From the NCBI GenBank assembly GCA_015522645.1, contig WALV01000043.1:1-60166 (forward strand): a stretch of 60,166 nt of DNA, read 5' to 3'. This DNA is from Candidatus Tiamatella sp. (GTDB taxonomy: Archaea; Thermoproteota; Thermoprotei_A; Sulfolobales; Acidilobaceae). A program made the position numbers and the translations under genes. The notes below the pieces were generated by a model. It saw nothing but the letters and a program-made list of their open reading frames with translations, made no database searches and was not told the origin of the DNA. The first letter of the stretch is position 1, and each line of letters begins with the position of its first letter. Of the stretch, positions 1 to 60,166 are shown one piece after another.

Positions 1-857
1 TAATTGTTTATAAATATGGAGAAGGTGTCCACGAGTTTTACAAGTGTGGTAAACTTATTGCAGTCGCGAGATTTGGAATGAGAGACACGAGAATACTTGA
101 AAAGGCTGACCTGGAAGTTTCATGTAAAGAAAACAGGGATCTCTTAACATCCAATCAAACAGTTATTCACGCTATGGAATTCTATATTAGACAATTCCTA
201 AAAAGGAACGTGGGTGAACAAATAGAACAGATAGTTATACCATGGAGTGGAGGGAAAGATAGTACTGCTGTGCTTTTAACCGCAATAGAGGTATTTGGAA
301 GAAACAGAGTAGTAGCATTGTTCTCAGATACTGGTGTAGAGTTCCCGGAGACCTTGGATTATATAGAGAGGGTTACCAGTCAATTAGGTATCAATCTACA
401 TGTAGAAAAAGCCAGGCTAGGGGAAGCAATTAAACACAGAGGTTTGCCCAGATTGGGCGACAGATGGTGTACCGGCTTAAAACTTGAGGCTCTTAAAAGA
501 GGAATGGATAGGATAGCAAAAGAGTACAGGGATTACATCGTAATTATCGGGGATAGAGACGCTGAGTCAAAGATTAGGGTCAAACGTCCTCCAGTTAGAA
601 TAGAAAATAATCACATAGTTTTATCTCCTCTTAAGCTTTTCAGTGGTGCACAAATCGAGCTATATATCAAGAGCAAAGGCATCCCGTTAAACCCATTGTA
701 TGAGAAAGGTTTCTATAGAGTCGGTTGTTATATATGTCCAAGTCTAAGGCATTGGGAGCTAAGTATAATGGAGAAAGCAGGATTGACTGGTAATATGCGA
801 AGGAACACATTTTTCAATATGTTCCTAAAAGAAAGAATGCCCGGGGAGGACGATTGA
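1..857 (+). CDS. PAPS reductase / adenine nucleotide alpha-hydrolase family protein, 5' end outside window
   Basis: The reading frame is already open at base 3 and stays open to the stop at 855-857, so the gene starts before the window. The first in-window ATG is at 78, but residues upstream of it (ending AVARFG) read like protein. A PP-loop, SGGKDST, lies about 57-63 residues after that ATG, followed by a Rossmann-like ATP pyrophosphatase fold. GDRWCT and a later CYIC pair suggest a metal or iron-sulfur site, as in archaeal PAPS-reductase-like proteins. The family includes true sulfate-assimilation enzymes and tRNA-thiolation-type enzymes, so the substrate is unclear. It ends 1 nt before the TyrRS start, so the two are probably co-transcribed. 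Confidence 0.8.
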   Translation, partial: IVYKYGEGVHEFYKCGKLIAVARFGMRDTRILEKADLEVSCKENRDLLTSNQTVIHAMEFYIRQFLKRNVGEQIEQIVIPWSGGKDSTAVLLTAIEVFGRNRVVALFSDTGVEFPETLDYIERVTSQLGINLHVEKARLGEAIKHRGLPRLGDRWCTGLKLEALKRGMDRIAKEYRDYIVIIGDRDAESKIRVKRPPVRIENNHIVLSPLKLFSGAQIELYIKSKGIPLNPLYEKGFYRVGCYICPSLRHWELSIMEKAGLTGNMRRNTFFNMFLKERMPGEDD

Positions 858-858
858 T

Positions 859-1947
859 ATGGACGTGGAAGAGAGATATCGATTGATTACGCGGAATACT
901 GTGGAAGTAATAGTTCCTAGCGAACTAAAGCAAGCCCTAGAAACTGGTAGAGAACTGAAAGGCTATATTGGAATAGAGCCTAGTGGTTTCTTCCACATTG
1001 GGTGGCTCATATGGAGTTATAAAGTGGATGACATGATCAGGGCTGGCGTTAAATGGAACCTTCTGGAAGCCACATGGCACGCCTTGATCAATGATAAGCT
1101 GGGAGGAGACATTGAAAAAATCAGAAAAGCAGCCAGATTGATTCGCAAGGTGCTCTGGGCAGTCGGGGTTGATGTAAGTAAAATAGAGTTTATCGATGCC
1201 GAGGATCTTGCTGGAGATAAGGACTATTGGGCCACAGTTATTAGAGTTGCCAAATCCAATAGTTTAGCCAGAATAAGGAGGGCATTAACAATCATGGGAA
1301 GAAAAGCCGAGGATGCGGAAATAGATTCATCTAAGCTTATCTATCCATCAATGCAGGTTTCCGATATCTTCTACATGAACCTCGATATAGCTTTAGGAGG
1401 GATGGATCAGAGAAAAGCTCACATGCTTGCGAGAGACACTGCATCGAAGCTAGGTTATAAGAAACCCGTATCCATTCATACCCCATTGCTGACTGGTCTT
1501 CAAGGTTTAGGTAGAATGGATCCCTCAAAAATCTCTGGTGAAGATCATGCTGTTGAGTTTAAGATGAGTAAAAGCAAGCCCGAGTCAAGTGTTTTCATCC
1601 ATGACAAACCAGATGATATAAGGAAGAAACTGGAGAGAGCATACTGCCCACCAAAACGAGAGGAGTTTAATCCCGTTCTTGAAATAAATAAGTACATACT
1701 TTTCAATAGAGGAGGCTTCGAGCTGGTAGTTGAAAGACCCCAAAAATACGGTGGAACTGTAGTATATCATGAGTATAACACCCTCTTGGAAGATTACATT
1801 CATGGAAAACTTCATCCCGCCGATCTTAAGAAAGCAACGGCCGAGGCTCTCATAGAACTGCTAACGCCTATAAGGGAAAGATTGTTCTCTGACAAAGAGG
1901 CTGTAAGCCTTCTAAAAGAGCTATCCTCCGTTAAAATAACCCGATAA
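859..1947 (+). CDS. tyrS: Tyrosyl-tRNA synthetase
   Basis: A class I aminoacyl-tRNA synthetase of the archaeal/eukaryotic TyrRS type, 362 aa, the usual length. The HIGH signature appears as HIGW at residues 46-49, after EPSG. KMSKS is perfect at 235-239. ALGGMDQRKAHMLARD in the middle is the tyrosine and tRNA recognition segment typical of TyrRS rather than TrpRS. The ATG at 859 follows a purine-rich GGGGAGG at 843-849, inside the end of the preceding gene. It charges tRNA-Tyr in the cytoplasm. No anomaly seen. Confidence 0.93.
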   Translation: MDVEERYRLITRNTVEVIVPSELKQALETGRELKGYIGIEPSGFFHIGWLIWSYKVDDMIRAGVKWNLLEATWHALINDKLGGDIEKIRKAARLIRKVLWAVGVDVSKIEFIDAEDLAGDKDYWATVIRVAKSNSLARIRRALTIMGRKAEDAEIDSSKLIYPSMQVSDIFYMNLDIALGGMDQRKAHMLARDTASKLGYKKPVSIHTPLLTGLQGLGRMDPSKISGEDHAVEFKMSKSKPESSVFIHDKPDDIRKKLERAYCPPKREEFNPVLEINKYILFNRGGFELVVERPQKYGGTVVYHEYNTLLEDYIHGKLHPADLKKATAEALIELLTPIRERLFSDKEAVSLLKELSSVKITR

Positions 1948-2003
1948 CCCGCTGTTAACCGATTTTACCCCCAGAGACATTACATTATTCTTAGGGGGTC
2001 TTT

Positions 2004-4394
2004 TTGGAGCAAATAGAATTCCAGTTACTTGACGCATCCTATGAAGTAGATGGTTTAGAACCCAAGATACTCCTTTGGGGTAGGACTCCTGACAACAAAC
2101 GGATCCTGCTCCTCTATAGAGGATTCAAGCCATATTTCTATGTCATTCCAGGGGACGCTGAGAAAATTGGGAAGGATGAGATAAAGCAAATTAAGCTACT
2201 ATCTAAACCTAAAAGTCCTATTATTGACGTGGAAATCACAGATAAATACTTCTTTGGCAAACCCATCAGGGCATTAAAGGTAACAACACTGCTACCCGAC
2301 TATATTAGGACATACAAAGAGGCAGCAATGAAACTCGGATTCGTTGAAAGAGTGTTGGAAGCCGATGTCCGCTATACTATGAGGCTTCTAATAGATTTCA
2401 ACTTGTACCCTCTAAGATGGTATGAAACTAAGGCTAGAGAAGTCAGTAAAAAGGGTTATAGAGTTGACCATGTGTACGAGATAGTTGGTGATATACAGGA
2501 AGTTGGAGAAGCTATTTCTAGAGATCCATTGAAAGATCTCCGCGTCATGGCATTTGATATAGAGGTTTATAGCAAAGAGGGTTCCCCAGATCCAGTAAGA
2601 GACAAAGTGATTATAATCAGCATGAGCAAGGGAGGAGAGACGACCACTCATTTTCTCGAGGATCCCGGGGGAGAGCATGATCTTATATCCAAGTTTACTA
2701 GGGAAATATTATCATTTGACCCGGATATAATTGTAGGTTATAATCAAGACAAGTTCGATTGGCCTTTTCTAAAGGAAAGAGCCTCCCAGCTAGGATTAAA
2801 ATTGGATGTGGGGAGGAGAATAGGGTCCCAGCCTGAGACTAGCGTTTATGGCCACGTTTCTATTGCAGGTCGATTAAATGTTGACTTATATAATTTTGCG
2901 GAGGAAATCCCTGGATTAACCCTAAAGACTCTCGAGGAGGTAGCAGAGTTTCTCGGCGTGAAGAAGAGAAGTAAAAGAGTTCTCATTCCATGGTATAGGA
3001 TCCCTGAGTACTGGGACGATCTTAACAAGAGGCGGAAGTTAATCCAATACGCTTTAGATGATGTAGAATCCATGTATGGTTTATCCGAGAAATTCCTCCC
3101 ATTCGGGGCGCAGCTAAGTTCGACTACGGGAATACCATTAGACCATGTAATGGCGGCAAGCACGGGGTTCAGGTTAGAGTGGAGGCTTATAAGAGAGGCT
3201 TATAAGAGAAATGAGCTTGTCCCAGAAAGAATTGAACGCCCACCGGCTTCATATGTCGGAGCACTCGTTTTAAAACCTGAGCCAGGTATTAAAGAGAATG
3301 TTGCAGTTCTGGACTTCGCAAGTATGTATCCCAGTATAATGGTAAAATACAACGTCGGCCCGGACACACTTATAAGAGAAGGAGAAGACCCTTCTCTCGA
3401 AGAAGTGTATATTGCACCTTCCGTAGGCCATAAGTTCAGAAAAGAGCCTGACGGGTTCTTCAAGGTTGTATTGAAAAGATTCCTTAAATGGAGGCGAGAT
3501 ATTAAAACTAGACTCAAAAAGCTTGACCCTTCTTCTCCCGAGTATGTATTACTTGATCAAAGACAGAGAGCGATAAAAGTCCTAAGTAATGCAATGTACG
3601 GGTATATGGGTTGGAGTGGAGCTAGATGGTACTGTAAGGAATGCGCGGAAGCCGTTACAGCATGGGGGAGAGAACTCATATTATCTGCCATTAAATTTGC
3701 TAGAAGTCTAGGCCTAGGAGTCTATTATGGAGATACTGACAGTCTCTTCGTTGACTATGATAGAGAGAAAATAGAAAAACTTATCGAGTTTGTGGAAAAA
3801 GAGATGGGTTTTGAGATAAAAATAGACAAAATCTATAGGAGAATACTCTTCACTGGAGCAAAGAAGAGGTACGCAGGACTTACAGTTGACGGGCTACTAG
3901 ATGTAACAGGATTAGAAGCTGTAAGAGGAGACTGGTGCGAGCTTGCTAAGGAAGTACAATTAGAAGTTCTTAGAACCGTGCTCAGAGAAGGTGATGTAGA
4001 GAGGGCCATTGAATATGTATTAAATATCATAGATGATCTTAGAAGTAACCGCATACCCATGGAAAAACTTGTGATATGGAAGACTTTAACCAGAAGGCCA
4101 AGTGAGTATAAGGTTGACAGTGCACATATTAGGGCTGCACTTTTGCTTGAACAGCAAGGATACAGAATAGCCCCTGGAATGAAAATAGGATATGTTATCA
4201 TTAAAGGCCATGGAAAACTAGCGGATAGAGCTAAGCCGTTTATATTGTCATCCAAAGATGAGGTTGACGTAGAATACTATGTAGATAAGCAAGTAATTCC
4301 TGCTACCCTTAGAGTTCTCCAAGTATTAGGAGTAAGTGAGAATAGGCTGAAAATGAGAGGGAAAGGCCAAAGGTCTTTGTTCGATTTCATGTGA
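2004..4394 (+). CDS. polB: Family B DNA polymerase (replicative, PolB3-like)
   Basis: A 796-aa DNA polymerase with a 3'-5' exonuclease domain followed by palm, fingers and thumb. ExoI is FDIEVY with D185/E187, ExoII is YNQDKFDWPF and ExoIII is YALDDVESMYG. Motif A is DFASMYPS (437-444), motif B includes KVLSNAMYGYMGW and motif C is YGDTDS with D577/D579. All catalytic residues are present. The C-terminus QRSLFDFM (789-796) is a PCNA-interacting peptide. The length suits the crenarchaeal PolB3 group better than the longer PolB1 group (inference). The start is TTG at 2004 with GGGGG at 1994-1998 as ribosome binding site. The 3' end overlaps the convergent dnaG gene by 8 nt. Confidence 0.95.
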   Translation: MEQIEFQLLDASYEVDGLEPKILLWGRTPDNKRILLLYRGFKPYFYVIPGDAEKIGKDEIKQIKLLSKPKSPIIDVEITDKYFFGKPIRALKVTTLLPDYIRTYKEAAMKLGFVERVLEADVRYTMRLLIDFNLYPLRWYETKAREVSKKGYRVDHVYEIVGDIQEVGEAISRDPLKDLRVMAFDIEVYSKEGSPDPVRDKVIIISMSKGGETTTHFLEDPGGEHDLISKFTREILSFDPDIIVGYNQDKFDWPFLKERASQLGLKLDVGRRIGSQPETSVYGHVSIAGRLNVDLYNFAEEIPGLTLKTLEEVAEFLGVKKRSKRVLIPWYRIPEYWDDLNKRRKLIQYALDDVESMYGLSEKFLPFGAQLSSTTGIPLDHVMAASTGFRLEWRLIREAYKRNELVPERIERPPASYVGALVLKPEPGIKENVAVLDFASMYPSIMVKYNVGPDTLIREGEDPSLEEVYIAPSVGHKFRKEPDGFFKVVLKRFLKWRRDIKTRLKKLDPSSPEYVLLDQRQRAIKVLSNAMYGYMGWSGARWYCKECAEAVTAWGRELILSAIKFARSLGLGVYYGDTDSLFVDYDREKIEKLIEFVEKEMGFEIKIDKIYRRILFTGAKKRYAGLTVDGLLDVTGLEAVRGDWCELAKEVQLEVLRTVLREGDVERAIEYVLNIIDDLRSNRIPMEKLVIWKTLTRRPSEYKVDSAHIRAALLLEQQGYRIAPGMKIGYVIIKGHGKLADRAKPFILSSKDEVDVEYYVDKQVIPATLRVLQVLGVSENRLKMRGKGQRSLFDFM

Positions 4395-5640
4395 GATCCT
4401 GAAACGTGAAAAACTGTATCCCAGGAGGTCTCACTGTTATTTTACCTGTTCTCACGCCGACGACGATTTTTACCTTTTTAGAATCTGCTAGTTCAAGCAA
4501 CCGCTGGGTTACGATACCATCCATAATTATAGCAAATATCCCCTCTTCGGTTTTCTCTAGTTCAGACACCAAGTCCCTTACCGGAACCCTCTTTACTTCG
4601 TTCCATTCCGCATTATATAGTATTGCCTCTAGCGTTCCCCTTAGATCATCAATTTTATCGAGAACATCCTTGGGTATGGCTATTGTCTCAATCCCAGACT
4701 TCTCCTTCTCAACCGGTAGACTAGATTCTTCTCCACGTTTCTTTTCTTTCACTTTTCCGATTTCTTCGGTAACTTCTTCAACAGGCTTTTCCTCTATCTT
4801 CTCTTCAACCATTGCCTCCTCTTTCTCTATTCCTAGCCTCTTCCTCATTTGATCCGCTGGAATAATATCCTTCAAAGAACGTGAAATCTCTTTACCCGTT
4901 AAATCTTCAACCTCTTTACCAGGAGGAGCCCGAGCTACATAGTCTATGTCAACCTCACTTAACAATGTTTTAAGAATTAGTTCCCCCCCTCTATCACCGT
5001 CCACGAATGCTATAGTGGTCTTCTTTTTAGCAAGCTCCTTTATGGTCTCTGGTATTTTTTCCTTAGCTCCTTCAAGTGCTATAGTATTCTTTATACCGTA
5101 ATTCATAAGGTTAATGACATCAGCTCTGCCTTCAACTATTATAATAGTATCGCTTCTATCGACATCCGGGCCAGCAGGAAGACGGTCATCTCCGTAGTAG
5201 ATTACTTCTGGAGCCTTTTCAGGAGCTATAATTTTCTTAAGTATTTCCTTAGTATCAGGGGTTGACTCTCTCCATTGGCTTAGTATGTTTTTTGCACGTT
5301 CAACTATTTTCTCTAACTTCTCAAGTCTTAGATCTTTTATTTCCACTAGTTGCATTCTTGCATCATAAGGTCCTACCTTGTCTATGGTTTCTACCATGGC
5401 TGCAATTACAGCTGTCTCTGGCCTGCTTAGATTGCTTGGTATTTCAATTTCCCCAACAGTCTTCGACCCCTGGTGTTTTATATCTACCTTTATCCTACCG
5501 ACCCTTCCCTTATCCTGGAGTTCTCTCAAATCAAATTCCTGGCCTAATAGGCCCTCCGTCTGGCCAAATATTGCCCCAATAATATCATGCCTATCCACGC
5601 GACCGTGGATCTCTACCTTGAACTTAACCACATACTTCAA
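4387..5640 (-). CDS. dnaG: Archaeal DnaG-type Toprim protein
   Basis: A 417-aa archaeal DnaG homologue. The N-terminal about 100 residues (from KYVVKFKVEIHGRVDRHDIIG) are the archaeal-specific domain. The Toprim domain follows, with IVEGRADV (E170) and FVDGDRGG (D214, D216). A charged Glu/Lys-rich linker spans about 275-325, then a C-terminal domain. In archaea this protein has been found both in primer synthesis and as a subunit of the RNA exosome; Csl4 of that complex is encoded at 46.0 kb. The start is TTG at 5640, preceded on the minus strand by AGGTGGT about 5 nt upstream. It is convergent with polB, overlapping it by 8 nt. Confidence 0.93.
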   Translation of the reverse strand: MKYVVKFKVEIHGRVDRHDIIGAIFGQTEGLLGQEFDLRELQDKGRVGRIKVDIKHQGSKTVGEIEIPSNLSRPETAVIAAMVETIDKVGPYDARMQLVEIKDLRLEKLEKIVERAKNILSQWRESTPDTKEILKKIIAPEKAPEVIYYGDDRLPAGPDVDRSDTIIIVEGRADVINLMNYGIKNTIALEGAKEKIPETIKELAKKKTTIAFVDGDRGGELILKTLLSEVDIDYVARAPPGKEVEDLTGKEISRSLKDIIPADQMRKRLGIEKEEAMVEEKIEEKPVEEVTEEIGKVKEKKRGEESSLPVEKEKSGIETIAIPKDVLDKIDDLRGTLEAILYNAEWNEVKRVPVRDLVSELEKTEEGIFAIIMDGIVTQRLLELADSKKVKIVVGVRTGKITVRPPGIQFFTFQDLT

Positions 5641-5660
5641 TTACTACCACCTTTACATGT

Positions 5661-5725
5661 TTGGCACTTATCTAAGTGTCACTCATACAGCGCAGTTGGA
5701 TAGATTGTCTTTCCTGTTCTGCGCT
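5661..5725 (-). promoter_or_regulatory. Two inverted repeats in the dnaG leader
   Basis: In the gap between gdhA and dnaG, AGCGCAG (5689-5695) pairs perfectly with CTGCGCT (5719-5725) across a 23-nt loop. CACTTA (5665-5670) pairs with TAAGTG (5673-5678) across 2 nt. Both lie 5' of dnaG on the minus strand and just upstream of its ribosome binding site. They could be a structured mRNA leader, a small RNA or a protein-binding site. Nothing else was seen in the 223-nt gap except the T-run after gdhA. Confidence 0.35.
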
Positions 5726-5807
5726 CTATTTTGTTAGAATGGATGCTTGACAGATATTTTATTGTTTGCCGTATTCTATAGGACGATGGGTTTGTAATCA
5801 AGGTATA

Positions 5808-5822
5808 ATAAAAAAATAATTT
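5808..5822 (-). terminator. T-run terminator after gdhA
   Basis: Read on the minus strand, a T-rich tract (ATTATTTTTTATTAT) lies about 45 nt after the gdhA stop and before the dnaG leader. Archaeal intrinsic terminators are typically such U-runs. Placement between two same-strand genes supports separate transcripts. Confidence 0.45.
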
Positions 5823-5863
5823 GACTAAAACTAAGGATGAAACGAAGAGAATAGTTGGGGATG

Positions 5864-7129
5864 TTAGATTCTTCCCCTTAGCTTCATAGCGTCATAAACT
5901 CTTTTGACCGCTAAGGCATAGGCAGCTGTCCTCATATTGTACTTGGATGTATCAAGTTTGTTCTGCCAGAAGTCCCAAACCGCGTTGAAGCTGTTTGTCA
6001 TCTTTTCTTCCAGTCTAGCCTTGACTTCCTCTTCTTTTAGCCATCCTCCCATTCTATTGTTGACCCATTCAATATGGCTTACAATTACTCCTCCAGCGTT
6101 TGCTAGTATATCTGGCACAACTACTATTCCCTTCTTCGTTAGTATTTCTTCGCCGTCTGGTGTTGTTGGGCCGTTAGCTGCCTCAGCTATAACCTTAGCT
6201 TTAACTTGGTCAGCATTCTCTACTGTTATCTGGTTTTCTAGAGCCGCGGGAATCAGCACGTCAACATCAAGGTATAATGGGTCTTTTGTTCCAATCTTCT
6301 TTTCAACGTCTGAGTAGTTTACAACTGAGCCTGTTTTTAGTTTAACATCAATTAATTTATCTACATTGAGTCCCTTCGAATTGAATATTCCACCCTTGCT
6401 ATCGCTTACAGCGACTATTATAGCTCCCATCTCAGAAAGAGATTTAGCTGCGAATTGACCGGCGTTTCCGAATCCTTGTATAGCTACTGTCTTACCCTCT
6501 ATTCCTCCTAGTACTTTCTTTGCGGCTTCTGCAGCTACTACAGCTGTACCATGGCCTGTACTAATAACTCTGGTTTGGAGTCCTCCAAGAATGAGTGGTT
6601 TACCTGTTACTACTCCAAATGCGTGGAACCCTTTCAGTCTGCTGAACTCATCCATGTACCAAGCCATCGTCTGCGGGTTCGTATATACGTCGGGAGCTGG
6701 TATGTCTTCGTCTATCCCTACAACTTTTGATATCATTTCAAAATATTTCCTACTTAACCTCTCTAATTCTCCTGGACTCAATTTATGAGGATCTACCTTA
6801 ATACCGCCTTTGCCTCCACCATATGGTAATTGTGCTAAACTGTTCTTCCATGTCATCCACATTGAAAGAGCTATTACTTCATGCTCATGTACATCAGGGT
6901 GGTATCTAACACCGCCCTTGTAAGGTCCTAGTGCGCTGTTATGCTGGCTTCTCCACCCGGTAAAGACCTTGATAGAACCATCATCCATTTTAACAGGGAT
7001 GCTTACTCTAGTAATTCGCTCGGGTACTGAGAGGATCTCGTATACCTCGTCTGATAATCCGAGTATTTCGACTGCCTGTTTTAATTCTTTTTTAGCTTCC
7101 TCGTATGGATCTCGAGTTGTGTGACTCAT
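5864..7129 (-). CDS. gdhA: Glutamate dehydrogenase (NAD(P)-dependent)
   Basis: A 421-aa hexameric-type Glu/Leu/Phe/Val dehydrogenase. The substrate domain contains GGGKGG with catalytic Lys107, then DIPAPDV with the catalytic Asp147. The Rossmann domain carries GFGNAG at 219-224. Length and motifs match hyperthermophilic archaeal GDHs. It interconverts glutamate and 2-oxoglutarate plus ammonia, and in peptide fermenters it is abundant and feeds reductant into catabolism. That fits the peptide transporter at 28-35 kb. It has its own promoter with an inverted repeat and a T-run terminator, suggesting a monocistronic, regulated gene. Confidence 0.94.
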   Translation of the reverse strand: MSHTTRDPYEEAKKELKQAVEILGLSDEVYEILSVPERITRVSIPVKMDDGSIKVFTGWRSQHNSALGPYKGGVRYHPDVHEHEVIALSMWMTWKNSLAQLPYGGGKGGIKVDPHKLSPGELERLSRKYFEMISKVVGIDEDIPAPDVYTNPQTMAWYMDEFSRLKGFHAFGVVTGKPLILGGLQTRVISTGHGTAVVAAEAAKKVLGGIEGKTVAIQGFGNAGQFAAKSLSEMGAIIVAVSDSKGGIFNSKGLNVDKLIDVKLKTGSVVNYSDVEKKIGTKDPLYLDVDVLIPAALENQITVENADQVKAKVIAEAANGPTTPDGEEILTKKGIVVVPDILANAGGVIVSHIEWVNNRMGGWLKEEEVKARLEEKMTNSFNAVWDFWQNKLDTSKYNMRTAAYALAVKRVYDAMKLRGRI

Positions 7130-7156
7130 GTGTATTCACCATAGTTATAGTTCCGG

Positions 7157-7188
7157 GTAACCCTATTTGACAGGGTTGTTATTTAAGT
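7157..7188 (-). promoter_or_regulatory. gdhA promoter: TATA box plus inverted repeat
   Basis: On the minus strand a TATA-like CTTAAATAA (7179-7187) is followed by an inverted repeat, AACCCT (7159-7164) and AGGGTT (7172-7177) with a 7-nt spacer. The repeat lies where transcription should start and 30-48 nt upstream of the gdhA ATG. The position suits a repressor operator. No known regulator motif was recognised. Confidence 0.45.
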
Positions 7189-7256
7189 CTTTCCATTTGT
7201 ATATTTAGAAACATGAAAATATAGAGGGAAAACCTCGTGTTGCACCGGTAATGAAA

Positions 7257-7268
7257 TTCTATATAAAC
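7257..7268 (+). promoter_or_regulatory. TATA box for the SAM hydrolase gene
   Basis: A CTATATAAAC-like element about 38 nt upstream of the TTG start at 7303, with a GGTG ribosome binding site at 7292-7295 between them. Spacing fits an archaeal TATA box with a short leader. Confidence 0.5.
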
Positions 7269-7302
7269 CAGTAATTACCTTGTGATACCCTGGTGTTAAT
7301 GC

Positions 7303-8142
7303 TTGCAGATACCGATAATCTTGGAAACAGATTTCGGGTACAACGATCCATATGTAGGGATAATGAAAGGAGTAATTAAAAACATCAATCCAGGAGCTGA
7401 AATTATAGATTTAACTCACGGTATTCCAGAATTTGATATAGGTTCCGGTGCTTATGCTCTCTATACATCATTTAAATATTTCCCAGAGAACTCGGTGTTC
7501 ACTATTGTCATCGACCCCGGTGTAGGTTCTAGTAGAAAACCCATTCTGATAGACGCATGTAAACAGTTCTTCATAGGACCGGATAATGGTATTATTTACC
7601 CCGTTGTCGAGTCTTGCTCTCAAGCAGGCTCATTTCACTATATTAGAATAATAGATCCAGAAAAACTGTTGATCAAGGTTTCAGAGATTACAGGTAAACC
7701 TGTTTTTAGTTTATCGAAAACCTTTCATGGAAGAGATATATTCGCACCGTCAGCAGCACTCTTATCTTTGAACGTGAATCCTGAGGAGTTTGCCCCTACA
7801 ACTATCAAACCAAATAACATTGTGAAATATAATTTGTATCATAGTGTAGAGAAAAACGGTTTGATATGTTTTAGACCTATTTATATAGATAGATTTGGCA
7901 ACATAGCATTAAGCATTGCCTTTAAGGAATTTGCCTCAATACTAGAATCATATGGCGAGATCTCCTTCGAGACTATAGAGGGAGGTAAATACACTGGAGT
8001 TATAGGGTCAACATTCTCTGATGTACCTTCTGGTAGTATAGTACTGTATTCCAATAGTTTTGGGTTCCTTGAAATAGGTATTAACAAAGGCTCTGCTGTG
8101 GATGTTATAGGGAAACCTGATCTTATATGCTTCAAGCACTAA
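7303..8142 (+). CDS. SAM hydroxide adenosyltransferase (DUF62 family)
   Basis: A 279-aa protein of the SAM-dependent halogenase/hydrolase superfamily. The N-terminal signature ETDFGYNDPYVGIMKG contains the adenosyl-binding Asp10 and Asp15. DLTHGIPEFDI and VIDPGVGSSRKP follow, then FHGRDIFAP. Members of this archaeal group split S-adenosylmethionine into adenosine and methionine using water; the physiological purpose is unclear. The start is TTG at 7303 with GGTG 7 nt upstream. The 3' end overlaps the next, convergent gene by 4 nt. Confidence is high for the family and moderate for the exact reaction. Confidence 0.88.
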   Translation: MQIPIILETDFGYNDPYVGIMKGVIKNINPGAEIIDLTHGIPEFDIGSGAYALYTSFKYFPENSVFTIVIDPGVGSSRKPILIDACKQFFIGPDNGIIYPVVESCSQAGSFHYIRIIDPEKLLIKVSEITGKPVFSLSKTFHGRDIFAPSAALLSLNVNPEEFAPTTIKPNNIVKYNLYHSVEKNGLICFRPIYIDRFGNIALSIAFKEFASILESYGEISFETIEGGKYTGVIGSTFSDVPSGSIVLYSNSFGFLEIGINKGSAVDVIGKPDLICFKH

Positions 8143-8555
8143 TCCAAACATTGAGCCTTACATTTAGATACTCTGGCCTTGAGCCTATCGAAGACTAGTT
8201 TAGGAAGGATAATTGTTCCCTTGGTATAATTGATTACAACACCTGCTAACGGATTCTTTGGAGGTTCAGGTAAATTCTCTGGTTTCTGCTTTCCGTAATA
8301 CCTTAGAAAGGTTTTATATCCTCTTTTCTGTTTTTTCCACCAATATGTTCCATAGTACTCATAAACTATTTTTGTACCCCGAGAATCTTTATAGTAAACC
8401 TTGTGTACAGGTTTTAAATAGTACCCTGACTTCTTTATCATTGAATTATATGCATAAATAGATGTCCTGTAATCATCTAAAAACTCCCTTAGTATTTCCA
8501 TGCACCCATAAAGTATTATTTTCTCACATTTTTGGCGTTCGGTCGGCTCTTCCAA
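8139..8555 (-). CDS. Uncharacterised 138-aa basic protein
   Basis: I do not recognise a family. The protein is rich in Tyr, Lys and Arg, with a central segment (YYKDSRGTKIVYEYYGTYWWKK) that looks like a beta hairpin. A proline stretch (LPEPPKNPL) precedes a C-terminal segment resembling a loop-strand-helix. C-terminal cysteines (SKCKAQC) could bind metal. The start is TTG at 8555 with a strong GGAGGGGG at 8562-8569 on the minus strand. It is convergent with the SAM hydrolase gene, overlapping it by 4 nt. The basic, aromatic composition would suit nucleic-acid binding, but that is a guess. Confidence 0.6.
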   Translation of the reverse strand: MEEPTERQKCEKIILYGCMEILREFLDDYRTSIYAYNSMIKKSGYYLKPVHKVYYKDSRGTKIVYEYYGTYWWKKQKRGYKTFLRYYGKQKPENLPEPPKNPLAGVVINYTKGTIILPKLVFDRLKARVSKCKAQCLD

Positions 8556-8719
8556 TTCATCCCCCCTCCGGGTCGTATCGTCGCAGGCTGCCTCATCACG
8601 CCTAATAATACTATACTTAGAATGCCGGGAAACTTATTTTTATAGTGTATAAACCCTTGGAAGATATGTGTCTCTATATTTGGGAGTCCATATAAATATA
8701 ACAGTTGAGGGATATCATT

Positions 8720-9295
8720 ATGGAATATATTAAAATTCCGGTTAGCGAGGAAACGCTTTCACTTCTCAATGGTCTGGCTAATAAGAAAGAAGTAAGCGTA
8801 GAAAAAATAGTTACTGACCTGTTCAAGGGAATTGTAAATTATTTGGATGAAATAGAAAGCTATGCCAATGAGAATTCGGTGGGTTATGATACAGCTGTTT
8901 CGGAACTTATGGACTATGGCGTTATACTCTGGGACGAGATAATCTCTATGATCCTTGATGTTCTTCATATAGATAGACAGGTAGTGTTGGATGACCTCAT
9001 GTTCGATCATATTGACTCGACTATTATACTAGTTCTTGCTAGAACCGAGGGAAGCGAGGGATTAATCGATGAGATCACACTGGATTTAAGCTGTGAAGGT
9101 ACCTCACTGTATGCTATTCATTACCTTAGAGAAGGTGATGAGTGGAAGCTTAGTAATTTACCAGAGGGATTTGAACCCGTCTTCAACAGAGACGAAAAAG
9201 CCGTTATCCTAAAAACACGGGGAAAGACTTTGGAAGACCTTCCTACAATAGGAACCCTTGAGAACCTTATGGGAGAGCTTATAGTAAAACACTAA
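8720..9295 (+). CDS. Uncharacterised protein with CopG-like N-terminus
   Basis: 191 aa from ATG 8720, chosen because GAGGG at 8708-8712 is properly spaced; an in-frame TTG at 8705 would add five residues. The first about 45 residues (IKIPVSEETLSLLNGLANKKEVSVEKIV) have the strand-helix-helix pattern of a ribbon-helix-helix DNA-binding domain. The rest is acidic with alternating strands and helices and no recognised motif. The 3' end overlaps the convergent KH-protein gene by 4 nt. It might be a transcription regulator, but only the N-terminal pattern supports this. Confidence 0.6.
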   Translation: MEYIKIPVSEETLSLLNGLANKKEVSVEKIVTDLFKGIVNYLDEIESYANENSVGYDTAVSELMDYGVILWDEIISMILDVLHIDRQVVLDDLMFDHIDSTIILVLARTEGSEGLIDEITLDLSCEGTSLYAIHYLREGDEWKLSNLPEGFEPVFNRDEKAVILKTRGKTLEDLPTIGTLENLMGELIVKH

Positions 9296-9900
9296 AAGGA
9301 ACCCTTAGATTGCTCTCTCCCAGTTTTCCAAAGACCAACCGCTTCCCTCCTCTTTATGCTTCTCATTAAAGTGTCGATACGCCTATAAACCGTGCCGTGT
9401 TGCCTTCCCTCGGCCAGCATTTCAACAGCTCTCTTCGCAGCCATGGCTCTCTCATAACTACCTATTATAGCCACATGATACTTGCCTACGATGATTTTTG
9501 TGCCTGTCATTTCCTCTATTGTCCTTCTAGCTCTACCTTTCTCACCTATTATTCTACCCTTGATTCTTTTCAGAGTACTTTGATTATCCCCTACAAGATT
9601 CTTCAAATCAATAACAAGAAGGACGTTATCATCGTCGAGAAGTGCTAATGCCTCCTCGGGAGTGAACCCCAGCCCAATGGCCTTAACAATATCAGAGGCT
9701 TTCACGACATTTATTGGAGGCACGCTAGGTGTTTCAGGTTCCACGATAACCATAGAATTCTCTGTATCAACAGTTATCAAGGTACCAGTTTTACTCATAA
9801 CCTCGTTCTTGGTTACCCCGTCTTTTCCAATTACCACTGGAATTCTATCGAGTGGTATTTTCACATGAATCCTATTCGATATCCACGAATTACTGGTCAA
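9292..9900 (-). CDS. KH-domain rRNA-processing protein (Pno1/Krr1-like)
   Basis: A 202-aa protein with two KH domains. The first has VIGKDG (residues 23-28); the second has RIIGEKG (116-122) followed by RARRTIEEMTGTKI, the layout of archaeal Dim2/Pno1 proteins. In eukaryotes Pno1 works in small-subunit rRNA maturation next to RIO kinases. Here the RIO1-type kinase gene is immediately upstream and aIF1A precedes it, which supports a role in 30S assembly. The start is TTG at 9900, with GGGGTGA about 7 nt upstream on the minus strand. The C-terminus is Arg/Lys rich. Confidence 0.88.
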   Translation of the reverse strand: MTSNSWISNRIHVKIPLDRIPVVIGKDGVTKNEVMSKTGTLITVDTENSMVIVEPETPSVPPINVVKASDIVKAIGLGFTPEEALALLDDDNVLLVIDLKNLVGDNQSTLKRIKGRIIGEKGRARRTIEEMTGTKIIVGKYHVAIIGSYERAMAAKRAVEMLAEGRQHGTVYRRIDTLMRSIKRREAVGLWKTGREQSKGSF

Positions 9901-9939
9901 ACACGTTCACCCCAACTATGGTGTTTATGCTAAGGTTTA

Positions 9940-10716
9940 TCACATTTTCCCGGAACTAACACATGAAAAAAGCCTATTTCTAATAATATCTCCTTGCAGG
10001 TCCTCATTAAGTATTCTACTAAAAAACTCGAGAATATTATCCAAGTCTCTCTCAAGAAACTCTAACGCCATAGGGTGTTCATATGAAACTGACTGGCTGA
10101 CATCTATAATGTAAACCTTGTTTCTCCAAAACATGATGTTGAACTCAGATAAATCGGCATGGATTAATCTTGTGTCACACACTATTTTCTCCAAGTTCCA
10201 TATTGTTTGATTATAGATCTCTCTAGCTAAAGTAGGATTAGCTTCTAGTTCAGGTGCCAGCTCCTTGACGAGAGGTGCATGTTTACCGTCCTCCCCTATA
10301 AATTCCATAACGATAATATTCCCTTTGAAAGCATAAGGCTGTGGTACACTGACACCTTGTATATGCATTCTACTCAGGTTTCTATATTCCTTTCTGGCCC
10401 ACTCGTAAATGAGCTTCCTATAATCGTTTTTTGGTATTCTCTCGAATCGGGGGTCACCAATAATGTATTTTGAGATCCCTTTTCTGAACTCTGCAGTCGT
10501 AGTTAAGTATATCTTAACTGCTACATCCCTCCCATCAGGAGTCTTCCCCCAGTATATCCTGGACTCTTTCCCGCTACTGACAACGCCATAAAGCTTGTCG
10601 AGAACGTTTTTTCTATAAAGGTGAAACAAATGTTGCTCCGTGGATAGATCGAAAACTTCTTCGACCGTTTCGAGCAAGTCACTATCCTTTAAACGCTTCT
10701 CCCTTTCCCTTCTCAT
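9940..10716 (-). CDS. rio1: RIO1-type serine protein kinase
   Basis: A 258-aa atypical kinase. The RIO1 flexible P-loop appears as SSGKESRIY (47-55), with ATP-anchoring Lys68 in VAVKIY. The catalytic loop is HADLSEFN (186-193, Asp188), and the metal-binding Asp205 lies in IIDVSQSV. No N-terminal winged helix is visible, which favours RIO1 over RIO2. It lies between aIF1A (17 nt gap) and the KH protein (39 nt gap), all on one strand. This matches a conserved archaeal ribosome-biogenesis cluster; the likely target is late 30S assembly. Confidence 0.92.
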   Translation of the reverse strand: MRREREKRLKDSDLLETVEEVFDLSTEQHLFHLYRKNVLDKLYGVVSSGKESRIYWGKTPDGRDVAVKIYLTTTAEFRKGISKYIIGDPRFERIPKNDYRKLIYEWARKEYRNLSRMHIQGVSVPQPYAFKGNIIVMEFIGEDGKHAPLVKELAPELEANPTLAREIYNQTIWNLEKIVCDTRLIHADLSEFNIMFWRNKVYIIDVSQSVSYEHPMALEFLERDLDNILEFFSRILNEDLQGDIIRNRLFSCVSSGKM

Positions 10717-10733
10717 CCAACGGTTTCTACCTA

Positions 10734-11063
10734 TTAGAAGCCCACCTCTTCGAGGAATTCTTCACTGATATACCCGTTGTTTATCAGTTTCTTGATCTCA
10801 TCTCTCCAGTATTTATATACGATGTCAGCCTTATCGCTTTCTTCAGACCATGGAGCTACAAGTAGTACGTCTCCTTCTCTTATCCAGACTCTTCTCCTCA
10901 TCTTACCAGGTATCCTAGCCTTGAAGGTTTTCCCATTAGCACAGAGGACCTCTATGAAGCTCCCTCCTAGTATTTTATGTGCTATGCAAATGATTGTCTC
11001 TTTCTCGTCTGGTAAAGGAGTTTCTCCCTTTCTATTTCTTTGTCTTCCTTTACCTCTTGCCAA
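10734..11063 (-). CDS. eif1A: Translation initiation factor aIF1A
   Basis: A 109-aa protein with the basic N-terminal tail MARGKGRQRNRKGE and an S1/OB fold. Characteristic segments are GGSFIEVLCANGKTFKARIPGKMRRRVWI and GDVLLVAPW. It occupies the 30S A site during initiation. The C-terminal acidic tail (ISEEFLEEVGF) is typical of the family. It lies between nmd3 and rio1 on the same strand, so it is probably part of one translation transcript. Confidence 0.95.
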   Translation of the reverse strand: MARGKGRQRNRKGETPLPDEKETIICIAHKILGGSFIEVLCANGKTFKARIPGKMRRRVWIREGDVLLVAPWSEESDKADIVYKYWRDEIKKLINNGYISEEFLEEVGF

Positions 11064-11088
11064 CTGCTATTCACCTACTTCATTATAT

Positions 11089-12219
11089 CTAGGATATAAT
11101 GTAGAGTACTTTTCCAGTTAAATATGCAATATACTCGTCTCCTTCGCGGAGTTCCTTATCAGCTAGGTTAACTACTCTTTCAGGGGGATATTCTATTGCA
11201 CTAGTATACCCGCTTTCTATGTCTAGGAAGACAATAGTGTGAGGATCCCTAGACAGGAGCATCACTTTTTTGATCTTACTGGACGGTGTATAGCTCTCTA
11301 TCTTATGGGACCAAAATTGATCCGAGTTTAAACTAGATTCTCTGCCTGATTCTAAATCAATTAATCTTATCCTGTTTCCAGTAATGTCTAAAACATAGTT
11401 AGGAGAACCATCTATGCATATTATGTCCCCGTTTCTGACTGACGCTATTCTGAGAGATATGGTTAAATGCCCAAGCCTTCTACCATCGTTTCTTCTACCA
11501 GACAAACTATATGTTTCAATTCGTTTACCTAGAAATCTCCCAGACATCTTTGATGCTATTATTCTTGCTGATGTAGCGTCAGTTACGAGTAGATCAAGAC
11601 CTTCTTTCTTGTCTAAAATATCCACTATTTGCTCTTTTAATTTCAGTGGAAAAGTATCCAAATAGTCGAGAACTAGGTTCTTCTCGAAATCTTCTAGTTT
11701 GCCTCCTATCCCTCTAACCTGCACGAGGGCTTCATGATAGCCTATTTTTCTACGTATGCATCTAGGGCAAAGTGCAGCTGAAACCCTGACTTTAACCATG
11801 TAATCCTTCTCTAAAACGACTCCTTCCAGGCTTTTACCTTCAGCCGTCACCTTGAAATAGTATTCACCATACGTGTTTATAGGGCTCTGCGATTCAAGGT
11901 TTTTGATCGATACATATGATAAGCCTGTTACGGGTTTGATTTTTGACATAAGCACAGTATAAACTGCCTCATAGACTGCTTCTTCCAATGTAGTAGGAGA
12001 CGAGTAGACCCACTGTTTCCCGATTTTATAGGCACCGCAGGAACTACAAATAGTAATGTGAATATAATCCGGAACATGAGCTACCCCATATTTTTCTAAG
12101 AAGCAATCTTTACAAAGATTACCTATAAATGGTAAAACCGGGGATTTCTTCCTCCCACAAACGGGGCAAATCACATCGCTTCTGCTATGCTCAGTACTTA
12201 AATTTGTAGATTTGGACAT
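11089..12219 (-). CDS. NMD3-related ribosome-associated protein
   Basis: An NMD3 family protein. The N-terminus carries zinc-binding pairs: CPVC with CKDC, then CSSC, and later CPRC. The central NMD3 core (EAVYEAVYTVLMSKIKPVTG and following) precedes OB and SH3-like C-terminal parts. Eukaryotic NMD3 is the 60S export adaptor; archaeal forms are thought to act in 50S maturation. I place the start at ATG 12219 (376 aa) because GGTGAT at 12228-12233 is a well-spaced ribosome binding site. An upstream in-frame GTG falls inside that site. It overlaps the end of the DUF424 gene. Confidence 0.88.
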   Translation of the reverse strand: MSKSTNLSTEHSRSDVICPVCGRKKSPVLPFIGNLCKDCFLEKYGVAHVPDYIHITICSSCGAYKIGKQWVYSSPTTLEEAVYEAVYTVLMSKIKPVTGLSYVSIKNLESQSPINTYGEYYFKVTAEGKSLEGVVLEKDYMVKVRVSAALCPRCIRRKIGYHEALVQVRGIGGKLEDFEKNLVLDYLDTFPLKLKEQIVDILDKKEGLDLLVTDATSARIIASKMSGRFLGKRIETYSLSGRRNDGRRLGHLTISLRIASVRNGDIICIDGSPNYVLDITGNRIRLIDLESGRESSLNSDQFWSHKIESYTPSSKIKKVMLLSRDPHTIVFLDIESGYTSAIEYPPERVVNLADKELREGDEYIAYLTGKVLYIIS

Positions 12220-12523
12220 GTGGAATATCACCTACTCGTAAGATAGAGTCTTCTGTCACTAACCCTAGCTCTTTAGCTAAATCCACGGAATGCTTCCCAA
12301 CTAAGATTATCATATCGTGAAGAAGCATTAGACTTGCCACTTGATTCTTATCCCCCACCTCTCCCTGGTAGAGCTCTTTGTTCACCTCTATGGTAAGTCC
12401 GTTACTAACGATTTTCCTCCCTAATAGACCGTAATCAGCTACTGCTAACATTGGCGGGTGGCCAGATATTTTATGGATCTTATAATGAAAGAGTTGTTGC
12501 TCTTTCAATGGAATCGTCCTCAA
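12191..12523 (-). CDS. DUF424 family protein
   Basis: About 110 aa. The order of segments (a his-gly start, ADYGLLGRKI, IEVNKELYQGE, HDMIILVGKHSVDLAKELGLV, ILRVGDIPHVQ) matches the archaeal DUF424 family, small proteins of unknown role commonly encoded beside aIF2 beta or nmd3. Here it lies between exactly those two genes. Its stop lies 29 nt inside nmd3, implying translational coupling. The exact start is uncertain. Confidence 0.8.
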   Translation of the reverse strand: MRTIPLKEQQLFHYKIHKISGHPPMLAVADYGLLGRKIVSNGLTIEVNKELYQGEVGDKNQVASLMLLHDMIILVGKHSVDLAKELGLVTEDSILRVGDIPHVQIYKFKY

Positions 12524-12545
12524 AGAGTATTAGCTTAGAACAGGG

Positions 12546-12971
12546 TTAGATAGGCTTGACAGGTTGTTCGGCTCCGCATGCTTCGCATACAAGAACCCAT
12601 GCCTTCCCCCTTTTAACGAGAACGGTGTCAGGCCTGCCGCATGTAGGACATATAACATACGATTGAACGAATTTCTCTAAAAGCAAGTTCAAGCTTTTAC
12701 TTGAGACTTTAATGTTTACTTTAAGTATACCGCTTTCCGGGTCATAATTACCTGCAGTGGCTAATTCCTTTAGAAAGTACCTTGCTAGTATATCCGGGTT
12801 CCTCCTGAGCCTGTCTGCTATTTCCCTAAAGTTCCGAATTATTGTCTGGCTACCAATGTGAATAACCTCTACCTTAGGCATCTCGAATCTTTCATGCCCA
12901 TGCTTCTTTGACGGCACCTTCGAATAAAGCCTCTCCAACAGTTTATTGTAGTCACCTGTAATTTCTCCCAC
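12546..12971 (-). CDS. eif2B: Translation initiation factor aIF2 subunit beta
   Basis: A 141-aa protein with the aIF2 beta/eIF5 fold. The core segment is VIHIGSQTIIRNFREIADRLRRNPDILARYFLKELATAG. A C4 zinc ribbon (C108, C111, C129, C132) ends the protein. It is part of the aIF2 heterotrimer that delivers initiator tRNA; the alpha subunit is encoded at 45.0 kb. It is the first gene of a minus-strand run with DUF424, nmd3, aIF1A, rio1 and the KH protein, all closely spaced. Confidence 0.95.
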   Translation of the reverse strand: MGEITGDYNKLLERLYSKVPSKKHGHERFEMPKVEVIHIGSQTIIRNFREIADRLRRNPDILARYFLKELATAGNYDPESGILKVNIKVSSKSLNLLLEKFVQSYVICPTCGRPDTVLVKRGKAWVLVCEACGAEQPVKPI

Positions 12972-13045
12972 TTAACTCACCATTATACAACGTATTATTA
13001 GTAGAGGCTTAATAACTGCTAACTGAGAGATGTGTGAATCGATGT

Positions 13046-14344
13046 ATGATGAAAGTGTATATAGAGACGTATGGATGTGCACTGAATGTTCATGATACTG
13101 TTGTAATGGAAAGCTATATAGACCTGAACGGTCATACATTGGTTTCCAATATCGAAGACGCAGATGCCATTATAGTGAACACATGTGCTGTTAGGCTTGA
13201 TACTGAAAGAAGGATGGAGAAGAGATTAAGAGAACTATTCAATAAATACCCGGATAAAAAACTTGTCGTTGCAGGATGCCTAGCTAAGGCACGCCCATAT
13301 CTAGTCCATAAAGTAGCACCTAATGCAAGCATGTTATCCCCTCAAAGCATACATAAAATATCCATGGTTCTGGAAAGCCCTAGGAAAATCATATTATTGG
13401 ACGGTAGCAAGGAACGGGGAAGTTTACCTGCTATAACCAATAGTAAGACTATAGCGACAATAGCGGTGAGTGAGGGTTGCCTATCTAATTGCAGCTTCTG
13501 TATAACAAAAATCGCTAGGAGAAAGGTTTCAAGTTACCCAGTCAGTATCGTCGTTGAAACAATCAAGAAGCTGGTAGAGAAGGGTGTGAAGGAAATTAGG
13601 CTGACAGCACAAGATATGGGCGTTTATGGGTATGATATAATTGGGAAGAAAATGTTACCCGAACTTATAAACTCGATTATCAAGCGGGTTGAAGGAGAGT
13701 ATTATTTAAGAATTGGTATGATGTCCCCCCAGCACCTCTCTGAAATGCTTGACGATATTATACCTCTTTACAAAGACCAGCACTTGTTCAAGTTCTTCCA
13801 CATCCCAGTTCAATCGGGCAGCGACAAAGTTCTGAGACTCATGAACAGGGAATACAGTATTGATGAATATGTGAGCCTAGTTAAGGAGATCAGACGAAAG
13901 CTTCCTGAATCTTATATTGCTACAGACATAATCGTAGGTCATCCTGGGGAGGGTTCGGAAGATTTCCTACAAACTATCGAGCTAGTTAAACTATTAGAGT
14001 TCGATAAAGTTCATATAGCCCGTTATACTTACAGGCCGAGGACGCTTGCGGGCAAGCTAACACAAGTACCTGAAGCTGAGAAAAAGAGAAGGAGTAGTAT
14101 ATTGGCAAGTATAGTTGAGAACATTGGTCTTAAGAAAAACTCGGAATTCCTGGGGAAAACTATAGAAGCCATAATACTGGATGAAGGATTCAAACGCCAA
14201 TCATTGATAGCGAGAGCCAGTAATTACAGGCCTGTAGTGATTTCTAAAGAATACAACCGTTTGCTAGGTAAGAGGGCTCCTATCTTAATAACGGATTACA
14301 CGTTCTTCGATCTGAGAGGTGTGCCTATTGATGATACCTGTTAA
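13046..14344 (+). CDS. tRNA t6A37 methylthiotransferase (archaeal CDKAL1/MtaB type)
   Basis: A radical SAM methylthiotransferase of about 432 aa. The N-terminal UPF0004 domain has three cluster cysteines, in YGCALN, VNTCAVR and AGCLAK. The radical SAM motif CLSNCSFC provides the second 4Fe-4S cluster. A C-terminal TRAM-like domain follows (KTIEAIILDEG onward). Archaeal members convert t6A37 to ms2t6A37 in ANN-decoding tRNAs. The start is ambiguous: ATG at 13046 or 13049 fits family N-termini (MKVYIETYGC), while a GTG at 13034 is in frame. The end overlaps the next gene. Confidence 0.9.
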   Translation: MMKVYIETYGCALNVHDTVVMESYIDLNGHTLVSNIEDADAIIVNTCAVRLDTERRMEKRLRELFNKYPDKKLVVAGCLAKARPYLVHKVAPNASMLSPQSIHKISMVLESPRKIILLDGSKERGSLPAITNSKTIATIAVSEGCLSNCSFCITKIARRKVSSYPVSIVVETIKKLVEKGVKEIRLTAQDMGVYGYDIIGKKMLPELINSIIKRVEGEYYLRIGMMSPQHLSEMLDDIIPLYKDQHLFKFFHIPVQSGSDKVLRLMNREYSIDEYVSLVKEIRRKLPESYIATDIIVGHPGEGSEDFLQTIELVKLLEFDKVHIARYTYRPRTLAGKLTQVPEAEKKRRSSILASIVENIGLKKNSEFLGKTIEAIILDEGFKRQSLIARASNYRPVVISKEYNRLLGKRAPILITDYTFFDLRGVPIDDTC

Positions 14345-15233
14345 CCCACTATACTGTTCCGGCCTCTTTATCGAGCCATTAATTCATCCGAAACCGGGAG
14401 GCGTAACCCGGGTTGTTAGCCATTCCGATAAGTCGATCTACAACTTTATAGTGAATAATCTCTTATTCTGTAAGTCGATACTAGAGCAACCTATAATTGA
14501 TAGAAGAGACTGTATAATAGGAGAAGCATTCAGAAATATTGTAGCCAACCTAAGGAAATATAGGCTGGAAATAAATACTTCCATGGGATCATGGCTTTTA
14601 CACGTTCCAATAATATTATCCGCCGAAATCCTTGGAAAGAGTGATGTATCCAGTGTCAAGTCGCTAGTTGACGTATCCAGTCAGCTAGTGAAATCAGCTG
14701 ATTCTTGTGATGCAAAAGGATATTTCGAGCTCCTGAGATATTACTCTCCAAGTCACTTGGGGAAACTACGAAAGGGGGGAGTGGATGTAAATGATTATAA
14801 TAAGGAGAATCTACCTAGCTTTTATGATGTAATCAGGAGAGCCAGTCAAACTGATATCGTTCATAGAGAGATTATTCGCGGATACCCAGCTAGTTTGGAG
14901 GCGTCTAACTCTATTAATAACTATGTTAGAAAAGGGTTCAATTTCGAGGAATCCGTATTCCAGACTATTTTGTATTTAATGTCAAAACATATTGATACGT
15001 TGATTGCTAGGAAGTATGGAATTACTGTTGCGAAAAAGGTTCTAAGAATGTCGAAACTAGTTTTTGAGGGTGACTTGGAATATAGTGTAATGGACTCTTT
15101 TATGAAGTCAAACAAACTTAATCCAGGTAGCATTTTAGACATAGTGTCAATGGGTATAACCTTCTATTTTACTAGCAATCTTGGCTCAGATTTTGATGAA
15201 AAAGCTATGATAGATCTAATCCAGGGAAGATAA
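14331..15233 (+). CDS. CitG-like triphosphoribosyl-dephospho-CoA synthase family protein
   Basis: About 300 aa. HPKPGGVTR near the N-terminus, GYPASLEASNSI, and a C-terminal HIDTLIARKYGITVAKKV match the all-helical CitG/MdcB family. Bacterial members make the prosthetic group of citrate or malonate lyase, but no lyase gene is in this window, so the archaeal substrate is unknown. ATG 14331 is preferred: GAGAGGTG at 14314-14321 is a good ribosome binding site, and a GTG at 14319 lies inside it. It overlaps the methylthiotransferase gene by 14 nt, implying coupling. Confidence 0.78.
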   Translation: MIPVNPLYCSGLFIEPLIHPKPGGVTRVVSHSDKSIYNFIVNNLLFCKSILEQPIIDRRDCIIGEAFRNIVANLRKYRLEINTSMGSWLLHVPIILSAEILGKSDVSSVKSLVDVSSQLVKSADSCDAKGYFELLRYYSPSHLGKLRKGGVDVNDYNKENLPSFYDVIRRASQTDIVHREIIRGYPASLEASNSINNYVRKGFNFEESVFQTILYLMSKHIDTLIARKYGITVAKKVLRMSKLVFEGDLEYSVMDSFMKSNKLNPGSILDIVSMGITFYFTSNLGSDFDEKAMIDLIQGR

Positions 15234-15400
15234 ACTCGTTATTAACGCTCTATCCGACTGAGCCTGATTTTCCTTTATCCTGTATTATTCAATTGAAAAA
15301 GAGCGAGTATCTTGAAAAATATTATAATTATTGGTTCTCGATAAGTTCATGGGATTATACAGGGGTTCTAATCGTTTTTGAATAATAAAGGAATGTTAAT

Positions 15401-15422
15401 ATTACTACTTATTAGTGGTAAT
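15401..15422. repeat. Imperfect palindrome upstream of atpK
   Basis: ATTACTACT (15401-15409) faces AGTGGTAAT (15414-15422) across a 4-nt spacer, with one mismatch that would be a G-U pair in RNA. It lies in the AT-rich 280-nt gap 15234-15513, about 50 nt upstream of the probable TATA box of atpK. Apart from this and the atpK promoter I see nothing in the gap. Confidence 0.3.
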
Positions 15423-15454
15423 CGTCAAGTATGCCGATATGTTCACCGTTTACA

Positions 15455-15507
15455 CATAAATAATGCGGGAATTTAGTCTTAAAATATGATGCATACATAG
15501 AGGTGTA
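15455..15507 (+). promoter_or_regulatory. Promoter and ribosome binding site of atpK
   Basis: CATAAATAA (15455-15463) is a candidate TATA box. Initiation about 25 nt downstream would give a leader of roughly 25 nt, carrying GAGGTG a few nt before the ATG at 15514. Confidence 0.4.
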
Positions 15508-15513
15508 CGTGTT

Positions 15514-15840
15514 ATGAACCTGAAGAAAATACTATTCTTAGGGTTGATTACTGTATTTGCATTAGTACTAGCTATTGAGACTGCCCCGACGTTTGCTGCT
15601 GGAACACAGCAAGCAGCCCAGACCATGGGTATATCGAACTATAAGATGTTGGGTGCAGGCCTGGCTGTCGGGTTAGCTGGTGTAGGAGGAGGAATCGCGG
15701 TTGGTATCGCTGGAGCTAGTGCAATTAGTGCTGTTGCCGAGAAACCAGAAATGAGTGGTTATGCCCTTCTTATAGTAGCACTCGGAGAAGGTATAGCTAT
15801 ATACGGATTCGTCATCTCACTATTGATCATGTTCACATAA
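15514..15840 (+). CDS. atpK: A-type ATP synthase subunit K (proteolipid)
   Basis: 108 aa. A signal-peptide-like start (KKILFLGLITVFALVLA, then a TFAAG-type cleavage region) precedes the two-helix c-subunit hairpin. The first hairpin helix is Gly-rich (AGLAVGLAGVGGGIAVGIAG), the loop is SAVAEKPEM and the second helix contains the ion-binding Glu92 in ALGEGIAIYGF. The rotor ring of these subunits moves ions through the membrane part of the A1Ao synthase. It stands alone: no other ATP synthase subunit is in the window. Confidence 0.93.
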   Translation: MNLKKILFLGLITVFALVLAIETAPTFAAGTQQAAQTMGISNYKMLGAGLAVGLAGVGGGIAVGIAGASAISAVAEKPEMSGYALLIVALGEGIAIYGFVISLLIMFT

Positions 15841-15936
15841 CCTTTCTTCTACCTTTATACCCTACCTACATATTTTCTTCTAAAAAGTTACTAGTAAATT
15901 TGGAATCGAGAGAATTCAATATAAGAGTATAGAGAA

Positions 15937-16224
15937 TTATATGGAAAGACCCTTCCTTTTTCTTTCCTGTTCTGGTCTTATTTTTACTAAACCCATGTGG
16001 ACAGCACAGCTTATACAATAGCACTTGGTTACTGGATACCTAGTTATTATAGCCCCTTTTTTCTCGAGCTCCCTAGCAAGTTGGGGGTCAACTGGGCTAT
16101 ACATTCTTGTTACACATACTGCCTTATCTTTGGGAACCATTCTTCCACAGTTATCGCATTGAACTCTTTCTACATATCCTTTGGATCCCTTTCTTCGTCC
16201 TCTGCTTTCCCTCTTTTTAGGCAT
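15937..16224 (-). CDS. rps26e: Ribosomal protein eS26
   Basis: 95 aa. The protein begins MPKKRESRGRRKGSKGYVERVQCDNCGRMVPKDKA and carries a second cysteine pair, CYCISC, forming the zinc site. The signature and length match S26e, a small-subunit protein found in eukaryotes and Crenarchaeota but not in Euryarchaeota, which supports the lineage call. The C-terminus is basic (RPEQERKRKG). It lies 52 nt after proS on the same strand, so co-transcription is likely. Confidence 0.95.
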   Translation of the reverse strand: MPKKRESRGRRKGSKGYVERVQCDNCGRMVPKDKAVCVTRMYSPVDPQLARELEKKGAIITRYPVTKCYCISCAVHMGLVKIRPEQERKRKGLSI

Positions 16225-16276
16225 CTCCTTAATACCCCCTTATCTCACTAACTGATAAGCCAAGCACTTCGTCGTA

Positions 16277-17728
16277 TTAATATGTTTTAGCTATTCTTAA
16301 CCAATGTTTTGCCTCTTTGCCACAAATCGGACACTTTTCATTAACCGGTCTATCGTCTTCTGGGTATGGAGTCCCCAATGCTTTTGCATCAATATACTCC
16401 ATCATTTCATATGCACACTTCTCGTCGCCACACCATGGAACCTCTACTATACCTCGTTTAGACTCTATGTATTCCTTCGCTTCTCTAAGGGAGCTTGTTC
16501 GCTTAATGTTTTCCCTTAGGAATCTCCATGCTCTATTTGAGAGGTTTTCCATAATACTATCCATTGTTTCTCTGACCTTCTCAGACAATTTGTGTAAACT
16601 AACTGTTGTTTTAGTCCCTGTGTCCCTTCTAGATACAATTATTGTATTATTGCTTAGCTCCTTTTCTCCTATTTCAAGTCTTATCGGAACCCCCTTGGTC
16701 TCCCAATAATAGAATTTTGCACCTGGCCTTAATTCTCCCCTGTCATCTATTCGCACTCTTAAGCCTTCATTAGATAGTATTGACTCTATCTTTCTTGAAT
16801 ACTCAAGTATTGTCTTGAATTCAACGCTTTTACCTGGAATAGGAACTATTACTACTTGAATGGGGGCTACATTTACAGGTAAGACTGCTCCTATATCATC
16901 GCCATGTATAGCAATGGCAGATGCGACCACTCTATCGCTTAGCCCATAGCTAGTTTGCCAGGGATAGTCGAGAGACTCGTCCTCTAACTGTATTTTGAAA
17001 TCGAATGTTTTAGGAAAATTCTGACCTAGATTATGAGCAGTAGCGATCTGGAGAATCCGTCCATCTGGGAATATGGTGTCAAACGCTATTGTATATAATG
17101 CACCTGCGAATTTATCCCACTCCGGCCTCTTCGATATAATGTAAGGTATCCCTAGTTCATCGAATATTTTCTTGTAAATACTAATAGCTTCTTGCACCTG
17201 TCTATCTGCATCCTCCTTAGATACGTGGACCGTATGAGCCTCCTTGAAAGTCGTGACTTCCCTCAATCTTATCATTGGCCGAGTTGACTTGGTTTCATAA
17301 CGGAATATACTGACTATTTGATAATATTTTTTCGGTAACTGTTTGTAGCTCTTTATCCATAGGCTTTCCATATATGTTATACTTGTCTCACTCGTCGGTC
17401 TTAAAGCTAATTTTACGTCAAGAGGATCCAAACCCCCGTGAGTAACCCAGTATACCTCGTCTTCAAAGCCTCGGATGTGCTCTTTCTCCCTTCGTAATAG
17501 AGTTTCAGGTATAAGAAGAGGGAACAATACTTCTTCATGACCAGTCCCGTCTAGTTCTTTCCTTACGAGCTCAATTATCCTCCTCCTTAACTGGAACCCA
17601 TAAGGCATCCATATTCCCATTCCCTTTATAGGATAACGCCCATAGTCGTAAAACTCTCCGTTTTCCAAAACATCGTCAAACCATTTCGAAAACTCTTCTC
17701 GCCATTTATTCCTGACTACATTACTCAT
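16277..17728 (-). CDS. proS: Prolyl-tRNA synthetase (archaeal/eukaryotic type)
   Basis: A 483-aa class IIa synthetase. [15 protein letters not shown] and [27 protein letters not shown] cover the ATP and proline site with motif 2. The anticodon-binding domain follows from [13 protein letters not shown]. The C-terminus has a zinc-like cluster (CGDEKC and CPIC) and ends with the typical KTY. There is no editing insertion domain, as expected for the archaeal type. The ATG at 17728 is accepted. Confidence 0.94.
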
Positions 17729-17853
17729 ATTTTCCCCCCGTCTAGTTAATGCAGTGTAGAATGCTTTTTTAACATTAGTTTCTGATGAAAAATCTAGTGT
17801 GGTGAAAAGGTTTTCACACCAACATAATTAACGGCTGTAGGGATATCTTTATA

Positions 17854-18432
17854 GTGTACTCACCTACTGCCCACCTAAAAGAAAGCCTTCCGATCAAAGG
17901 CTATGCAGGGCATAGTGGAAGATTCGATGTGATAGTGAGAAGCATTTTAGCTTCTGCAGTGAATGAAAAAGAATGCTTCATAGGTTTCTTAGGCGGCCAT
18001 GTAGAGAGAAGCAATATAAAGACGTTAATTGTCCCTGATACCTTCCGGCTTAGATCACTTAGTGAAAAAAGTGTATTCCTACTGATATATAGATGCTTCA
18101 TAAACAATCACACTTGCGAAAATATACTAATAAGCGAAATAGAACCCGCATTCCTGATCAATAAACTCAGAAAAGATAGCTATAATCTCTTCCTATTAGA
18201 TGAGAACGGGGATGATTACTGTAAACACCTTGGAAAAATGGTGCCCGGGAAAAGTGTGTTTATAATGGGTGCCCACGAGGATATACCTGTTGAAACCCTC
18301 AATTTCTTCGAGAAATATAGTGCTAAAATTTCCATAGGCCCTATACCGCTTCACACCAGTCAAGTCATAACTTATTTATCCACTGTACTCAAGAGGTTAT
18401 ACAACCAAACTATGCCTTGTCCAAAGTTTTGA
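17854..18432 (+). CDS. trmY: TrmY-like tRNA pseudouridine-54 N1-methyltransferase (SPOUT)
   Basis: 192 aa. The pattern AGHSGRFDVIVRSILASA, FLGGH, then LFLLDENGDD, VFIMGAHEDIP and ISIGPIPLHTSQVI resembles the DUF358/TrmY family, in which the last three segments form the SPOUT trefoil knot that binds SAM. Archaeal TrmY methylates N1 of pseudouridine 54 in the tRNA T-loop. The GTG start at 17854 has AGGG about 11 nt upstream; the frame is open for 16 more codons upstream but holds no ATG/GTG/TTG. The 3' end overlaps the convergent phospholipid synthase gene by 23 nt. Confidence 0.75.
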   Translation: MYSPTAHLKESLPIKGYAGHSGRFDVIVRSILASAVNEKECFIGFLGGHVERSNIKTLIVPDTFRLRSLSEKSVFLLIYRCFINNHTCENILISEIEPAFLINKLRKDSYNLFLLDENGDDYCKHLGKMVPGKSVFIMGAHEDIPVETLNFFEKYSAKISIGPIPLHTSQVITYLSTVLKRLYNQTMPCPKF

Positions 18433-18988
18433 CTCCGACTACCACTGCATATAGCGCAGCGATAAATAGTGCAAGCATATATGCAAGCATCACTGTATTC
18501 ATCACGTAAAATGATGCTATATCTGCTATAATCAATAGAATTGCTATAACTATAATCCGATCACTCCTTTCCAAGAGTCTATGTTCAATGGGCCTTCCTA
18601 AGCTAGCTGCCCTAGCTTTAGAGTATGTAATTGTTATAGTGAATCCCAGTGACAGTGTCACTATCAATGCATTATACCCGGCCAATATTAGAGAGGCATA
18701 ATAAATCGTATCGACAAACCTATCCATCATCGAATCCAAAAACGCGCCTGCTGGACGGGCAGTGCCTGTTTCCCTAGCCACAGCTCCGTCTAATATGTCG
18801 AGAAACCCGGCAATCAAGAGTATTATAACGGATAGAAGCAAGTGCTCATAGTAAATCGATAAGGGAATGAAGAGAGCAAGCAAAGGGCTTGCCATGGTGA
18901 TATAGTCAGCTCTAATCCTTCCTCCCAGTCTCCTAGCCAGGACTGATAATGATCTTTGAACTTGTGGCCTTAGCTTTGATAGAACCAT
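18410..18988 (-). CDS. CDP-alcohol phosphatidyltransferase (archaetidylinositol-phosphate synthase-like)
   Basis: A 192-aa integral membrane protein. The family signature is complete: DILDGAVARETGTARPAGAFLDSMMDRFVD, i.e. DGxxARxxxxxxxxGxxxDxxxD. Several hydrophobic helices surround it. Such enzymes transfer a polar head group onto CDP-archaeol; CDP-archaeol synthase (carS) is encoded at 44.4 kb. The exact head group (inositol-phosphate, serine or glycerol-phosphate) cannot be read from sequence. The ATG at 18988 has GGAGGTTTT upstream. This start lies 56 nt inside the endonuclease IV-like gene, so translation is coupled. Confidence 0.85.
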   Translation of the reverse strand: MVLSKLRPQVQRSLSVLARRLGGRIRADYITMASPLLALFIPLSIYYEHLLLSVIILLIAGFLDILDGAVARETGTARPAGAFLDSMMDRFVDTIYYASLILAGYNALIVTLSLGFTITITYSKARAASLGRPIEHRLLERSDRIIVIAILLIIADIASFYVMNTVMLAYMLALFIAALYAVVVGVKTLDKA

Positions 18989-19835
18989 CCTTTAAAACCT
19001 CCCTACACAAACCGATCATATATAAGGCATCCTCTTCTAGGATAGGGCTCTCTGATATTATAACGGCATCTATTCCTGTAATAAGATATGCCTTACATAC
19101 TATAACCCAGTCTGGGCCATACTCCTCCTCCCTTAATGTATGATGAGTTTTCTCTCCCCCCTTCCCGTATTCTATCTTCGAGAAATGAGTATGTAGAGGC
19201 TTGACAGTATGTGAGCCAAGCTCTTTCTCTATTCTATCTATAACCTTGATTACATCGTCTATACTCAATATGTATCTCCCTTGATTCCTTGCATATAGAT
19301 GAGCCCAGTCAACAGCAGGCCTACATTTCCCAATACTCGAACAGATTTCTATGATGTCGTCGACACTGCCGACTTGACTATCTTTCCCGGTAGTTTCAGG
19401 AGCTATCCAAGGCCCCGTGTATCCTTGATTTTTTACTTCATCCTCCAGTTTTCTCAGCTGCTCAACAACTTTCTTGACGGCAATTTCCTTGGAAGACCAG
19501 CCTTTATAGTAACCTGGATGGAAAACTACAGCATACGCATTCATCCAGTGCGACGCTCGCATAGCTTCGAAAAGCCTTCTCCTACCGGCTTCTATTTTCT
19601 CTTTTTCCTTTGAGGCTAGGTTGATATAGTATGGGGCGTGCATAGAAAGTACTATATCATATTTGGCTGCTTCTTCTCCTAGTAAACAGGCTTTCTCTTT
19701 GGATACACGGACCCCTCTAACAGCCTCGTATTCGAGGGCATCAAGCCCTATTTTATGGAGGTACCCGGGTACTTTCTCCATAGGTCCTTTGAAACCTAAT
19801 GGCTTTCCAGCAGGACCAAATCTCAGTTTAGGCAT
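18933..19835 (-). CDS. Endonuclease IV-like AP endonuclease family protein
   Basis: A 300-aa TIM-barrel protein of the Nfo/xylose-isomerase-like family. Metal-ligand segments are visible: SMHAPYYINLAS, FHPGYY, APETTGK, VDWAHLYARN, HTHFSKIEYG and SESP. This archaeal subfamily is related to endonuclease IV, which cuts at abasic DNA sites, though activity of this branch is not certain. It precedes and overlaps the CDP-alcohol transferase gene by 56 nt, so the two share a transcript. Confidence 0.82.
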   Translation of the reverse strand: MPKLRFGPAGKPLGFKGPMEKVPGYLHKIGLDALEYEAVRGVRVSKEKACLLGEEAAKYDIVLSMHAPYYINLASKEKEKIEAGRRRLFEAMRASHWMNAYAVVFHPGYYKGWSSKEIAVKKVVEQLRKLEDEVKNQGYTGPWIAPETTGKDSQVGSVDDIIEICSSIGKCRPAVDWAHLYARNQGRYILSIDDVIKVIDRIEKELGSHTVKPLHTHFSKIEYGKGGEKTHHTLREEEYGPDWVIVCKAYLITGIDAVIISESPILEEDALYMIGLCREVLKDGSIKAKATSSKIIISPG

Positions 19836-19956
19836 TCAAGCCACCCATACAATAATGTTTGAGGGTTACTTTTCCATTTACAGTATGAGATAGAAATAGG
19901 GATCAATGCTTATTAACCTATATTAAACCTGTCAATAAAATATTAATGCAAAAAGA

Positions 19957-20277
19957 TTAGTTTGAGGAAAGCTCCTCTATTTTCTTGACAGCTATATCTA
20001 CAGCTTTTCCCGGGTCAGGCTTGTAGTTGCTACCTAGTGGCAGCTGTGCCAAGACAGGTTTTATACTACCGTCATCCATCTTTACCATAATTTGCGGTAA
20101 TGCCGCCATTCCCAGGTCATCAGTTATACCGTGATCTATAGCAAACATATAGTCCTCTTCTAGTATCTTAAGTTCAATGCCAAGTTTTTCAGCTACCTCT
20201 CTTGCTATGTTCTCCCACATCTTACTATATGGATGATGTCTAGCTGTATCAAGTATTATCTCGACAGGTTTAACCAT
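19957..20277 (-). CDS. Uncharacterised 106-aa protein, possibly thioredoxin-like fold
   Basis: The start is set at ATG 20277 because GGTGTGA lies about 6 nt upstream; longer in-frame extensions look non-coding. The segment order (VEIILDTARHHP strand, helix, KLGIELKILEEDYMFAID, LPQIMVKMDDGSIKPVLAQLP, C-terminal helix) resembles a thioredoxin fold with a cis-Pro-like LPQ, but no CxxC is present and there is no cysteine at all. I do not assign a function. On the minus strand a TATA-like element (ACTTATTTA) lies about 40 nt upstream of the start. Confidence 0.6.
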   Translation of the reverse strand: MVKPVEIILDTARHHPYSKMWENIAREVAEKLGIELKILEEDYMFAIDHGITDDLGMAALPQIMVKMDDGSIKPVLAQLPLGSNYKPDPGKAVDIAVKKIEELSSN

Positions 20278-20329
20278 CGATTTCACACCAAAAGTAAGCT
20301 GGGATACTAGGGGTAAATAAGTATTAATA

Positions 20330-20407
20330 GGTGGTCGGCGAGCCTGTATCCTCACTGCTCCTTCATAAGATCTGGAGCTCAGTTCCCGGATTCGTCCTCA
20401 CTCCACC
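20330..20407. other. GC-rich intergenic element with terminal inverted repeat
   Basis: GGTGG at 20330-20334 and CCACC at 20403-20407 bracket about 78 nt that is clearly more GC-rich than the flanks. It lies between two divergent genes, upstream of both promoters. High GC in an AT-rich hyperthermophile genome often marks structured RNA. I could not fit it to a tRNA, a C/D box or an H/ACA RNA. Confidence 0.25.
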
Positions 20408-20411
20408 GTTT

Positions 20412-20424
20412 CATATTTTTATCT
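20412..20424 (+). promoter_or_regulatory. TATA box of the D-aminoacyl-tRNA deacylase gene
   Basis: CATATTTTTATC lies 25-34 nt upstream of the GTG at 20446, which has no clear ribosome binding site. The distance fits a leaderless transcript starting at the GTG. Confidence 0.45.
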
Positions 20425-20445
20425 TTAACAGTTAATTTAGGAACG

Positions 20446-21315
20446 GTGTCTTGTTTGGTCTGGAAAGCTCGATACGGGTTAGTCTATTCAGTACATGACC
20501 TAGCTGGTAAAGGGATAGCAGATAGTCTTACTACTCTGCTTTCAAATGACGTCGAACCTGTTGAATGCTATAGCGAACTCTGCTCAGAATCATATTTTAT
20601 TCCCAGCCTCGACTCCTATTTAGTAGGGTTCGATGAAGATGTGATATATTTTGACTTCCTGGACAAGTCCTTCAATGTGGAAAGCTATGTGTTCCTCTCG
20701 AGACACGAGGCAGAAGCTGGTAGGAAAAGTCTAACAGTGCATCACACAGGGAATCCTATGCCTCAGGCAAGCCATGGAGGAAACCCCCTCGAGCTATCCG
20801 TATCAAACTCTCATGTATCTAAGAAGCTACTGACCACCATCTTTGAAAAAGCCAGGGAAAACGATCTCCTAGGAGAATACGAGGTCACTCTTGAAGCTAC
20901 CCACCATGGGCCAACCAACCTATCTACACCTCTAACATTCATAGAGATAGGAAGCACGCCTATAGAGTGGAAGGATCCTCGGGCGAGAAGGGTAATAGCT
21001 GAAACAGTAATTCGTGCCCTAGAAGAAGAGGTTAAACTTGATTATTGTATACCCGTAGCTGGATACGGAGGCGGGCATTATCCAATTAAGCACACTAAAA
21101 TACATTTACAGGAACAGTACTGTTACGGTCATATACTCGCTAAATATGCTCTCACTAACGGCGTTAATCCAGATGTAATACGTCAAAGTGTAATAAAGAA
21201 TTACCCGAAACCGGTGGAGCTGGCTATTATAGAGAAAAAATCGCTCAAATCCCAGATTCGGAAAGACCTTGTCTCTATACTAGAGGGTTTTGGAGTTGAA
21301 TACAAGTTTGTTTAA
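20446..21315 (+). CDS. dtdA: D-aminoacyl-tRNA deacylase (archaeal Dtd2 type)
   Basis: A 289-aa zinc-dependent deacylase. Signatures are SRHEAEAG, HHTGNP, EATHHGP and GYGGGHYPIKHT, the conserved His-rich motifs of the archaeal/plant family. It removes D-amino acids mischarged onto tRNA. The GTG start is probably leaderless. The gene ends 7 nt before the tRNA-Cys gene, which lies on the other strand. Confidence 0.9.
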   Translation: MSCLVWKARYGLVYSVHDLAGKGIADSLTTLLSNDVEPVECYSELCSESYFIPSLDSYLVGFDEDVIYFDFLDKSFNVESYVFLSRHEAEAGRKSLTVHHTGNPMPQASHGGNPLELSVSNSHVSKKLLTTIFEKARENDLLGEYEVTLEATHHGPTNLSTPLTFIEIGSTPIEWKDPRARRVIAETVIRALEEEVKLDYCIPVAGYGGGHYPIKHTKIHLQEQYCYGHILAKYALTNGVNPDVIRQSVIKNYPKPVELAIIEKKSLKSQIRKDLVSILEGFGVEYKFV

Positions 21316-21321
21316 AGAGCA

Positions 21322-21426
21322 TGGAGCCGGGGCCGGGATTCGAACCCGGGGAAAACGGGTCTCCGCGATGGGTTATTAGCCGGAAGCTCTGCAGCCCGCC
21401 GCCTTAGACCGCTCGGCCACCCCGGC
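21322..21426 (-). tRNA. tRNA-Cys(GCA) with a 28-nt intron
   Basis: Read on the minus strand: acceptor GCCGGGG pairs with CCCCGGC, U73, encoded CCA (21322-21324). D-stem GCC/GGC, anticodon stem GCGGG/CCCGU, loop CUGCAGA, a 5-nt variable loop and T-arm CCGGG-UUCGAAU-CCCGG. The anticodon is GCA. A 28-nt intron (21361-21388) sits at the canonical 37/38 position. U73, GCA and the short variable loop argue for Cys over Ser or Leu. Mature length is 74 nt plus CCA. Confidence 0.9.
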
Positions 21427-21485
21427 TCCCATTTACTTTAGGCTTTTACCTTGGTCTTTATTTTATTTACTTTAACTCTATCAGT

Positions 21486-22502
21486 ATGGCTTGGAGAGGC
21501 TATATGGAGCCTATTATTAGTATACTGAGTGACCTGAGAGAAGAGATTTATGACAGGCAGCTTAAGAGCAGTCTTATAGATAATTTTGTTCAAGAGAAAA
21601 TAGAGGAGTTGCGTGTACTTATACCTGGATGTGGTGCTTTAGGATCCGTAATAAGTGAAATGCTGGTTAGATTAGGCGTTAGGAAGCTCAGAATAGTGGA
21701 CTTCGATTTTGTTGAGCCCTCTAATTATCCACGGACTGGAAGCATAGGTTTATTTGATTCGTTGAGTAGGATTCCGAAGGTGGTTGCATGCGAATCTTTT
21801 TTGAGAAGAATTAATCCTTTTGTAGAAATTGAATCCGTCTACGGGTGGGTATCCCCTTTAAACTCGGAGTCATTGGTTGATGGAATGGACATTGTCATGG
21901 ACGGCCTTGATAACCTGAAAACCAGGTCTTTCATAGCCAAAGCTGCATGGAGTAAAGGTATCCCGTATGTTTATTCAGGTGTCTCTGATCACTATTACAA
22001 TGTAGTTCCATTAATACCGGGGAAAACAACATGTTTTGACTGCCTATTCACTGTTCCGAAAAAGGAGGAAGGAGGAATTCCCGTACTAGTGTCTACAGTA
22101 TATTCTGCTGCAGCTATTGCAGTTATGGTTCTGCTTCAAGTAATAAGAGACGCTGTAGAATCCGTGATGGTCATAGGAGACCTCTTTAATTTCTCTATAG
22201 ACAAGATACCGGTTTCCGTTGACGGGTGCAACTGCAATGTAGAAACTAGTGGTAAAGGAACATGTGTTTTGGAGGAAATGATAGATAAACAAGTTCTATT
22301 TACAAGTGGAATAGACCTAGGTGTTCTAGAGGATTCTTTGAAGCAGGACTGCATAATAGTTAACCGAGATAAGTGGATTTTATCAATGTTATGCGGATCA
22401 GACGTCATCTCTATTTATAGGGATGACACCATTGCATGTGAAAACGGTGACTGCAAGGAACGTTTAAACATTATTGCAGGGAGACTAGGATGCAATTTAT
22501 AG
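21486..22502 (+). CDS. ThiF/MoeB/UBA-type E1-like adenylyltransferase
   Basis: A 338-aa protein. The Rossmann ATP site is LIPGCGALGS (46-54), with the family Arg in YDRQ (24), VDFDFVE (71-77) and MDGLDN (138-143). Zinc-type cysteine pairs are CFDC (183-186) and a later CNC. E1-like enzymes adenylate the C-terminal glycine of ubiquitin-like sulfur carriers (MoaD, ThiS, SAMP). The partner is not in the window. The start may be ATG 21486 (leaderless) or ATG 21504, which has GGAGAGG upstream. It overlaps the next gene by 13 nt. Confidence 0.85.
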   Translation: MAWRGYMEPIISILSDLREEIYDRQLKSSLIDNFVQEKIEELRVLIPGCGALGSVISEMLVRLGVRKLRIVDFDFVEPSNYPRTGSIGLFDSLSRIPKVVACESFLRRINPFVEIESVYGWVSPLNSESLVDGMDIVMDGLDNLKTRSFIAKAAWSKGIPYVYSGVSDHYYNVVPLIPGKTTCFDCLFTVPKKEEGGIPVLVSTVYSAAAIAVMVLLQVIRDAVESVMVIGDLFNFSIDKIPVSVDGCNCNVETSGKGTCVLEEMIDKQVLFTSGIDLGVLEDSLKQDCIIVNRDKWILSMLCGSDVISIYRDDTIACENGDCKERLNIIAGRLGCNL

Positions 22503-23065
22503 TTGGAGGAATAGATTTATCGGCCAGCCATAAGAGGAAGAGCGGTATATGCATCATAGTTGACGGTATACTAATGACTTGCGAGGAGAAACTAGATGAC
22601 AGTGAAATAATAGATTTCCTGTATTCTGCGGGTAAGCCAAGGATAATTGCTATAGACGCTCCATTATCCATAGTTAATAAAGGTTTCAGGGATGTTGAAC
22701 GTCTTCTAATCAAGGAAGGATATAAGCTTCTTCCTCTAGGCTTAGAAAGTATGAAGAAGCTAGCTAAACGTGCAATTAAGCTGAGAAAAATATTAGAGAG
22801 TGACGGGGTTAGTGTTATAGAAACTCATCCTAGGAGTGCTTTAATCTCAGCCGGGTGCAATGAAGGAAGTACTAGCTTACTTAATTGTCTTTCCAAGTAT
22901 GTTAAACTAGAAAGCAACTTGAAGTTAGAGAGTAAAGATGCACGGGATGCTGCAGTCGCAGCATGTATTGCATGGATGTATGCGAATAATAACACGTTAG
23001 TCTACCAGGCTGCGGGTGATTCCATACATTTACTGCCAAGGTTAGATTTAGACGCGAAAACATGA
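22490..23065 (+). CDS. DUF429 family predicted RNase H-fold nuclease
   Basis: 191 aa. GGIDLSAS at the N-terminus, IIAIDAPLS, FRDVERLL, ETHPRSAL and DARDAAVAA are the conserved acidic motifs of the DUF429 family, which has an RNase H-like fold with likely metal-binding Asp and Glu residues. Cellular role is unknown. The start overlaps the ThiF-like gene by 13 nt, so they form an operon; the HMG-CoA reductase gene follows 43 nt later. Confidence 0.75.
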   Translation: MQFIVGGIDLSASHKRKSGICIIVDGILMTCEEKLDDSEIIDFLYSAGKPRIIAIDAPLSIVNKGFRDVERLLIKEGYKLLPLGLESMKKLAKRAIKLRKILESDGVSVIETHPRSALISAGCNEGSTSLLNCLSKYVKLESNLKLESKDARDAAVAACIAWMYANNNTLVYQAAGDSIHLLPRLDLDAKT

Positions 23066-23108
23066 AAAAAGGACTCTTACGTTATATATCATCGAGAGGT
23101 GCGTGGAA

Positions 23109-24386
23109 GTGCCTGTTGAGAATTCTCGTATATCAGGCTTCTATAAAAAAAGCATCGAAGAGAGAGTCAGGTTAATCAAAGACCTTGTAGGGCTTTCAGA
23201 TGAAGATATAGGCGTTCTACGCTCGTGGGGGAACCTTGATCCAAAAATAGCTGATGCCATGATAGAGAACGTGGTAGGGGCTATGTCTTATCCCTTCGCT
23301 ATTGCAACTAATTTCAAAGTAAACGGTAAAGATTATCTGGTTCCAATGGTAATAGAGGAATCTTCTGTTGTAGCAGCAGCAAGCAATGCGGCTCGAGTCA
23401 TGAGGAAGGATGATGGGATAAAAGCTGTTACAACAGGGCCTGTTATGATTAGTCAAATACAACTTGTCAATGTTAAAGCCCCATACTATGCGAAAATGAA
23501 GATTATCGAGTACAAGGAAGAGATATTGGAACTAGCCAATAAACAGGATCCTGTTCTAGTGAAGCTTGGCGGCGGAGCCAAGGATTTGGAAGTCAGAGTT
23601 ATAGGCGGTCCCCAGGGTCCTATGGTTGTGACGCATCTTATTGTAGATGTTAGGGATGCTATGGGGGCTAACGCTGTAAATACTATGGCTGAGAAGGTTG
23701 CTCCGTTGATTGAGAGAATTACTGGTGGGAAAGTGTATCTTAGAATACTTACGAATCTTGCAGAGAAAAGGCTTGCCCGGGCTTGGGTGAAAGTCTACAA
23801 GGAAGATATAGGTGGAGAAGAAGCTGTTGACGGCATAGTAGCAGCATCGGATTTTGCTTGGGCGGATCCTTATCGAGCGGCAACACATAATAAAGGCATC
23901 ATGAATGGAATTATAGCTGTTGCACTAGCCACAGGACAAGATCACAGAGCTCTCGAAGCAGGGGCCCACGCATACGCGGCAAGAAACGGTAGGTATATGC
24001 CACTATCTCTATGGGAGAAAGATGAAGAAGGTAATCTCGTCGGAAGCCTTGAGCTCCCTATAGCTGTGGGTTTGGTGGGAGGTGCTGTGAAAGTTCACCC
24101 TGTCGCTAGGCTAGCAATCAAGATACTTGGAGTTGAAACAGCGCAGGAACTTGCCGAAATAATGGCTGCCGTAGGATTAGCCCAGAATTTCGCGGCACTA
24201 AGAGCTTTGGCAACAGAAGGCATCCAAAAGGGCCATATGAAGCTTCATGCAAAGAATATAGCAATAATGGCCGGAGCTTCTCCAGAGCTCGCTGATAAGA
24301 TCGCGGACATCATGGTTTCCGAAGGAAACGTCAGGTTTGACAGGGCTAAAGAGTTATTGGAAGAGCTGGGGCATAGTTCTAGCTAG
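23109..24386 (+). CDS. HMG-CoA reductase, class II
   Basis: About 425 aa, full length. Class II features: a short soluble N-terminus with SRISGFYKKSIEERV, ENVVGAMSYPFAIATNF, the catalytic Glu in VPMVIEESSVVAAAS, DVRDAMGANAVNTMAE, a Lys in NLAEKRLARAW, ATGQDHRALEAGAHAYA with the catalytic Asp, and HMKLHAKNIA with the catalytic His. It makes mevalonate from HMG-CoA for archaeal isoprenoid lipids. Most archaea use class I enzymes; class II is a minority type usually credited to gene transfer. The GTG at 23109 has GAGGTG 8 nt upstream; a GTG at 23103 is too close to that site. It overlaps the convergent HMGR-like gene by 33 nt. Confidence 0.92.
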   Translation: MPVENSRISGFYKKSIEERVRLIKDLVGLSDEDIGVLRSWGNLDPKIADAMIENVVGAMSYPFAIATNFKVNGKDYLVPMVIEESSVVAAASNAARVMRKDDGIKAVTTGPVMISQIQLVNVKAPYYAKMKIIEYKEEILELANKQDPVLVKLGGGAKDLEVRVIGGPQGPMVVTHLIVDVRDAMGANAVNTMAEKVAPLIERITGGKVYLRILTNLAEKRLARAWVKVYKEDIGGEEAVDGIVAASDFAWADPYRAATHNKGIMNGIIAVALATGQDHRALEAGAHAYAARNGRYMPLSLWEKDEEGNLVGSLELPIAVGLVGGAVKVHPVARLAIKILGVETAQELAEIMAAVGLAQNFAALRALATEGIQKGHMKLHAKNIAIMAGASPELADKIADIMVSEGNVRFDRAKELLEELGHSSS

Positions 24387-25067
24387 CTCTAGCACGAATA
24401 TCAAGGTCTCCTTCAATTTCCTCTCGTAATCAATAAGCTGAGGGTTTTCTTTTCCAGTCATTATCTTAGCAATGTCTATTATGGTTGGGTTTGTTTCAAA
24501 CAACCCAACATTTACCTTTACTACTTGTTCGACTGACAGGGAATCAGCGTGCCAATAGTCAAACATGAATACCTTGTTGACTAGGTCTTCCATTTTCAGT
24601 GCAGAAGCTATAGCAAATGATATTAGAAATGTTCTGAATCCTGGGATATTAATCGTGCACTTTAAACTATCTTCTATGCCAGTGCTTTTAATTCTAATTT
24701 TTTCGGGGTCATACTCTATGTCTGCTAATTTTAAGGCGATGTTATTAACATCATCGGCTATGTAGGCTAGAGGTATATATGTCTTCTCAATGATGCTTTC
24801 ATCTTTTCTCCTATAGCTAAAGGGACCTACAACTATTAGTGGAATTTGAAGTGTTCCTATTATCCCATGTCTAATATTCTGCGGTATAACTTCGAAATCA
24901 ATTATACCTGAGGCTATTGATGATAGACTTATTCCTTCAATCTTCTCGACAACTGACCGCCTAACAAGAACCTCTGTGTTCCCGTTACTAGTCTCTAGGA
25001 AGTATATTTCTCGTTTATTCGGTGAAAAATGCTTAGAGAGAATGTTGTCTATATTAGTGGGTTCCAT
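24354..25067 (-). CDS. Truncated class I HMG-CoA reductase-like protein, probably non-catalytic
   Basis: 237 aa, against about 400 for class I HMG-CoA reductases. Residues 33-110 follow the class I N-terminal pattern: VRRSVVEKIEGISLSSI, IDFEVIPQNI, GIIGTLQIPLIVVGPF and YIPLAYIADD. These correspond to the usual RR, IGxxQIPxGxxGP and YVPLATTEGAL elements. The catalytic Glu of TTEG is replaced (IADD), and the later DAMGMN, Lys and GQD elements are missing; the C-terminal half is unfamiliar. It is the last gene of the HMG-CoA synthase-thiolase-DUF35 operon, 22 nt after DUF35. The assignment is by eye and needs a profile search. It could be a retained regulatory or structural paralogue or a decaying gene. 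Confidence 0.6.
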   Translation of the reverse strand: MEPTNIDNILSKHFSPNKREIYFLETSNGNTEVLVRRSVVEKIEGISLSSIASGIIDFEVIPQNIRHGIIGTLQIPLIVVGPFSYRRKDESIIEKTYIPLAYIADDVNNIALKLADIEYDPEKIRIKSTGIEDSLKCTINIPGFRTFLISFAIASALKMEDLVNKVFMFDYWHADSLSVEQVVKVNVGLFETNPTIIDIAKIMTGKENPQLIDYERKLKETLIFVLELARTMPQLFQ

Positions 25068-25089
25068 ATCCTATACACTCTTTGATTTA

Positions 25090-25497
25090 TTAGTGACTAA
25101 TTACAGGTCTAAACTTGTATCCATAATGGATTAATCCAGCTGTTCTGTCTTCTCTTATTTTCCTTACGACTGCTTCGACTTCAATGCCCTCACTAATCTC
25201 CTCCAGTGAAACATCTGTCAATTGGGCTATAATCCGTGTTTCTCCAAGGTCAATTAATCCTATTATTAGCGGTGTCTGAAGCTTGTATCCCTCTGGAGGA
25301 TTATATGATACAGTATATGATAACAGTCTACCTATCCTTGGAAGGCTTACAGGTTCAACATTGTCTGAGCTGCAGTATGGACATCTACTCTGCGGAGGAA
25401 AGAATACCCTACCACACTTCTTGCATCTCCCCCCTATTAACTTGTAATAATTCACTCTATTCCTCCAGTATATAGGAACGGAGTACTCCATTGACAT
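25090..25497 (-). CDS. DUF35 OB-fold/zinc-ribbon acyl-CoA-binding protein
   Basis: 135 aa. An N-terminal rubredoxin-like zinc ribbon (C25, C28, C39, C42) is followed by an OB-fold domain (GRLLSYTVSYNPPEGY, PLIIGLIDLGETRIIAQL). Archaeal DUF35 proteins bridge thiolase and HMG-CoA synthase and share a CoA tunnel that passes acetoacetyl-CoA between them. Here it sits between the thiolase (6 nt gap) and the HMGR-like gene. The ATG at 25497 has GGAGGTGA about 6 nt upstream. Confidence 0.9.
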   Translation of the reverse strand: MSMEYSVPIYWRNRVNYYKLIGGRCKKCGRVFFPPQSRCPYCSSDNVEPVSLPRIGRLLSYTVSYNPPEGYKLQTPLIIGLIDLGETRIIAQLTDVSLEEISEGIEVEAVVRKIREDRTAGLIHYGYKFRPVISH

Positions 25498-25503
25498 TAG
25501 GCT

Positions 25504-26625
25504 TCACCTCCTACCGAGAAGTATTCCGGATGCATTAGATCCTAACCCATTGACCCCGATTATCATAGCTTCCTTAGTTTCCGGTATTTGTATTTGGAAT
25601 GTTCCTGACAGGATCCCTGAGAGTTCTGCAATTTGATACACGCCGGTTGCACCGAATGGATGGCCCCTTGCCTTCAGGCCTCCGGTAACGTTTATAGGGA
25701 TCTCACCGTCTCTATCAAAAACTCCTTGGTTTGCCATATCTACAGATTTACCCCTCTCGGCTATCCCTATGGACTCCAATATTAGGTAAGGCGTTATCGT
25801 GAATTGATCTGTTACATCATAGAGGTCAACTGATAAATCTAACCCATTTTCATTCTTTATTTTAGAATAGACTCTTCGCGCGGCAGGTAAATCAAGTAAG
25901 TCTTCTTTATGCGTTACCGGCTTCACATCCGTAGAGCTATAGGCGTATTTTACCTCGGCAAGTGCAGAATTAGGGCTCCTGGTTAATAGAAGTGCACCAG
26001 CCCCATCTACTAGAGGATAGCTATCCAGTAGTGTTATAGGATCACTTATTACATTAGCTTTGACAACAGAGTCTTGGTCAACTGGGAATCTAAGGGCTGC
26101 ATATGGGTTATCAGCTGCATTTTTATGCATAAGAGCAGGCCAATATGCTAGTTCTTTATGTGTTTTACCATACCTCTTCATGTATTCCTTCATAGCCAGT
26201 GCATGCAGTGATGCATGCCCTACACCCATATATGATTCGTATTCACTATCGAATACTTTGCTAATCTCCTTGTACATTCTAGCGGCAACGAACTCAGTCA
26301 TTTTCTCAGCTCCGATGACTAGAATATTGTCGTACATGCCTCCAGCTAATAGCCTGAATGCCATTAACACTGAATTATGGCCGGAAGTTTCTCCCGTCTC
26401 GACTCTTATAGCGGGAACACCCTTGAAACCAGCGATTTCAGTTATTTTTGACGCTATATCAAGCTGACCTATCGTAGCTGCAGTAAATACTGTCGAAACT
26501 ATAATCATGTCAGGTTTATCTAAGCCCTCCATATCACTTAAAGCATCAAAGACTAGATCGTAAAGGCTCTTATTATACGATCTCCCCAGTTTGGTCATTC
26601 CATACGATTTAACGTAAACCCCCAT
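25504..26625 (-). CDS. Thiolase family protein lacking the catalytic cysteine
   Basis: A 373-aa thiolase-fold protein of the archaeal acetoacetyl-CoA thiolase type. Where active enzymes have VEAACASGG, this one has VETGETSGH, so the nucleophilic Cys is Glu79. The HDCF motif is TDQF (272-275), losing the oxyanion-hole His. The GHP motif (KARGHPFGATG, His322) is kept. No cysteine occurs anywhere in the protein. It is complete and in frame, with a good ribosome binding site (GGTGGTG) and 15 nt from the HMG-CoA synthase stop. It may be a structural partner in the HMG-CoA synthase/DUF35 complex rather than a thiolase. Confidence 0.88.
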   Translation of the reverse strand: MGVYVKSYGMTKLGRSYNKSLYDLVFDALSDMEGLDKPDMIIVSTVFTAATIGQLDIASKITEIAGFKGVPAIRVETGETSGHNSVLMAFRLLAGGMYDNILVIGAEKMTEFVAARMYKEISKVFDSEYESYMGVGHASLHALAMKEYMKRYGKTHKELAYWPALMHKNAADNPYAALRFPVDQDSVVKANVISDPITLLDSYPLVDGAGALLLTRSPNSALAEVKYAYSSTDVKPVTHKEDLLDLPAARRVYSKIKNENGLDLSVDLYDVTDQFTITPYLILESIGIAERGKSVDMANQGVFDRDGEIPINVTGGLKARGHPFGATGVYQIAELSGILSGTFQIQIPETKEAMIIGVNGLGSNASGILLGRR

Positions 26626-26640
26626 CTCACACCACCAAGG

Positions 26641-27696
26641 TTAGACTATACGGGTAATTATGCTCCTATACTTAGTGTACATAGCATAGTCTACCGTCTT
26701 CTTCCTCACCAAATAATCGTCCACTGTAGGAGCCTTGCTCTTTCTATTCACAATACTTTCGCCGACCACTATGCTATAGGCGTCACTTCCGGCGCCACTA
26801 CCGAATGGGGCTACAAGTATTCTTTGACCAGGTTTTGCTTGGTCGAGGACTCTAGCTAAACCCAGTAGAGCACTTCCATTATAGGTATTCCCGATAAACG
26901 GTGTCACAAGCCCTGGGAGAATCTTTTCTTTCGGGAATCCCAGCATTTTACCTACCTTTAGCGGGAATCGCCCATTGGGTTGATGGAAGATCGCGTAGTC
27001 GAAGTCCTCCTGTTTTAAATCAAGTGTTTCCATCAATGTCCGGACAGAATTTACTATATGATGGAAATACGCTGGCTCTCCAGTAAAGCCTTCACCATGT
27101 AAAGGATATGGTTGCAACGCTCTTCTCCAAAAGTCTGGAGTATCTGTAACATAAGTGTACGATCCTTCAATGACTGCTGCTTCCGTCCCATCCGGTTTCC
27201 CTATAATGAAGGCTGCTCCACCACTGCTTGCCGTGAACTCCAACACATCTCCCGGATTAGCTTGTGCAGTATCGCTACCTATGGCTAGACCGTATTTTAC
27301 TAGTCCCCCAAGAGTCATACCTATTATAGCTCTGAAAGCTTCACTTCCTGCTCGGCAAGCGAATTCAAGGTCAGAAGCCATTGTGGAGGGAGTTATGCCT
27401 AATGCCTCTGCAATAACTGTCGCACTAGGCTTTACAGCGTATGGTTTAGACTCGCTTCCGAACATTACCACACCTATTTCCTTGGGATCAATCATTGACC
27501 TTTTCAACGCGTTATAAGCGGCCTCCAGTCCTATAGTAAGAGAGTCCTCATCCGGGCCATCCACACTCTTCTCCTTCACGTTCAGACTGGCTGGAACACC
27601 TTCATGCCAACCCCATATTCTCGCTATCTCACTCATAGGAAGCCTATACCGAGGAATATATGCTCCCCAACCATAAATTGCGGCAGGATCGTGCAA
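26641..27696 (-). CDS. Hydroxymethylglutaryl-CoA synthase
   Basis: About 351 aa, archaeal HMG-CoA synthase type. GWGAYIPRYRLPM opens the fold. The catalytic Cys is in LEFACRAGSEA, the His in AIFHQPNGRFP, and FIGNTYNGSALLGLARVLD and FGSGAGSDAYS follow. It condenses acetoacetyl-CoA and acetyl-CoA. TTG 27696 is preferred as start because GGGTGG (27703-27708) lies 8 nt upstream; a GTG at 27708 overlaps that site. It is the first gene of the operon with thiolase, DUF35 and the HMGR-like protein. Confidence 0.93.
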   Translation of the reverse strand: MHDPAAIYGWGAYIPRYRLPMSEIARIWGWHEGVPASLNVKEKSVDGPDEDSLTIGLEAAYNALKRSMIDPKEIGVVMFGSESKPYAVKPSATVIAEALGITPSTMASDLEFACRAGSEAFRAIIGMTLGGLVKYGLAIGSDTAQANPGDVLEFTASSGGAAFIIGKPDGTEAAVIEGSYTYVTDTPDFWRRALQPYPLHGEGFTGEPAYFHHIVNSVRTLMETLDLKQEDFDYAIFHQPNGRFPLKVGKMLGFPKEKILPGLVTPFIGNTYNGSALLGLARVLDQAKPGQRILVAPFGSGAGSDAYSIVVGESIVNRKSKAPTVDDYLVRKKTVDYAMYTKYRSIITRIV

Positions 27697-27719
27697 TACG
27701 TCATCCACCCTTTATGCAG

Positions 27720-27741
27720 TTGTCTAAAAAGTATTAGACAA
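27720..27741 (-). promoter_or_regulatory. Perfect palindrome in the HMG-CoA synthase promoter
   Basis: TTGTCTAA (27720-27727) and TTAGACAA (27734-27741) form an 8-bp inverted repeat with a 6-nt spacer. On the minus strand a T-rich TATA candidate lies about 10-20 nt further upstream, which would put transcription start within the palindrome. This is where an archaeal repressor would bind. It could alternatively serve as a hairpin terminator for the upstream dppF gene, whose stop is 49 nt away. Confidence 0.45.
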
Positions 27742-27789
27742 AACTCTCCATAAAAACTTAAACCCGGAAGAAGATAGTATAACTACTTA

Positions 27790-28914
27790 TTAATCATGTA
27801 ACCAGCAAGCAACTCTTCTCCCAGGCTTAACCTCCTTAAAAGGCGGTTCCTCCTTTGGACACTTATCAACCAACTTAGCCATTCCTTCCTGGCCTCCGAC
27901 TGCTCTATTGTAGTAAACGCATCTAGGATGGAACCGGCAGCCGGGAGGTATATTAATAGCACTAGGAACCTCACCAATTATTGGAACTTCTCTTATTTTC
28001 TTCCTATTTTCCGGGTTGGGATCAGGTATGGCTGCAACCAAAGCTTTGGTATAAGGATGCAATGGATCAGAGATTATTTCCCTTGCCTCACCCATTTCTA
28101 CAATTTTCCCAAGGTACATAACGGCTATTCTATTACATACGTATCGTGCAACAGCTAGGTCGTGAGTAATAAAGATGTAGGACAGGCCTATATCCCTCTT
28201 CAACTCGTTGAATAACTCTAGTATTTCCGCTCTAATTGACACGTCCAGCATTGAAACCGGTTCATCTGCAATTACCAGACGAGGGTTTAGAATTATAGCT
28301 CTTGCAATAGCTACCCTCTGCCTCTGCCCACCGCTGAGCTGGTGGGGGTATCTATCGATAAAATCCTCGGCAGGTGTTAATCTAACTTTATCAAGGACTC
28401 TAATTATCATTTCCTCCTTTTCCTCTCTAGTTGAAACCATCTTATGTACATCTATAGCCTCACCGACAACATCCCTTATCCTATAACGAGGATTCATGCT
28501 TCCATAAGGATCCTGATACACTATCTGTAAATCCCTTCTTAGAGGCTTAAACTTCTTTTGAGGGATAGAGACCAAGTCGACTCTTCCATCTGAATCCACG
28601 CTGACTCCGTTTTCTCTGAGGTCACTCAACACTGACTTACTAGGCTTGAATATCACAGAACCGCTTGTGACTGGGACTAATCTAAGTATAGCTTTCCCTG
28701 TAGTTGTTTTTCCACAGCCGCTCTCACCTACAAGGCAGAACGTCTCTCTTTCATGGACTTCGAATGAAATACCATCTACTGCATGAACATACAGTTTCGC
28801 CTTGCCCTTCAGATTATCAATAAAGCTTTGTGAGACGGGGAACCATACTTTAAGATTATTGGCTTCTAGGATTTTTTCTCCTATATCAGTACTATACACG
28901 TGTTCGCACCTCAT
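27790..28914 (-). CDS. dppF: Peptide ABC transporter ATP-binding protein (DppF/OppF type)
   Basis: About 374 aa. Walker A is GESGCGKTT, the signature is LSGGQRQRV, Walker B is LVIADEPVS and the H-loop is FITHD. The C-terminal oligopeptide-transporter extension has CRFHPRC and another Cys, a family feature that can hold an iron-sulfur cluster. It energises import of peptides with DppD. The ATG at 28914 overlaps the dppD stop as TGATG, so translation is coupled. It is the last gene of the five-gene transporter locus. Confidence 0.92.
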   Translation of the reverse strand: MRCEHVYSTDIGEKILEANNLKVWFPVSQSFIDNLKGKAKLYVHAVDGISFEVHERETFCLVGESGCGKTTTGKAILRLVPVTSGSVIFKPSKSVLSDLRENGVSVDSDGRVDLVSIPQKKFKPLRRDLQIVYQDPYGSMNPRYRIRDVVGEAIDVHKMVSTREEKEEMIIRVLDKVRLTPAEDFIDRYPHQLSGGQRQRVAIARAIILNPRLVIADEPVSMLDVSIRAEILELFNELKRDIGLSYIFITHDLAVARYVCNRIAVMYLGKIVEMGEAREIISDPLHPYTKALVAAIPDPNPENRKKIREVPIIGEVPSAINIPPGCRFHPRCVYYNRAVGGQEGMAKLVDKCPKEEPPFKEVKPGRRVACWLHD

Positions 28915-29879
28915 CAATCATAGAGATGGCAAGCTGCATAATGCCCCTTCTCTAATTCCTTCAAGGGAGGTTCTTCCTTATGGCAAATGTCCATTACCCT
29001 GTTACACCTAGGTGCAAACCTACATCCCGGCGGAGGGAATCTTAGATCAGGTGGAGCCCCAGGTATATACTCTAGTTTTGTAACCGGTCCTGTAAGCCTG
29101 GGGATAGCTCTTATCAAAGCCTGCGTATAAGGATGAAGCGGATTATTAAATATCTGTTCTGCAGTACCGAACTCTACAATTTTACCAGCATACATAACGG
29201 CAATTTTCTCTGCCAATTCAGTAACAGCTCCCAAGTCATGGCTTATTATAATAATGCTACGTTTCTTTTTCCTTTGCAACTCCTTTAAAAGATTAAGTAT
29301 CTGTGACTGAACCACCACGTCTAATGCAGTGGTAGGCTCATCAGCTATAACTATGTCTGGTTCAAGAGTCAATGCCATAGCAATGACTACTCTTTGCTTC
29401 ATCCCTCCCGATAGTTCATGAGGATATCTATCTGCTATAGCCGGTGTCAAACCAACACTATTTAGAAGCTCATCCACTCTCTTGAAAGCCTTTTCCTCAG
29501 AATAACCTGCTAATAGCATCGGCTCCGCGACCTGCTCACGTATCTTGTAAACAGGGTTAAGCGCATTCATCGCACCCTGAAATATCATGCTAACCTTCTT
29601 CCATCTAATCTTTTCTCTTATCTCACCCTCACTCATCCTAGTTATATCCATACCATCAATCATGATGGAACCACTGACAATTTTACCTGGAGGAGGAACT
29701 AGACCTATTATACTCCATGCCAACGTAGATTTTCCACAGCCGCTCTCACCTACAATACCTAAAGTCTCTCCTTTTTCGAGTGTAAGCGATACATTGTCAA
29801 CAGCTTTCACTATGCCCCTTAAAGTGTAAAAATAAGTCTTCAACCCTTTAATTTCAAGTAATGGCAAGGCAAACACCAT
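28914..29879 (-). CDS. dppD: Peptide ABC transporter ATP-binding protein (DppD/OppD type)
   Basis: About 321 aa. Walker A is GESGCGKST, the signature is LSGGMKQRV, Walker B is DIVIADEPTT and the H-loop is IISHD. It ends with the oligo_HPY extension containing CRFAPRC. I place the start at ATG 29879 or GTG 29876: LLEIKGLKTYF follows at once, and GGTGG lies just upstream. A 46-residue in-frame extension upstream is hydrophobic and unlike the family. It has its own TATA box and follows the terminator of the binding-protein gene. Confidence 0.92.
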   Translation of the reverse strand: MVFALPLLEIKGLKTYFYTLRGIVKAVDNVSLTLEKGETLGIVGESGCGKSTLAWSIIGLVPPPGKIVSGSIMIDGMDITRMSEGEIREKIRWKKVSMIFQGAMNALNPVYKIREQVAEPMLLAGYSEEKAFKRVDELLNSVGLTPAIADRYPHELSGGMKQRVVIAMALTLEPDIVIADEPTTALDVVVQSQILNLLKELQRKKKRSIIIISHDLGAVTELAEKIAVMYAGKIVEFGTAEQIFNNPLHPYTQALIRAIPRLTGPVTKLEYIPGAPPDLRFPPPGCRFAPRCNRVMDICHKEEPPLKELEKGHYAACHLYD

Positions 29880-29937
29880 TCCACCAGCTAAACTACCGGA
29901 GCAAAATACTTGCGTATACCAGATTTTTAATTTTACA

Positions 29938-29945
29938 ATATAAAA
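29938..29945 (-). promoter_or_regulatory. TATA box for dppD-dppF
   Basis: TTTTATAT on the minus strand, about 60 nt upstream of the dppD start and after a T-run terminator, suggests that the two ATPase genes have their own promoter inside the transporter locus. Confidence 0.45.
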
Positions 29946-30004
29946 CCAAACTCTAATAATACTCACATTACTATCAGGAAAGCCAATATTAATTAAAGAC
30001 AAGT

Positions 30005-30031
30005 GAAAAAGAAACAAAAATTAAAAAAATA
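30005..30031 (-). terminator. T-rich terminator after the peptide-binding protein gene
   Basis: On the minus strand a sequence dominated by T-runs (including TTATTTTTTT and TTTTTG) begins about 20 nt after the stop of the binding-protein gene. This is the form of archaeal intrinsic terminators. It may let the abundant binding protein be expressed above the ATPase genes. Confidence 0.55.
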
Positions 30032-30051
30032 AGAGAATTGTTTTATAGCCG

Positions 30052-32733
30052 TTACTTTCTCATTGCATACCATGCCGCGGCTATGATTATTATGATTATT
30101 ATTATGACGCTAGCCCATAGTGCTGCATTGCTCTTCTTCGGTGCAGTAGTCGATTGTGTAGGTGAAGATGTCGGTGAGCTAGTTGTTGTCTGCACAGGAC
30201 TGCTTGTAGTGGTCGTGTGGGTTGTGCTTGTAGTGGTAGTTGTCGTAGTAGTTGTTGTCTGCACAGGACTGCTTGTAGTGGTCGTGTGGGTTGTGCTTGT
30301 AGTGGTAGTTGTCGTAGTAGTTGTTGTCTGCACAGGAGGTGCTTGCAGCGTTAGCACTTTCTGGAATGTTGCTGGTACGCTGTAGCCTACCGGGTATGCT
30401 AGAATAGCTATTGAATACTGGCCTTCCGGTAGGTTAGATGGTAGTTGTGCTATGAATTCTCCGGGCTTTACCTGTTTGATGTTAAGGAATGTTGACTTGT
30501 AGTTGCTTAAATCTATGAGAAGGGCGTAAACCATTGAATTCTGCTGGGTTGCAGGATTACCGCTGACAGTAGCATCGATCTTAGCGATTGGAGTTCCTTT
30601 CGTGTTGTAAGATATGCCGGGAACTGTTGCATTCATTGTTAGACTCTTAGGTGAAAGCTCTAGGGCTATAATGGCAGGTTGAACAGGGAAGTTCTGTACT
30701 CTCTCTAAAGTAGCTACATCATTAACATTATCATAGCTTGTCAGTTTGAAGGGGCCATTCCCTATCACGAGGTTGTGATACTCGTTATAGAAGTTTATCA
30801 GGTTATGTACACGTGCCTGCCAGTCGCTTAGCGAGAGTACGCCTAGGTTTATGAGCTGTTGAACCCAGTCCGGTGGGTTGTTCAATGTATTATTGAGGTA
30901 GTTTATCATCATTTGATCCTGGTCTGTTGAGATCAGGTGGACCTGTGGTAATCCTGTAGCGCCAGAAGCCTCCATAGTATAAACAAGCTTATGGTTCCTT
31001 GTAGCCTGGTCCATTGCAGCGTAAAGCTCAAGTGGGAAGGATGTCCATGGATTCATGGTTTGAGCTGTTAGGCCATCGTCAACCGATGTGTAGTTAGAGT
31101 ATACTGTCACCGCAGTACTGTTTATGATTTTTATGGCTACGAAGTTATTAAGGAATGTGGAGTAATATCCTTGTAGTGATGTTTCTGCTCTATTATCTTT
31201 TGTTGTATTGGTACTAGTATCATGACTGTATTCCTCTATAACGTATATAGGAGCCAGTAAATCAGCAACCGTTTCCGTGGTTCCATCATGGAACTTCAAT
31301 TTACCTAGCAGTTTGAAGTTATAGGTTATAGCATCCTTAGCATACAGTGTTCCCTCGTCACTCACATGCTTCCATTGATGAGCCTTATAATCATATACTA
31401 AAGCGTTACCTGGAACCTGTAATACTGGGCTGCCTTTCTGCACGCTCCATGTTGCAGTGTTAGCAGGACTCCAACCAGTGGCACCATCCGTCACTCTACT
31501 AGTTACTTCAGGCCATATAACTGCCCGGTATACTGACTGGCTGTACATGTCCTGCCATCCGGCTACAGGGTTCCATCCCCAACCGGATTTATATACATAC
31601 CTATCACTTAACTTCACACTATCTGTCTTGTAGTGGAGATTAAGGTAAGTGAATGTATTCCAAGGCCATGCTTTAGGACTGGTTATAAAGCCTGTTAAAC
31701 CTGGTGCTGCAATATAGAAGTCTCTGGTTGCAGCAACCCATACACGTACGGATTCCTGGAACCCTAGGTCTAATATCTTGTTGACCATCTGGTAGAACTG
31801 TGCTGATGAATTATACTCGCCATTGTCTAATGCAGTTGCTATTTTATCTATTGTAGCATTTCGATAATTCCAGTATCCACTTTGCAGCCATCCAGGCATG
31901 CCTCCCCAGATGCTACTGTAGAAGTATACTGCATCGCCGTAGTTGTATTTTGTCATACCTGTTATGCCCCAACCTTCAGTATATAAGCTCCACTGGCAGT
32001 CGCCTGGGTTTCCTGAATAGACTATTTGGAAAGCAGCACTGAAGTCCTTGTACATTCTGTTGACCGTTAGATTAGCCTCTTTCTCTAGAACATTGGCAAG
32101 CATATCACCAATATTCCTACGCTCGTCTTCTGTTCTAATGACAAAGTTTACAGTAACAGGTTTACCGTCCTTATACCACTTACCGTTCTTGAGAACAGCA
32201 CCATCTCTCTTTAGGGCGTCAGCAAGAAGGTGGAGGCCGTAGGATTTTCCTTTAGCTTCAACTATACTCATCCACTTTGTGTTGGTAGCTATTAGATGGG
32301 GATAGTCAGGGTCAAGCGGTGTATAAGAATTGACTATCGGTAAGGCATACCCCTTGTATATATTGGTTACAATTTGTTCCCTCGGTATCAGGAATTCCAA
32401 TGCGAATCTTGCCTCTCTATCAGCAAACAGATTAAACATGCCATTGCTACACTCGTTTGCTGGGTTTACCAGAATATCTGTCAAACCTCCTAGTGGCGCT
32501 ATAACAGTAAATCCTTTCGTCTTAAGAGTTTGGGCTGTTTCAGCACTCCTTATTCCAAATAACCTACCCTGGGTTTCACCGTTCTCCAGTGACTGGACTG
32601 CTGTTGCGTCATCCGTTATCCTCTCAATTGTTATTTTGTTGACGAGAACGCTTTGCTGAGCATTTGCTTGGTATAGTGGAATGAGCGGTAGTAGCATAAT
32701 GACTATTAATAGTATCGAGAAATACTTCTTCAC
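30052..32733 (-). CDS. Peptide ABC transporter substrate-binding protein, membrane-anchored (family 5)
   Basis: About 893 aa from GTG 32733, chosen because AGAGGTGAG lies 7 nt upstream; this places a clean signal peptide (KKYFSILLIVIMLLPLIPL) at the N-terminus. The body is an extracytoplasmic family 5 binding protein (VAGWQDMYSQSVYRAVIWPEV, then LGKLKFHDGTTETVADLL). Near the C-terminus a Thr/Ser-rich stalk contains two identical 23-residue repeats. A single hydrophobic helix (ALWASVIIIIIIIIAAAWYA) and MRK end the protein, anchoring it to the outer membrane face. The stalk is probably O-glycosylated (inference). It delivers peptides to the DppBC channel. Confidence 0.92.
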   Translation of the reverse strand: MKKYFSILLIVIMLLPLIPLYQANAQQSVLVNKITIERITDDATAVQSLENGETQGRLFGIRSAETAQTLKTKGFTVIAPLGGLTDILVNPANECSNGMFNLFADREARFALEFLIPREQIVTNIYKGYALPIVNSYTPLDPDYPHLIATNTKWMSIVEAKGKSYGLHLLADALKRDGAVLKNGKWYKDGKPVTVNFVIRTEDERRNIGDMLANVLEKEANLTVNRMYKDFSAAFQIVYSGNPGDCQWSLYTEGWGITGMTKYNYGDAVYFYSSIWGGMPGWLQSGYWNYRNATIDKIATALDNGEYNSSAQFYQMVNKILDLGFQESVRVWVAATRDFYIAAPGLTGFITSPKAWPWNTFTYLNLHYKTDSVKLSDRYVYKSGWGWNPVAGWQDMYSQSVYRAVIWPEVTSRVTDGATGWSPANTATWSVQKGSPVLQVPGNALVYDYKAHQWKHVSDEGTLYAKDAITYNFKLLGKLKFHDGTTETVADLLAPIYVIEEYSHDTSTNTTKDNRAETSLQGYYSTFLNNFVAIKIINSTAVTVYSNYTSVDDGLTAQTMNPWTSFPLELYAAMDQATRNHKLVYTMEASGATGLPQVHLISTDQDQMMINYLNNTLNNPPDWVQQLINLGVLSLSDWQARVHNLINFYNEYHNLVIGNGPFKLTSYDNVNDVATLERVQNFPVQPAIIALELSPKSLTMNATVPGISYNTKGTPIAKIDATVSGNPATQQNSMVYALLIDLSNYKSTFLNIKQVKPGEFIAQLPSNLPEGQYSIAILAYPVGYSVPATFQKVLTLQAPPVQTTTTTTTTTTSTTHTTTTSSPVQTTTTTTTTTTSTTHTTTTSSPVQTTTSSPTSSPTQSTTAPKKSNAALWASVIIIIIIIIAAAWYAMRK
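30182..30336. repeat. Two perfect 69-bp tandem repeats plus partial third
   Basis: Units at 30182-30250 and 30251-30319 appear identical, followed by 17 nt of a third copy. They lie in frame in the binding-protein gene and encode the Thr/Ser stalk. Because 69 is a multiple of 3, gain or loss of a unit changes stalk length without a frameshift. Confidence 0.9.
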
Positions 32734-32875
32734 TATTAGACTCACCTCTAACATATTGAATGTTTAGTGGTCTAGTTCTTGTATTAATGGATAGCTCTAT
32801 TTAAAATTATTCTCAACATACAGTGGGATAAGAGTTATTGAAGAATAGTTAGAAAATAATGCTCGAGAGGTGTTA

Positions 32876-34423
32876 TTATTTCTGTAGCTTGGGGGCAACT
32901 ATGGGTTCTATGGCTCTTCCTAATAGTAGGAAAGTCGCTGAGAATACAACTAGCGCCAAACCTGGGAATAAATAAGTCCACCACCAACCATTTAATATTG
33001 CCTGAGAATTATAGGCGTTTTGAAGCATCTTACCCCAAGTAGGAGCGGTTGGGTCACCGAATCCAAGTAATGCTAATCCTGCTTCAGTAACTATTATTCC
33101 CGGTATACTTAGGACCGCTATTGCTATGGTATATGGAAGCACCTGTGGAAATATGTGCCTAAATATTATTCTTGACGCGCCTGCTCCAGATGCACGTGCA
33201 GCTTCTACATATAATTGCTCACTTATTTGTAGAGCCGCGCTTCTTATAACTATTACAGGCCCAGCCCAGAACAGTAGTATCATTAATCCAGCTAGTACCA
33301 TTAGTGTTATAGATTGGCGGAATATGTAGGAAAGCACTATCAGTATAGGTAGGAATGGAAGAGAATTAACTATATCTGCAACCCTCATCAAAGCCTCTCC
33401 TCTTATGTCCTTCCAAAAACCAGCTAATGTTCCATAGATGGCTCCCACGAAGGTTGAGACGAATGTTACAGTGAATCCTATTACAAAGGCGAAAGGAACA
33501 CCCAGTAAGAGGCCCAAACCTATTGGTCTTGCCTGGTTATCAGTGCCAAATAAACCATAACAGTTGGGCATGAATTTCCATTCAAATGAAGTTAGGTTAA
33601 CTGAACCTCTGTTACTAGTAGGTGATACTCCTTTTTCCGGGAGGAAAACTGCTGTTATATTTATAGTGTAATCCCCTTTTAATGGCACAAGTGTTTCTCC
33701 TTTACTTCCATTCACAACCTTGGCGAATAGTAATTCATTGTCTATTATTGGGTTTACTATAATAGAGGTATTAGCGTATAGCTTCTGCAGGCTTCTCATT
33801 AGAAATGAATATATTCTATTGCTTTGGGAGATATATGTTAATCCTAACGGTAAAACACTTATATTGTTTCCTTTTCTTTCAATCGCGCCATATAGAGCAG
33901 TTATTTTACCGGTCTGAAGAGTCGAGTCATAAAAAGTTATCCTAGATCCATCAGGCCTATCGAGTGTATAGTATAGCTTTATAAATGAAACGTTTTCACC
34001 TACTCTAACAGCTGTTGAGACGAGGACGTCACTCGGAAAAGCATTGGATTTATACTTAAACTTATAGAAGTACTCCGTCTTATAGCCCTCGATTTTAATC
34101 GGCCCGAATAATCCTTGTACTGTAATTAAAGTTTTCTCTATACCTGTTTTATTAAGATCACCGTAACGGATGTCAATCCTCTGATTAAATTTGTTTGAAA
34201 CCGACCAGCAAGGCGGGGCATTTACAGGGTATTTGTAAGGCCATAATGCTGTTACTCCTTGAGCATATTCTGTTGTAATGGTAGGATAGTAAAATGCTAC
34301 AACGTATCCGGCCATTACTAGAAACAGTATAAGTAGGATGATACCTGTTTTCCCTGAGAAACTCATCCATATTATCCGTGAATTAGTTGAAAATGATTCC
34401 TTCCAGTGCTTCAGGTTAGGCAT
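32876..34423 (-). CDS. dppC: Peptide ABC transporter permease (DppC type) with large extracytoplasmic insert
   Basis: 515 aa, far longer than the usual about 300. One membrane helix (TGIILLILFLVMAGYVVAFYY, residues 27-47) is followed by about 260 residues predicted to be extracytoplasmic, beta-rich with several NxS/T sites. The typical permease domain then starts near LLLGVPFAFVIGFTVTFV. The EAA loop is YVEAARASGAGASRIIFRHIFPQ. It forms the membrane channel with DppB. The ATG at 34423 has GGTGATG 5 nt upstream. The dppB stop is 10 nt away. Confidence 0.9.
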   Translation of the reverse strand: MPNLKHWKESFSTNSRIIWMSFSGKTGIILLILFLVMAGYVVAFYYPTITTEYAQGVTALWPYKYPVNAPPCWSVSNKFNQRIDIRYGDLNKTGIEKTLITVQGLFGPIKIEGYKTEYFYKFKYKSNAFPSDVLVSTAVRVGENVSFIKLYYTLDRPDGSRITFYDSTLQTGKITALYGAIERKGNNISVLPLGLTYISQSNRIYSFLMRSLQKLYANTSIIVNPIIDNELLFAKVVNGSKGETLVPLKGDYTINITAVFLPEKGVSPTSNRGSVNLTSFEWKFMPNCYGLFGTDNQARPIGLGLLLGVPFAFVIGFTVTFVSTFVGAIYGTLAGFWKDIRGEALMRVADIVNSLPFLPILIVLSYIFRQSITLMVLAGLMILLFWAGPVIVIRSAALQISEQLYVEAARASGAGASRIIFRHIFPQVLPYTIAIAVLSIPGIIVTEAGLALLGFGDPTAPTWGKMLQNAYNSQAILNGWWWTYLFPGLALVVFSATFLLLGRAIEPIVAPKLQK

Positions 34424-34433
34424 TTTTCATCAC

Positions 34434-35456
34434 CTATGCTCTTTTCACCCTGGGATCTAGATAGGTGTATAGAATGTCAAGGGCGAACCTTGTCAGGAGG
34501 TAAAGCAGTGTTGTAATATATGTGAGCTCTACGAGTACTGGTACATCATTGCTTTCTATTGCATCCCAATATAACCGTCCCATACCGAACCAATTGAACA
34601 CTAGTTCTGTGATTATAGCTCCGTTTACTACGCTAAGGACGAGGCTGAAAAGTACTATGGTAACAATTGGGGGTGCAGCCGCCCGTAGGACGTGTTTCAT
34701 TAGCACGTCATGCTCAGGGACGCCTTTTGCCCGGGCTACTGTAACGAAGTCTTCGTTAAATGTGTCGAGAAGTATGTTGCGCATTCTGAACGCTGAATCC
34801 CCTATGCTTAAAATCGTTACGGTTATGACAGGTAAAGCCATTCTTCTTAGTACGTCTACTATATTTGTCCAGTCTGTTTGAGCACCAGGCCCAGCAAATA
34901 TGTGCCATTTATAGGCGAATAAGTATATGAATACCATTGCAAGCCACCACCAAGGCATGCTAACGCCAAATACACTCCAAGTTATAACAGTGTTATCTAC
35001 CCTCCCGCCAGGGCTTCTAGCTGCGTATAATGCTAGTGGTAATGCAAATAGTAGTGTTAGAATGGAAGATGTGGTGAACAAAAGTATGGAAAACGGTATT
35101 CTTTCCCCTATTATATATAGCACTTTTCTACTTCCTTGATGCCAATACATGGATGTTAGTGTTGTTGAGTTTAGATCTGTAAATTTAAGAAGATCTATTG
35201 TATACTTTAGCGATAGAATATACCATGGTTTATTTAACCCTTGGGATTCTATGTATGTTTGCAGTCTCTCATTAACCCACTCCATTCTTTCTTGGGGAGT
35301 TAATCCTAGCTGGTTTTTTACCTGTTGTTGTAACGCCTGCTTATACTGGTTTATTTGTATTTGAGCCATGGGACCTGACGTCATAGCAGCAACTATAAAG
35401 GTTACCGCCACCAATACTATTAGTAGATTTACTGCTTTGATCACTAACCAGCGCAA
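34434..35456 (-). CDS. dppB: Peptide ABC transporter permease (DppB type)
   Basis: 340 aa with six predicted membrane helices. The N-terminal family motif with TM1 is VIKAVNLLIVLVAVTFIV, then a periplasmic-type loop with LNKPW. The EAA loop is FVTVARAKGVPEHDVLMKHVLRAA. It pairs with DppC. The TTG start at 35456 has GGTGAG about 6 nt upstream. It is the first gene of the transporter locus, which runs dppB, dppC, binding protein, dppD, dppF. Confidence 0.92.
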   Translation of the reverse strand: MRWLVIKAVNLLIVLVAVTFIVAAMTSGPMAQIQINQYKQALQQQVKNQLGLTPQERMEWVNERLQTYIESQGLNKPWYILSLKYTIDLLKFTDLNSTTLTSMYWHQGSRKVLYIIGERIPFSILLFTTSSILTLLFALPLALYAARSPGGRVDNTVITWSVFGVSMPWWWLAMVFIYLFAYKWHIFAGPGAQTDWTNIVDVLRRMALPVITVTILSIGDSAFRMRNILLDTFNEDFVTVARAKGVPEHDVLMKHVLRAAAPPIVTIVLFSLVLSVVNGAIITELVFNWFGMGRLYWDAIESNDVPVLVELTYITTLLYLLTRFALDILYTYLDPRVKRA

Positions 35457-35532
35457 TGCCTCTCACCGTTTAACGAGCATACCATTGGAAAGCACTGCCA
35501 GGGATTCCTTTTTTTGTTTTATGAATAGAGGT

Positions 35533-35542
35533 CTTATTAAAT
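35533..35542. promoter_or_regulatory. Shared TATA-like element between divergent genes
   Basis: CTTATTAAAT reads as a TATA-like box on both strands. It lies about 77 nt from the dppB start (minus) and 58 nt from the start at 35600 (plus). One near-symmetrical element may direct both transcripts. Confidence 0.4.
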
Positions 35543-35599
35543 CTACGTGCAAAAAACAAAACACGAATAGGGTGATTACGGGATAAAAGGTGTACCTGT

Positions 35600-36193
35600 A
35601 TGAAAATGGCTATAGCCACTCCTTTCTATGAGCTGGAATCAAATAGGACTAGAATCTACGGAGAAAATCATTTCATTACCTACCTAAACAATTCTCCTAA
35701 ACTCTTTACTCTTATTTATACAAGAGATTTAGGTTTTACTAATAAGCCCATGCCACAATTTCAGCCTCTTAAACCGGTATACGATAGCTCGTCATACCTA
35801 CAGTTTTTAGCTAAAGAAGTATCTAACTTATACAAGAATTACAGTGAACATATAGTTTCGTTTCCATCTTTTAAGGAAACACTCAGATATGTTTTAACGG
35901 TCATCATAGGATTTGGCAAGAAAGCTCCTAGGGCAAAAGTCAGTAAACATGATACAGAACTCTTTAATGCAATCTACTATGTGAAAGACGTCCTAAAACT
36001 GAATCCAGAAAGCAATTTTAGGGTATTAAGCATGAAATGGCTGAATCTCGAATTAACTCTAGATAACAATAAATTACATGCTACTATAATTCGAAATAAT
36101 AGGAAGAATGAGTACAGGATTCTGGAGCTTCTTTATGCTCAAGATACCATCCTTGGAGACTACTTGGCCAAACTAGTTAGTAGAAGGGTCTGA
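35600..36193 (+). CDS. Uncharacterised 197-aa protein
   Basis: No family recognised. It is soluble, basic and helix-rich in the middle (SYLQFLAKEVSNLYKNYSEHIV), with a beta-strand region near the end (LNLELTLDNNKLHATIIRNNRKNEYRIL). It has no cysteines, signal peptide or membrane helix. The ATG at 35600 is preceded by AAGGTG at 35587-35592. It is divergent from the peptide transporter and upstream of TBP. Codon use looks like its neighbours. A transporter-linked regulator is possible but unsupported. Confidence 0.6.
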   Translation: MKMAIATPFYELESNRTRIYGENHFITYLNNSPKLFTLIYTRDLGFTNKPMPQFQPLKPVYDSSSYLQFLAKEVSNLYKNYSEHIVSFPSFKETLRYVLTVIIGFGKKAPRAKVSKHDTELFNAIYYVKDVLKLNPESNFRVLSMKWLNLELTLDNNKLHATIIRNNRKNEYRILELLYAQDTILGDYLAKLVSRRV

Positions 36194-36325
36194 GTGAGTT
36201 GGTTGTCTTCATTTTAACATTACAGGCTGCCCGCCTCTTCATCCCCAATATAGTATATCGATAGTGAGGATTTTAATAGTCTTTTTAAATAGGGAGTTTA
36301 TTTTAGTTAGTGTTGGTGTACTGGC

Positions 36326-36916
36326 GTGGGAGAAGCGAAATTTGAGCCTCAAGTTCAAATCGAGAATATAGTTGCTACTGTTATACTTGAGCACGAGCTC
36401 GATCTGCAGCAAATTGAGTCGAAAATAGAAGATGTGGAGTATAACCCGGATAGGTTCCCGGGACTCATTTATAGGCTTCATGTGCCTAAAGTTACAGCAC
36501 TGATATTTAAGTCGGGTAAAATGGTTGTAACCGGCGCGAAGAGTGTGAATCAACTAGTGAATGCTGTAAAGATTATTATGAAGAACCTTAAAGAACGTGG
36601 AATATCTCTGCATGGAAGACCTAGGATTCAGGTTCAGAATATAGTTGCATCGGCGAACCTCGGCGTAGAAGTAGATTTGGAGAAGACTGCTCTTCTCATA
36701 GAAAACACTATGTATGAGCCGGAACAGTTCCCTGGATTGATATATAGGATGAAGGATCCTTATGTTGTACTTCTAATATTCAGTAGTGGTAGAATGGTGA
36801 TTACAGGTGCGAAAAGGGAAGAGGAAGTTTACCGGGCTGTAGAGAAGGTGTTCCAGACTCTGAAAGAGAGAGGTTGCATAAGGGAATACGTGTTCGAGGA
36901 AGAGGAATTCCTCTAA
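36326..36916 (+). CDS. tbp: TATA-box-binding protein (TBP)
   Basis: 196 aa with the two TBP repeats. Repeat 1 has [46 protein letters not shown]; repeat 2 has [43 protein letters not shown]. Together they form the DNA-binding saddle. The acidic C-terminal tail (FEEEEF) is typical of archaeal TBPs. It recruits TFB and RNA polymerase to promoters. The start is GTG at 36326. The end overlaps the phosphoesterase gene by 4 nt. Confidence 0.97.
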
Positions 36917-37671
36917 GCCGTTATATATTCTTTTATATACCTCATTTCTGGCAGTTCCAAAGTTATATCCGCGTCAGAAATGAAAAGCCTAGCACGTTCA
37001 AGTATCCCGTATCTTTTTATTAACGGCGAGAGATATGCGTTTCTGTCCATGGATACAGGGTTGCCTGATTGGTATACTCCGAAGGCAGGCAATACTATTG
37101 CTTTGGTCTCGCAGCAGTCTAAAGGTATCGAGAGAAAAGCCGGGAATCTTGCAGTGGACATTCCGCCAAGTCTGATAACTACAACAGGGTGTTCATGACC
37201 CATAATCAGGTATTTGTATTTGCATATATCATCCTCGTTGGGGAGGATGTGGCCATGTATAACAGCTATAGAACTATCTACCTCGTATAATCCATCGATT
37301 AAAGCCACGTTGAGATTGGAGAGTAGTTTCTTTATGAAAGTATCATGGTTTCCCCTGACAAGGGCGATATCTCTAATACCGTATCCTCTTAAAGTACTGA
37401 CAAACTCCTCGATCTCGACTCTTTCTTGCCATGTCAAGGCCTCAAACTTATGCTTTATATCCCCTGCTATAACGATTTTATTCACAGAGTGCTGGCTAAC
37501 GATTTCATAGAGGTCCCTCAGGGCTTGTTTCAACTGAACTCTGGGGAGATAAACGCCTTCATCCTCGGCTTCACTCTCGTATCCCAAGTGTACATCAGCT
37601 ATTATCAGGGTATCATCGTAAATGAGACCCCTTTTCCCTTTGGGAATCTTGAATGTACTATCTACCTCCAC
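36913..37671 (-). CDS. Calcineurin-like metallophosphoesterase
   Basis: 252 aa with the full dinuclear-metal motif set: ADVHLGY (D26, H28), GDIKHKF, RGNHD, IHGH and GHEHP. It belongs to the archaeal group of ICC-like predicted phosphoesterases, some of which are nucleases or nucleotide phosphodiesterases. Substrate unknown. The probable GTG start at 37671 has GGGAGAG upstream. It is convergent with TBP, overlapping it by 4 nt. Confidence 0.85.
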
Positions 37672-37769
37672 GGTCTCTCCCCCAACTTATTTGACTGGTC
37701 TAAAAGTAAAGTCGTTGTCGTGTAAAGACCGGAGTTAGTAGGGTATTAGGAGCCTTGTGGGCGGCGGGT

Positions 37770-37885
<116 letters not shown>

Positions 37886-37908
37886 CAGTGTGTTAGGTTA
37901 AAGTTTGG

Positions 37909-37922
37909 ATGCTTTAAAAATA
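37909..37922 (-). promoter_or_regulatory. TATA box of tRNA-Lys
   Basis: On the minus strand TATTTTTAAAG lies about 30-38 nt upstream of the tRNA 5' end at 37882, the normal archaeal distance. Confidence 0.5.
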
Positions 37923-37930
37923 TACTCCTG

Positions 37931-39292
37931 TTATTTCAAGAACTTCCCTGAGTACTTCTCTGTGAGTTCTAGGCTTACACTAGTATCAGCAAATAGTTTG
38001 GCAGCCCTCTCTATATCTACTGGTTCCACTTTCACTCTATCTTCCCTTTTTGCTAGTATTCTAGCAGGCTCCATTAATTGAACAGAGTATCTGAGGCTTT
38101 TCTCTAGTCCTATATTAGTTAGCATTTCAAGGGCTTCAATAGTCAATGGTATTCCTTCCTCATCCGACCTTATTTTAATGATCTCTTTCACATCTTCTTT
38201 CGAATAAGGCTCAGTTGGAATTATCAACAGTCTATCCAAGAGATCTAGAGGTATGCCATGAGGAGCCTCTACATCTGCTCCTCTTATTTTAGTTAAACCC
38301 CTATTAGTAGCTAGTATGAGTATAGGAGCCAGCTCCCCTTCAATAGCCCTGGTTAGGAAGCTGAATGCTTCCAAGTCAAGCATGTGTGCATCATCTATGA
38401 ATAAAACTCCCGGGACTATTTCTGCCCTGCCGTTTTCAACCATTTTCTTAACCTGCTCGTCCACGTTCTTCCTTATCTCAGGGCTGACTTCTCTTTCTGC
38501 TTCCAAGAAGCCGAAGAAGCTAGTGTAGGCAGCCCTCTGCATTACAGCTATCACGTCAAGATCGTTAAGAGTTACAGTATGCACTGTCTCCTTGACTTTC
38601 TTTACCGAGCCTTTAGGCATTTCAACGGCACGAGGACCACCTATATCGTACTCTTCTTTAGACTTCGACTGTACTCTCCCTAGTCTCCTAACATGCCCGG
38701 TTTCCTCGTCTATTTCAATGTAATCTCCTTCTTTTACACTGATTCTAAGTAACTGCTGGGCAACCTCCTCAGGGACTCTGAGTCTAGTCTCGTCGTCTTC
38801 CGTTTCTAGCGTTATTACCGCCCCAACGGGAATCTGAGCATAAGGCATAAACGGGTTCTTCTCGAATTGATAGGATACTTCCTTAACTGCCCCCTCATAG
38901 ACTTTTCTAGTCTCCCTTATCCTAACACCTATTGCCCTTCTTATTGCTTGCATTAGAAACTCTGTTTTCTTTACTTCACTACTATAGATTTCTGAGCCGC
39001 TAATAGCAACAAATGGAGTATCCTCGCCTAACTCCCTAGCTATGCCTATAGCAATGGCTGTTTTACCTGTTCCCGAGGGGCCTACAAATAATACGCCTCT
39101 ACCAGCCATTCTACCTTCCTTGACCATCTCTACTACTATACCAGCTGCCTCCCGTGCTTTTAACTGGCCTACAAGGCCATCCTTTACTTTAATAGCCCTC
39201 CCATTCTCATCTAACCCCAAACCTCTAATGTGGCTGTGTATACTAATTCTCTGCAATCTCGAAACCGGTTTCTCTATCTTAATTTCTACCAT
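37931..39292 (-). CDS. RuvBL/TIP49-type AAA+ ATPase
   Basis: 453 aa. Walker A is GPSGTGKT (71-78), Walker B is FIDDAHML (D300, D301), sensor 1 is ATNRG and an arginine finger region is in LLDRLLII. Between the Walker motifs lies an about 170-residue insertion with an OB-like domain, the hallmark of RuvBL1/2. Eukaryotic RuvBL proteins (first named TBP-interacting protein 49) act in chromatin remodelling and snoRNP assembly; the archaeal role is not known. The ATG at 39292 has GGTGATG upstream, and TTTTATAT (39320-39329) serves as TATA box. Confidence 0.93.
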   Translation of the reverse strand: MVEIKIEKPVSRLQRISIHSHIRGLGLDENGRAIKVKDGLVGQLKAREAAGIVVEMVKEGRMAGRGVLFVGPSGTGKTAIAIGIARELGEDTPFVAISGSEIYSSEVKKTEFLMQAIRRAIGVRIRETRKVYEGAVKEVSYQFEKNPFMPYAQIPVGAVITLETEDDETRLRVPEEVAQQLLRISVKEGDYIEIDEETGHVRRLGRVQSKSKEEYDIGGPRAVEMPKGSVKKVKETVHTVTLNDLDVIAVMQRAAYTSFFGFLEAEREVSPEIRKNVDEQVKKMVENGRAEIVPGVLFIDDAHMLDLEAFSFLTRAIEGELAPILILATNRGLTKIRGADVEAPHGIPLDLLDRLLIIPTEPYSKEDVKEIIKIRSDEEGIPLTIEALEMLTNIGLEKSLRYSVQLMEPARILAKREDRVKVEPVDIERAAKLFADTSVSLELTEKYSGKFLK

Positions 39293-39379
39293 GAATCATC
39301 ACCAAGTAAGTGCATCATAGATATAAAAGGAAATCAATCTTACCATCCTGAAAGACAATAATCCTTTTTATACAGTGTA

Positions 39380-39679
39380 ATGGTATCCCTTGTGGATACG
39401 GGTGATGGTGTAGTGGGAGGGAAGCATGGAAAATACATCTATATAAAGACCAGGAATAATGAGTATATAAAAGCCAGGGTTTTCAAAAATAGAGCAGATG
39501 ATGACCCGGAGAGATATTTGGTGACTGGCCCGAGGAGAAGTAATGCACCTCTTACATATCCTGTTATAGATATAGATGATTTACCTGCTGAGTTAAGAGA
39601 TAAGATTCTCGGTGAAAAACCTCCTGAAAAGGGAGAGGAGGAACTGGGAGAGCAGGAAGAGGAGTCTTCAGGATCTTGA
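39380..39679 (+). CDS. Small conserved-looking acidic protein
   Basis: 99 aa at most. An N-terminal beta-rich part (KHGKYIYIKTRNNEYIKARVFKNR, then DDDPERYLVTGPRR) precedes an acidic Glu-rich tail (EKGEEELGEQEEESSGS). I do not assign a family. The ATG at 39380 lies only about 8 nt after TTTTATAC. If that is the TATA box, translation may start at GTG 39392 on a leaderless message. It lies 18 nt before the glycosyltransferase gene. Confidence 0.6.
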   Translation: MVSLVDTGDGVVGGKHGKYIYIKTRNNEYIKARVFKNRADDDPERYLVTGPRRSNAPLTYPVIDIDDLPAELRDKILGEKPPEKGEEELGEQEEESSGS

Positions 39680-39697
39680 TAACCGGTTGAACTAGTA

Positions 39698-40780
39698 TTG
39701 ACGGAGAAGCTTGCTTGCGATTTATCAGTAGTTATACCTACATATAACGAAAAAGATAACATAAAGCTACTTCTATCGAGGATAACAGAGATCCTTGAGG
39801 GACATGGTTGCAAGGGATTTGAAATAATTGTTATAGACGATAACAGTCCAGATGGTACCTCAGAAATAGTAAAGGAGTTATCTCTAAAGGATAATAGAAT
39901 CAAGCTGATAGTTAGGACCAATGAAAGAGGCTTAGCCACAGCAGTAAAAGAAGGATTAAAACATGCCACTAAGAGTTATGTAGTAGTCATGGACGCTGAT
40001 TTCCAGCATCCCCCGGAACTGATACCGCGGCTTTATCAGAAAGCCTTAGAAGGATATGATGTCGTTGTAGCATCACGGTATGTGCTTGGGGGAGGAGTAG
40101 AAGGATGGAGCAATATTAGGTTACTTGCCAGTAAAGCTGGATGCCTTATAGCTAGGATGCTAGTTAGAGGGGCCCGGGAAGTAAGGGATAACATGTCTGG
40201 ATACTTCATCGTTAGAAAATCATCCATAGATATTGAACGGTTAAACCCTAGGGGCTATAAAATCCTCCTGGAAATCCTGGGGAGACACAATAACTTAAGG
40301 ATCTCAGAGATACCATACATTTTCAGAAACAGGCGGGCGGGGAAAAGCAAGATAAGTACTAATACATTAGTTGATTTCCTAATTCATGTTTTCAACGTAT
40401 CCGAGCCGCTTAAATTCGCGGCTGTCGGGGCTTCGGGTGTTTTGGTAAATCTGGGCATAATGTGGTTCCTTCTATACTATGGTGTATCAAAAGAGTTATC
40501 GAGTCTTACCGGCATAGAAGCTAGTATAATTAGCAACTTTATTTTAAATGATAAGTTCACTTTCCAGGCAAGGGAAGAGAAGAAGTATGGCTTCCTTGCG
40601 CGACTAATGTTTTATCATTTATCCTCCTCGGTTTCAGCGATAACAACCTTCTTAACTATGTTATTAACAACAGAGTACCTGGGAATCCACCCGGTTTTGG
40701 GTCAGTTTACAGGTATATTGTTGGGTTTCACGGCGAACTACCTGCTGAGTTCGAGGGTGGTATGGCTTGAAAAGCCTTGA
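39698..40780 (+). CDS. Dolichol-phosphate mannosyltransferase-like glycosyltransferase with GtrA domain
   Basis: 360 aa. Residues about 8-225 are a family 2 glycosyltransferase: VVIPTYNEKDNI, IVIDDNSPDGT, DADFQHPPE and RYVLGGGVEGW. The C-terminal about 130 residues form four membrane helices of the GtrA type (FAAVGASGVLVNLGIMWFLL onward). This fusion makes polyprenyl-phosphate sugars and probably moves them, feeding protein or lipid glycosylation. The TTG start at 39698 lacks a strong ribosome binding site. It overlaps the uracil-DNA glycosylase gene by 14 nt. Confidence 0.9.
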   Translation: MTEKLACDLSVVIPTYNEKDNIKLLLSRITEILEGHGCKGFEIIVIDDNSPDGTSEIVKELSLKDNRIKLIVRTNERGLATAVKEGLKHATKSYVVVMDADFQHPPELIPRLYQKALEGYDVVVASRYVLGGGVEGWSNIRLLASKAGCLIARMLVRGAREVRDNMSGYFIVRKSSIDIERLNPRGYKILLEILGRHNNLRISEIPYIFRNRRAGKSKISTNTLVDFLIHVFNVSEPLKFAAVGASGVLVNLGIMWFLLYYGVSKELSSLTGIEASIISNFILNDKFTFQAREEKKYGFLARLMFYHLSSSVSAITTFLTMLLTTEYLGIHPVLGQFTGILLGFTANYLLSSRVVWLEKP

Positions 40781-41411
40781 GGATGAGAGAATACTTGAAA
40801 TGAGTAGGCTTATAAGTGAGATTAAGAACTGCACTAGATGCTCTCTCTACAAATATAGAACCAATCCTGTGCCAGGCGAAGGCCCTCTCGATGCTAAGGT
40901 AATGTTTATAGGTGAAGCACCTGGTAGAAATGAAGACTTACAGGGAAGACCATTCGTAGGCAGAGCTGGTGAGCTTTTAGATTATTTAGTGGGATTAGCA
41001 GGACTAAAACGTGAAAATGTTTATATAACAAATGTTGTAAAATGCCGTCCTCCGAACAATAGGGACCCAAAGCCTGAAGAAATCCATGCATGTCTCCCAT
41101 ACTTAAAGAGGCAGATCAGGATAGTCCAGCCTAAAATAATTGTATGTCTAGGACGATTTGCTGGTTCCATAATATTTGGATTAGCACACCTTAAATGGAA
41201 TGGAATGTATCGCTCTCATGGAAAAGTGTATTCAGCCAACGTAGAGGGTGTTCCTGTTAAGCTTACAGCTACTTTTCACCCTGCATCGGCGTTCTACAAG
41301 ATAGAAGTACGGGAACTGCTTGAAGAGGATTTTGGGAGAATAATCAAAGGCCTAGTCAAAGAGTTAGCTGAACCAGAGAAGGATAGAAAGACCTTGCTAG
41401 ATTTCATGTGA
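40767..41411 (+). CDS. udg: Family 4 uracil-DNA glycosylase
   Basis: 214 aa. Motif 1 is GEAPGRNED (49-57) and motif 2 is FHPAS. Four cysteines (C22, C25, C93, C109) bind the 4Fe-4S cluster typical of thermophilic family 4 enzymes. It removes uracil from deaminated DNA. The last residues RKTLLDFM resemble a PCNA-interacting peptide and the C-terminus of the PolB here. The TTG start at 40767 has GGTGGT about 5 nt upstream. The 3' end overlaps the convergent protease gene by 8 nt. Confidence 0.94.
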
Positions 41412-43290
41412 GCCTGGATTGCTCGATGCCCCGTAGTATTCTTCTATAGGAGTAGACTGATAGTAAATACCCGATAGAGATACCCAGGAACAATATGGAA
41501 ACCAGATAAGTTACTTGTATAGTGGATGGCGGGTTCTGAGAACTGTTAAGTAGTGTTTCATTACTCTCTTGTAGCAGTTGTGTAGAGTGGGATACTAGTA
41601 TCCAGAATATCGCTGATGATACCCCGTATGAAGTGATTCCTTGCGCTGTTTCTAGGTCTCCCATTTTTGTGAGTTCTTTTCCGTATTCTATGTAATCCAT
41701 TGTAAGGATAGAGGGATAGCCATACGCTAGTGCTCGCATTTCCAGGATGGTTGCAGTGTTTTCAAGTTCCTGTGTATAGCTTTTTACCCCTTGTAAATAC
41801 TGTAGACTCTCTGCTAAAGCGGTATCTACCATACCTGTAAACCTTGACAGTGAATCAGCCATAACTTCCATGGCCAAACCGAATGCAATAGTATCATTTC
41901 TATTAGCCCAATACTCTTGGGACATGCTGAGAAGCTCTTTGTCTCTATCAAGGCTCTTAAGTAACTGGTTCTTCAACTCGTCACTCAGCTTAGATTCTTT
42001 AATAAGTGACAACTGGTAATCAAGAGTGATCTGAGCGTAGTCTATATATGATTTTAATGCTTTATGTATATTGCTCTCAGATATTAAGGGTGGCTTGTTG
42101 CTTAACAGAATAGCTAACCTTGCCCAGTGTGAAACGCTTGTTAGTCTAGCTTTAAGATAACCTAGATTCCATGACTGAGCCAATGTATTCATTGAGGTAT
42201 ATGATTTCATTAATTGTAAGTATGTAGTATTGGCTTCCGCAAGCCTCGACGCTGCGACAGATTTCAACTCAAACTCCCATAACGTGTTGCCTCTTATTTT
42301 TCTAAGCATATCATTGAGATCAACCATAGATTCTTTTACTTTACCCAGTTCCTTTGACATAGTACTAACATTAGTTGACAAAATATAGAATTCATAGAAT
42401 GCTGTTGCATTTACTAGTGCCCTGAATGCAAGGCTGGCTGCTGAGTAAGGATATATTTTACCGTCATGTATAGTCTTGTTGGTTTCCTCTACTAGTGACA
42501 GTGTACTCTGGTAAAGTGGTCTATACTTACTAGCAAAATCTTTGGGCACGACTGTAATGTTCTTGTATGCCATATTTATCATACTAACAGCATCCTCCAT
42601 TGTACGAGTTTCATATTGCCTGGGAATCGAGATACCAATATTGTTTAATTGAAGCCCGAAAATAGTATTAGGGTCGTATCCAAGCATTCTCGATGCATTG
42701 AAGATACCTGTAACGAACACGGTTTCATTCCTATTGCTCTTGTCGACATCGCCTAAATTTGCTAGAGGAAGAAATAACTTATACCCAGATGCTTCCGCAG
42801 CCTTCAGTTTAATATCTACTCCTCCTATTGGAACGGCGGAAAAGTCAGGGCTTATCGCACCGGTTATTACATGGTCTAAACTTACATTGAACCCTTTCAA
42901 CAGCAAGTATGTAGTTAAAGCTATACCGAAACTAGCACTAGGCCCCTCGACAGAGTCTGATGTATGGAACTGGATTATAGCATTGAAATTCCTCCAATCA
43001 ACACCTGCAGCCGTACATGCTATGTAGAATGCTAGCTCACTACTGGTCTTAGTGGATGAGGATACACTACCGCCTGCTTGAACGTATACTTTCCCAACAC
43101 CTCTTTTTACAGTGATCGATATGTTAACAAGCTGCCCTTCGTGGCCCTCGACTGCTGGCGCTATAAACCAGCCAGTTCTAACTCTCTCATCACCGGGTAA
43201 AGCATCCGCTATATAAAACGTATTGGATATTATTACGACAACCAAAAACAATCCTATAGCTATTCTTAACGTTACAGAGTGCGCTTTCAA
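41404..43290 (-). CDS. Membrane-anchored Lon-like serine protease without ATPase domain
   Basis: 628 aa. An N-terminal signal or anchor (IAIGLFLVVVIISNTFYIA) leads to an S16 Lon-type protease domain: Ser118 in EGPSASFG and Lys161 in GGVDIKLKAAEASG, 43 residues apart, the spacing in Lon. About 400 mostly helical residues follow, then a C-terminal membrane helix (VTYLVSILFLGISIGYLLSVY). There is no AAA+ module. Archaeal proteins of this layout are predicted outward-facing proteases of unknown substrate. The TTG start at 43290 has GGAAGGGG upstream. Confidence 0.85.
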   Translation of the reverse strand: MKAHSVTLRIAIGLFLVVVIISNTFYIADALPGDERVRTGWFIAPAVEGHEGQLVNISITVKRGVGKVYVQAGGSVSSSTKTSSELAFYIACTAAGVDWRNFNAIIQFHTSDSVEGPSASFGIALTTYLLLKGFNVSLDHVITGAISPDFSAVPIGGVDIKLKAAEASGYKLFLPLANLGDVDKSNRNETVFVTGIFNASRMLGYDPNTIFGLQLNNIGISIPRQYETRTMEDAVSMINMAYKNITVVPKDFASKYRPLYQSTLSLVEETNKTIHDGKIYPYSAASLAFRALVNATAFYEFYILSTNVSTMSKELGKVKESMVDLNDMLRKIRGNTLWEFELKSVAASRLAEANTTYLQLMKSYTSMNTLAQSWNLGYLKARLTSVSHWARLAILLSNKPPLISESNIHKALKSYIDYAQITLDYQLSLIKESKLSDELKNQLLKSLDRDKELLSMSQEYWANRNDTIAFGLAMEVMADSLSRFTGMVDTALAESLQYLQGVKSYTQELENTATILEMRALAYGYPSILTMDYIEYGKELTKMGDLETAQGITSYGVSSAIFWILVSHSTQLLQESNETLLNSSQNPPSTIQVTYLVSILFLGISIGYLLSVYSYRRILRGIEQSRLT

Positions 43291-43388
43291 CTATTAAATC
43301 CCCTTCCAAAGTCCATATCTACATACTAAAGCTTCTTTATATAAAGAGCAATGTAATTAAACATTTAGATAGAAGTAGGGGTGTAAAA

Positions 43389-43868
43389 ATGTCTCAGCCT
43401 TCAAAGGGAACTAAAGACTTTAAACTAGTTACATTTAAAGTGGTAACGATTGATCAAGTGCTCAAAAATGAGAGACTAATGGGATTATTATACCTGTTAT
43501 CCAAGTTCAAGGAATTGAATGAGAAAACGATTTATCATTTAGTCCATGAAGTCCAAGAAAAAGGCCACAATCTCGGTTACAAATTCTTCGTAGTTGGGGG
43601 ACATCCAAACAGTAAGCAACTCAAAGATGACTTAGTTGCATTAATGTATGTTGACTTAATAGAGACCGAGCCGAGAACGAAGAAAGTTAAACTTACAGGC
43701 CAAGGCCTAGATGTTATCGAGAAATATGTAAAAGAGATGCCTACAGACAAGAAATCTCTAGTTGATAATATAATCGATGAAATAAAAAAGAAGATTATGG
43801 TCCTAGATAACGAAGTTGACCTAGAGATGACTCTTAGGAAAAATCGTAGGAGGGGTCGTAGGTTTTAG
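43389..43868 (+). CDS. Uncharacterised protein, possible winged helix
   Basis: 159 aa. Helices around LMGLLYLLSKFKELNEKTIYHLVHEVQEKG, then VGGHPNSKQLKDDLVALMYVDLIETEPRTKKVKLTGQGLDVIEKY resemble a winged-helix domain with a beta wing. The C-terminus is strongly basic (RKNRRRGRRF). It is the first gene of the long plus-strand array ending at eS27. A DNA- or RNA-binding role is plausible from fold pattern and charge, but no family is assigned. Confidence 0.65.
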   Translation: MSQPSKGTKDFKLVTFKVVTIDQVLKNERLMGLLYLLSKFKELNEKTIYHLVHEVQEKGHNLGYKFFVVGGHPNSKQLKDDLVALMYVDLIETEPRTKKVKLTGQGLDVIEKYVKEMPTDKKSLVDNIIDEIKKKIMVLDNEVDLEMTLRKNRRRGRRF

Positions 43869-43888
43869 AGAATAATGCTATCTATCCA

Positions 43889-44446
43889 TTGCTTGGAGAA
43901 TTCAATTTTCCCATTCTTTTTGCAAATAAAAAATCTATTTTAATAGACTTTATAGAAAACATTGTCTTGCATTACGTTCATACTGGTACAAACGTGACAA
44001 TAATAGCTCCCCCATCATATAAGTTCAAGAAAAGAATGGAAGGCGCATCATTCTATAAGGTACTAGATATCCAGGATCAAACCGTGAAATTGCTCGAGAA
44101 CGCTGGGAAAGAAGACTTGATAATCCTTGTTGATTTAACGTTTTTTTACAGGGAAAATCCTATTGATCCTACTATTTCCAGGCTAACAGTTTTCCAATTA
44201 GCTTTGCTGAGATATCACGCAGACAAGTATGTCTCAATAAGTACAATCGAGCCTTGCGAGCAACCGGATCGTGTTTCAGCGTTCAAATATGCCTCCTTCT
44301 ACGGTGATTGTATTTGTAGGATAGATAGAGGTTCTAGTGAAAAAGAGTTTAAGGTTGAAAGCATCTATACGAGTAGTCGAAAAATAAGGAAACTATCAGT
44401 AGTGTTTCTAGAGGATGGGGGGATGACATGGACGTCTCTGGACTAG
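43889..44446 (+). CDS. Uncharacterised 185-aa protein
   Basis: No family recognised. Alternating strands and helices (NVTIIAPPSYKFKKR, DLIILVDLTFFYR, YVSISTIEP) suggest an alpha/beta Rossmann or P-loop-like fold, but no Walker motif is present. The only usable start is TTG at 43889, 21 nt after the preceding stop, without a clear ribosome binding site. The stop lies 19 nt inside carS, so it is coupled to the lipid gene. Confidence 0.6.
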   Translation: MLGEFNFPILFANKKSILIDFIENIVLHYVHTGTNVTIIAPPSYKFKKRMEGASFYKVLDIQDQTVKLLENAGKEDLIILVDLTFFYRENPIDPTISRLTVFQLALLRYHADKYVSISTIEPCEQPDRVSAFKYASFYGDCICRIDRGSSEKEFKVESIYTSSRKIRKLSVVFLEDGGMTWTSLD

Positions 44447-44940
44447 CTTGGAATTATGTGGATTTGCTCGTAATTTTCTTGCCGGCTATGGTTGCGAATG
44501 GAGCTCCTGTAATATTTAAAGGGAAAACCCCTCTTGATGGGGGTAAAAAGTTTATAGATGGAAAAAGAGTCTTTGGTGACGGTAAAACTGTTGAAGGATT
44601 CCTCATAGGAGTATTAGCCGGCTTGATAATTGGCTTGTTTGAAGCATTAGTTACATTCAACAATAACTTCCTCTACATAGGATTACTAGGTGGTCTGGGT
44701 GCCATGCTAGGCGATGTTGCCGGCTCATTCCTTAAAAGAAGAATGGGCTATGAAAGGGGTGAACCACTTTTATTTGCTGACCAATTAGATTTCGCTCTTT
44801 GCACAACGCTATTCTATTACTTGTCAGGGGTGGAAATGAATCTATATGCTCTTCTGTTAATTTATCTAACCATATTCGTCTTACATATAGGAACAAATAG
44901 AATAGCATATAACCTAAAACTCAAAGACGTCCCGTATTGA
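44428..44940 (+). CDS. carS: CDP-archaeol synthase
   Basis: 170 aa with about five membrane helices. Conserved segments are MVANGAPVIFKGKTPLDGGKKFIDGKRVFGDGKTVEGF, GAMLGDVAGSFLKRRMGYERGEPLLFADQLDF, the active-site loops of the CarS family. It transfers CTP-derived CMP to unsaturated archaetidic acid, giving CDP-archaeol, the precursor of polar ether lipids. The product would be used by the CDP-alcohol transferase at 18.4 kb and relates to the geranylgeranyl reductase at 58.5 kb. Confidence 0.92.
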   Translation: MDVSGLAWNYVDLLVIFLPAMVANGAPVIFKGKTPLDGGKKFIDGKRVFGDGKTVEGFLIGVLAGLIIGLFEALVTFNNNFLYIGLLGGLGAMLGDVAGSFLKRRMGYERGEPLLFADQLDFALCTTLFYYLSGVEMNLYALLLIYLTIFVLHIGTNRIAYNLKLKDVPY

Positions 44941-44996
44941 CTTGACATAAGTTATTTAGCGTTAACAGAACGCTCTTCTAATTAGGGTGCAACAGG

Positions 44997-45806
44997 ATGC
45001 CGCTGAAACCAAGAACTCCGCTACCCTCAGTAGGAGAACTAGTTGTAGGCACAATAACAGATATCAAAGATTACGGTGCATACCTCAAGTTAGACGAATA
45101 TGACAACCTGCCTGCTTTTCTACCTTGGAGCGAAATTGGGGCAAGGTTGATGCGAAACTTCAACAATCTATACCATACAGGAGACAAAATAGTTGTGAAA
45201 GTTATTCGTGTCAATAAGAGAAAGATGCAAGTCGACGTAAGCCTAAAGAAAGTCATGGAAGGTGAAAAACGAAGAAAGATGATGCAATTCAAAAGAAGAA
45301 CAAAAGCTACAACACTGGTAACTATGGTAGCAGAGAAAATAGGAGCAAATGTTGATGAGGCCTATAACAAAGTCATATGGCCACTAGAAGATCACTACGG
45401 TGACCTCATGACTGCCCTTGAATACACCGTTATTGAGGGCCCAGAGGCGCTTAAACAGGCAGGTATCCCAGAACACTGGATTGAATTTTTATATGAAACT
45501 GCTGTAAAACATGTTGAAGTAAAACATGTAAAAATCTCGGGTATGATTGAAATTAAATCACTAGCAGCAGACGGGGTTGAAAGAATAAAAAAACTACTTA
45601 CAAATATAATGAAATATGCATCAAAGAAAGACAGGTCTGTTACAGTAAAAGTTTACACCATAGGCACGCCCAAATATAGGATAGACCTGGCAGGATATGA
45701 CTATAAGACTCTCGAGGCTGCACTATCTAAAACGTTAAAGAGAGCAGAGAAAGAAGCCAGGAAACTAGGACTTGAGTTTAGTTTCACCAGAATAAAAGAG
45801 AAATAA
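44997..45806 (+). CDS. eif2A: Translation initiation factor aIF2 subunit alpha
   Basis: 269 aa. An S1 domain at the N-terminus (GELVVGTITDIKDYGAYLKLDEYDNLPAFLPWSEI) is followed by the helical domain and the C-terminal alpha/beta domain (VTVKVYTIGTPKYRIDLAGYDYKTLEAAL) that contacts aIF2 gamma. All expected parts are present. It is 21 nt upstream of nop10, the usual archaeal pairing. The ATG at 44998-45000 region is at the stated start (45th kb), preceded by GGTGCAACAGG. Confidence 0.95.
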   Translation: MPLKPRTPLPSVGELVVGTITDIKDYGAYLKLDEYDNLPAFLPWSEIGARLMRNFNNLYHTGDKIVVKVIRVNKRKMQVDVSLKKVMEGEKRRKMMQFKRRTKATTLVTMVAEKIGANVDEAYNKVIWPLEDHYGDLMTALEYTVIEGPEALKQAGIPEHWIEFLYETAVKHVEVKHVKISGMIEIKSLAADGVERIKKLLTNIMKYASKKDRSVTVKVYTIGTPKYRIDLAGYDYKTLEAALSKTLKRAEKEARKLGLEFSFTRIKEK

Positions 45807-45827
45807 TGAAGCTAACGGTGAATTGTA

Positions 45828-46001
45828 TTGAAGTGGCTTCTTAGAAGATGTAGGAGATGCGGTAGATACACTCTTAGAAGAGATAAATGCCCGGTATGTG
45901 GAGGAGAGCTTTACGTGCCTCATCCTCCAAGGTTTTCCCCGGAAGACCGGTATGTGGCGTATAGATATAGAGCCAAAAAACAAGCCGGCATAGTGAAATA
46001 G
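45828..46001 (+). CDS. nop10: H/ACA RNP protein Nop10
   Basis: A 57-aa protein from TTG 45828, short enough to be missed easily. It starts KWLLRRCRRCGRYTL and has a second pair, CPVC, forming the C4 zinc ribbon. The conserved HPPRFSPEDRYVAYR segment and a basic C-terminal helix follow, exactly the Nop10 pattern. GGTGA at 45817-45821 is a good ribosome binding site. Nop10 binds Cbf5 in RNA-guided pseudouridylation complexes. Adjacency to aIF2 alpha supports the call. Confidence 0.95.
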   Translation: MKWLLRRCRRCGRYTLRRDKCPVCGGELYVPHPPRFSPEDRYVAYRYRAKKQAGIVK

Positions 46002-46031
46002 TCGTTCTTTGCTCATTAGAGGTGAAATGCT

Positions 46032-46649
46032 ATGAAAAATATAGTAACTCCTGGCGACGAGCTCGGAGTGATGGAAGAATATTTAGAAGGCGAAGGAGTA
46101 TATGGGAATGGGAATGGTTACCTTAGAAGCATGTATACCGGAAAAGCGTTTTACGATATGGTAAAAAGAACAGCCAATGTCATACCAGCGAGGAAAGCTA
46201 AGTTCCCTAGACAGGGAGATATGGTTATTGGCGTTGTAACTATGATAAAACCAGACATGGTTATACTTGACATATACGGTAAACTCATACTAACTGGAAG
46301 AACATACCTTGTAGAAGAATTCTCTGGGACGCTTACAGGATTAATACCGATAAACCTAGTGGCCCATGAGTATGTAAAGGACCTCCATGACTACTTTTAT
46401 ACCGGAGACATAGTTATAGCACAGGTAACTGGGTCAAGAAACCCGTTCCAATTGTCAACCAAAAAACCAATATGCGGAGTTATCTACTCGCTATGCCCCG
46501 AATGCAATACTCCTCTAGAAGTAGTTGATGAACGAACAATGAAATGTCCTGAATGCGGGGAGAAAGTAAAGAAAAAAGTTGCACTAATCAAAAATAGGGA
46601 TCAGATATATTCTAGGATGAAAAGAGTCCTTAGCTTCTATGTATATTAG
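46032..46649 (+). CDS. csl4: Exosome RNA-binding subunit Csl4
   Basis: 205 aa. The N-terminal domain (VTPGDELGVMEEYLEGEGVY) is followed by an S1 domain (PRQGDMVIGVVTMIKPDMVILDIY) and a C-terminal zinc ribbon (CPEC, CPEC). Csl4 caps the archaeal exosome and binds DnaG, whose gene is at 4.4 kb. It lies 30 nt after nop10. The ATG at 46032 has GAGGTG about 6 nt upstream. Confidence 0.93.
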   Translation: MKNIVTPGDELGVMEEYLEGEGVYGNGNGYLRSMYTGKAFYDMVKRTANVIPARKAKFPRQGDMVIGVVTMIKPDMVILDIYGKLILTGRTYLVEEFSGTLTGLIPINLVAHEYVKDLHDYFYTGDIVIAQVTGSRNPFQLSTKKPICGVIYSLCPECNTPLEVVDERTMKCPECGEKVKKKVALIKNRDQIYSRMKRVLSFYVY

Positions 46650-46711
46650 ATCTATATCTTACATAAACCTCTATGTTATTTTGACTTGAATTTCTAGATG
46701 CGTGATGCATC

Positions 46712-47383
46712 GTGCCTCGAAACAAAATGAAGAAAAACACACTATACATTAAAATCCCAAAGGGAATAGAGCTCACTGAGACAGAGCTAATCGATAAAAT
46801 ACTCAGCTCTTCGAAGACTAAGTTTACTAGTATTAAGTATGAGAAAGGAGCTTTAAGAATAGAGTTCTATACTAATGACTACTTGAAAAAAGATGTAGAC
46901 CGTTCAATTAGAAACGTTTTACTCCAATATTCCAAGAGAAGAGATGAAAACCTAGTACAATACTCGGTTAACGAGATTACCCGCCTTTCAGGGAGAACCG
47001 TACCTATGGATCCATTAATAGAATTGATAAAAATAAACGGTTTCTCCGCTTATAAGTCTAAGAATGCTGTGGAAACGAACGCCCCCCCAGAAATATTGGG
47101 TAATATCCTGTCAAAAATGGCGGAAAAATATAGTGAGATAAGCAAGTTGAAGAACCTAACAAAGTCCACCCGATCTCTCCTAACTGTCCTGGCTTACATG
47201 TTCCCGGAGAAGAGCATCATGGAGCTATTACACGAATTACTGAATAAGGGTTTTCTAATAAGAAAAGAAGGGAAAATTAGAGGATCACAAGATTGGAGGA
47301 AAGTATTATGTAAACTATATTTAACGTCTCAAGTAAGCAATAAATCTCCGAAGGTGTGTGATGAAATATGGAGATCGAAATAA
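46712..47383 (+). CDS. DUF2067-like conserved archaeal protein
   Basis: 223 aa, basic. The central part (IEFYTNDYLKKDVDRSIRNVLLQYSKRRDE, INEITRLSGRTVPMDPLIELIKINGF) and its place between csl4 and rpoL suggest the archaeal DUF2067 family. That assignment rests partly on context. No catalytic motif is visible. The GTG start at 46712 is uncertain. It overlaps rpoL by 16 nt, implying coupled translation. A role in RNA processing or transcription is inferred from neighbours only. Confidence 0.6.
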   Translation: MPRNKMKKNTLYIKIPKGIELTETELIDKILSSSKTKFTSIKYEKGALRIEFYTNDYLKKDVDRSIRNVLLQYSKRRDENLVQYSVNEITRLSGRTVPMDPLIELIKINGFSAYKSKNAVETNAPPEILGNILSKMAEKYSEISKLKNLTKSTRSLLTVLAYMFPEKSIMELLHELLNKGFLIRKEGKIRGSQDWRKVLCKLYLTSQVSNKSPKVCDEIWRSK

Positions 47384-47649
47384 TCGGGGAAAATAGTAAC
47401 AAACTTATATTCCAGCTTAAAGGCGAGGATCATACCATTGCAAACCTACTAGTAGGATACCTTAAAAGAGTAAAAGGCGTTAAACGAGCATACTATGATA
47501 TACCCCACCCCCTTATAGGTGTCCCAGAAATTACCATCTTAACAGACGACTCTATTAGCCCTTCCCAAGCAGTGGAAGCCGCCATAAAATCTATATTAAA
47601 TGATCTCAAATTACTCGAAGAAAAATACAGTAAATCCATAGAGGGATAA
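47368..47649 (+). CDS. rpoL: DNA-directed RNA polymerase subunit L
   Basis: 93 aa. FQLKGEDHTIANLLVGYLKRVKGVKRAYYDIPHPLIG is the Rpb11/AC19 dimerisation motif that pairs with subunit D during polymerase assembly. The ATG at 47368 lies inside the preceding gene. Notably, the frame continues after its TAA as the next ORF. Confidence 0.95.
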   Translation: MEIEIIGENSNKLIFQLKGEDHTIANLLVGYLKRVKGVKRAYYDIPHPLIGVPEITILTDDSISPSQAVEAAIKSILNDLKLLEEKYSKSIEG

Positions 47650-47673
47650 GAGATAAAGCGAGAAACTCGTTTC

Positions 47674-47970
47674 TTGCATATAAAGTGTGCAAGATCCATC
47701 TGTACTGTGTTAGTATCGCGTGGATTAACTATTGATAATGCTGTGATCCTGCCACGAAAATCGTTGTGTTCCCAGATCAAAGAGTTCGGCTTCATAAGCC
47801 AAGTTAGATACACGTGCGCAGAAAATGATGAAACATGTAATATGGATTTACCGGCCATTGAATGCAATGATGTTACAGTGGAAAACGAGAAACTTATAGT
47901 AATTAACGTTTTTGCTAAAAGAGTAGCAGTTAAGGCTGAGGTGATGGTTAGTGGTAAAGTTCTGCCCTAA
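47674..47970 (+). CDS. Uncharacterised cysteine-containing protein after rpoL
   Basis: Up to 98 aa from TTG 47674, in the same frame as rpoL and separated from it by one TAA and eight codons. Five cysteines (IKCARSIC, SLCSQ, YTCAE, ETCN, IECND) and a strand-rich C-terminal half are visible. No family recognised and no good ribosome binding site is seen. It fills the space between rpoL and tfs in a compact operon, and its stop lies 20 nt inside tfs, which favours a real gene. Confidence 0.45.
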   Translation: MHIKCARSICTVLVSRGLTIDNAVILPRKSLCSQIKEFGFISQVRYTCAENDETCNMDLPAIECNDVTVENEKLIVINVFAKRVAVKAEVMVSGKVLP

Positions 47971-48292
47971 ATGCGGGTCAATAATGATTCCGAAAAAAGA
48001 GGGGGGGAAAACTGTATTCGTGTGCCCTAAATGCGGGTATAGAGAAGAGGCCAAAAAAGAAGATAGTGTGGTTATCAAAAGCAAGACAAAGCATAGTCCA
48101 AGGGATAAACTTGTTGTTATCGAGGACGATATGCCTCCTACGGCCTCTCTCTTAAAAGGAGTAGTAAGATGCCCCAAGTGCGGATCGGACGAGGTCTATT
48201 ATTGGATGGTTCAAACAAGGTCGGCTGATGAGCCGATGACTAGGTTCTATAGATGTAAGAAATGTGGATACACGTGGCGGGAATATGAGTGA
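47951..48292 (+). CDS. tfs: Transcription factor S (TFIIS-like cleavage factor)
   Basis: 113 aa. The N-terminal zinc ribbon has CPKC and CPKCG; the C-terminal ribbon has CPKCGSDEVYYWMVQTRSADEPMTRFYRCKKCGYTW, with the catalytic Asp-Glu of the SADEPMT loop. It stimulates RNA cleavage by backtracked RNA polymerase. The GTG start at 47951 has GAGGTGATGG upstream. The stop overlaps the next gene start. Confidence 0.95.
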   Translation: MVKFCPKCGSIMIPKKEGGKTVFVCPKCGYREEAKKEDSVVIKSKTKHSPRDKLVVIEDDMPPTASLLKGVVRCPKCGSDEVYYWMVQTRSADEPMTRFYRCKKCGYTWREYE

Positions 48293-48482
48293 CGTTTGTC
48301 TGCGAATCGAGGCATTGTATAAGGCTCTAATTAAAGCCAATAGGATTATAGAAGAATCTATAGCAAGGACTCCCCCTATTGTTACGTCTTATCCTAGGAT
48401 AGTGTCACTAGGTGAGCTAACCAAAGGGTCTTTGAATGTAACAATAGAGCTTCTGGAAACACTTTGTAAAAGCAATGGCTAG
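48285..48482 (+). CDS. Small helical protein between tfs and pcna
   Basis: 65 aa from ATG 48285 (MSDVCLRIEALYKALIKANRIIEESIAR), which overlaps the tfs stop by 8 nt; longer in-frame starts lie inside tfs. It is two predicted helices with a Pro-rich connection (TPPIVTSYPRIVSLGEL). It is probably a real operon member given the tight overlap. No family recognised. Confidence 0.55.
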   Translation: MSDVCLRIEALYKALIKANRIIEESIARTPPIVTSYPRIVSLGELTKGSLNVTIELLETLCKSNG

Positions 48483-48537
48483 TAATATAAAATATATTCA
48501 TGGTAAAGATTCTAGAATAAGTGGGGTGTAAAGTTTT

Positions 48538-49278
48538 TTGGCGAAACTACAATTCATGAATGCAAGACTATGGAGGTTTATGATAGAGTCCATAGAGAAG
48601 GTTATAGCTGAAGGTGTGTTTGTATTAGATAAGAACGGTTTAAAGCTAAGGGCCATCGATCCCTCGAAAATAATGATGGTGGACCTGTATTATCCCAAGG
48701 AAGCATTTAGCACATACAATATTGAGGAGGAAGCTACTCTTGCCGTGAATTTCGAGGATATCATAAGAATATTCAGGCGGGCGTTGAAAAATGATACACT
48801 AGAATTAGACTTCAATGATTCTCATATTTATATATCATTACAAGGCAAGGGTATTAGAAACTTCAAGCTACCTCAAATCCAGCTACCCTATGAGAAACTT
48901 CCTGAACCAAAAGTAGGATTCACCGTTCACGCCAAAATGATGAGCAGCATTTTCAGTGATATAATCAGAGATATAGAGCTTACAGGAAGCTCTGTTACAT
49001 TTACAGCAAAACAAGACAAGCTCTATCTATCATCACTAGGCGATATAGAAGAAGCTGAGGTAGAGCTTTCTACAGAGAAACAAAATCTAATAGAACTAGA
49101 CGTAGAATCAGAGGATTCTACGTCTTATTCAGTAATATATTTATCTAATATGGTCAAGGCCGCTAAGGTAGCAGAGTCTGTAACCATACATTACAGTGAG
49201 GATGCGCCACTGAAGGCAGATCTAGAATATATTGGCGGTGGAAGGCTGACATTCTATGTCTCGCCACTCATCACGTGA
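48538..49278 (+). CDS. pcn: DNA polymerase sliding clamp (PCNA)
   Basis: 246 aa. Segments typical of PCNA: the N-terminal FMNARLWRFMIESIEKVIAEGVFVLDKNGLKLRAIDPSKIMMVDLYYPKEAF, the interdomain connector and the C-terminal LKADLEYIGGGRLTFYVSPLI. It forms a ring around DNA and tethers PolB and repair enzymes. The TTG start at 48538 has GGGGTG about 10 nt upstream. Crenarchaea often have several PCNA paralogues; only one is in the window. It overlaps priS by 23 nt. Confidence 0.95.
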   Translation: MAKLQFMNARLWRFMIESIEKVIAEGVFVLDKNGLKLRAIDPSKIMMVDLYYPKEAFSTYNIEEEATLAVNFEDIIRIFRRALKNDTLELDFNDSHIYISLQGKGIRNFKLPQIQLPYEKLPEPKVGFTVHAKMMSSIFSDIIRDIELTGSSVTFTAKQDKLYLSSLGDIEEAEVELSTEKQNLIELDVESEDSTSYSVIYLSNMVKAAKVAESVTIHYSEDAPLKADLEYIGGGRLTFYVSPLIT

Positions 49279-50326
49279 TCCCCGTGAATTCATAGTCGGG
49301 AAATACTATAAGATAAAGGGGGGAGATCTAGTCCTCCCAGACGACTTTAGATCGCGTGAATTCGCTTTTCAGTTATTCAATATGAAAAGCTATATGCGTC
49401 ACATCGTGTTTGAATCTAAAGAAGAGTTGAAAAGATGGATTCTGGTTAAACTCCCGCATTCCGCCTTTTATAGTTCCGCTATATACGAGATCCCTGATGC
49501 TCCCACTATGAAGGAAAAAGGGTGGAGTGGGGCTGAGCTGCAATTAGATATAGACGTAGATCATTTGATAGAATGCAAAGACAAAACCTACAATCCCTGT
49601 AAAAACTCGTCCGTCGGTCTGGAATTGTTCAGAGAAGAATGCTTAGAAATAGGGTTAGCAAAAGCATATGAAGCGAAGAATATTCTAGAAAAAGATTTCG
49701 GTCTCAAGTATATTGAGATACATTTCTCTGGTAATAGGGGATTCCATGTCTTAGTAAAAGACAGGGACCTTCTTCTTCTAGAGGGAGAGGAGCGAAGAGA
49801 ACTAGCAGATTACCTGAACGGTACCGGGCTAGCCTTGAATATTATTATCCCTAAAAGAAGGGGTTTAATTTCCCAAATACCGCAACCCGAAGAACCCGGG
49901 TGGAGAGGGCGGTTAGCAAGGTGGGCTTTATATCTACATAGAAAAGAGGCAATTAGTGTTAGTTTCGAAGAGTTTTTCTGGAGTAACCTTGAAAGAATCA
50001 CCCAGCATGCAAGCATCGAGACGGATGCTCAAGTTACAATAGATACCACAAGACTGGTTAGAATACCAGGATCCATAAATGGTAAATCCGGTCTCATAGT
50101 TTCTGAAGTGAAGAAGGGTCCAGATGAGGAAGTTCGCCTTGACGAGTTTTCGCCTTTTAAGGGAACATTGAAGATAAAGCCTCTTTGCAATATGGAGGTC
50201 TATTTTGGAGGAAATAAGAACGTGTTCTCGAAGAACATAACATATAAAGTGGAAGGAAACATTGGGGTATTCCTTCTTTTTAAAGGTCTAGCAGGATTAG
50301 TTTACTCAGGTGACCTAATTGTCTAG
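49256..50326 (+). CDS. priS: DNA primase small (catalytic) subunit PriS
   Basis: 356 aa. The catalytic Asp98 and Asp100 are in QLDIDVDH, and HFSGNRGFHV gives the conserved SGxRG nucleotide site. The third acidic residue is in the IDTTRLVRIPGSINGKSGL region. It makes RNA/DNA primers together with PriL, which is not in the window. It overlaps pcna upstream and the GINS-like gene downstream by 8 nt. Confidence 0.95.
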   Translation: MSRHSSRDPREFIVGKYYKIKGGDLVLPDDFRSREFAFQLFNMKSYMRHIVFESKEELKRWILVKLPHSAFYSSAIYEIPDAPTMKEKGWSGAELQLDIDVDHLIECKDKTYNPCKNSSVGLELFREECLEIGLAKAYEAKNILEKDFGLKYIEIHFSGNRGFHVLVKDRDLLLLEGEERRELADYLNGTGLALNIIIPKRRGLISQIPQPEEPGWRGRLARWALYLHRKEAISVSFEEFFWSNLERITQHASIETDAQVTIDTTRLVRIPGSINGKSGLIVSEVKKGPDEEVRLDEFSPFKGTLKIKPLCNMEVYFGGNKNVFSKNITYKVEGNIGVFLLFKGLAGLVYSGDLIV

Positions 50327-50840
50327 CATACCGGCTGGGGGACCATTTAAAGCTGCTATGGGGGTAATAGAGTCTTTAAGCAGGGATCACGTGAAAAAGA
50401 TAATGGACCTGATATCCTCCTATTGCGGAAACAGATCCAGCAGTGAATATTGCAATGAGCTTATTAAACAATTACAGAATTCGTCTGAACTGGTTTCACG
50501 GATAAGGCTTAGAGATATGGGGTTATCAGACGGGAAACGCCTAGAAGATTACAGTGGCCTTGACAAAGACGTGTTTACATTTATAAAGGAAATAGTGGAT
50601 ATTTACGCGTATCATATAGGAGGAAATTACCTAGTAACTGATTCTGGTAACGTGGTAGTAAGGGTTAAGAAAGGTTTTCATCATCCTTATAAAGACATTC
50701 AACTGCTAGAGGGGGACTATACCTTTCTATCCTTCTCAGATTCCATAATATTCACTGCATTAGGCCTAGTATCACCTGTAAAATCCAGTATAATTAGCAT
50801 CCTGCTTGACGAGGGGCAAATATTTAATGCTCAGGGATAA
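50319..50840 (+). CDS. Probable GINS complex subunit (Gins51/Gins15-like)
   Basis: 173 aa, divergent. Residues about 1-95 are helical (an A domain in GINS proteins). After a linker, the C-terminal NVVVRVKKGFHHPYKDIQLLEGDYTFLSFSDSIIFTALGLVSPV matches the pattern of the small B domain of Gins51-type subunits (VRVL..., then a PF/PYK turn, GD, then a short final strand). The gene directly follows priS, the place of gins15 in other Crenarchaeota. GINS links MCM helicase to primase and polymerase. Assigned from pattern and context, not by search. Confidence 0.6.
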   Translation: MSSIPAGGPFKAAMGVIESLSRDHVKKIMDLISSYCGNRSSSEYCNELIKQLQNSSELVSRIRLRDMGLSDGKRLEDYSGLDKDVFTFIKEIVDIYAYHIGGNYLVTDSGNVVVRVKKGFHHPYKDIQLLEGDYTFLSFSDSIIFTALGLVSPVKSSIISILLDEGQIFNAQG

Positions 50841-50875
50841 TACCCTTTTTGTCCTAGGTTATGAGGTGATAGGGT

Positions 50876-51163
50876 ATGAAGTTTCCAAAAAAGATAAGGA
50901 CGTATTGCCCGAAATGCGGTACTCACACTATTCATACTGTGAGCATATACAAACATGGTAAGAGACGCAAGTTGTCTGAAGGGGAAAGAAGATATAAGAG
51001 GAAAAAAGAGGGTTATGGAAGCCAAAGAAAACCTGAGCAGAAACGGTTCGCTAAAGTAACCAAGAAAGTTCTATTAAGGGTAAGATGCACGAAATGCGGG
51101 TACACCACTTATAGGCTTGGTATCAGGCTTAAGAAGATAGAATTAATAGATGTTATGAGGTGA
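50876..51163 (+). CDS. rpl44e: Ribosomal protein eL42 (L44e)
   Basis: 95 aa, basic. CPKCGTHTIHTVSIYKHGKRR and CTKCGYTTYRLG form the C4 zinc site of eL42, located at the E site of the 50S subunit. The ATG at 50876 is preceded by GAGGTGATAGG. It is 6 nt before the eS27 gene, its usual partner in archaea. Confidence 0.96.
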   Translation: MKFPKKIRTYCPKCGTHTIHTVSIYKHGKRRKLSEGERRYKRKKEGYGSQRKPEQKRFAKVTKKVLLRVRCTKCGYTTYRLGIRLKKIELIDVMR

Positions 51164-51169
51164 GCTTCG

Positions 51170-51376
51170 ATGCTCTTCGTACCTAAAAGAAGGGTTTTAA
51201 TACCAAAACCCAAAAGCAGGTTTGTCCAAGTTGTATGCCCTAACTGTGGTTACAAGCAAATAATATTCGATCATGCTACATTCCCTGTAAGATGTTTGTC
51301 ATGCGGTGAGCAACTAGTCGTTCCTACAGGAGGTAAAGCAAAGATTCTTGGAATAGTGGAACGAGTGCTTGAATAA
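51170..51376 (+). CDS. rps27e: Ribosomal protein eS27
   Basis: 68 aa. [27 protein letters not shown] is the zinc ribbon of eS27 of the small subunit. The ATG at 51170 has GAGGTGAGC upstream. Last gene of the plus-strand array; a T-rich sequence follows (AATAATTTTTACC) and may end transcription. Confidence 0.96.
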
Positions 51377-51417
51377 TTTTTACCAACAATCAATATCATT
51401 CTATGTTAATAATATTC

Positions 51418-52509
51418 CTATAGCCAAGGGAACCTGTATTCCTTAAAGCTCTGCTTTATAGCCATCACAGCTTCACCTGGGGTTAGAACGGGTTTATGAA
51501 AATCGCTGAGATCATCTATAGGTAACCTAGGACACGATGTGACTATATATGCATCAATGCTTGGAGTATCTATGTTTAGCAATGCATCCCTGGATAGAGA
51601 AGCAATTACGAGTTCTCTGTATGATTTCCCGTAATTTTCTAAGACTTTTTTCAAAGCATTTATTAACCATGGCCTATACTGCCCTGTTTTAGATCCTATT
51701 ACCAGTCCAAAACTGTCAGCATCCATCGCCTGGAAAATTTTATAGTACCTCCTCTTAAGTATAACATCTCTAGCACGGTTATCATATAATACTTCCCCTG
51801 TATACGGATCAATCTTTATCACAGGCTTGTAAGATGAAAGTAAAGCGCCATTATAATGGAACTCTCCTCCGGCCACAATAACATGTGCATTGACTATATT
51901 TTCAGCCTTTACCAATGCAGAATAATCGCAGCCTAAGATTTGACCGCTTTCCATTACATGGAACCGGGGTTCAGGTATAACGACACTAATTCCGTTCTTG
52001 GTAAGTTTATCCGCGATTCTAGGAAGCTCTTTAACATGCTGTATTGTTCCAGTGAGAGATATTTTACTAGCATCCATTTCCTGTAGAATACCCAATACAG
52101 TCTTTAACGATTCACCCGTAATTCTACGTGTACTATAAGCCGGTATGAATATGATTTTATCTAACACTTCAGTCAGGCCGGGGACGGAGCCTAGCTCTTC
52201 CGGGTATTTATTATGTCCTATGTGTATGATTAGGCTAGGATTTAACGCGGCAATTGTTTCCAGGTGTAAATCACATGCCCCATACGTCTCAGATATCTCA
52301 ATTACTATCCTTATATTGGGCTTGATCTTCTTCAAGCAATCGTTTATTAAGTAAGAAAAAGGTTTAAGACCGTCCGATAATTGAATCAGGACAGTATCTG
52401 AGTATCTAATCCTTCTCACATCTTCGTCACTTAACCCTATAATATAGGGATCCCTTAAGCATGTGACTGGTTCCACCTTAAACACCGGGTCGGCCCTGCG
52501 CGGGGTCAT
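51418..52509 (-). CDS. dph2: Diphthamide biosynthesis radical enzyme Dph2
   Basis: About 363 aa. Three widely spaced cysteines are the 4Fe-4S ligands of the Dph1/Dph2 family: TYGACDLH (about 79), LGCDYSAL (about 194) and TSCPRLPIDD (about 326). It transfers the 3-amino-3-carboxypropyl group from SAM to a histidine of elongation factor 2. ATG 52509 is preferred over the adjacent TTG 52512. No ribosome binding site is seen; instead a strong hairpin ends 3 nt before the start. Confidence 0.93.
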   Translation of the reverse strand: MTPRRADPVFKVEPVTCLRDPYIIGLSDEDVRRIRYSDTVLIQLSDGLKPFSYLINDCLKKIKPNIRIVIEISETYGACDLHLETIAALNPSLIIHIGHNKYPEELGSVPGLTEVLDKIIFIPAYSTRRITGESLKTVLGILQEMDASKISLTGTIQHVKELPRIADKLTKNGISVVIPEPRFHVMESGQILGCDYSALVKAENIVNAHVIVAGGEFHYNGALLSSYKPVIKIDPYTGEVLYDNRARDVILKRRYYKIFQAMDADSFGLVIGSKTGQYRPWLINALKKVLENYGKSYRELVIASLSRDALLNIDTPSIDAYIVTSCPRLPIDDLSDFHKPVLTPGEAVMAIKQSFKEYRFPWL

Positions 52510-52512
52510 CAA

Positions 52513-52529
52513 AGCCGGTTAGACCGGCT
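52513..52529 (-). promoter_or_regulatory. Hairpin directly upstream of the dph2 start
   Basis: AGCCGGT (52513-52519) and ACCGGCT (52523-52529) pair over 7 bp with a 3-nt loop. The predicted leader, from a TATA-like element at 52585-52592, is about 50 nt and GC-rich, with this stem abutting the start codon where a ribosome binding site would be expected. Confidence 0.45.
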
Positions 52530-52584
52530 AAGCCCTTTCGAGCCTCGTCATCCCCAATCATCTAGTCGGATTCATCTAATATAG

Positions 52585-52592
52585 TTTTAAAT
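52585..52592. promoter_or_regulatory. Palindromic TATA element shared by dph2 and the VTT protein gene
   Basis: TTTTAAAT, with the self-complementary core TTTAAA, is about 80 nt from the dph2 start and 42 nt from the TTG at 52634. It can act as TATA box in both directions. Confidence 0.4.
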
Positions 52593-52633
52593 GCCCTTAT
52601 TTTCATTGTGATAGAGCGAAGGGGAAAGTTCGT

Positions 52634-53341
52634 TTGGATATCAATACTATTTCAAGTGTTTTCCATAACGTGGAAAGCTTAGGCATTCTCGGGATATTTA
52701 TAGTAGCCCTGCTTAGCAATATTCTTCCTTACTTAACGGTTCCTTATCTCGTTGTAATATCACTGTACGCCGCCTCAAATGGAAATGCCGTTGACAAGAT
52801 AGCAGTAGGATTAGCTGGAGGTTTAGGAGCTGGCCTAGGAAAAACTATTCTCTTCTTCCTCTTCCGAACAGGGCGTAAACTAATTTCAATGGAGAAAAGA
52901 GAGCAGTTAACGAAGTTTGCTGATATGTTTCAAAGAGGTATATTTCTAGCTCTACTATTATTTGCAGCAACTCCTTTGCCGGATGACGTTTTCTATATCC
53001 CATTAAGCGTCACCGGATATAGCATAATAAGATTCTTCATAGCTGTAACTCTCGGTAAAACAGTAATTACTGGCCTCTCTGTAGCTTTTGGTTCGTCACT
53101 CTCAATACTCACAGGTGGAACTAGTATTATGTCTCCTGAAATCCTAGTTGCTATAGTAATTGCAACATTAATCATAACATATGTTGTTGTTAAAATGGAC
53201 TGGGATAGAGTTATTGTTGTTTACAAGAAAAAGGGGTTCATGTGGGCTATTATTGAAGTTCTATTCCAGTCTATAGTTATAATTCTCTTCTTCCTGAAGC
53301 CCCTATACAATAGGTATTCCGAGTATGTGAATAATACATAG
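52634..53341 (+). CDS. VTT/DedA-like membrane protein
   Basis: 235 aa with about five or six hydrophobic segments. IVALLSNILPYLTVPYLVV, GAGLGKTILFFLFRTGRK and ATPLPDDVFYIPLSVTGYSIIRFFIAVTLGKT match the VTT (SNARE-associated/DedA-like) pattern with its re-entrant loops. Bacterial and eukaryotic relatives include flippases and scramblases for lipids; the archaeal substrate is unknown. The start is TTG at 52634 with GGGGAAAG about 6 nt upstream. It is divergent from dph2. Confidence 0.7.
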   Translation: MDINTISSVFHNVESLGILGIFIVALLSNILPYLTVPYLVVISLYAASNGNAVDKIAVGLAGGLGAGLGKTILFFLFRTGRKLISMEKREQLTKFADMFQRGIFLALLLFAATPLPDDVFYIPLSVTGYSIIRFFIAVTLGKTVITGLSVAFGSSLSILTGGTSIMSPEILVAIVIATLIITYVVVKMDWDRVIVVYKKKGFMWAIIEVLFQSIVIILFFLKPLYNRYSEYVNNT

Positions 53342-53434
53342 GAAACCTGGAGTATTCATTGTCATTTCTTGTTTATAGGAATCATGGGAAACTTTGGGTC
53401 TAAAGTTGGATGAGTTACTGTTATTAGAAACTAC

Positions 53435-53446
53435 AAAATATAAAAG
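53435..53446 (+). promoter_or_regulatory. TATA box upstream of the gene at 53498
   Basis: AAAATATAAAAG lies about 55 nt upstream of the start; the 153-nt gap 53342-53494 holds nothing else recognised. Confidence 0.45.
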
Positions 53447-53497
53447 ATAACCCCGTAGAGGAATTCCTAGGGAAGAGCTGGGTGCTGAGGCTCGTTG

Positions 53498-54157
53498 ATG
53501 GATATTGAGGACTTTATAGCTCAGTACGGGGATAGGGGGAGGATTATTCTTAAAGCAATATACGAAGAAACCATTTATCCGAGTAGTGATACGAAACTTG
53601 GTGATTTCAGCTTCAAGTCTCTTAAGAGAAGATTAACTAATTACGGTCTAAACTATAATCCTTCGCCTCTTCTTCGAATACTGGAAAGAGAAGTAGGAAT
53701 CATAGAAACATCCTACAAGAGCTCCAACCAGCACTGGTGGAAAGTAGTTAATCTGAATTTGCTGAAGAGGATAGTTGAAAATAGATTACATGAAAACGAC
53801 CCTAGAATAAGATTGCTCAGGGTACAATTCTATAGCATAGATCCTTTAGGAGTTCTTGAGTATCTTAAGAGGACTTCAAGGAAAAAAAGATTGCTGGAAA
53901 ACGATAAGAGGAAATTTAGAACAATAGTCTTTGACGTGTTGCCTATTATTGTTAGATTCCTCGAGGATACAGAGGAATACGAGGAAGAGCTGTCTATAGA
54001 ACGTGAAATGTCTACTCAAATACTAGATTTAGCTGAAATGTTGTCATTCAAGCTATCAGGATCAGCTAATACTAGTAGGAGGCATTCACTGCCCCTGGAG
54101 ACCAGGGGGATAGGAGAGAACAGTGAGTCTATCTCTGATAAACGCTATAGCCTCTGA
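53498..54157 (+). CDS. Uncharacterised 219-aa basic protein
   Basis: No family recognised. The first about 95 residues (DIEDFIAQYGDRGRIILKAIYEETIYP onward, ending SSNQHWWKVVNLNLLKRIV) look like a winged helix with a beta wing. A second helical part (RIRLLRVQFYSIDPLGVLEYLKRTSRKKRLLENDKRKFRTIV) follows, and an acidic helix ends in an unstructured basic tail. ATG 53498 is chosen over TTG 53495. The last 72 nt overlap the convergent phosphopantothenate synthetase gene. Confidence 0.6.
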   Translation: MDIEDFIAQYGDRGRIILKAIYEETIYPSSDTKLGDFSFKSLKRRLTNYGLNYNPSPLLRILEREVGIIETSYKSSNQHWWKVVNLNLLKRIVENRLHENDPRIRLLRVQFYSIDPLGVLEYLKRTSRKKRLLENDKRKFRTIVFDVLPIIVRFLEDTEEYEEELSIEREMSTQILDLAEMLSFKLSGSANTSRRHSLPLETRGIGENSESISDKRYSL

Positions 54158-54871
54158 CAGCGTTTCCTTATTATTGTAGTTATTAACTATCTCTTCTAGG
54201 TATTGCCTAGGTTTATTCATTAATTCCCTAGTGTAATTAACAAGCAAGGGAAACGCTCTGCAAATGTTGTCAACTATAGTTATGTCAGCATATTGAGACG
54301 TCCGGGAAAACGGGTTCAAGTCTATTGTAACAACTTTTTTACCAGTTTTTTTAAGAGCTTCGGTTCTATCACCATCTTCTAATGGGACTAACACGACGTC
54401 GGCTGAATATATTCCTTTAATGCTCACAACTCTCCTCCAGCTTTCTAACCCTTCCAATATTGTTGTCTCGTCATAGACTCCCAAAACCTCAGGAGCCCCA
54501 TGACTCTTAAGCCATGTATAGATCGCTTCCTCTCTTTCTCTAGTTCTATAGAACAAATTCACTTCCAACGGGATTCCCGTTAACTTTGAATACTCAGCAA
54601 GGGAGTCTGGAACAAGGACTGCTGTATTACCATTGACACTGACAACTGCCTTTCGACCTAGAAGCATCATAGCTGCCCCCGCCTTGATGGCTTTCATTGC
54701 AAACCCCCTAGTTTTCTCGCCGATTATATAGTCAAATGCTTCCCCTCTACCGTGTGCTATTAATCCAGCAAGTGCGACGATGCCTTTCTTGTATCCATCT
54801 ATAACTCTTTCCCTCATCAGTAGTGACTCGTATCTTGGATGGGATTTAGGTATCTCCGTCAAATACGACAC
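54086..54871 (-). CDS. 4-phosphopantoate--beta-alanine ligase (phosphopantothenate synthetase)
   Basis: 261 aa. IPKSHPRYESLLMRERVIDGYKKGIVALAGLIAHGRGEAFDYIIGEKT is the start of the archaeal DUF137 family, and AAMMLLGRKAVVSVNGNTAVLVP, VLVPLEDGDRTEALKKTGKKVVTIDLNPFSRTSQ complete the nucleotide and substrate sites. With pantoate kinase it replaces the bacterial PanC/CoaA route, making 4'-phosphopantothenate. It lies 14 nt after the pantoate kinase gene. The 3' end overlaps the convergent gene by 72 nt. Confidence 0.93.
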   Translation of the reverse strand: MSYLTEIPKSHPRYESLLMRERVIDGYKKGIVALAGLIAHGRGEAFDYIIGEKTRGFAMKAIKAGAAMMLLGRKAVVSVNGNTAVLVPDSLAEYSKLTGIPLEVNLFYRTREREEAIYTWLKSHGAPEVLGVYDETTILEGLESWRRVVSIKGIYSADVVLVPLEDGDRTEALKKTGKKVVTIDLNPFSRTSQYADITIVDNICRAFPLLVNYTRELMNKPRQYLEEIVNNYNNKETLSEAIAFIRDRLTVLSYPPGLQGQ

Positions 54872-54885
54872 CTCTATACTCTCTC

Positions 54886-55785
54886 TTAGATACCGATAAA
54901 TATTATTCCATTGTAATCTGGTTCGAGTCTAAGAATCCTAGTACTGGAACTAGCCTCTCTTAATTGATAAACCGCATCCAGAAGCTTATCCTTTTCGATG
55001 AATAGCACTGAAACCGATTTTTTGGCGTAAACACCTATCACGCCAGGGATCTTTCTTAGAAAACAAAGCTCGTTTCGAGGGAAAGAGTGCATTCCAGCTT
55101 TGAATGTAAATTCTTCGGAGACCTCTAAAAAACACTCAAATCCGGGGTTCATATCAAACTTCTTTAAAAGCTTTATAGCAAGCCTTCGAGTTTTGCTGTT
55201 GTACATGCTTAGTAGCTTGTTAGTGTGCATCCTTTCTTTATAAATTGATATTACCTCTATCGATTGCGGGGTTTTGAAATTTTCAACCGTGCCTTTAGAC
55301 GGTGATCCTTCTTTGACTCTGAAAGCTACCCCTTTACCGTATGAAATGGCTAATACATCTCCTAAACCGGTTTTCACGCCAATTTCAGCCATATGCGCCT
55401 CATCCAGTGAGCCAAGATAGCTTCTAGAGCCTGCTAGGAAACCCGATAATAAGTAATAGCTGATGAATGTTGCTGCACTAACCGCATAACCATATCCAGG
55501 AGGGAGCGTTGTCTTGATTCCTATAAGTGAGTCAGTTGATATTCTATTTTCAACGAAATCTAGTTCATCGATTGGTTGGTATGGAGGTACGATTCTTCGT
55601 TTAAACCAGCATGCTTTCAGTCTGGGGGAAACTATTAGACCTAGGCCCCTCGATCCACTCCTTAAGTAATCTGCTCTTATGTATGGAACCCATATAGATG
55701 TAATATGGTGAGGTACCTCTACACAGCCATGTCTGGAAAAACTTGCATCATCCATGTTTTTGAGCACCAATGAGATTAGAGCCAT
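54886..55785 (-). CDS. Pantoate kinase (archaeal, GHMP family)
   Basis: 299 aa. HHITSIWVPYIRADYLRSGSRGLGLIV is the archaeal pantoate kinase opening, and TTLPPGYGYAVSAAT is the GHMP phosphate loop. Later KTGLGDVLAISYGKGVAFRVKEGSP is the second conserved segment. It phosphorylates pantoate to 4-phosphopantoate for the ligase encoded next. The start overlaps the nadE gene by 10 nt; a shorter start at one of the internal Met/Val codons before VEVPHHIT is possible. Confidence 0.9.
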   Translation of the reverse strand: MALISLVLKNMDDASFSRHGCVEVPHHITSIWVPYIRADYLRSGSRGLGLIVSPRLKACWFKRRIVPPYQPIDELDFVENRISTDSLIGIKTTLPPGYGYAVSAATFISYYLLSGFLAGSRSYLGSLDEAHMAEIGVKTGLGDVLAISYGKGVAFRVKEGSPSKGTVENFKTPQSIEVISIYKERMHTNKLLSMYNSKTRRLAIKLLKKFDMNPGFECFLEVSEEFTFKAGMHSFPRNELCFLRKIPGVIGVYAKKSVSVLFIEKDKLLDAVYQLREASSSTRILRLEPDYNGIIFIGI

Positions 55786-56606
55786 ATGTCAATGCTTGGT
55801 GAGGGCGGCATTGAACGTTTATGATGGGTTGCTTCATATCGTTCAATAACCCTATCAAAATGAGTGCACTCTATTCCATTCACAGAGCAGATGTCCTCTC
55901 TTTTCATGTGCCTATCAAAATATAGGTGCAGAATAGCATCAACGGTATCATAAGTTATCCCCAACTCTTTCTCTGCAAGATGACCAGGAACCAGTCTAGG
56001 TGAACTGGGTTTGTATGCTATTTTCCTAGGCACACCAAGTTTTTCAGCTATTTTCCTCACCTGAGATTTATAGAAGCATCCTATTGGCAATATATCAACT
56101 CCTCCGTCACCATATTTTGTGAAATACCCTATGAGTATTTCGCTTCTATCACCAGTTCCCAGTACCATTAGATTGTATTTATTCGCATAATAATAGAGTA
56201 AAGCCATTCGGATCCGAGCTCGTAAATTACCTACAGGCATGACATCGTTTTCGTCGTGGACAGGTATAGTTGAAGTGTAAACATCCACTATAGGAGAGAT
56301 TTCTATAGAATGTGGTGTAACACCAAACTGCTTAGATAGCTCTACAGCGTCTTCCACGTCTTCTTTTGGTGTAACTCTTTGATCGGGCATTACAAGTGTT
56401 CTAACCTTCTCTGTCCCCAATGCTCTTACAGCTATTGCAAACGATGCCGCTGAGTCTACTCCTCCGCTTAGACCAACTACAACACCATTGGTTTTAGACT
56501 TAGAGACCTGTGAGCGAATGAACTCTATTACGTTATTTATTACTTTATCCCACTCTCTATTTACAAGAAATTGCACAACCTCGTTTACGCTGCCAAATTG
56601 CTCCAC
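55776..56606 (-). CDS. nadE: NH3-dependent NAD+ synthetase
   Basis: 276 aa. The PP-loop is GLSGGVDSAAS (45-55), and VLGTGDRSEILIGYFTKYGDGGVDILPIG is the NAD-synthetase substrate segment, followed by KIAEKLGVPRKIAYKPSSPRL. There is no glutaminase domain, so it uses ammonia. It converts deamido-NAD to NAD. The GTG start at 56606 has GGTGAA 6 nt upstream and begins 3 nt after the coaBC stop. It is placed inside a CoA biosynthesis operon. Confidence 0.94.
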   Translation of the reverse strand: MEQFGSVNEVVQFLVNREWDKVINNVIEFIRSQVSKSKTNGVVVGLSGGVDSAASFAIAVRALGTEKVRTLVMPDQRVTPKEDVEDAVELSKQFGVTPHSIEISPIVDVYTSTIPVHDENDVMPVGNLRARIRMALLYYYANKYNLMVLGTGDRSEILIGYFTKYGDGGVDILPIGCFYKSQVRKIAEKLGVPRKIAYKPSSPRLVPGHLAEKELGITYDTVDAILHLYFDRHMKREDICSVNGIECTHFDRVIERYEATHHKRSMPPSPSIDIWL

Positions 56607-56609
56607 GTT

Positions 56610-57848
56610 TTATTCACCAATAAACATTTTCTCCTTTATTCTATCCAGTATAAACCTTGATACCTCTTCTTTCCTCATTTTAGGAGAAATCTCATAATTA
56701 CCGTTCTTGTATGCAATTAGAATCTCATTATACTCGGAAGCAAAACCTATGTCTTTTCTGCCAATATTATTAGCAACTGCTAACTCTGCGTCATGCTTTC
56801 TTAGTTTATTGAAAGCCATCATCTTCAGATCATCGACACTATCAGCGATATCCGCGACGAAGGCGACCAGAATCTTGGGGCGTACCCTAATTTTTGATAT
56901 CACCTTCGGAGTTGGTGTAAGTTTTATAGCCAACTCCTGACCGCTTCTCAGTTTTTCATCGTAAAACTCTGAAGGTCTGAAATCCACGGGAGACGCGGCA
57001 GAGATTATAACATCATATTGTGTTGATGATGTTAATTCCTCCATTTCAGCAGCCATTTCTTCTGTTGTTTCAACTCTCACAACATTATCCATGAACCCTG
57101 GAATTCTAACCTCCAAGTGCCCAGCTAAAAGAACTACATACGCTCCTCTTGCATGTGCTTCAGATGCTATTTCAACTCCCATTCTACCTGTTCCTGGATT
57201 CGTTATAAACCGTACTTTATCCAAGTATTCGCGAGTGGATCCTGCAGTTACCAGTATTTTGATTCCTTTTAAATCGCGGCCTCGTAAAATCAGGGGAACA
57301 CTCCATCTTACAATATCGTCAACCTCGTGTATTTTAAGAGATCCGTTCACAACACGAGGCGGCAAAGAATATACAGTGCTCAGACTTTCAAGTTTAGCGT
57401 GAATTGTAGAGAGATAGTCTGTTTTATACATGTTTAAATGCATTGCAGGTACTAGAAGGACTTTCTTATTATAACCTATAAATGACACTGCAGTAAGCGC
57501 TACATTCTCGTCTGTTATCCCATATGCTATCTTGGATAGAGTGTTAAGAGTAGCAGGCATTATTATCATTGCATCGCATTTTCTTGCCATGTATATGTGC
57601 TCAGTCTGGCCTGATAAACCAGTTATAACACGGTTCCCAGTAGCCCACTCGAGAAGGATTGGTGAAACCGTTCTAGATGCATCAGAGGTCATCATAATAT
57701 GGACATCGGCCCCTCTTTTTATAAGGCTCCTTGCAAAATCAACTGACTTATAAAGCGCAACGCTATTTGTTATACTGAGTAAAACACATTTACCTTCCAA
57801 CTCTCTTGAAATCGTTGATTTAATGTCTTCTACCGGATGATAATTCAC
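56610..57848 (-). CDS. coaBC: Bifunctional phosphopantothenoylcysteine decarboxylase/phosphopantothenate-cysteine ligase
   Basis: About 412 aa. The N-terminal CoaC flavoprotein domain starts HPVEDIKSTISRELEGKCVLLSITNSVALYKSVDFARSLI and has PAMHLNMY with the active-site His/Asn region. The C-terminal CoaB domain starts KILVTAGSTREYLDKVRFITNPGTGRMG and has ISAASPVDFRP and AVANNIGRKDIGF. It makes 4'-phosphopantetheine. The start is uncertain: GTG 57848 follows GGGGGAGG by 2-4 nt; GTG 57869 would add seven residues. First gene of coaBC-nadE-PoK-PPS. Confidence 0.93.
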   Translation of the reverse strand: MNYHPVEDIKSTISRELEGKCVLLSITNSVALYKSVDFARSLIKRGADVHIMMTSDASRTVSPILLEWATGNRVITGLSGQTEHIYMARKCDAMIIMPATLNTLSKIAYGITDENVALTAVSFIGYNKKVLLVPAMHLNMYKTDYLSTIHAKLESLSTVYSLPPRVVNGSLKIHEVDDIVRWSVPLILRGRDLKGIKILVTAGSTREYLDKVRFITNPGTGRMGVEIASEAHARGAYVVLLAGHLEVRIPGFMDNVVRVETTEEMAAEMEELTSSTQYDVIISAASPVDFRPSEFYDEKLRSGQELAIKLTPTPKVISKIRVRPKILVAFVADIADSVDDLKMMAFNKLRKHDAELAVANNIGRKDIGFASEYNEILIAYKNGNYEISPKMRKEEVSRFILDRIKEKMFIGE

Positions 57849-57939
57849 GTCCTCCCCCTCATCATACACGCATATTATAGGATTATATAGGAATCAAAAA
57901 TCTTGTATCACCATATGTAGAGTAACGTAGGAACAATGG

Positions 57940-58464
57940 GTGATAAAGGCATTGACGAAGGATTTAAAGAGGAATTGCATAGTAAGACCAGTGCTTCCCT
58001 CGGAACTTATAGTTGCTAAAGGAATAAATGAAACCGTTCTCCCCGAAAACTATCCGACGTTCTTTTACTACGACGTCTATAGAAATTGGGGCGACGTGTT
58101 CCTAGTTGCTGTCTGCGATGGAAGAATAGTTGGCTACATTATGAATAGAATAGAAACGAAAATTAACAAGAACAGTCTTTTCCTTTGGAAAACATATAAA
58201 GTCGGCCACGTTATATCAATAGCAGTTCTACCTGAATATAGAAATAAGGGAATAGGCTCTACCTTACTTACCAGAGCGATTGAGCTTATGAAAAAGAATT
58301 ATGGGGTCAAGAAGGTATATTTGGAGGTAAGAGTTAGCAATGAAGGTGCTATAAGGCTCTATAATAAATTCGGGTTTCAAATCGAAGATGTTATACCTCA
58401 CTATTATAGAGATGGTGAAGATGCATATTTGATGGAGAAAGAGCTGGAAGAAGAAGGTGATTAA
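57940..58464 (+). CDS. GNAT N-acetyltransferase (archaeal RimI/Ard1 type)
   Basis: 174 aa. The acetyl-CoA loop is LPEYRNKGIGSTLL (97-110), with VISIAV as the preceding strand and LEVRVSNEGAIRLYNKFGFQ as the following motif. LPENYPTFFYYDVYRNW is typical of archaeal N-terminal acetyltransferases related to Ard1/Naa10. It acetylates protein N-termini such as Ser, Ala or Met. The GTG at 57940 is accepted. It is divergent from the coaBC operon. Confidence 0.88.
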   Translation: MIKALTKDLKRNCIVRPVLPSELIVAKGINETVLPENYPTFFYYDVYRNWGDVFLVAVCDGRIVGYIMNRIETKINKNSLFLWKTYKVGHVISIAVLPEYRNKGIGSTLLTRAIELMKKNYGVKKVYLEVRVSNEGAIRLYNKFGFQIEDVIPHYYRDGEDAYLMEKELEEEGD

Positions 58465-58470
58465 ATGCAT

Positions 58471-59838
58471 TTACCAGTTTATATTTAGTTCCGATTTAAA
58501 CTTAGAATAGAGTTGTTCTACTTCATTGACCCAAGCACTTAAACCTTCGGGACTCTCCGGATACCTATAGTAAATTTCTTTGGCCTGGCTCATGTATTTA
58601 CCTACTATTCTCAGCTTCATAAGCAGGCTTGGCCGGCCTAGAGTTTTGAGTACTATTGAAAGTTTGTCAAGTATACTTAGATCAGCCTTTAGATCGCCTG
58701 TCACACTAGTCTCATACATATCTTTCTCCCTCATTATCTTATTCTTTAACCCAAATTCAATGTCGTCATTACCCATCATCTGAAGGAACATCCTGAAAAT
58801 ATCTAGTGATGCCTGCTTCGCCCCCAAGCTTCTCATATAGCCAATATTAGTGTACCATAATCCTTTAGCTGAGAAATCCCCCTTCTCAAACGCATCTTTT
58901 ATAGCTATACTAGCATTGTATGCAGCAAACATAGCATAACCCATGCCTCCACCGTGAACCGGGTTTACCGTAAATGCATTATCTCCTATTCCAATGAAGT
59001 TGTTCCATACTAATGTATTTGCAGGACGGCGTGTTGGGACTATTGATCCAGAAGCATCGTATATCTTCTTGTAATGGTTTATCCCTCCCCGTTTGTCAAG
59101 TTTTTCCTTGAATATAAGCATAGGATTGGGGTGCCCCCTACCTCCTTGGACTCCGAGGCCTATATTGGCAGAGGTCTTGCTCTCAGGGAAGAACCACCAA
59201 TATCCTCCTGGTGCGATTTCCTGGTTAACATATATTCTAATATAATCTGGCTCATCTATGTCATAATCCATCTCGCGGATTTCCCTGTAAGCTATGTTAG
59301 CGTCAACAGGTTTTAATGGCTCATTAACCGGCCATTCTTTGGGCAATTTAAGTCTCAACGACATAGTGTTACCGGTAGCGTCTACAACGACTTTTGCTTT
59401 GAACAAAGATTTGCCGCCAGATTGAGTTACTGCTTCAACACCAACAAGTTTACCATTCTCGATTACAGGTTTTCTAGCTCTAGTCTTGAGAAATATTTCA
59501 ACGCCTCTATCCATAGACTCCTTTATGAGGCGCTTCCCGAGTTCATTTCTATCTATAATATAGCCTGGACCCATAACTCTATAGAAATACTCCTCTGAAG
59601 GGCTAAATATTAGAATTCCATCAACCCGTTGCTTAACCTCTTTTCCTGACGGCTTCGGAATTCCAGTCTCGTCAAAATGATGCTCACCTATAGCGTCTCC
59701 GCAAGGCTTCCCCCAGACTTTTTCCCAATCCACCATGTCGATGCCTGCCACATTCAATCCGGTGCCGGATAATAGGTAGGCAAGGCTTGATCCAGCAGGT
59801 CCTAAACCAACTATCAACACGTCATGTCTATATTCCAT
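58471..59838 (-). CDS. Geranylgeranyl reductase family FAD protein
   Basis: 455 aa. The FAD motif is GLGPAGSSLA (11-20), the CGDAIG loop follows a WGKPCG active-site cysteine region, and VDATG, then GIGDNAFTVNPVHGGGMGYAMFAAY are the second FAD signature of the family. These enzymes saturate the geranylgeranyl chains of archaeal ether lipids, giving phytanyl chains. It completes the lipid set with HMG-CoA reductase and carS. The ATG at 59838 has GGTGAGG upstream. Confidence 0.92.
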   Translation of the reverse strand: MEYRHDVLIVGLGPAGSSLAYLLSGTGLNVAGIDMVDWEKVWGKPCGDAIGEHHFDETGIPKPSGKEVKQRVDGILIFSPSEEYFYRVMGPGYIIDRNELGKRLIKESMDRGVEIFLKTRARKPVIENGKLVGVEAVTQSGGKSLFKAKVVVDATGNTMSLRLKLPKEWPVNEPLKPVDANIAYREIREMDYDIDEPDYIRIYVNQEIAPGGYWWFFPESKTSANIGLGVQGGRGHPNPMLIFKEKLDKRGGINHYKKIYDASGSIVPTRRPANTLVWNNFIGIGDNAFTVNPVHGGGMGYAMFAAYNASIAIKDAFEKGDFSAKGLWYTNIGYMRSLGAKQASLDIFRMFLQMMGNDDIEFGLKNKIMREKDMYETSVTGDLKADLSILDKLSIVLKTLGRPSLLMKLRIVGKYMSQAKEIYYRYPESPEGLSAWVNEVEQLYSKFKSELNINW

Positions 59839-59968
59839 TTTATCCTCACCAGTAACATATGAAACCTGTATGGATAGTGGAAGTTCCCGGTCCTTTAAAT
59901 GTTAACGATATAAAAATAAGACGACATAAAAGCTCATATAGTTGATTAACATGGAATAGATCTATATC

Positions 59969-60036
59969 TCCCGTGAATACAGCGGGAAAATATCTAATAA
60001 TGCTATATAGACAGAACACTAAATATAGGGAGGTGA
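59969..60036 (+). promoter_or_regulatory. Promoter region of the gene at 60042
   Basis: TCCCG (59969-59973) and CGGGA (59983-59987) form a short inverted repeat. A TATA-like CTATATAG lies at 60003-60010. GGGAGGTGAT (60028-60037) is a near-perfect ribosome binding site 5 nt before the ATG. The repeat may be an operator, but it matches no motif I know. Confidence 0.35.
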
Positions 60037-60041
60037 TACAA

Positions 60042-60166
60042 ATGGATTTCAAGAAGAAAAGGAAGTCTATATTCGACTTGATAGACGAGATGATGAATGA
60101 ATTCATGAAGGATTTTACGAGCGACTTCGTTGACATTGAAAAAGAAATCGAAGACATGGCTAAAAG
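60042..60166 (+). CDS. Probable small heat-shock protein (Hsp20), 3' end outside window
   Basis: Only 41 residues are visible: MDFKKKRKSIFDLIDEMMNEF, then acidic helical sequence with FVDIEKEIEDMAK. The KRKSIFDLIDEM start resembles the N-terminal arm of crenarchaeal Hsp20 proteins. The alpha-crystallin domain that would prove it lies beyond the window edge. The strong ribosome binding site suggests high expression. It is divergent from the geranylgeranyl reductase gene. Confidence 0.5.
   Translation, partial: MDFKKKRKSIFDLIDEMMNEFMKDFTSDFVDIEKEIEDMAK

Follow-up and report, generated by a model that had tools for sequence, protein, structure and literature searches.

The thiolase-like gene of the mevalonate operon in the analysed window (the whole 60,166-nucleotide stretch of DNA) has lost the catalytic cysteine and, judging from its sequence and setting, probably encodes a non-thiolytic, CoA-binding partner subunit of HMG-CoA synthase (HMGCS), with acetoacetyl-CoA supplied by a PhaA-like enzyme. 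The gene lies on the minus strand at positions 25504 to 26625, opens with an ATG and encodes 373 residues, none of which is a cysteine. A preceding sequence-only reading had described a cysteine-free protein here, and it was correct on coordinates, strand and composition alike. The nucleophile motif reads VETGETSGH, with Glu79 (codon at about 26389–26391) in the column of the nucleophile cysteine. The HDxF (HDCF) motif has become TDQF, with its histidine absent, and the GHP histidine is retained in an intact GGLKARGHPFG. These motif assignments were all confirmed. In phmmer alignments, Glu79 stands opposite the cysteine of 6ESQ/6ET9 chain A and of 7YVY, the thiolases of Methanothermococcus and Pyrococcus, respectively; the active cysteine of the Methanothermococcus enzyme is Cys85 (PMC6392133). 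The archaeal reference motifs chosen in the sequence-only reading, VEAACASGG and HDCF, held for the nucleophile loss but need correction for the HDCF cysteine. The nearest Cys-bearing archaeal relatives carry VEAACGSGG and HDAF, so that cysteine is normally missing even among Cys-bearing copies. By alignment, what sets the target apart is the loss of the nucleophile and, in its genus, the additional loss of the HDxF histidine.

The AlphaFold2 model of the protein (pLDDT 96, pTM 0.94) adopts a predicted thiolase fold. Residue 79 opens helix 78–94, the thiolase nucleophile position at the N-terminus of helix N-alpha-3, so the structure-based check for an active-site cysteine returned Glu79. The top Foldseek match of the model is 6ET9 chain C (E 6.9e-40, TM 0.93); by sequence, 7YVY scores highest and 6ESQ second in a phmmer comparison with solved structures. 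Both Pfam models pass their gathering thresholds (Thiolase_N 34.9 bits versus 26.4; Thiolase_C_1 75.8 versus 28), and neither NCBIfam cut-off is reached (NF053570, 201.5 versus 600 bits; NF004720, 253.7 versus 420 bits). A plain thiolase label was rejected on account of Glu79 and the missed NCBIfam cut-offs. Of the residues that define archaeal SCP2-type enzymes of EC 2.3.1.9, the nucleophile cysteine and the HDxF histidine are absent and the GHP histidine is present. Searched plasmid records matched only distant thiolases.

Each of the three adjacent proteins matches a different chain type of the same solved complex, 6ESQ/6ET9. HMGCS, the upstream operon partner (26641..27708, minus strand; best PDB match 6ESQ chain I), keeps its catalytic Glu (GSESKPYAV), Cys (DLEFACRAG) and His (FHQPNG). 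Downstream lies a DUF35 / ChsH2-like zinc-ribbon OB-fold scaffold protein (25090..25497, minus strand; best PDB match 6ESQ chain E). All three genes are on the minus strand, with 15 bases between HMGCS and the thiolase-like gene and 6 bases between the latter and DUF35, whose start codon follows the thiolase stop by those 6 bases, with a ribosome-binding site (GGAGGTGA) right at that stop. The order HMGCS-thiolase-DUF35 is kept in relatives. As in a 6ESQ-type subunit, the closest fold is that of the complex and the adjacent HMGCS and DUF35 genes share its strand. The target thus resembles the Methanothermococcus complex in gene set, in three subunits by sequence and fold, and in a GGLKARGHP-type cleft. 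It differs from that thiolase in the replacement of Cys85 by Glu79 and of HDCF by TDQF, at about 29% identity, and thiolase activity would be unexpected in the target.

A second pathway enzyme shows a comparable arrangement. In relatives, DUF35 is followed by a complete class I HMG-CoA reductase. Here that site holds a truncated class I-like protein of 237 aa (24354..25067, minus strand), in which the catalytic Glu of ENxIG is replaced (RHGIIG) and the DAMGMN region is missing; this remnant is conserved across three species of the genus. The only complete HMG-CoA reductase found in this genome is a full-length class II-type enzyme (23103..24386, plus strand). Two enzymes of the pathway thus seem to have given way to distant ones, leaving a dead version of each behind in the operon. 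Elsewhere in the window, oligopeptide-type ABC ATPases (27790–30017) adjoin a solute-binding-like protein (30052–32754, minus strand) with a long Thr/Ser-rich stretch followed by a C-terminal hydrophobic segment.

Replacement of the cysteine extends well beyond this genome. Families are written as codes (f1, f2 and so on), and the target family was judged via near-identical named records to be that of Aeropyrum, Caldisphaera and Acidilobaceae MAGs. VETGETSGH and TDQF recur unchanged in two further species of the genus, whose proteins are 87% and 78% identical to the target, and this, together with a low dN/dS, rules out a sequencing error. All 20 operon copies read in the target family have an acid at this position (Asp in one, Glu in the others), in most cases together with HDSF, and an oddity unique to this genome was ruled out by this family-wide acid. 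Order-wide, 72 of the 84 copies beside HMGCS have another residue in place of the cysteine (Glu in 46, Asp in 19, Gly in 5, Leu in 1, Gln in 1) and 12 keep it; of the copies not adjacent to HMGCS, 40 of 41 retain it, the exception being the Ser-type of f8. Cysteine loss goes hand in hand with linkage to HMGCS. In the rest of the phylum, Cys-less HMGCS-linked copies were observed in f22, f25, f30, f35, f37 and one f21 genus. Some related HMGCS-linked lineages have Gly or Ala at the nucleophile column. Sulfolobaceae-type copies have lost the GHP histidine. Named records with Cys-less copies comprise an Odinarchaeon, a Pyrolobus, Ca. Aramenus and three Chloroflexi/Anaerolineae. As read from these alignments, the loss is family-wide, recurs in other phyla and goes beyond this one gene.

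The breadth of this linkage bears on the idea that the protein serves some partner or process other than HMGCS, the operon linkage being for expression only. DUF35 proteins do act in several settings, such as Trf in translation recovery (PMC6996347), but many families and phyla show this linkage with HMGCS specifically, and the match is to a solved HMGCS complex, which makes this idea highly unlikely.

Other thiolase-like genes were noted alongside the operon copies. Two further Cys-less thiolase-like genes stand in tandem outside the mevalonate operon at L004 (in the target's own genome, on C54), L169 and L198, with a DUF35 gene behind them at L004 and L169; among the genomes with this pair are a sister species and one of Sulfolobaceae type. 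In f16, f23, f28, f31, f32, f34, f38 and f39 (L271–L279), HMGCS frames are ~500 aa long and mostly adjoin a very divergent thiolase-like gene (LELHVPMEKSRSFS, YDQST and GNPLG motifs), whose nucleophile column aligns without confidence. In f27, HMGCS is fused to DUF35.

On a tree of 180 rows, built with the motif columns excluded, the residue must have switched between Cys and non-Cys at least seven times, with the Ser-type paralogue accounting for one switch. A mixture-model tree of the order groups the Cys-less HMGCS-linked copies into one clade, two f7 rows excepted (SH-aLRT 95–99), and support for this clade falls to 64 once the phylum is added. A single ancient origin of these copies within the order is likely, but the long branches on which they sit keep it short of proven.

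The Cys-less gene is under purifying selection. Its dN/dS is about 0.04–0.13, compared to 0.02–0.08 for HMGCS, for pairs whose synonymous sites are not fully saturated (in the target genus they are saturated in two of three pairs), and the reading frame is open in every full-length copy read. The earlier statement that this is not a decayed ORF is upheld by the low dN/dS and by the motif shared with two other species. The same data leave only a very slim chance that the gene is a relic without a function of its own, kept by operon structure or translational coupling. Fast divergence would fit a relic (~40% identity among the thiolase-like proteins within the family versus 62–72% for HMGCS), as would the long branch of the target genus and the loss of the gene in f9, but the low dN/dS, the open frames and the near-invariance of the acid and the cleft residues argue against it.

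In f1, f2 and f5, 98% of copies have Glu at the nucleophile column and the remainder Asp, more than chance would give at a mean column identity of 49%, and every f11 copy has Asp. The acid at column 79 is as conserved as the cysteine in the Cys-bearing clade. Common to both clades are G82, G105, K108, W162, M166, H167, D207-G208, N312, G315-K318, R320-G321, G325, T327, Y330 and E334. The cleft is thus conserved though the known thiolase mechanism, in which the cysteine carries the acetyl group, cannot run. The near-invariant acid suggests more than a passive scaffold, and its strict conservation keeps a catalytic role alive. A repurposed enzyme is accordingly a real, if unlikely, possibility: the cleft might host a Cys-free CoA-ester reaction in step with HMGCS, with Glu/Asp as the base and enolisation, aldol/retro-aldol, decarboxylation or hydrolysis as candidates.

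Precedents for such repurposing are found among the steroid aldolases Sal and Ltp2 (PDB 6OK1; PMC12329534), which have a thiolase fold without the nucleophile cysteine and are bound to a DUF35 protein, as the target gene adjoins a DUF35 gene. CtSal has Gly at this column and uses Tyr302/Cys304 (PMC12329534). These enzymes employ Tyr/Cys or Tyr/Tyr (YDCY/YDHF) for retro-aldol cleavage, whereas the target (TDQF) and most relatives (HDSF) are without that tyrosine; an aldolase of the Ltp2/Sal type was rejected for this reason. TbSLP (PDB 5AB4–5AB7), also among the fold matches, likewise has no thiolase cysteines and was solved with acetoacetyl-CoA and malonyl-CoA, but it is eukaryotic, has no DUF35 partner and carries a YDCF motif. 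Chemistry in the cleft is further disfavoured by the missing HDxF histidine in the target genus, by the missing GHP histidine in Sulfolobaceae-type copies and by Gly or Ala at the same column in related HMGCS-linked lineages.

The prediction that the cell would need another thiolase was borne out by a search of the genome. A PhaA-like thiolase, in which the VCASG, NEAF, GHP and CHG motifs are all present, was found at G000:C65:39038-40216 and in both sister species. A second enzyme, on C36, is of the SCP2 type (VEAACSSGS/HDCF) and adjoins its own DUF35 gene. In the order-wide set, the PhaA-like gene is present in all 20 genomes of the family with an operon copy. Another Cys thiolase was found in 81 of 88 genomes with a Cys-less operon copy versus 4 of 24 with a Cys-bearing copy (Fisher p 1e-12, uncorrected for ancestry; there are only two independent pairs, too few for significance). 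Within f7, both Cys-less genomes have PhaA, and among the Cys-bearing ones it occurs in just one. Outside the order, the operon copy keeps its cysteine where it is the sole thiolase found, and many Cys-bearing genomes have no other thiolase.

The company of a Cys thiolase also weighs on the proposal that the protein is an active thiolase with a Glu/Asp nucleophile, forming an acyl-glutamyl anhydride as in CoA-transferases. The strictly conserved acid and the largely kept cleft would suit such an enzyme, but a Cys thiolase is nearly always present alongside, and related lineages with the same operon have Gly, Ala, Gln, Leu or His variants, so this proposal is barely credible.

Strict complementarity was rejected as a rule, being broken by six f8 genomes and by G047 (81% complete); the assemblies are partly MAGs, so gene absences can be gaps. 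A PF00108 search of the six f8 genomes yielded no Cys thiolase; five of these genomes carry a paralogue in which Ser replaces the cysteine. Family f8 seems, by this search, to be without any cysteine thiolase at all. A more speculative proposal is that the Cys-to-acid proteins are a new catalytic subunit with Glu/Asp doing the chemistry, for instance as a base acting on a CoA ester that the subunit shares with HMGCS, and that HMG-CoA is made by an undescribed route, in f8 without any Cys thiolase; this is rather improbable. Thiolase-like proteins of f8 (L180–L184, L126, L192–L193) read VENTSGSGG/HDMATIL, with Ser for Cys, and are similar to PDB 4YZO. That structure, ST0096 of Sulfolobus tokodaii, shares with the target an archaeal SCP2-type fold without the nucleophile cysteine. 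By alignment, however, it has Ser where the target has Glu, and it resembles the separate Ser-type lineage, which is not HMGCS-adjacent in the loci read.

The partner-subunit reading draws on what is known of related complexes. In the solved complex, CoA is bound at an interface built from all three proteins (PMC6392133), and thiolase and HMGCS share the CoA site (PMC12329534). The Friedel-Crafts acylase PhlACB (PDB 5M3K) has the same three-part architecture, and its HMGCS-like subunit PhlA has lost Cys and Glu and is still required for a functional complex (PMC6392133). PhlACB is the mirror image of the target system: its HMGCS-like half is dead, while its thiolase-like half keeps the cysteine. 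The shared CoA site and the indispensable dead half of PhlACB favour the partner reading; by analogy, a chemically dead thiolase half could still be needed to complete the CoA site.

We infer that Cys-dependent Claisen/thiolysis was abandoned and the thiolase fold retained as the neighbour of HMGCS in a thiolase/HMGCS/DUF35 complex. The PhaA-like enzyme would make acetoacetyl-CoA, and the Cys-less subunit would still supply its half of the shared CoA-binding cleft, bind or pass acetoacetyl-CoA or CoA to HMGCS and stabilise the complex. The conserved Glu/Asp may fill or lock the emptied nucleophile/oxyanion site, a role that Gln plays in the KSQ domains and chain-length factors of polyketide synthases. 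These are thiolase-superfamily subunits in which a fixed polar residue replaces the active-site cysteine, with Gln where the target has Glu/Asp and with ACP-bound substrates.

A structural or CoA-channelling partner of HMGCS and DUF35 had been suggested from the sequence. This is the best-supported reading of the role, given the operon and the match to 6ESQ/6ET9; the sequence alone could not show that the change runs through the whole family. Counting against a partner role, some lineages can dispense with the partner. The HMGCS-DUF35 operons of f9 (L135–L149) lack the thiolase gene, which amounts to a deletion made by nature, and these genomes encode a Cys thiolase at another site. A literature search, with the 2018 PNAS paper on the complex outside its reach, returned no mention of Cys-less members, and the Sulfolobus gene goes unmentioned in the main text of the essential-genome paper on S. 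islandicus.

With the nucleophile lost, usually Glu or Asp in its place and the gene still adjacent to HMGCS, the annotated first enzyme of isoprenoid (membrane-lipid) synthesis in many heat-loving archaea is probably a repurposed partner subunit, with another enzyme performing the first step. In the families of Aeropyrum, Caldisphaera and Ca. Aramenus, and in several further lineages, the annotated first mevalonate enzyme is very probably not performing its step, and in pathway reconstructions the source of acetoacetyl-CoA is better sought in PhaA-like or second SCP2-type thiolases. The pattern indicates that a thiolase-fold partner is required by, or of benefit to, the HMGCS complex even when the partner's chemistry is lost. 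The idea of a shared CoA site becomes testable in genetically tractable Sulfolobus relatives, and the repeated replacement of the cysteine in one partner offers a natural series for the transition from enzyme to subunit.
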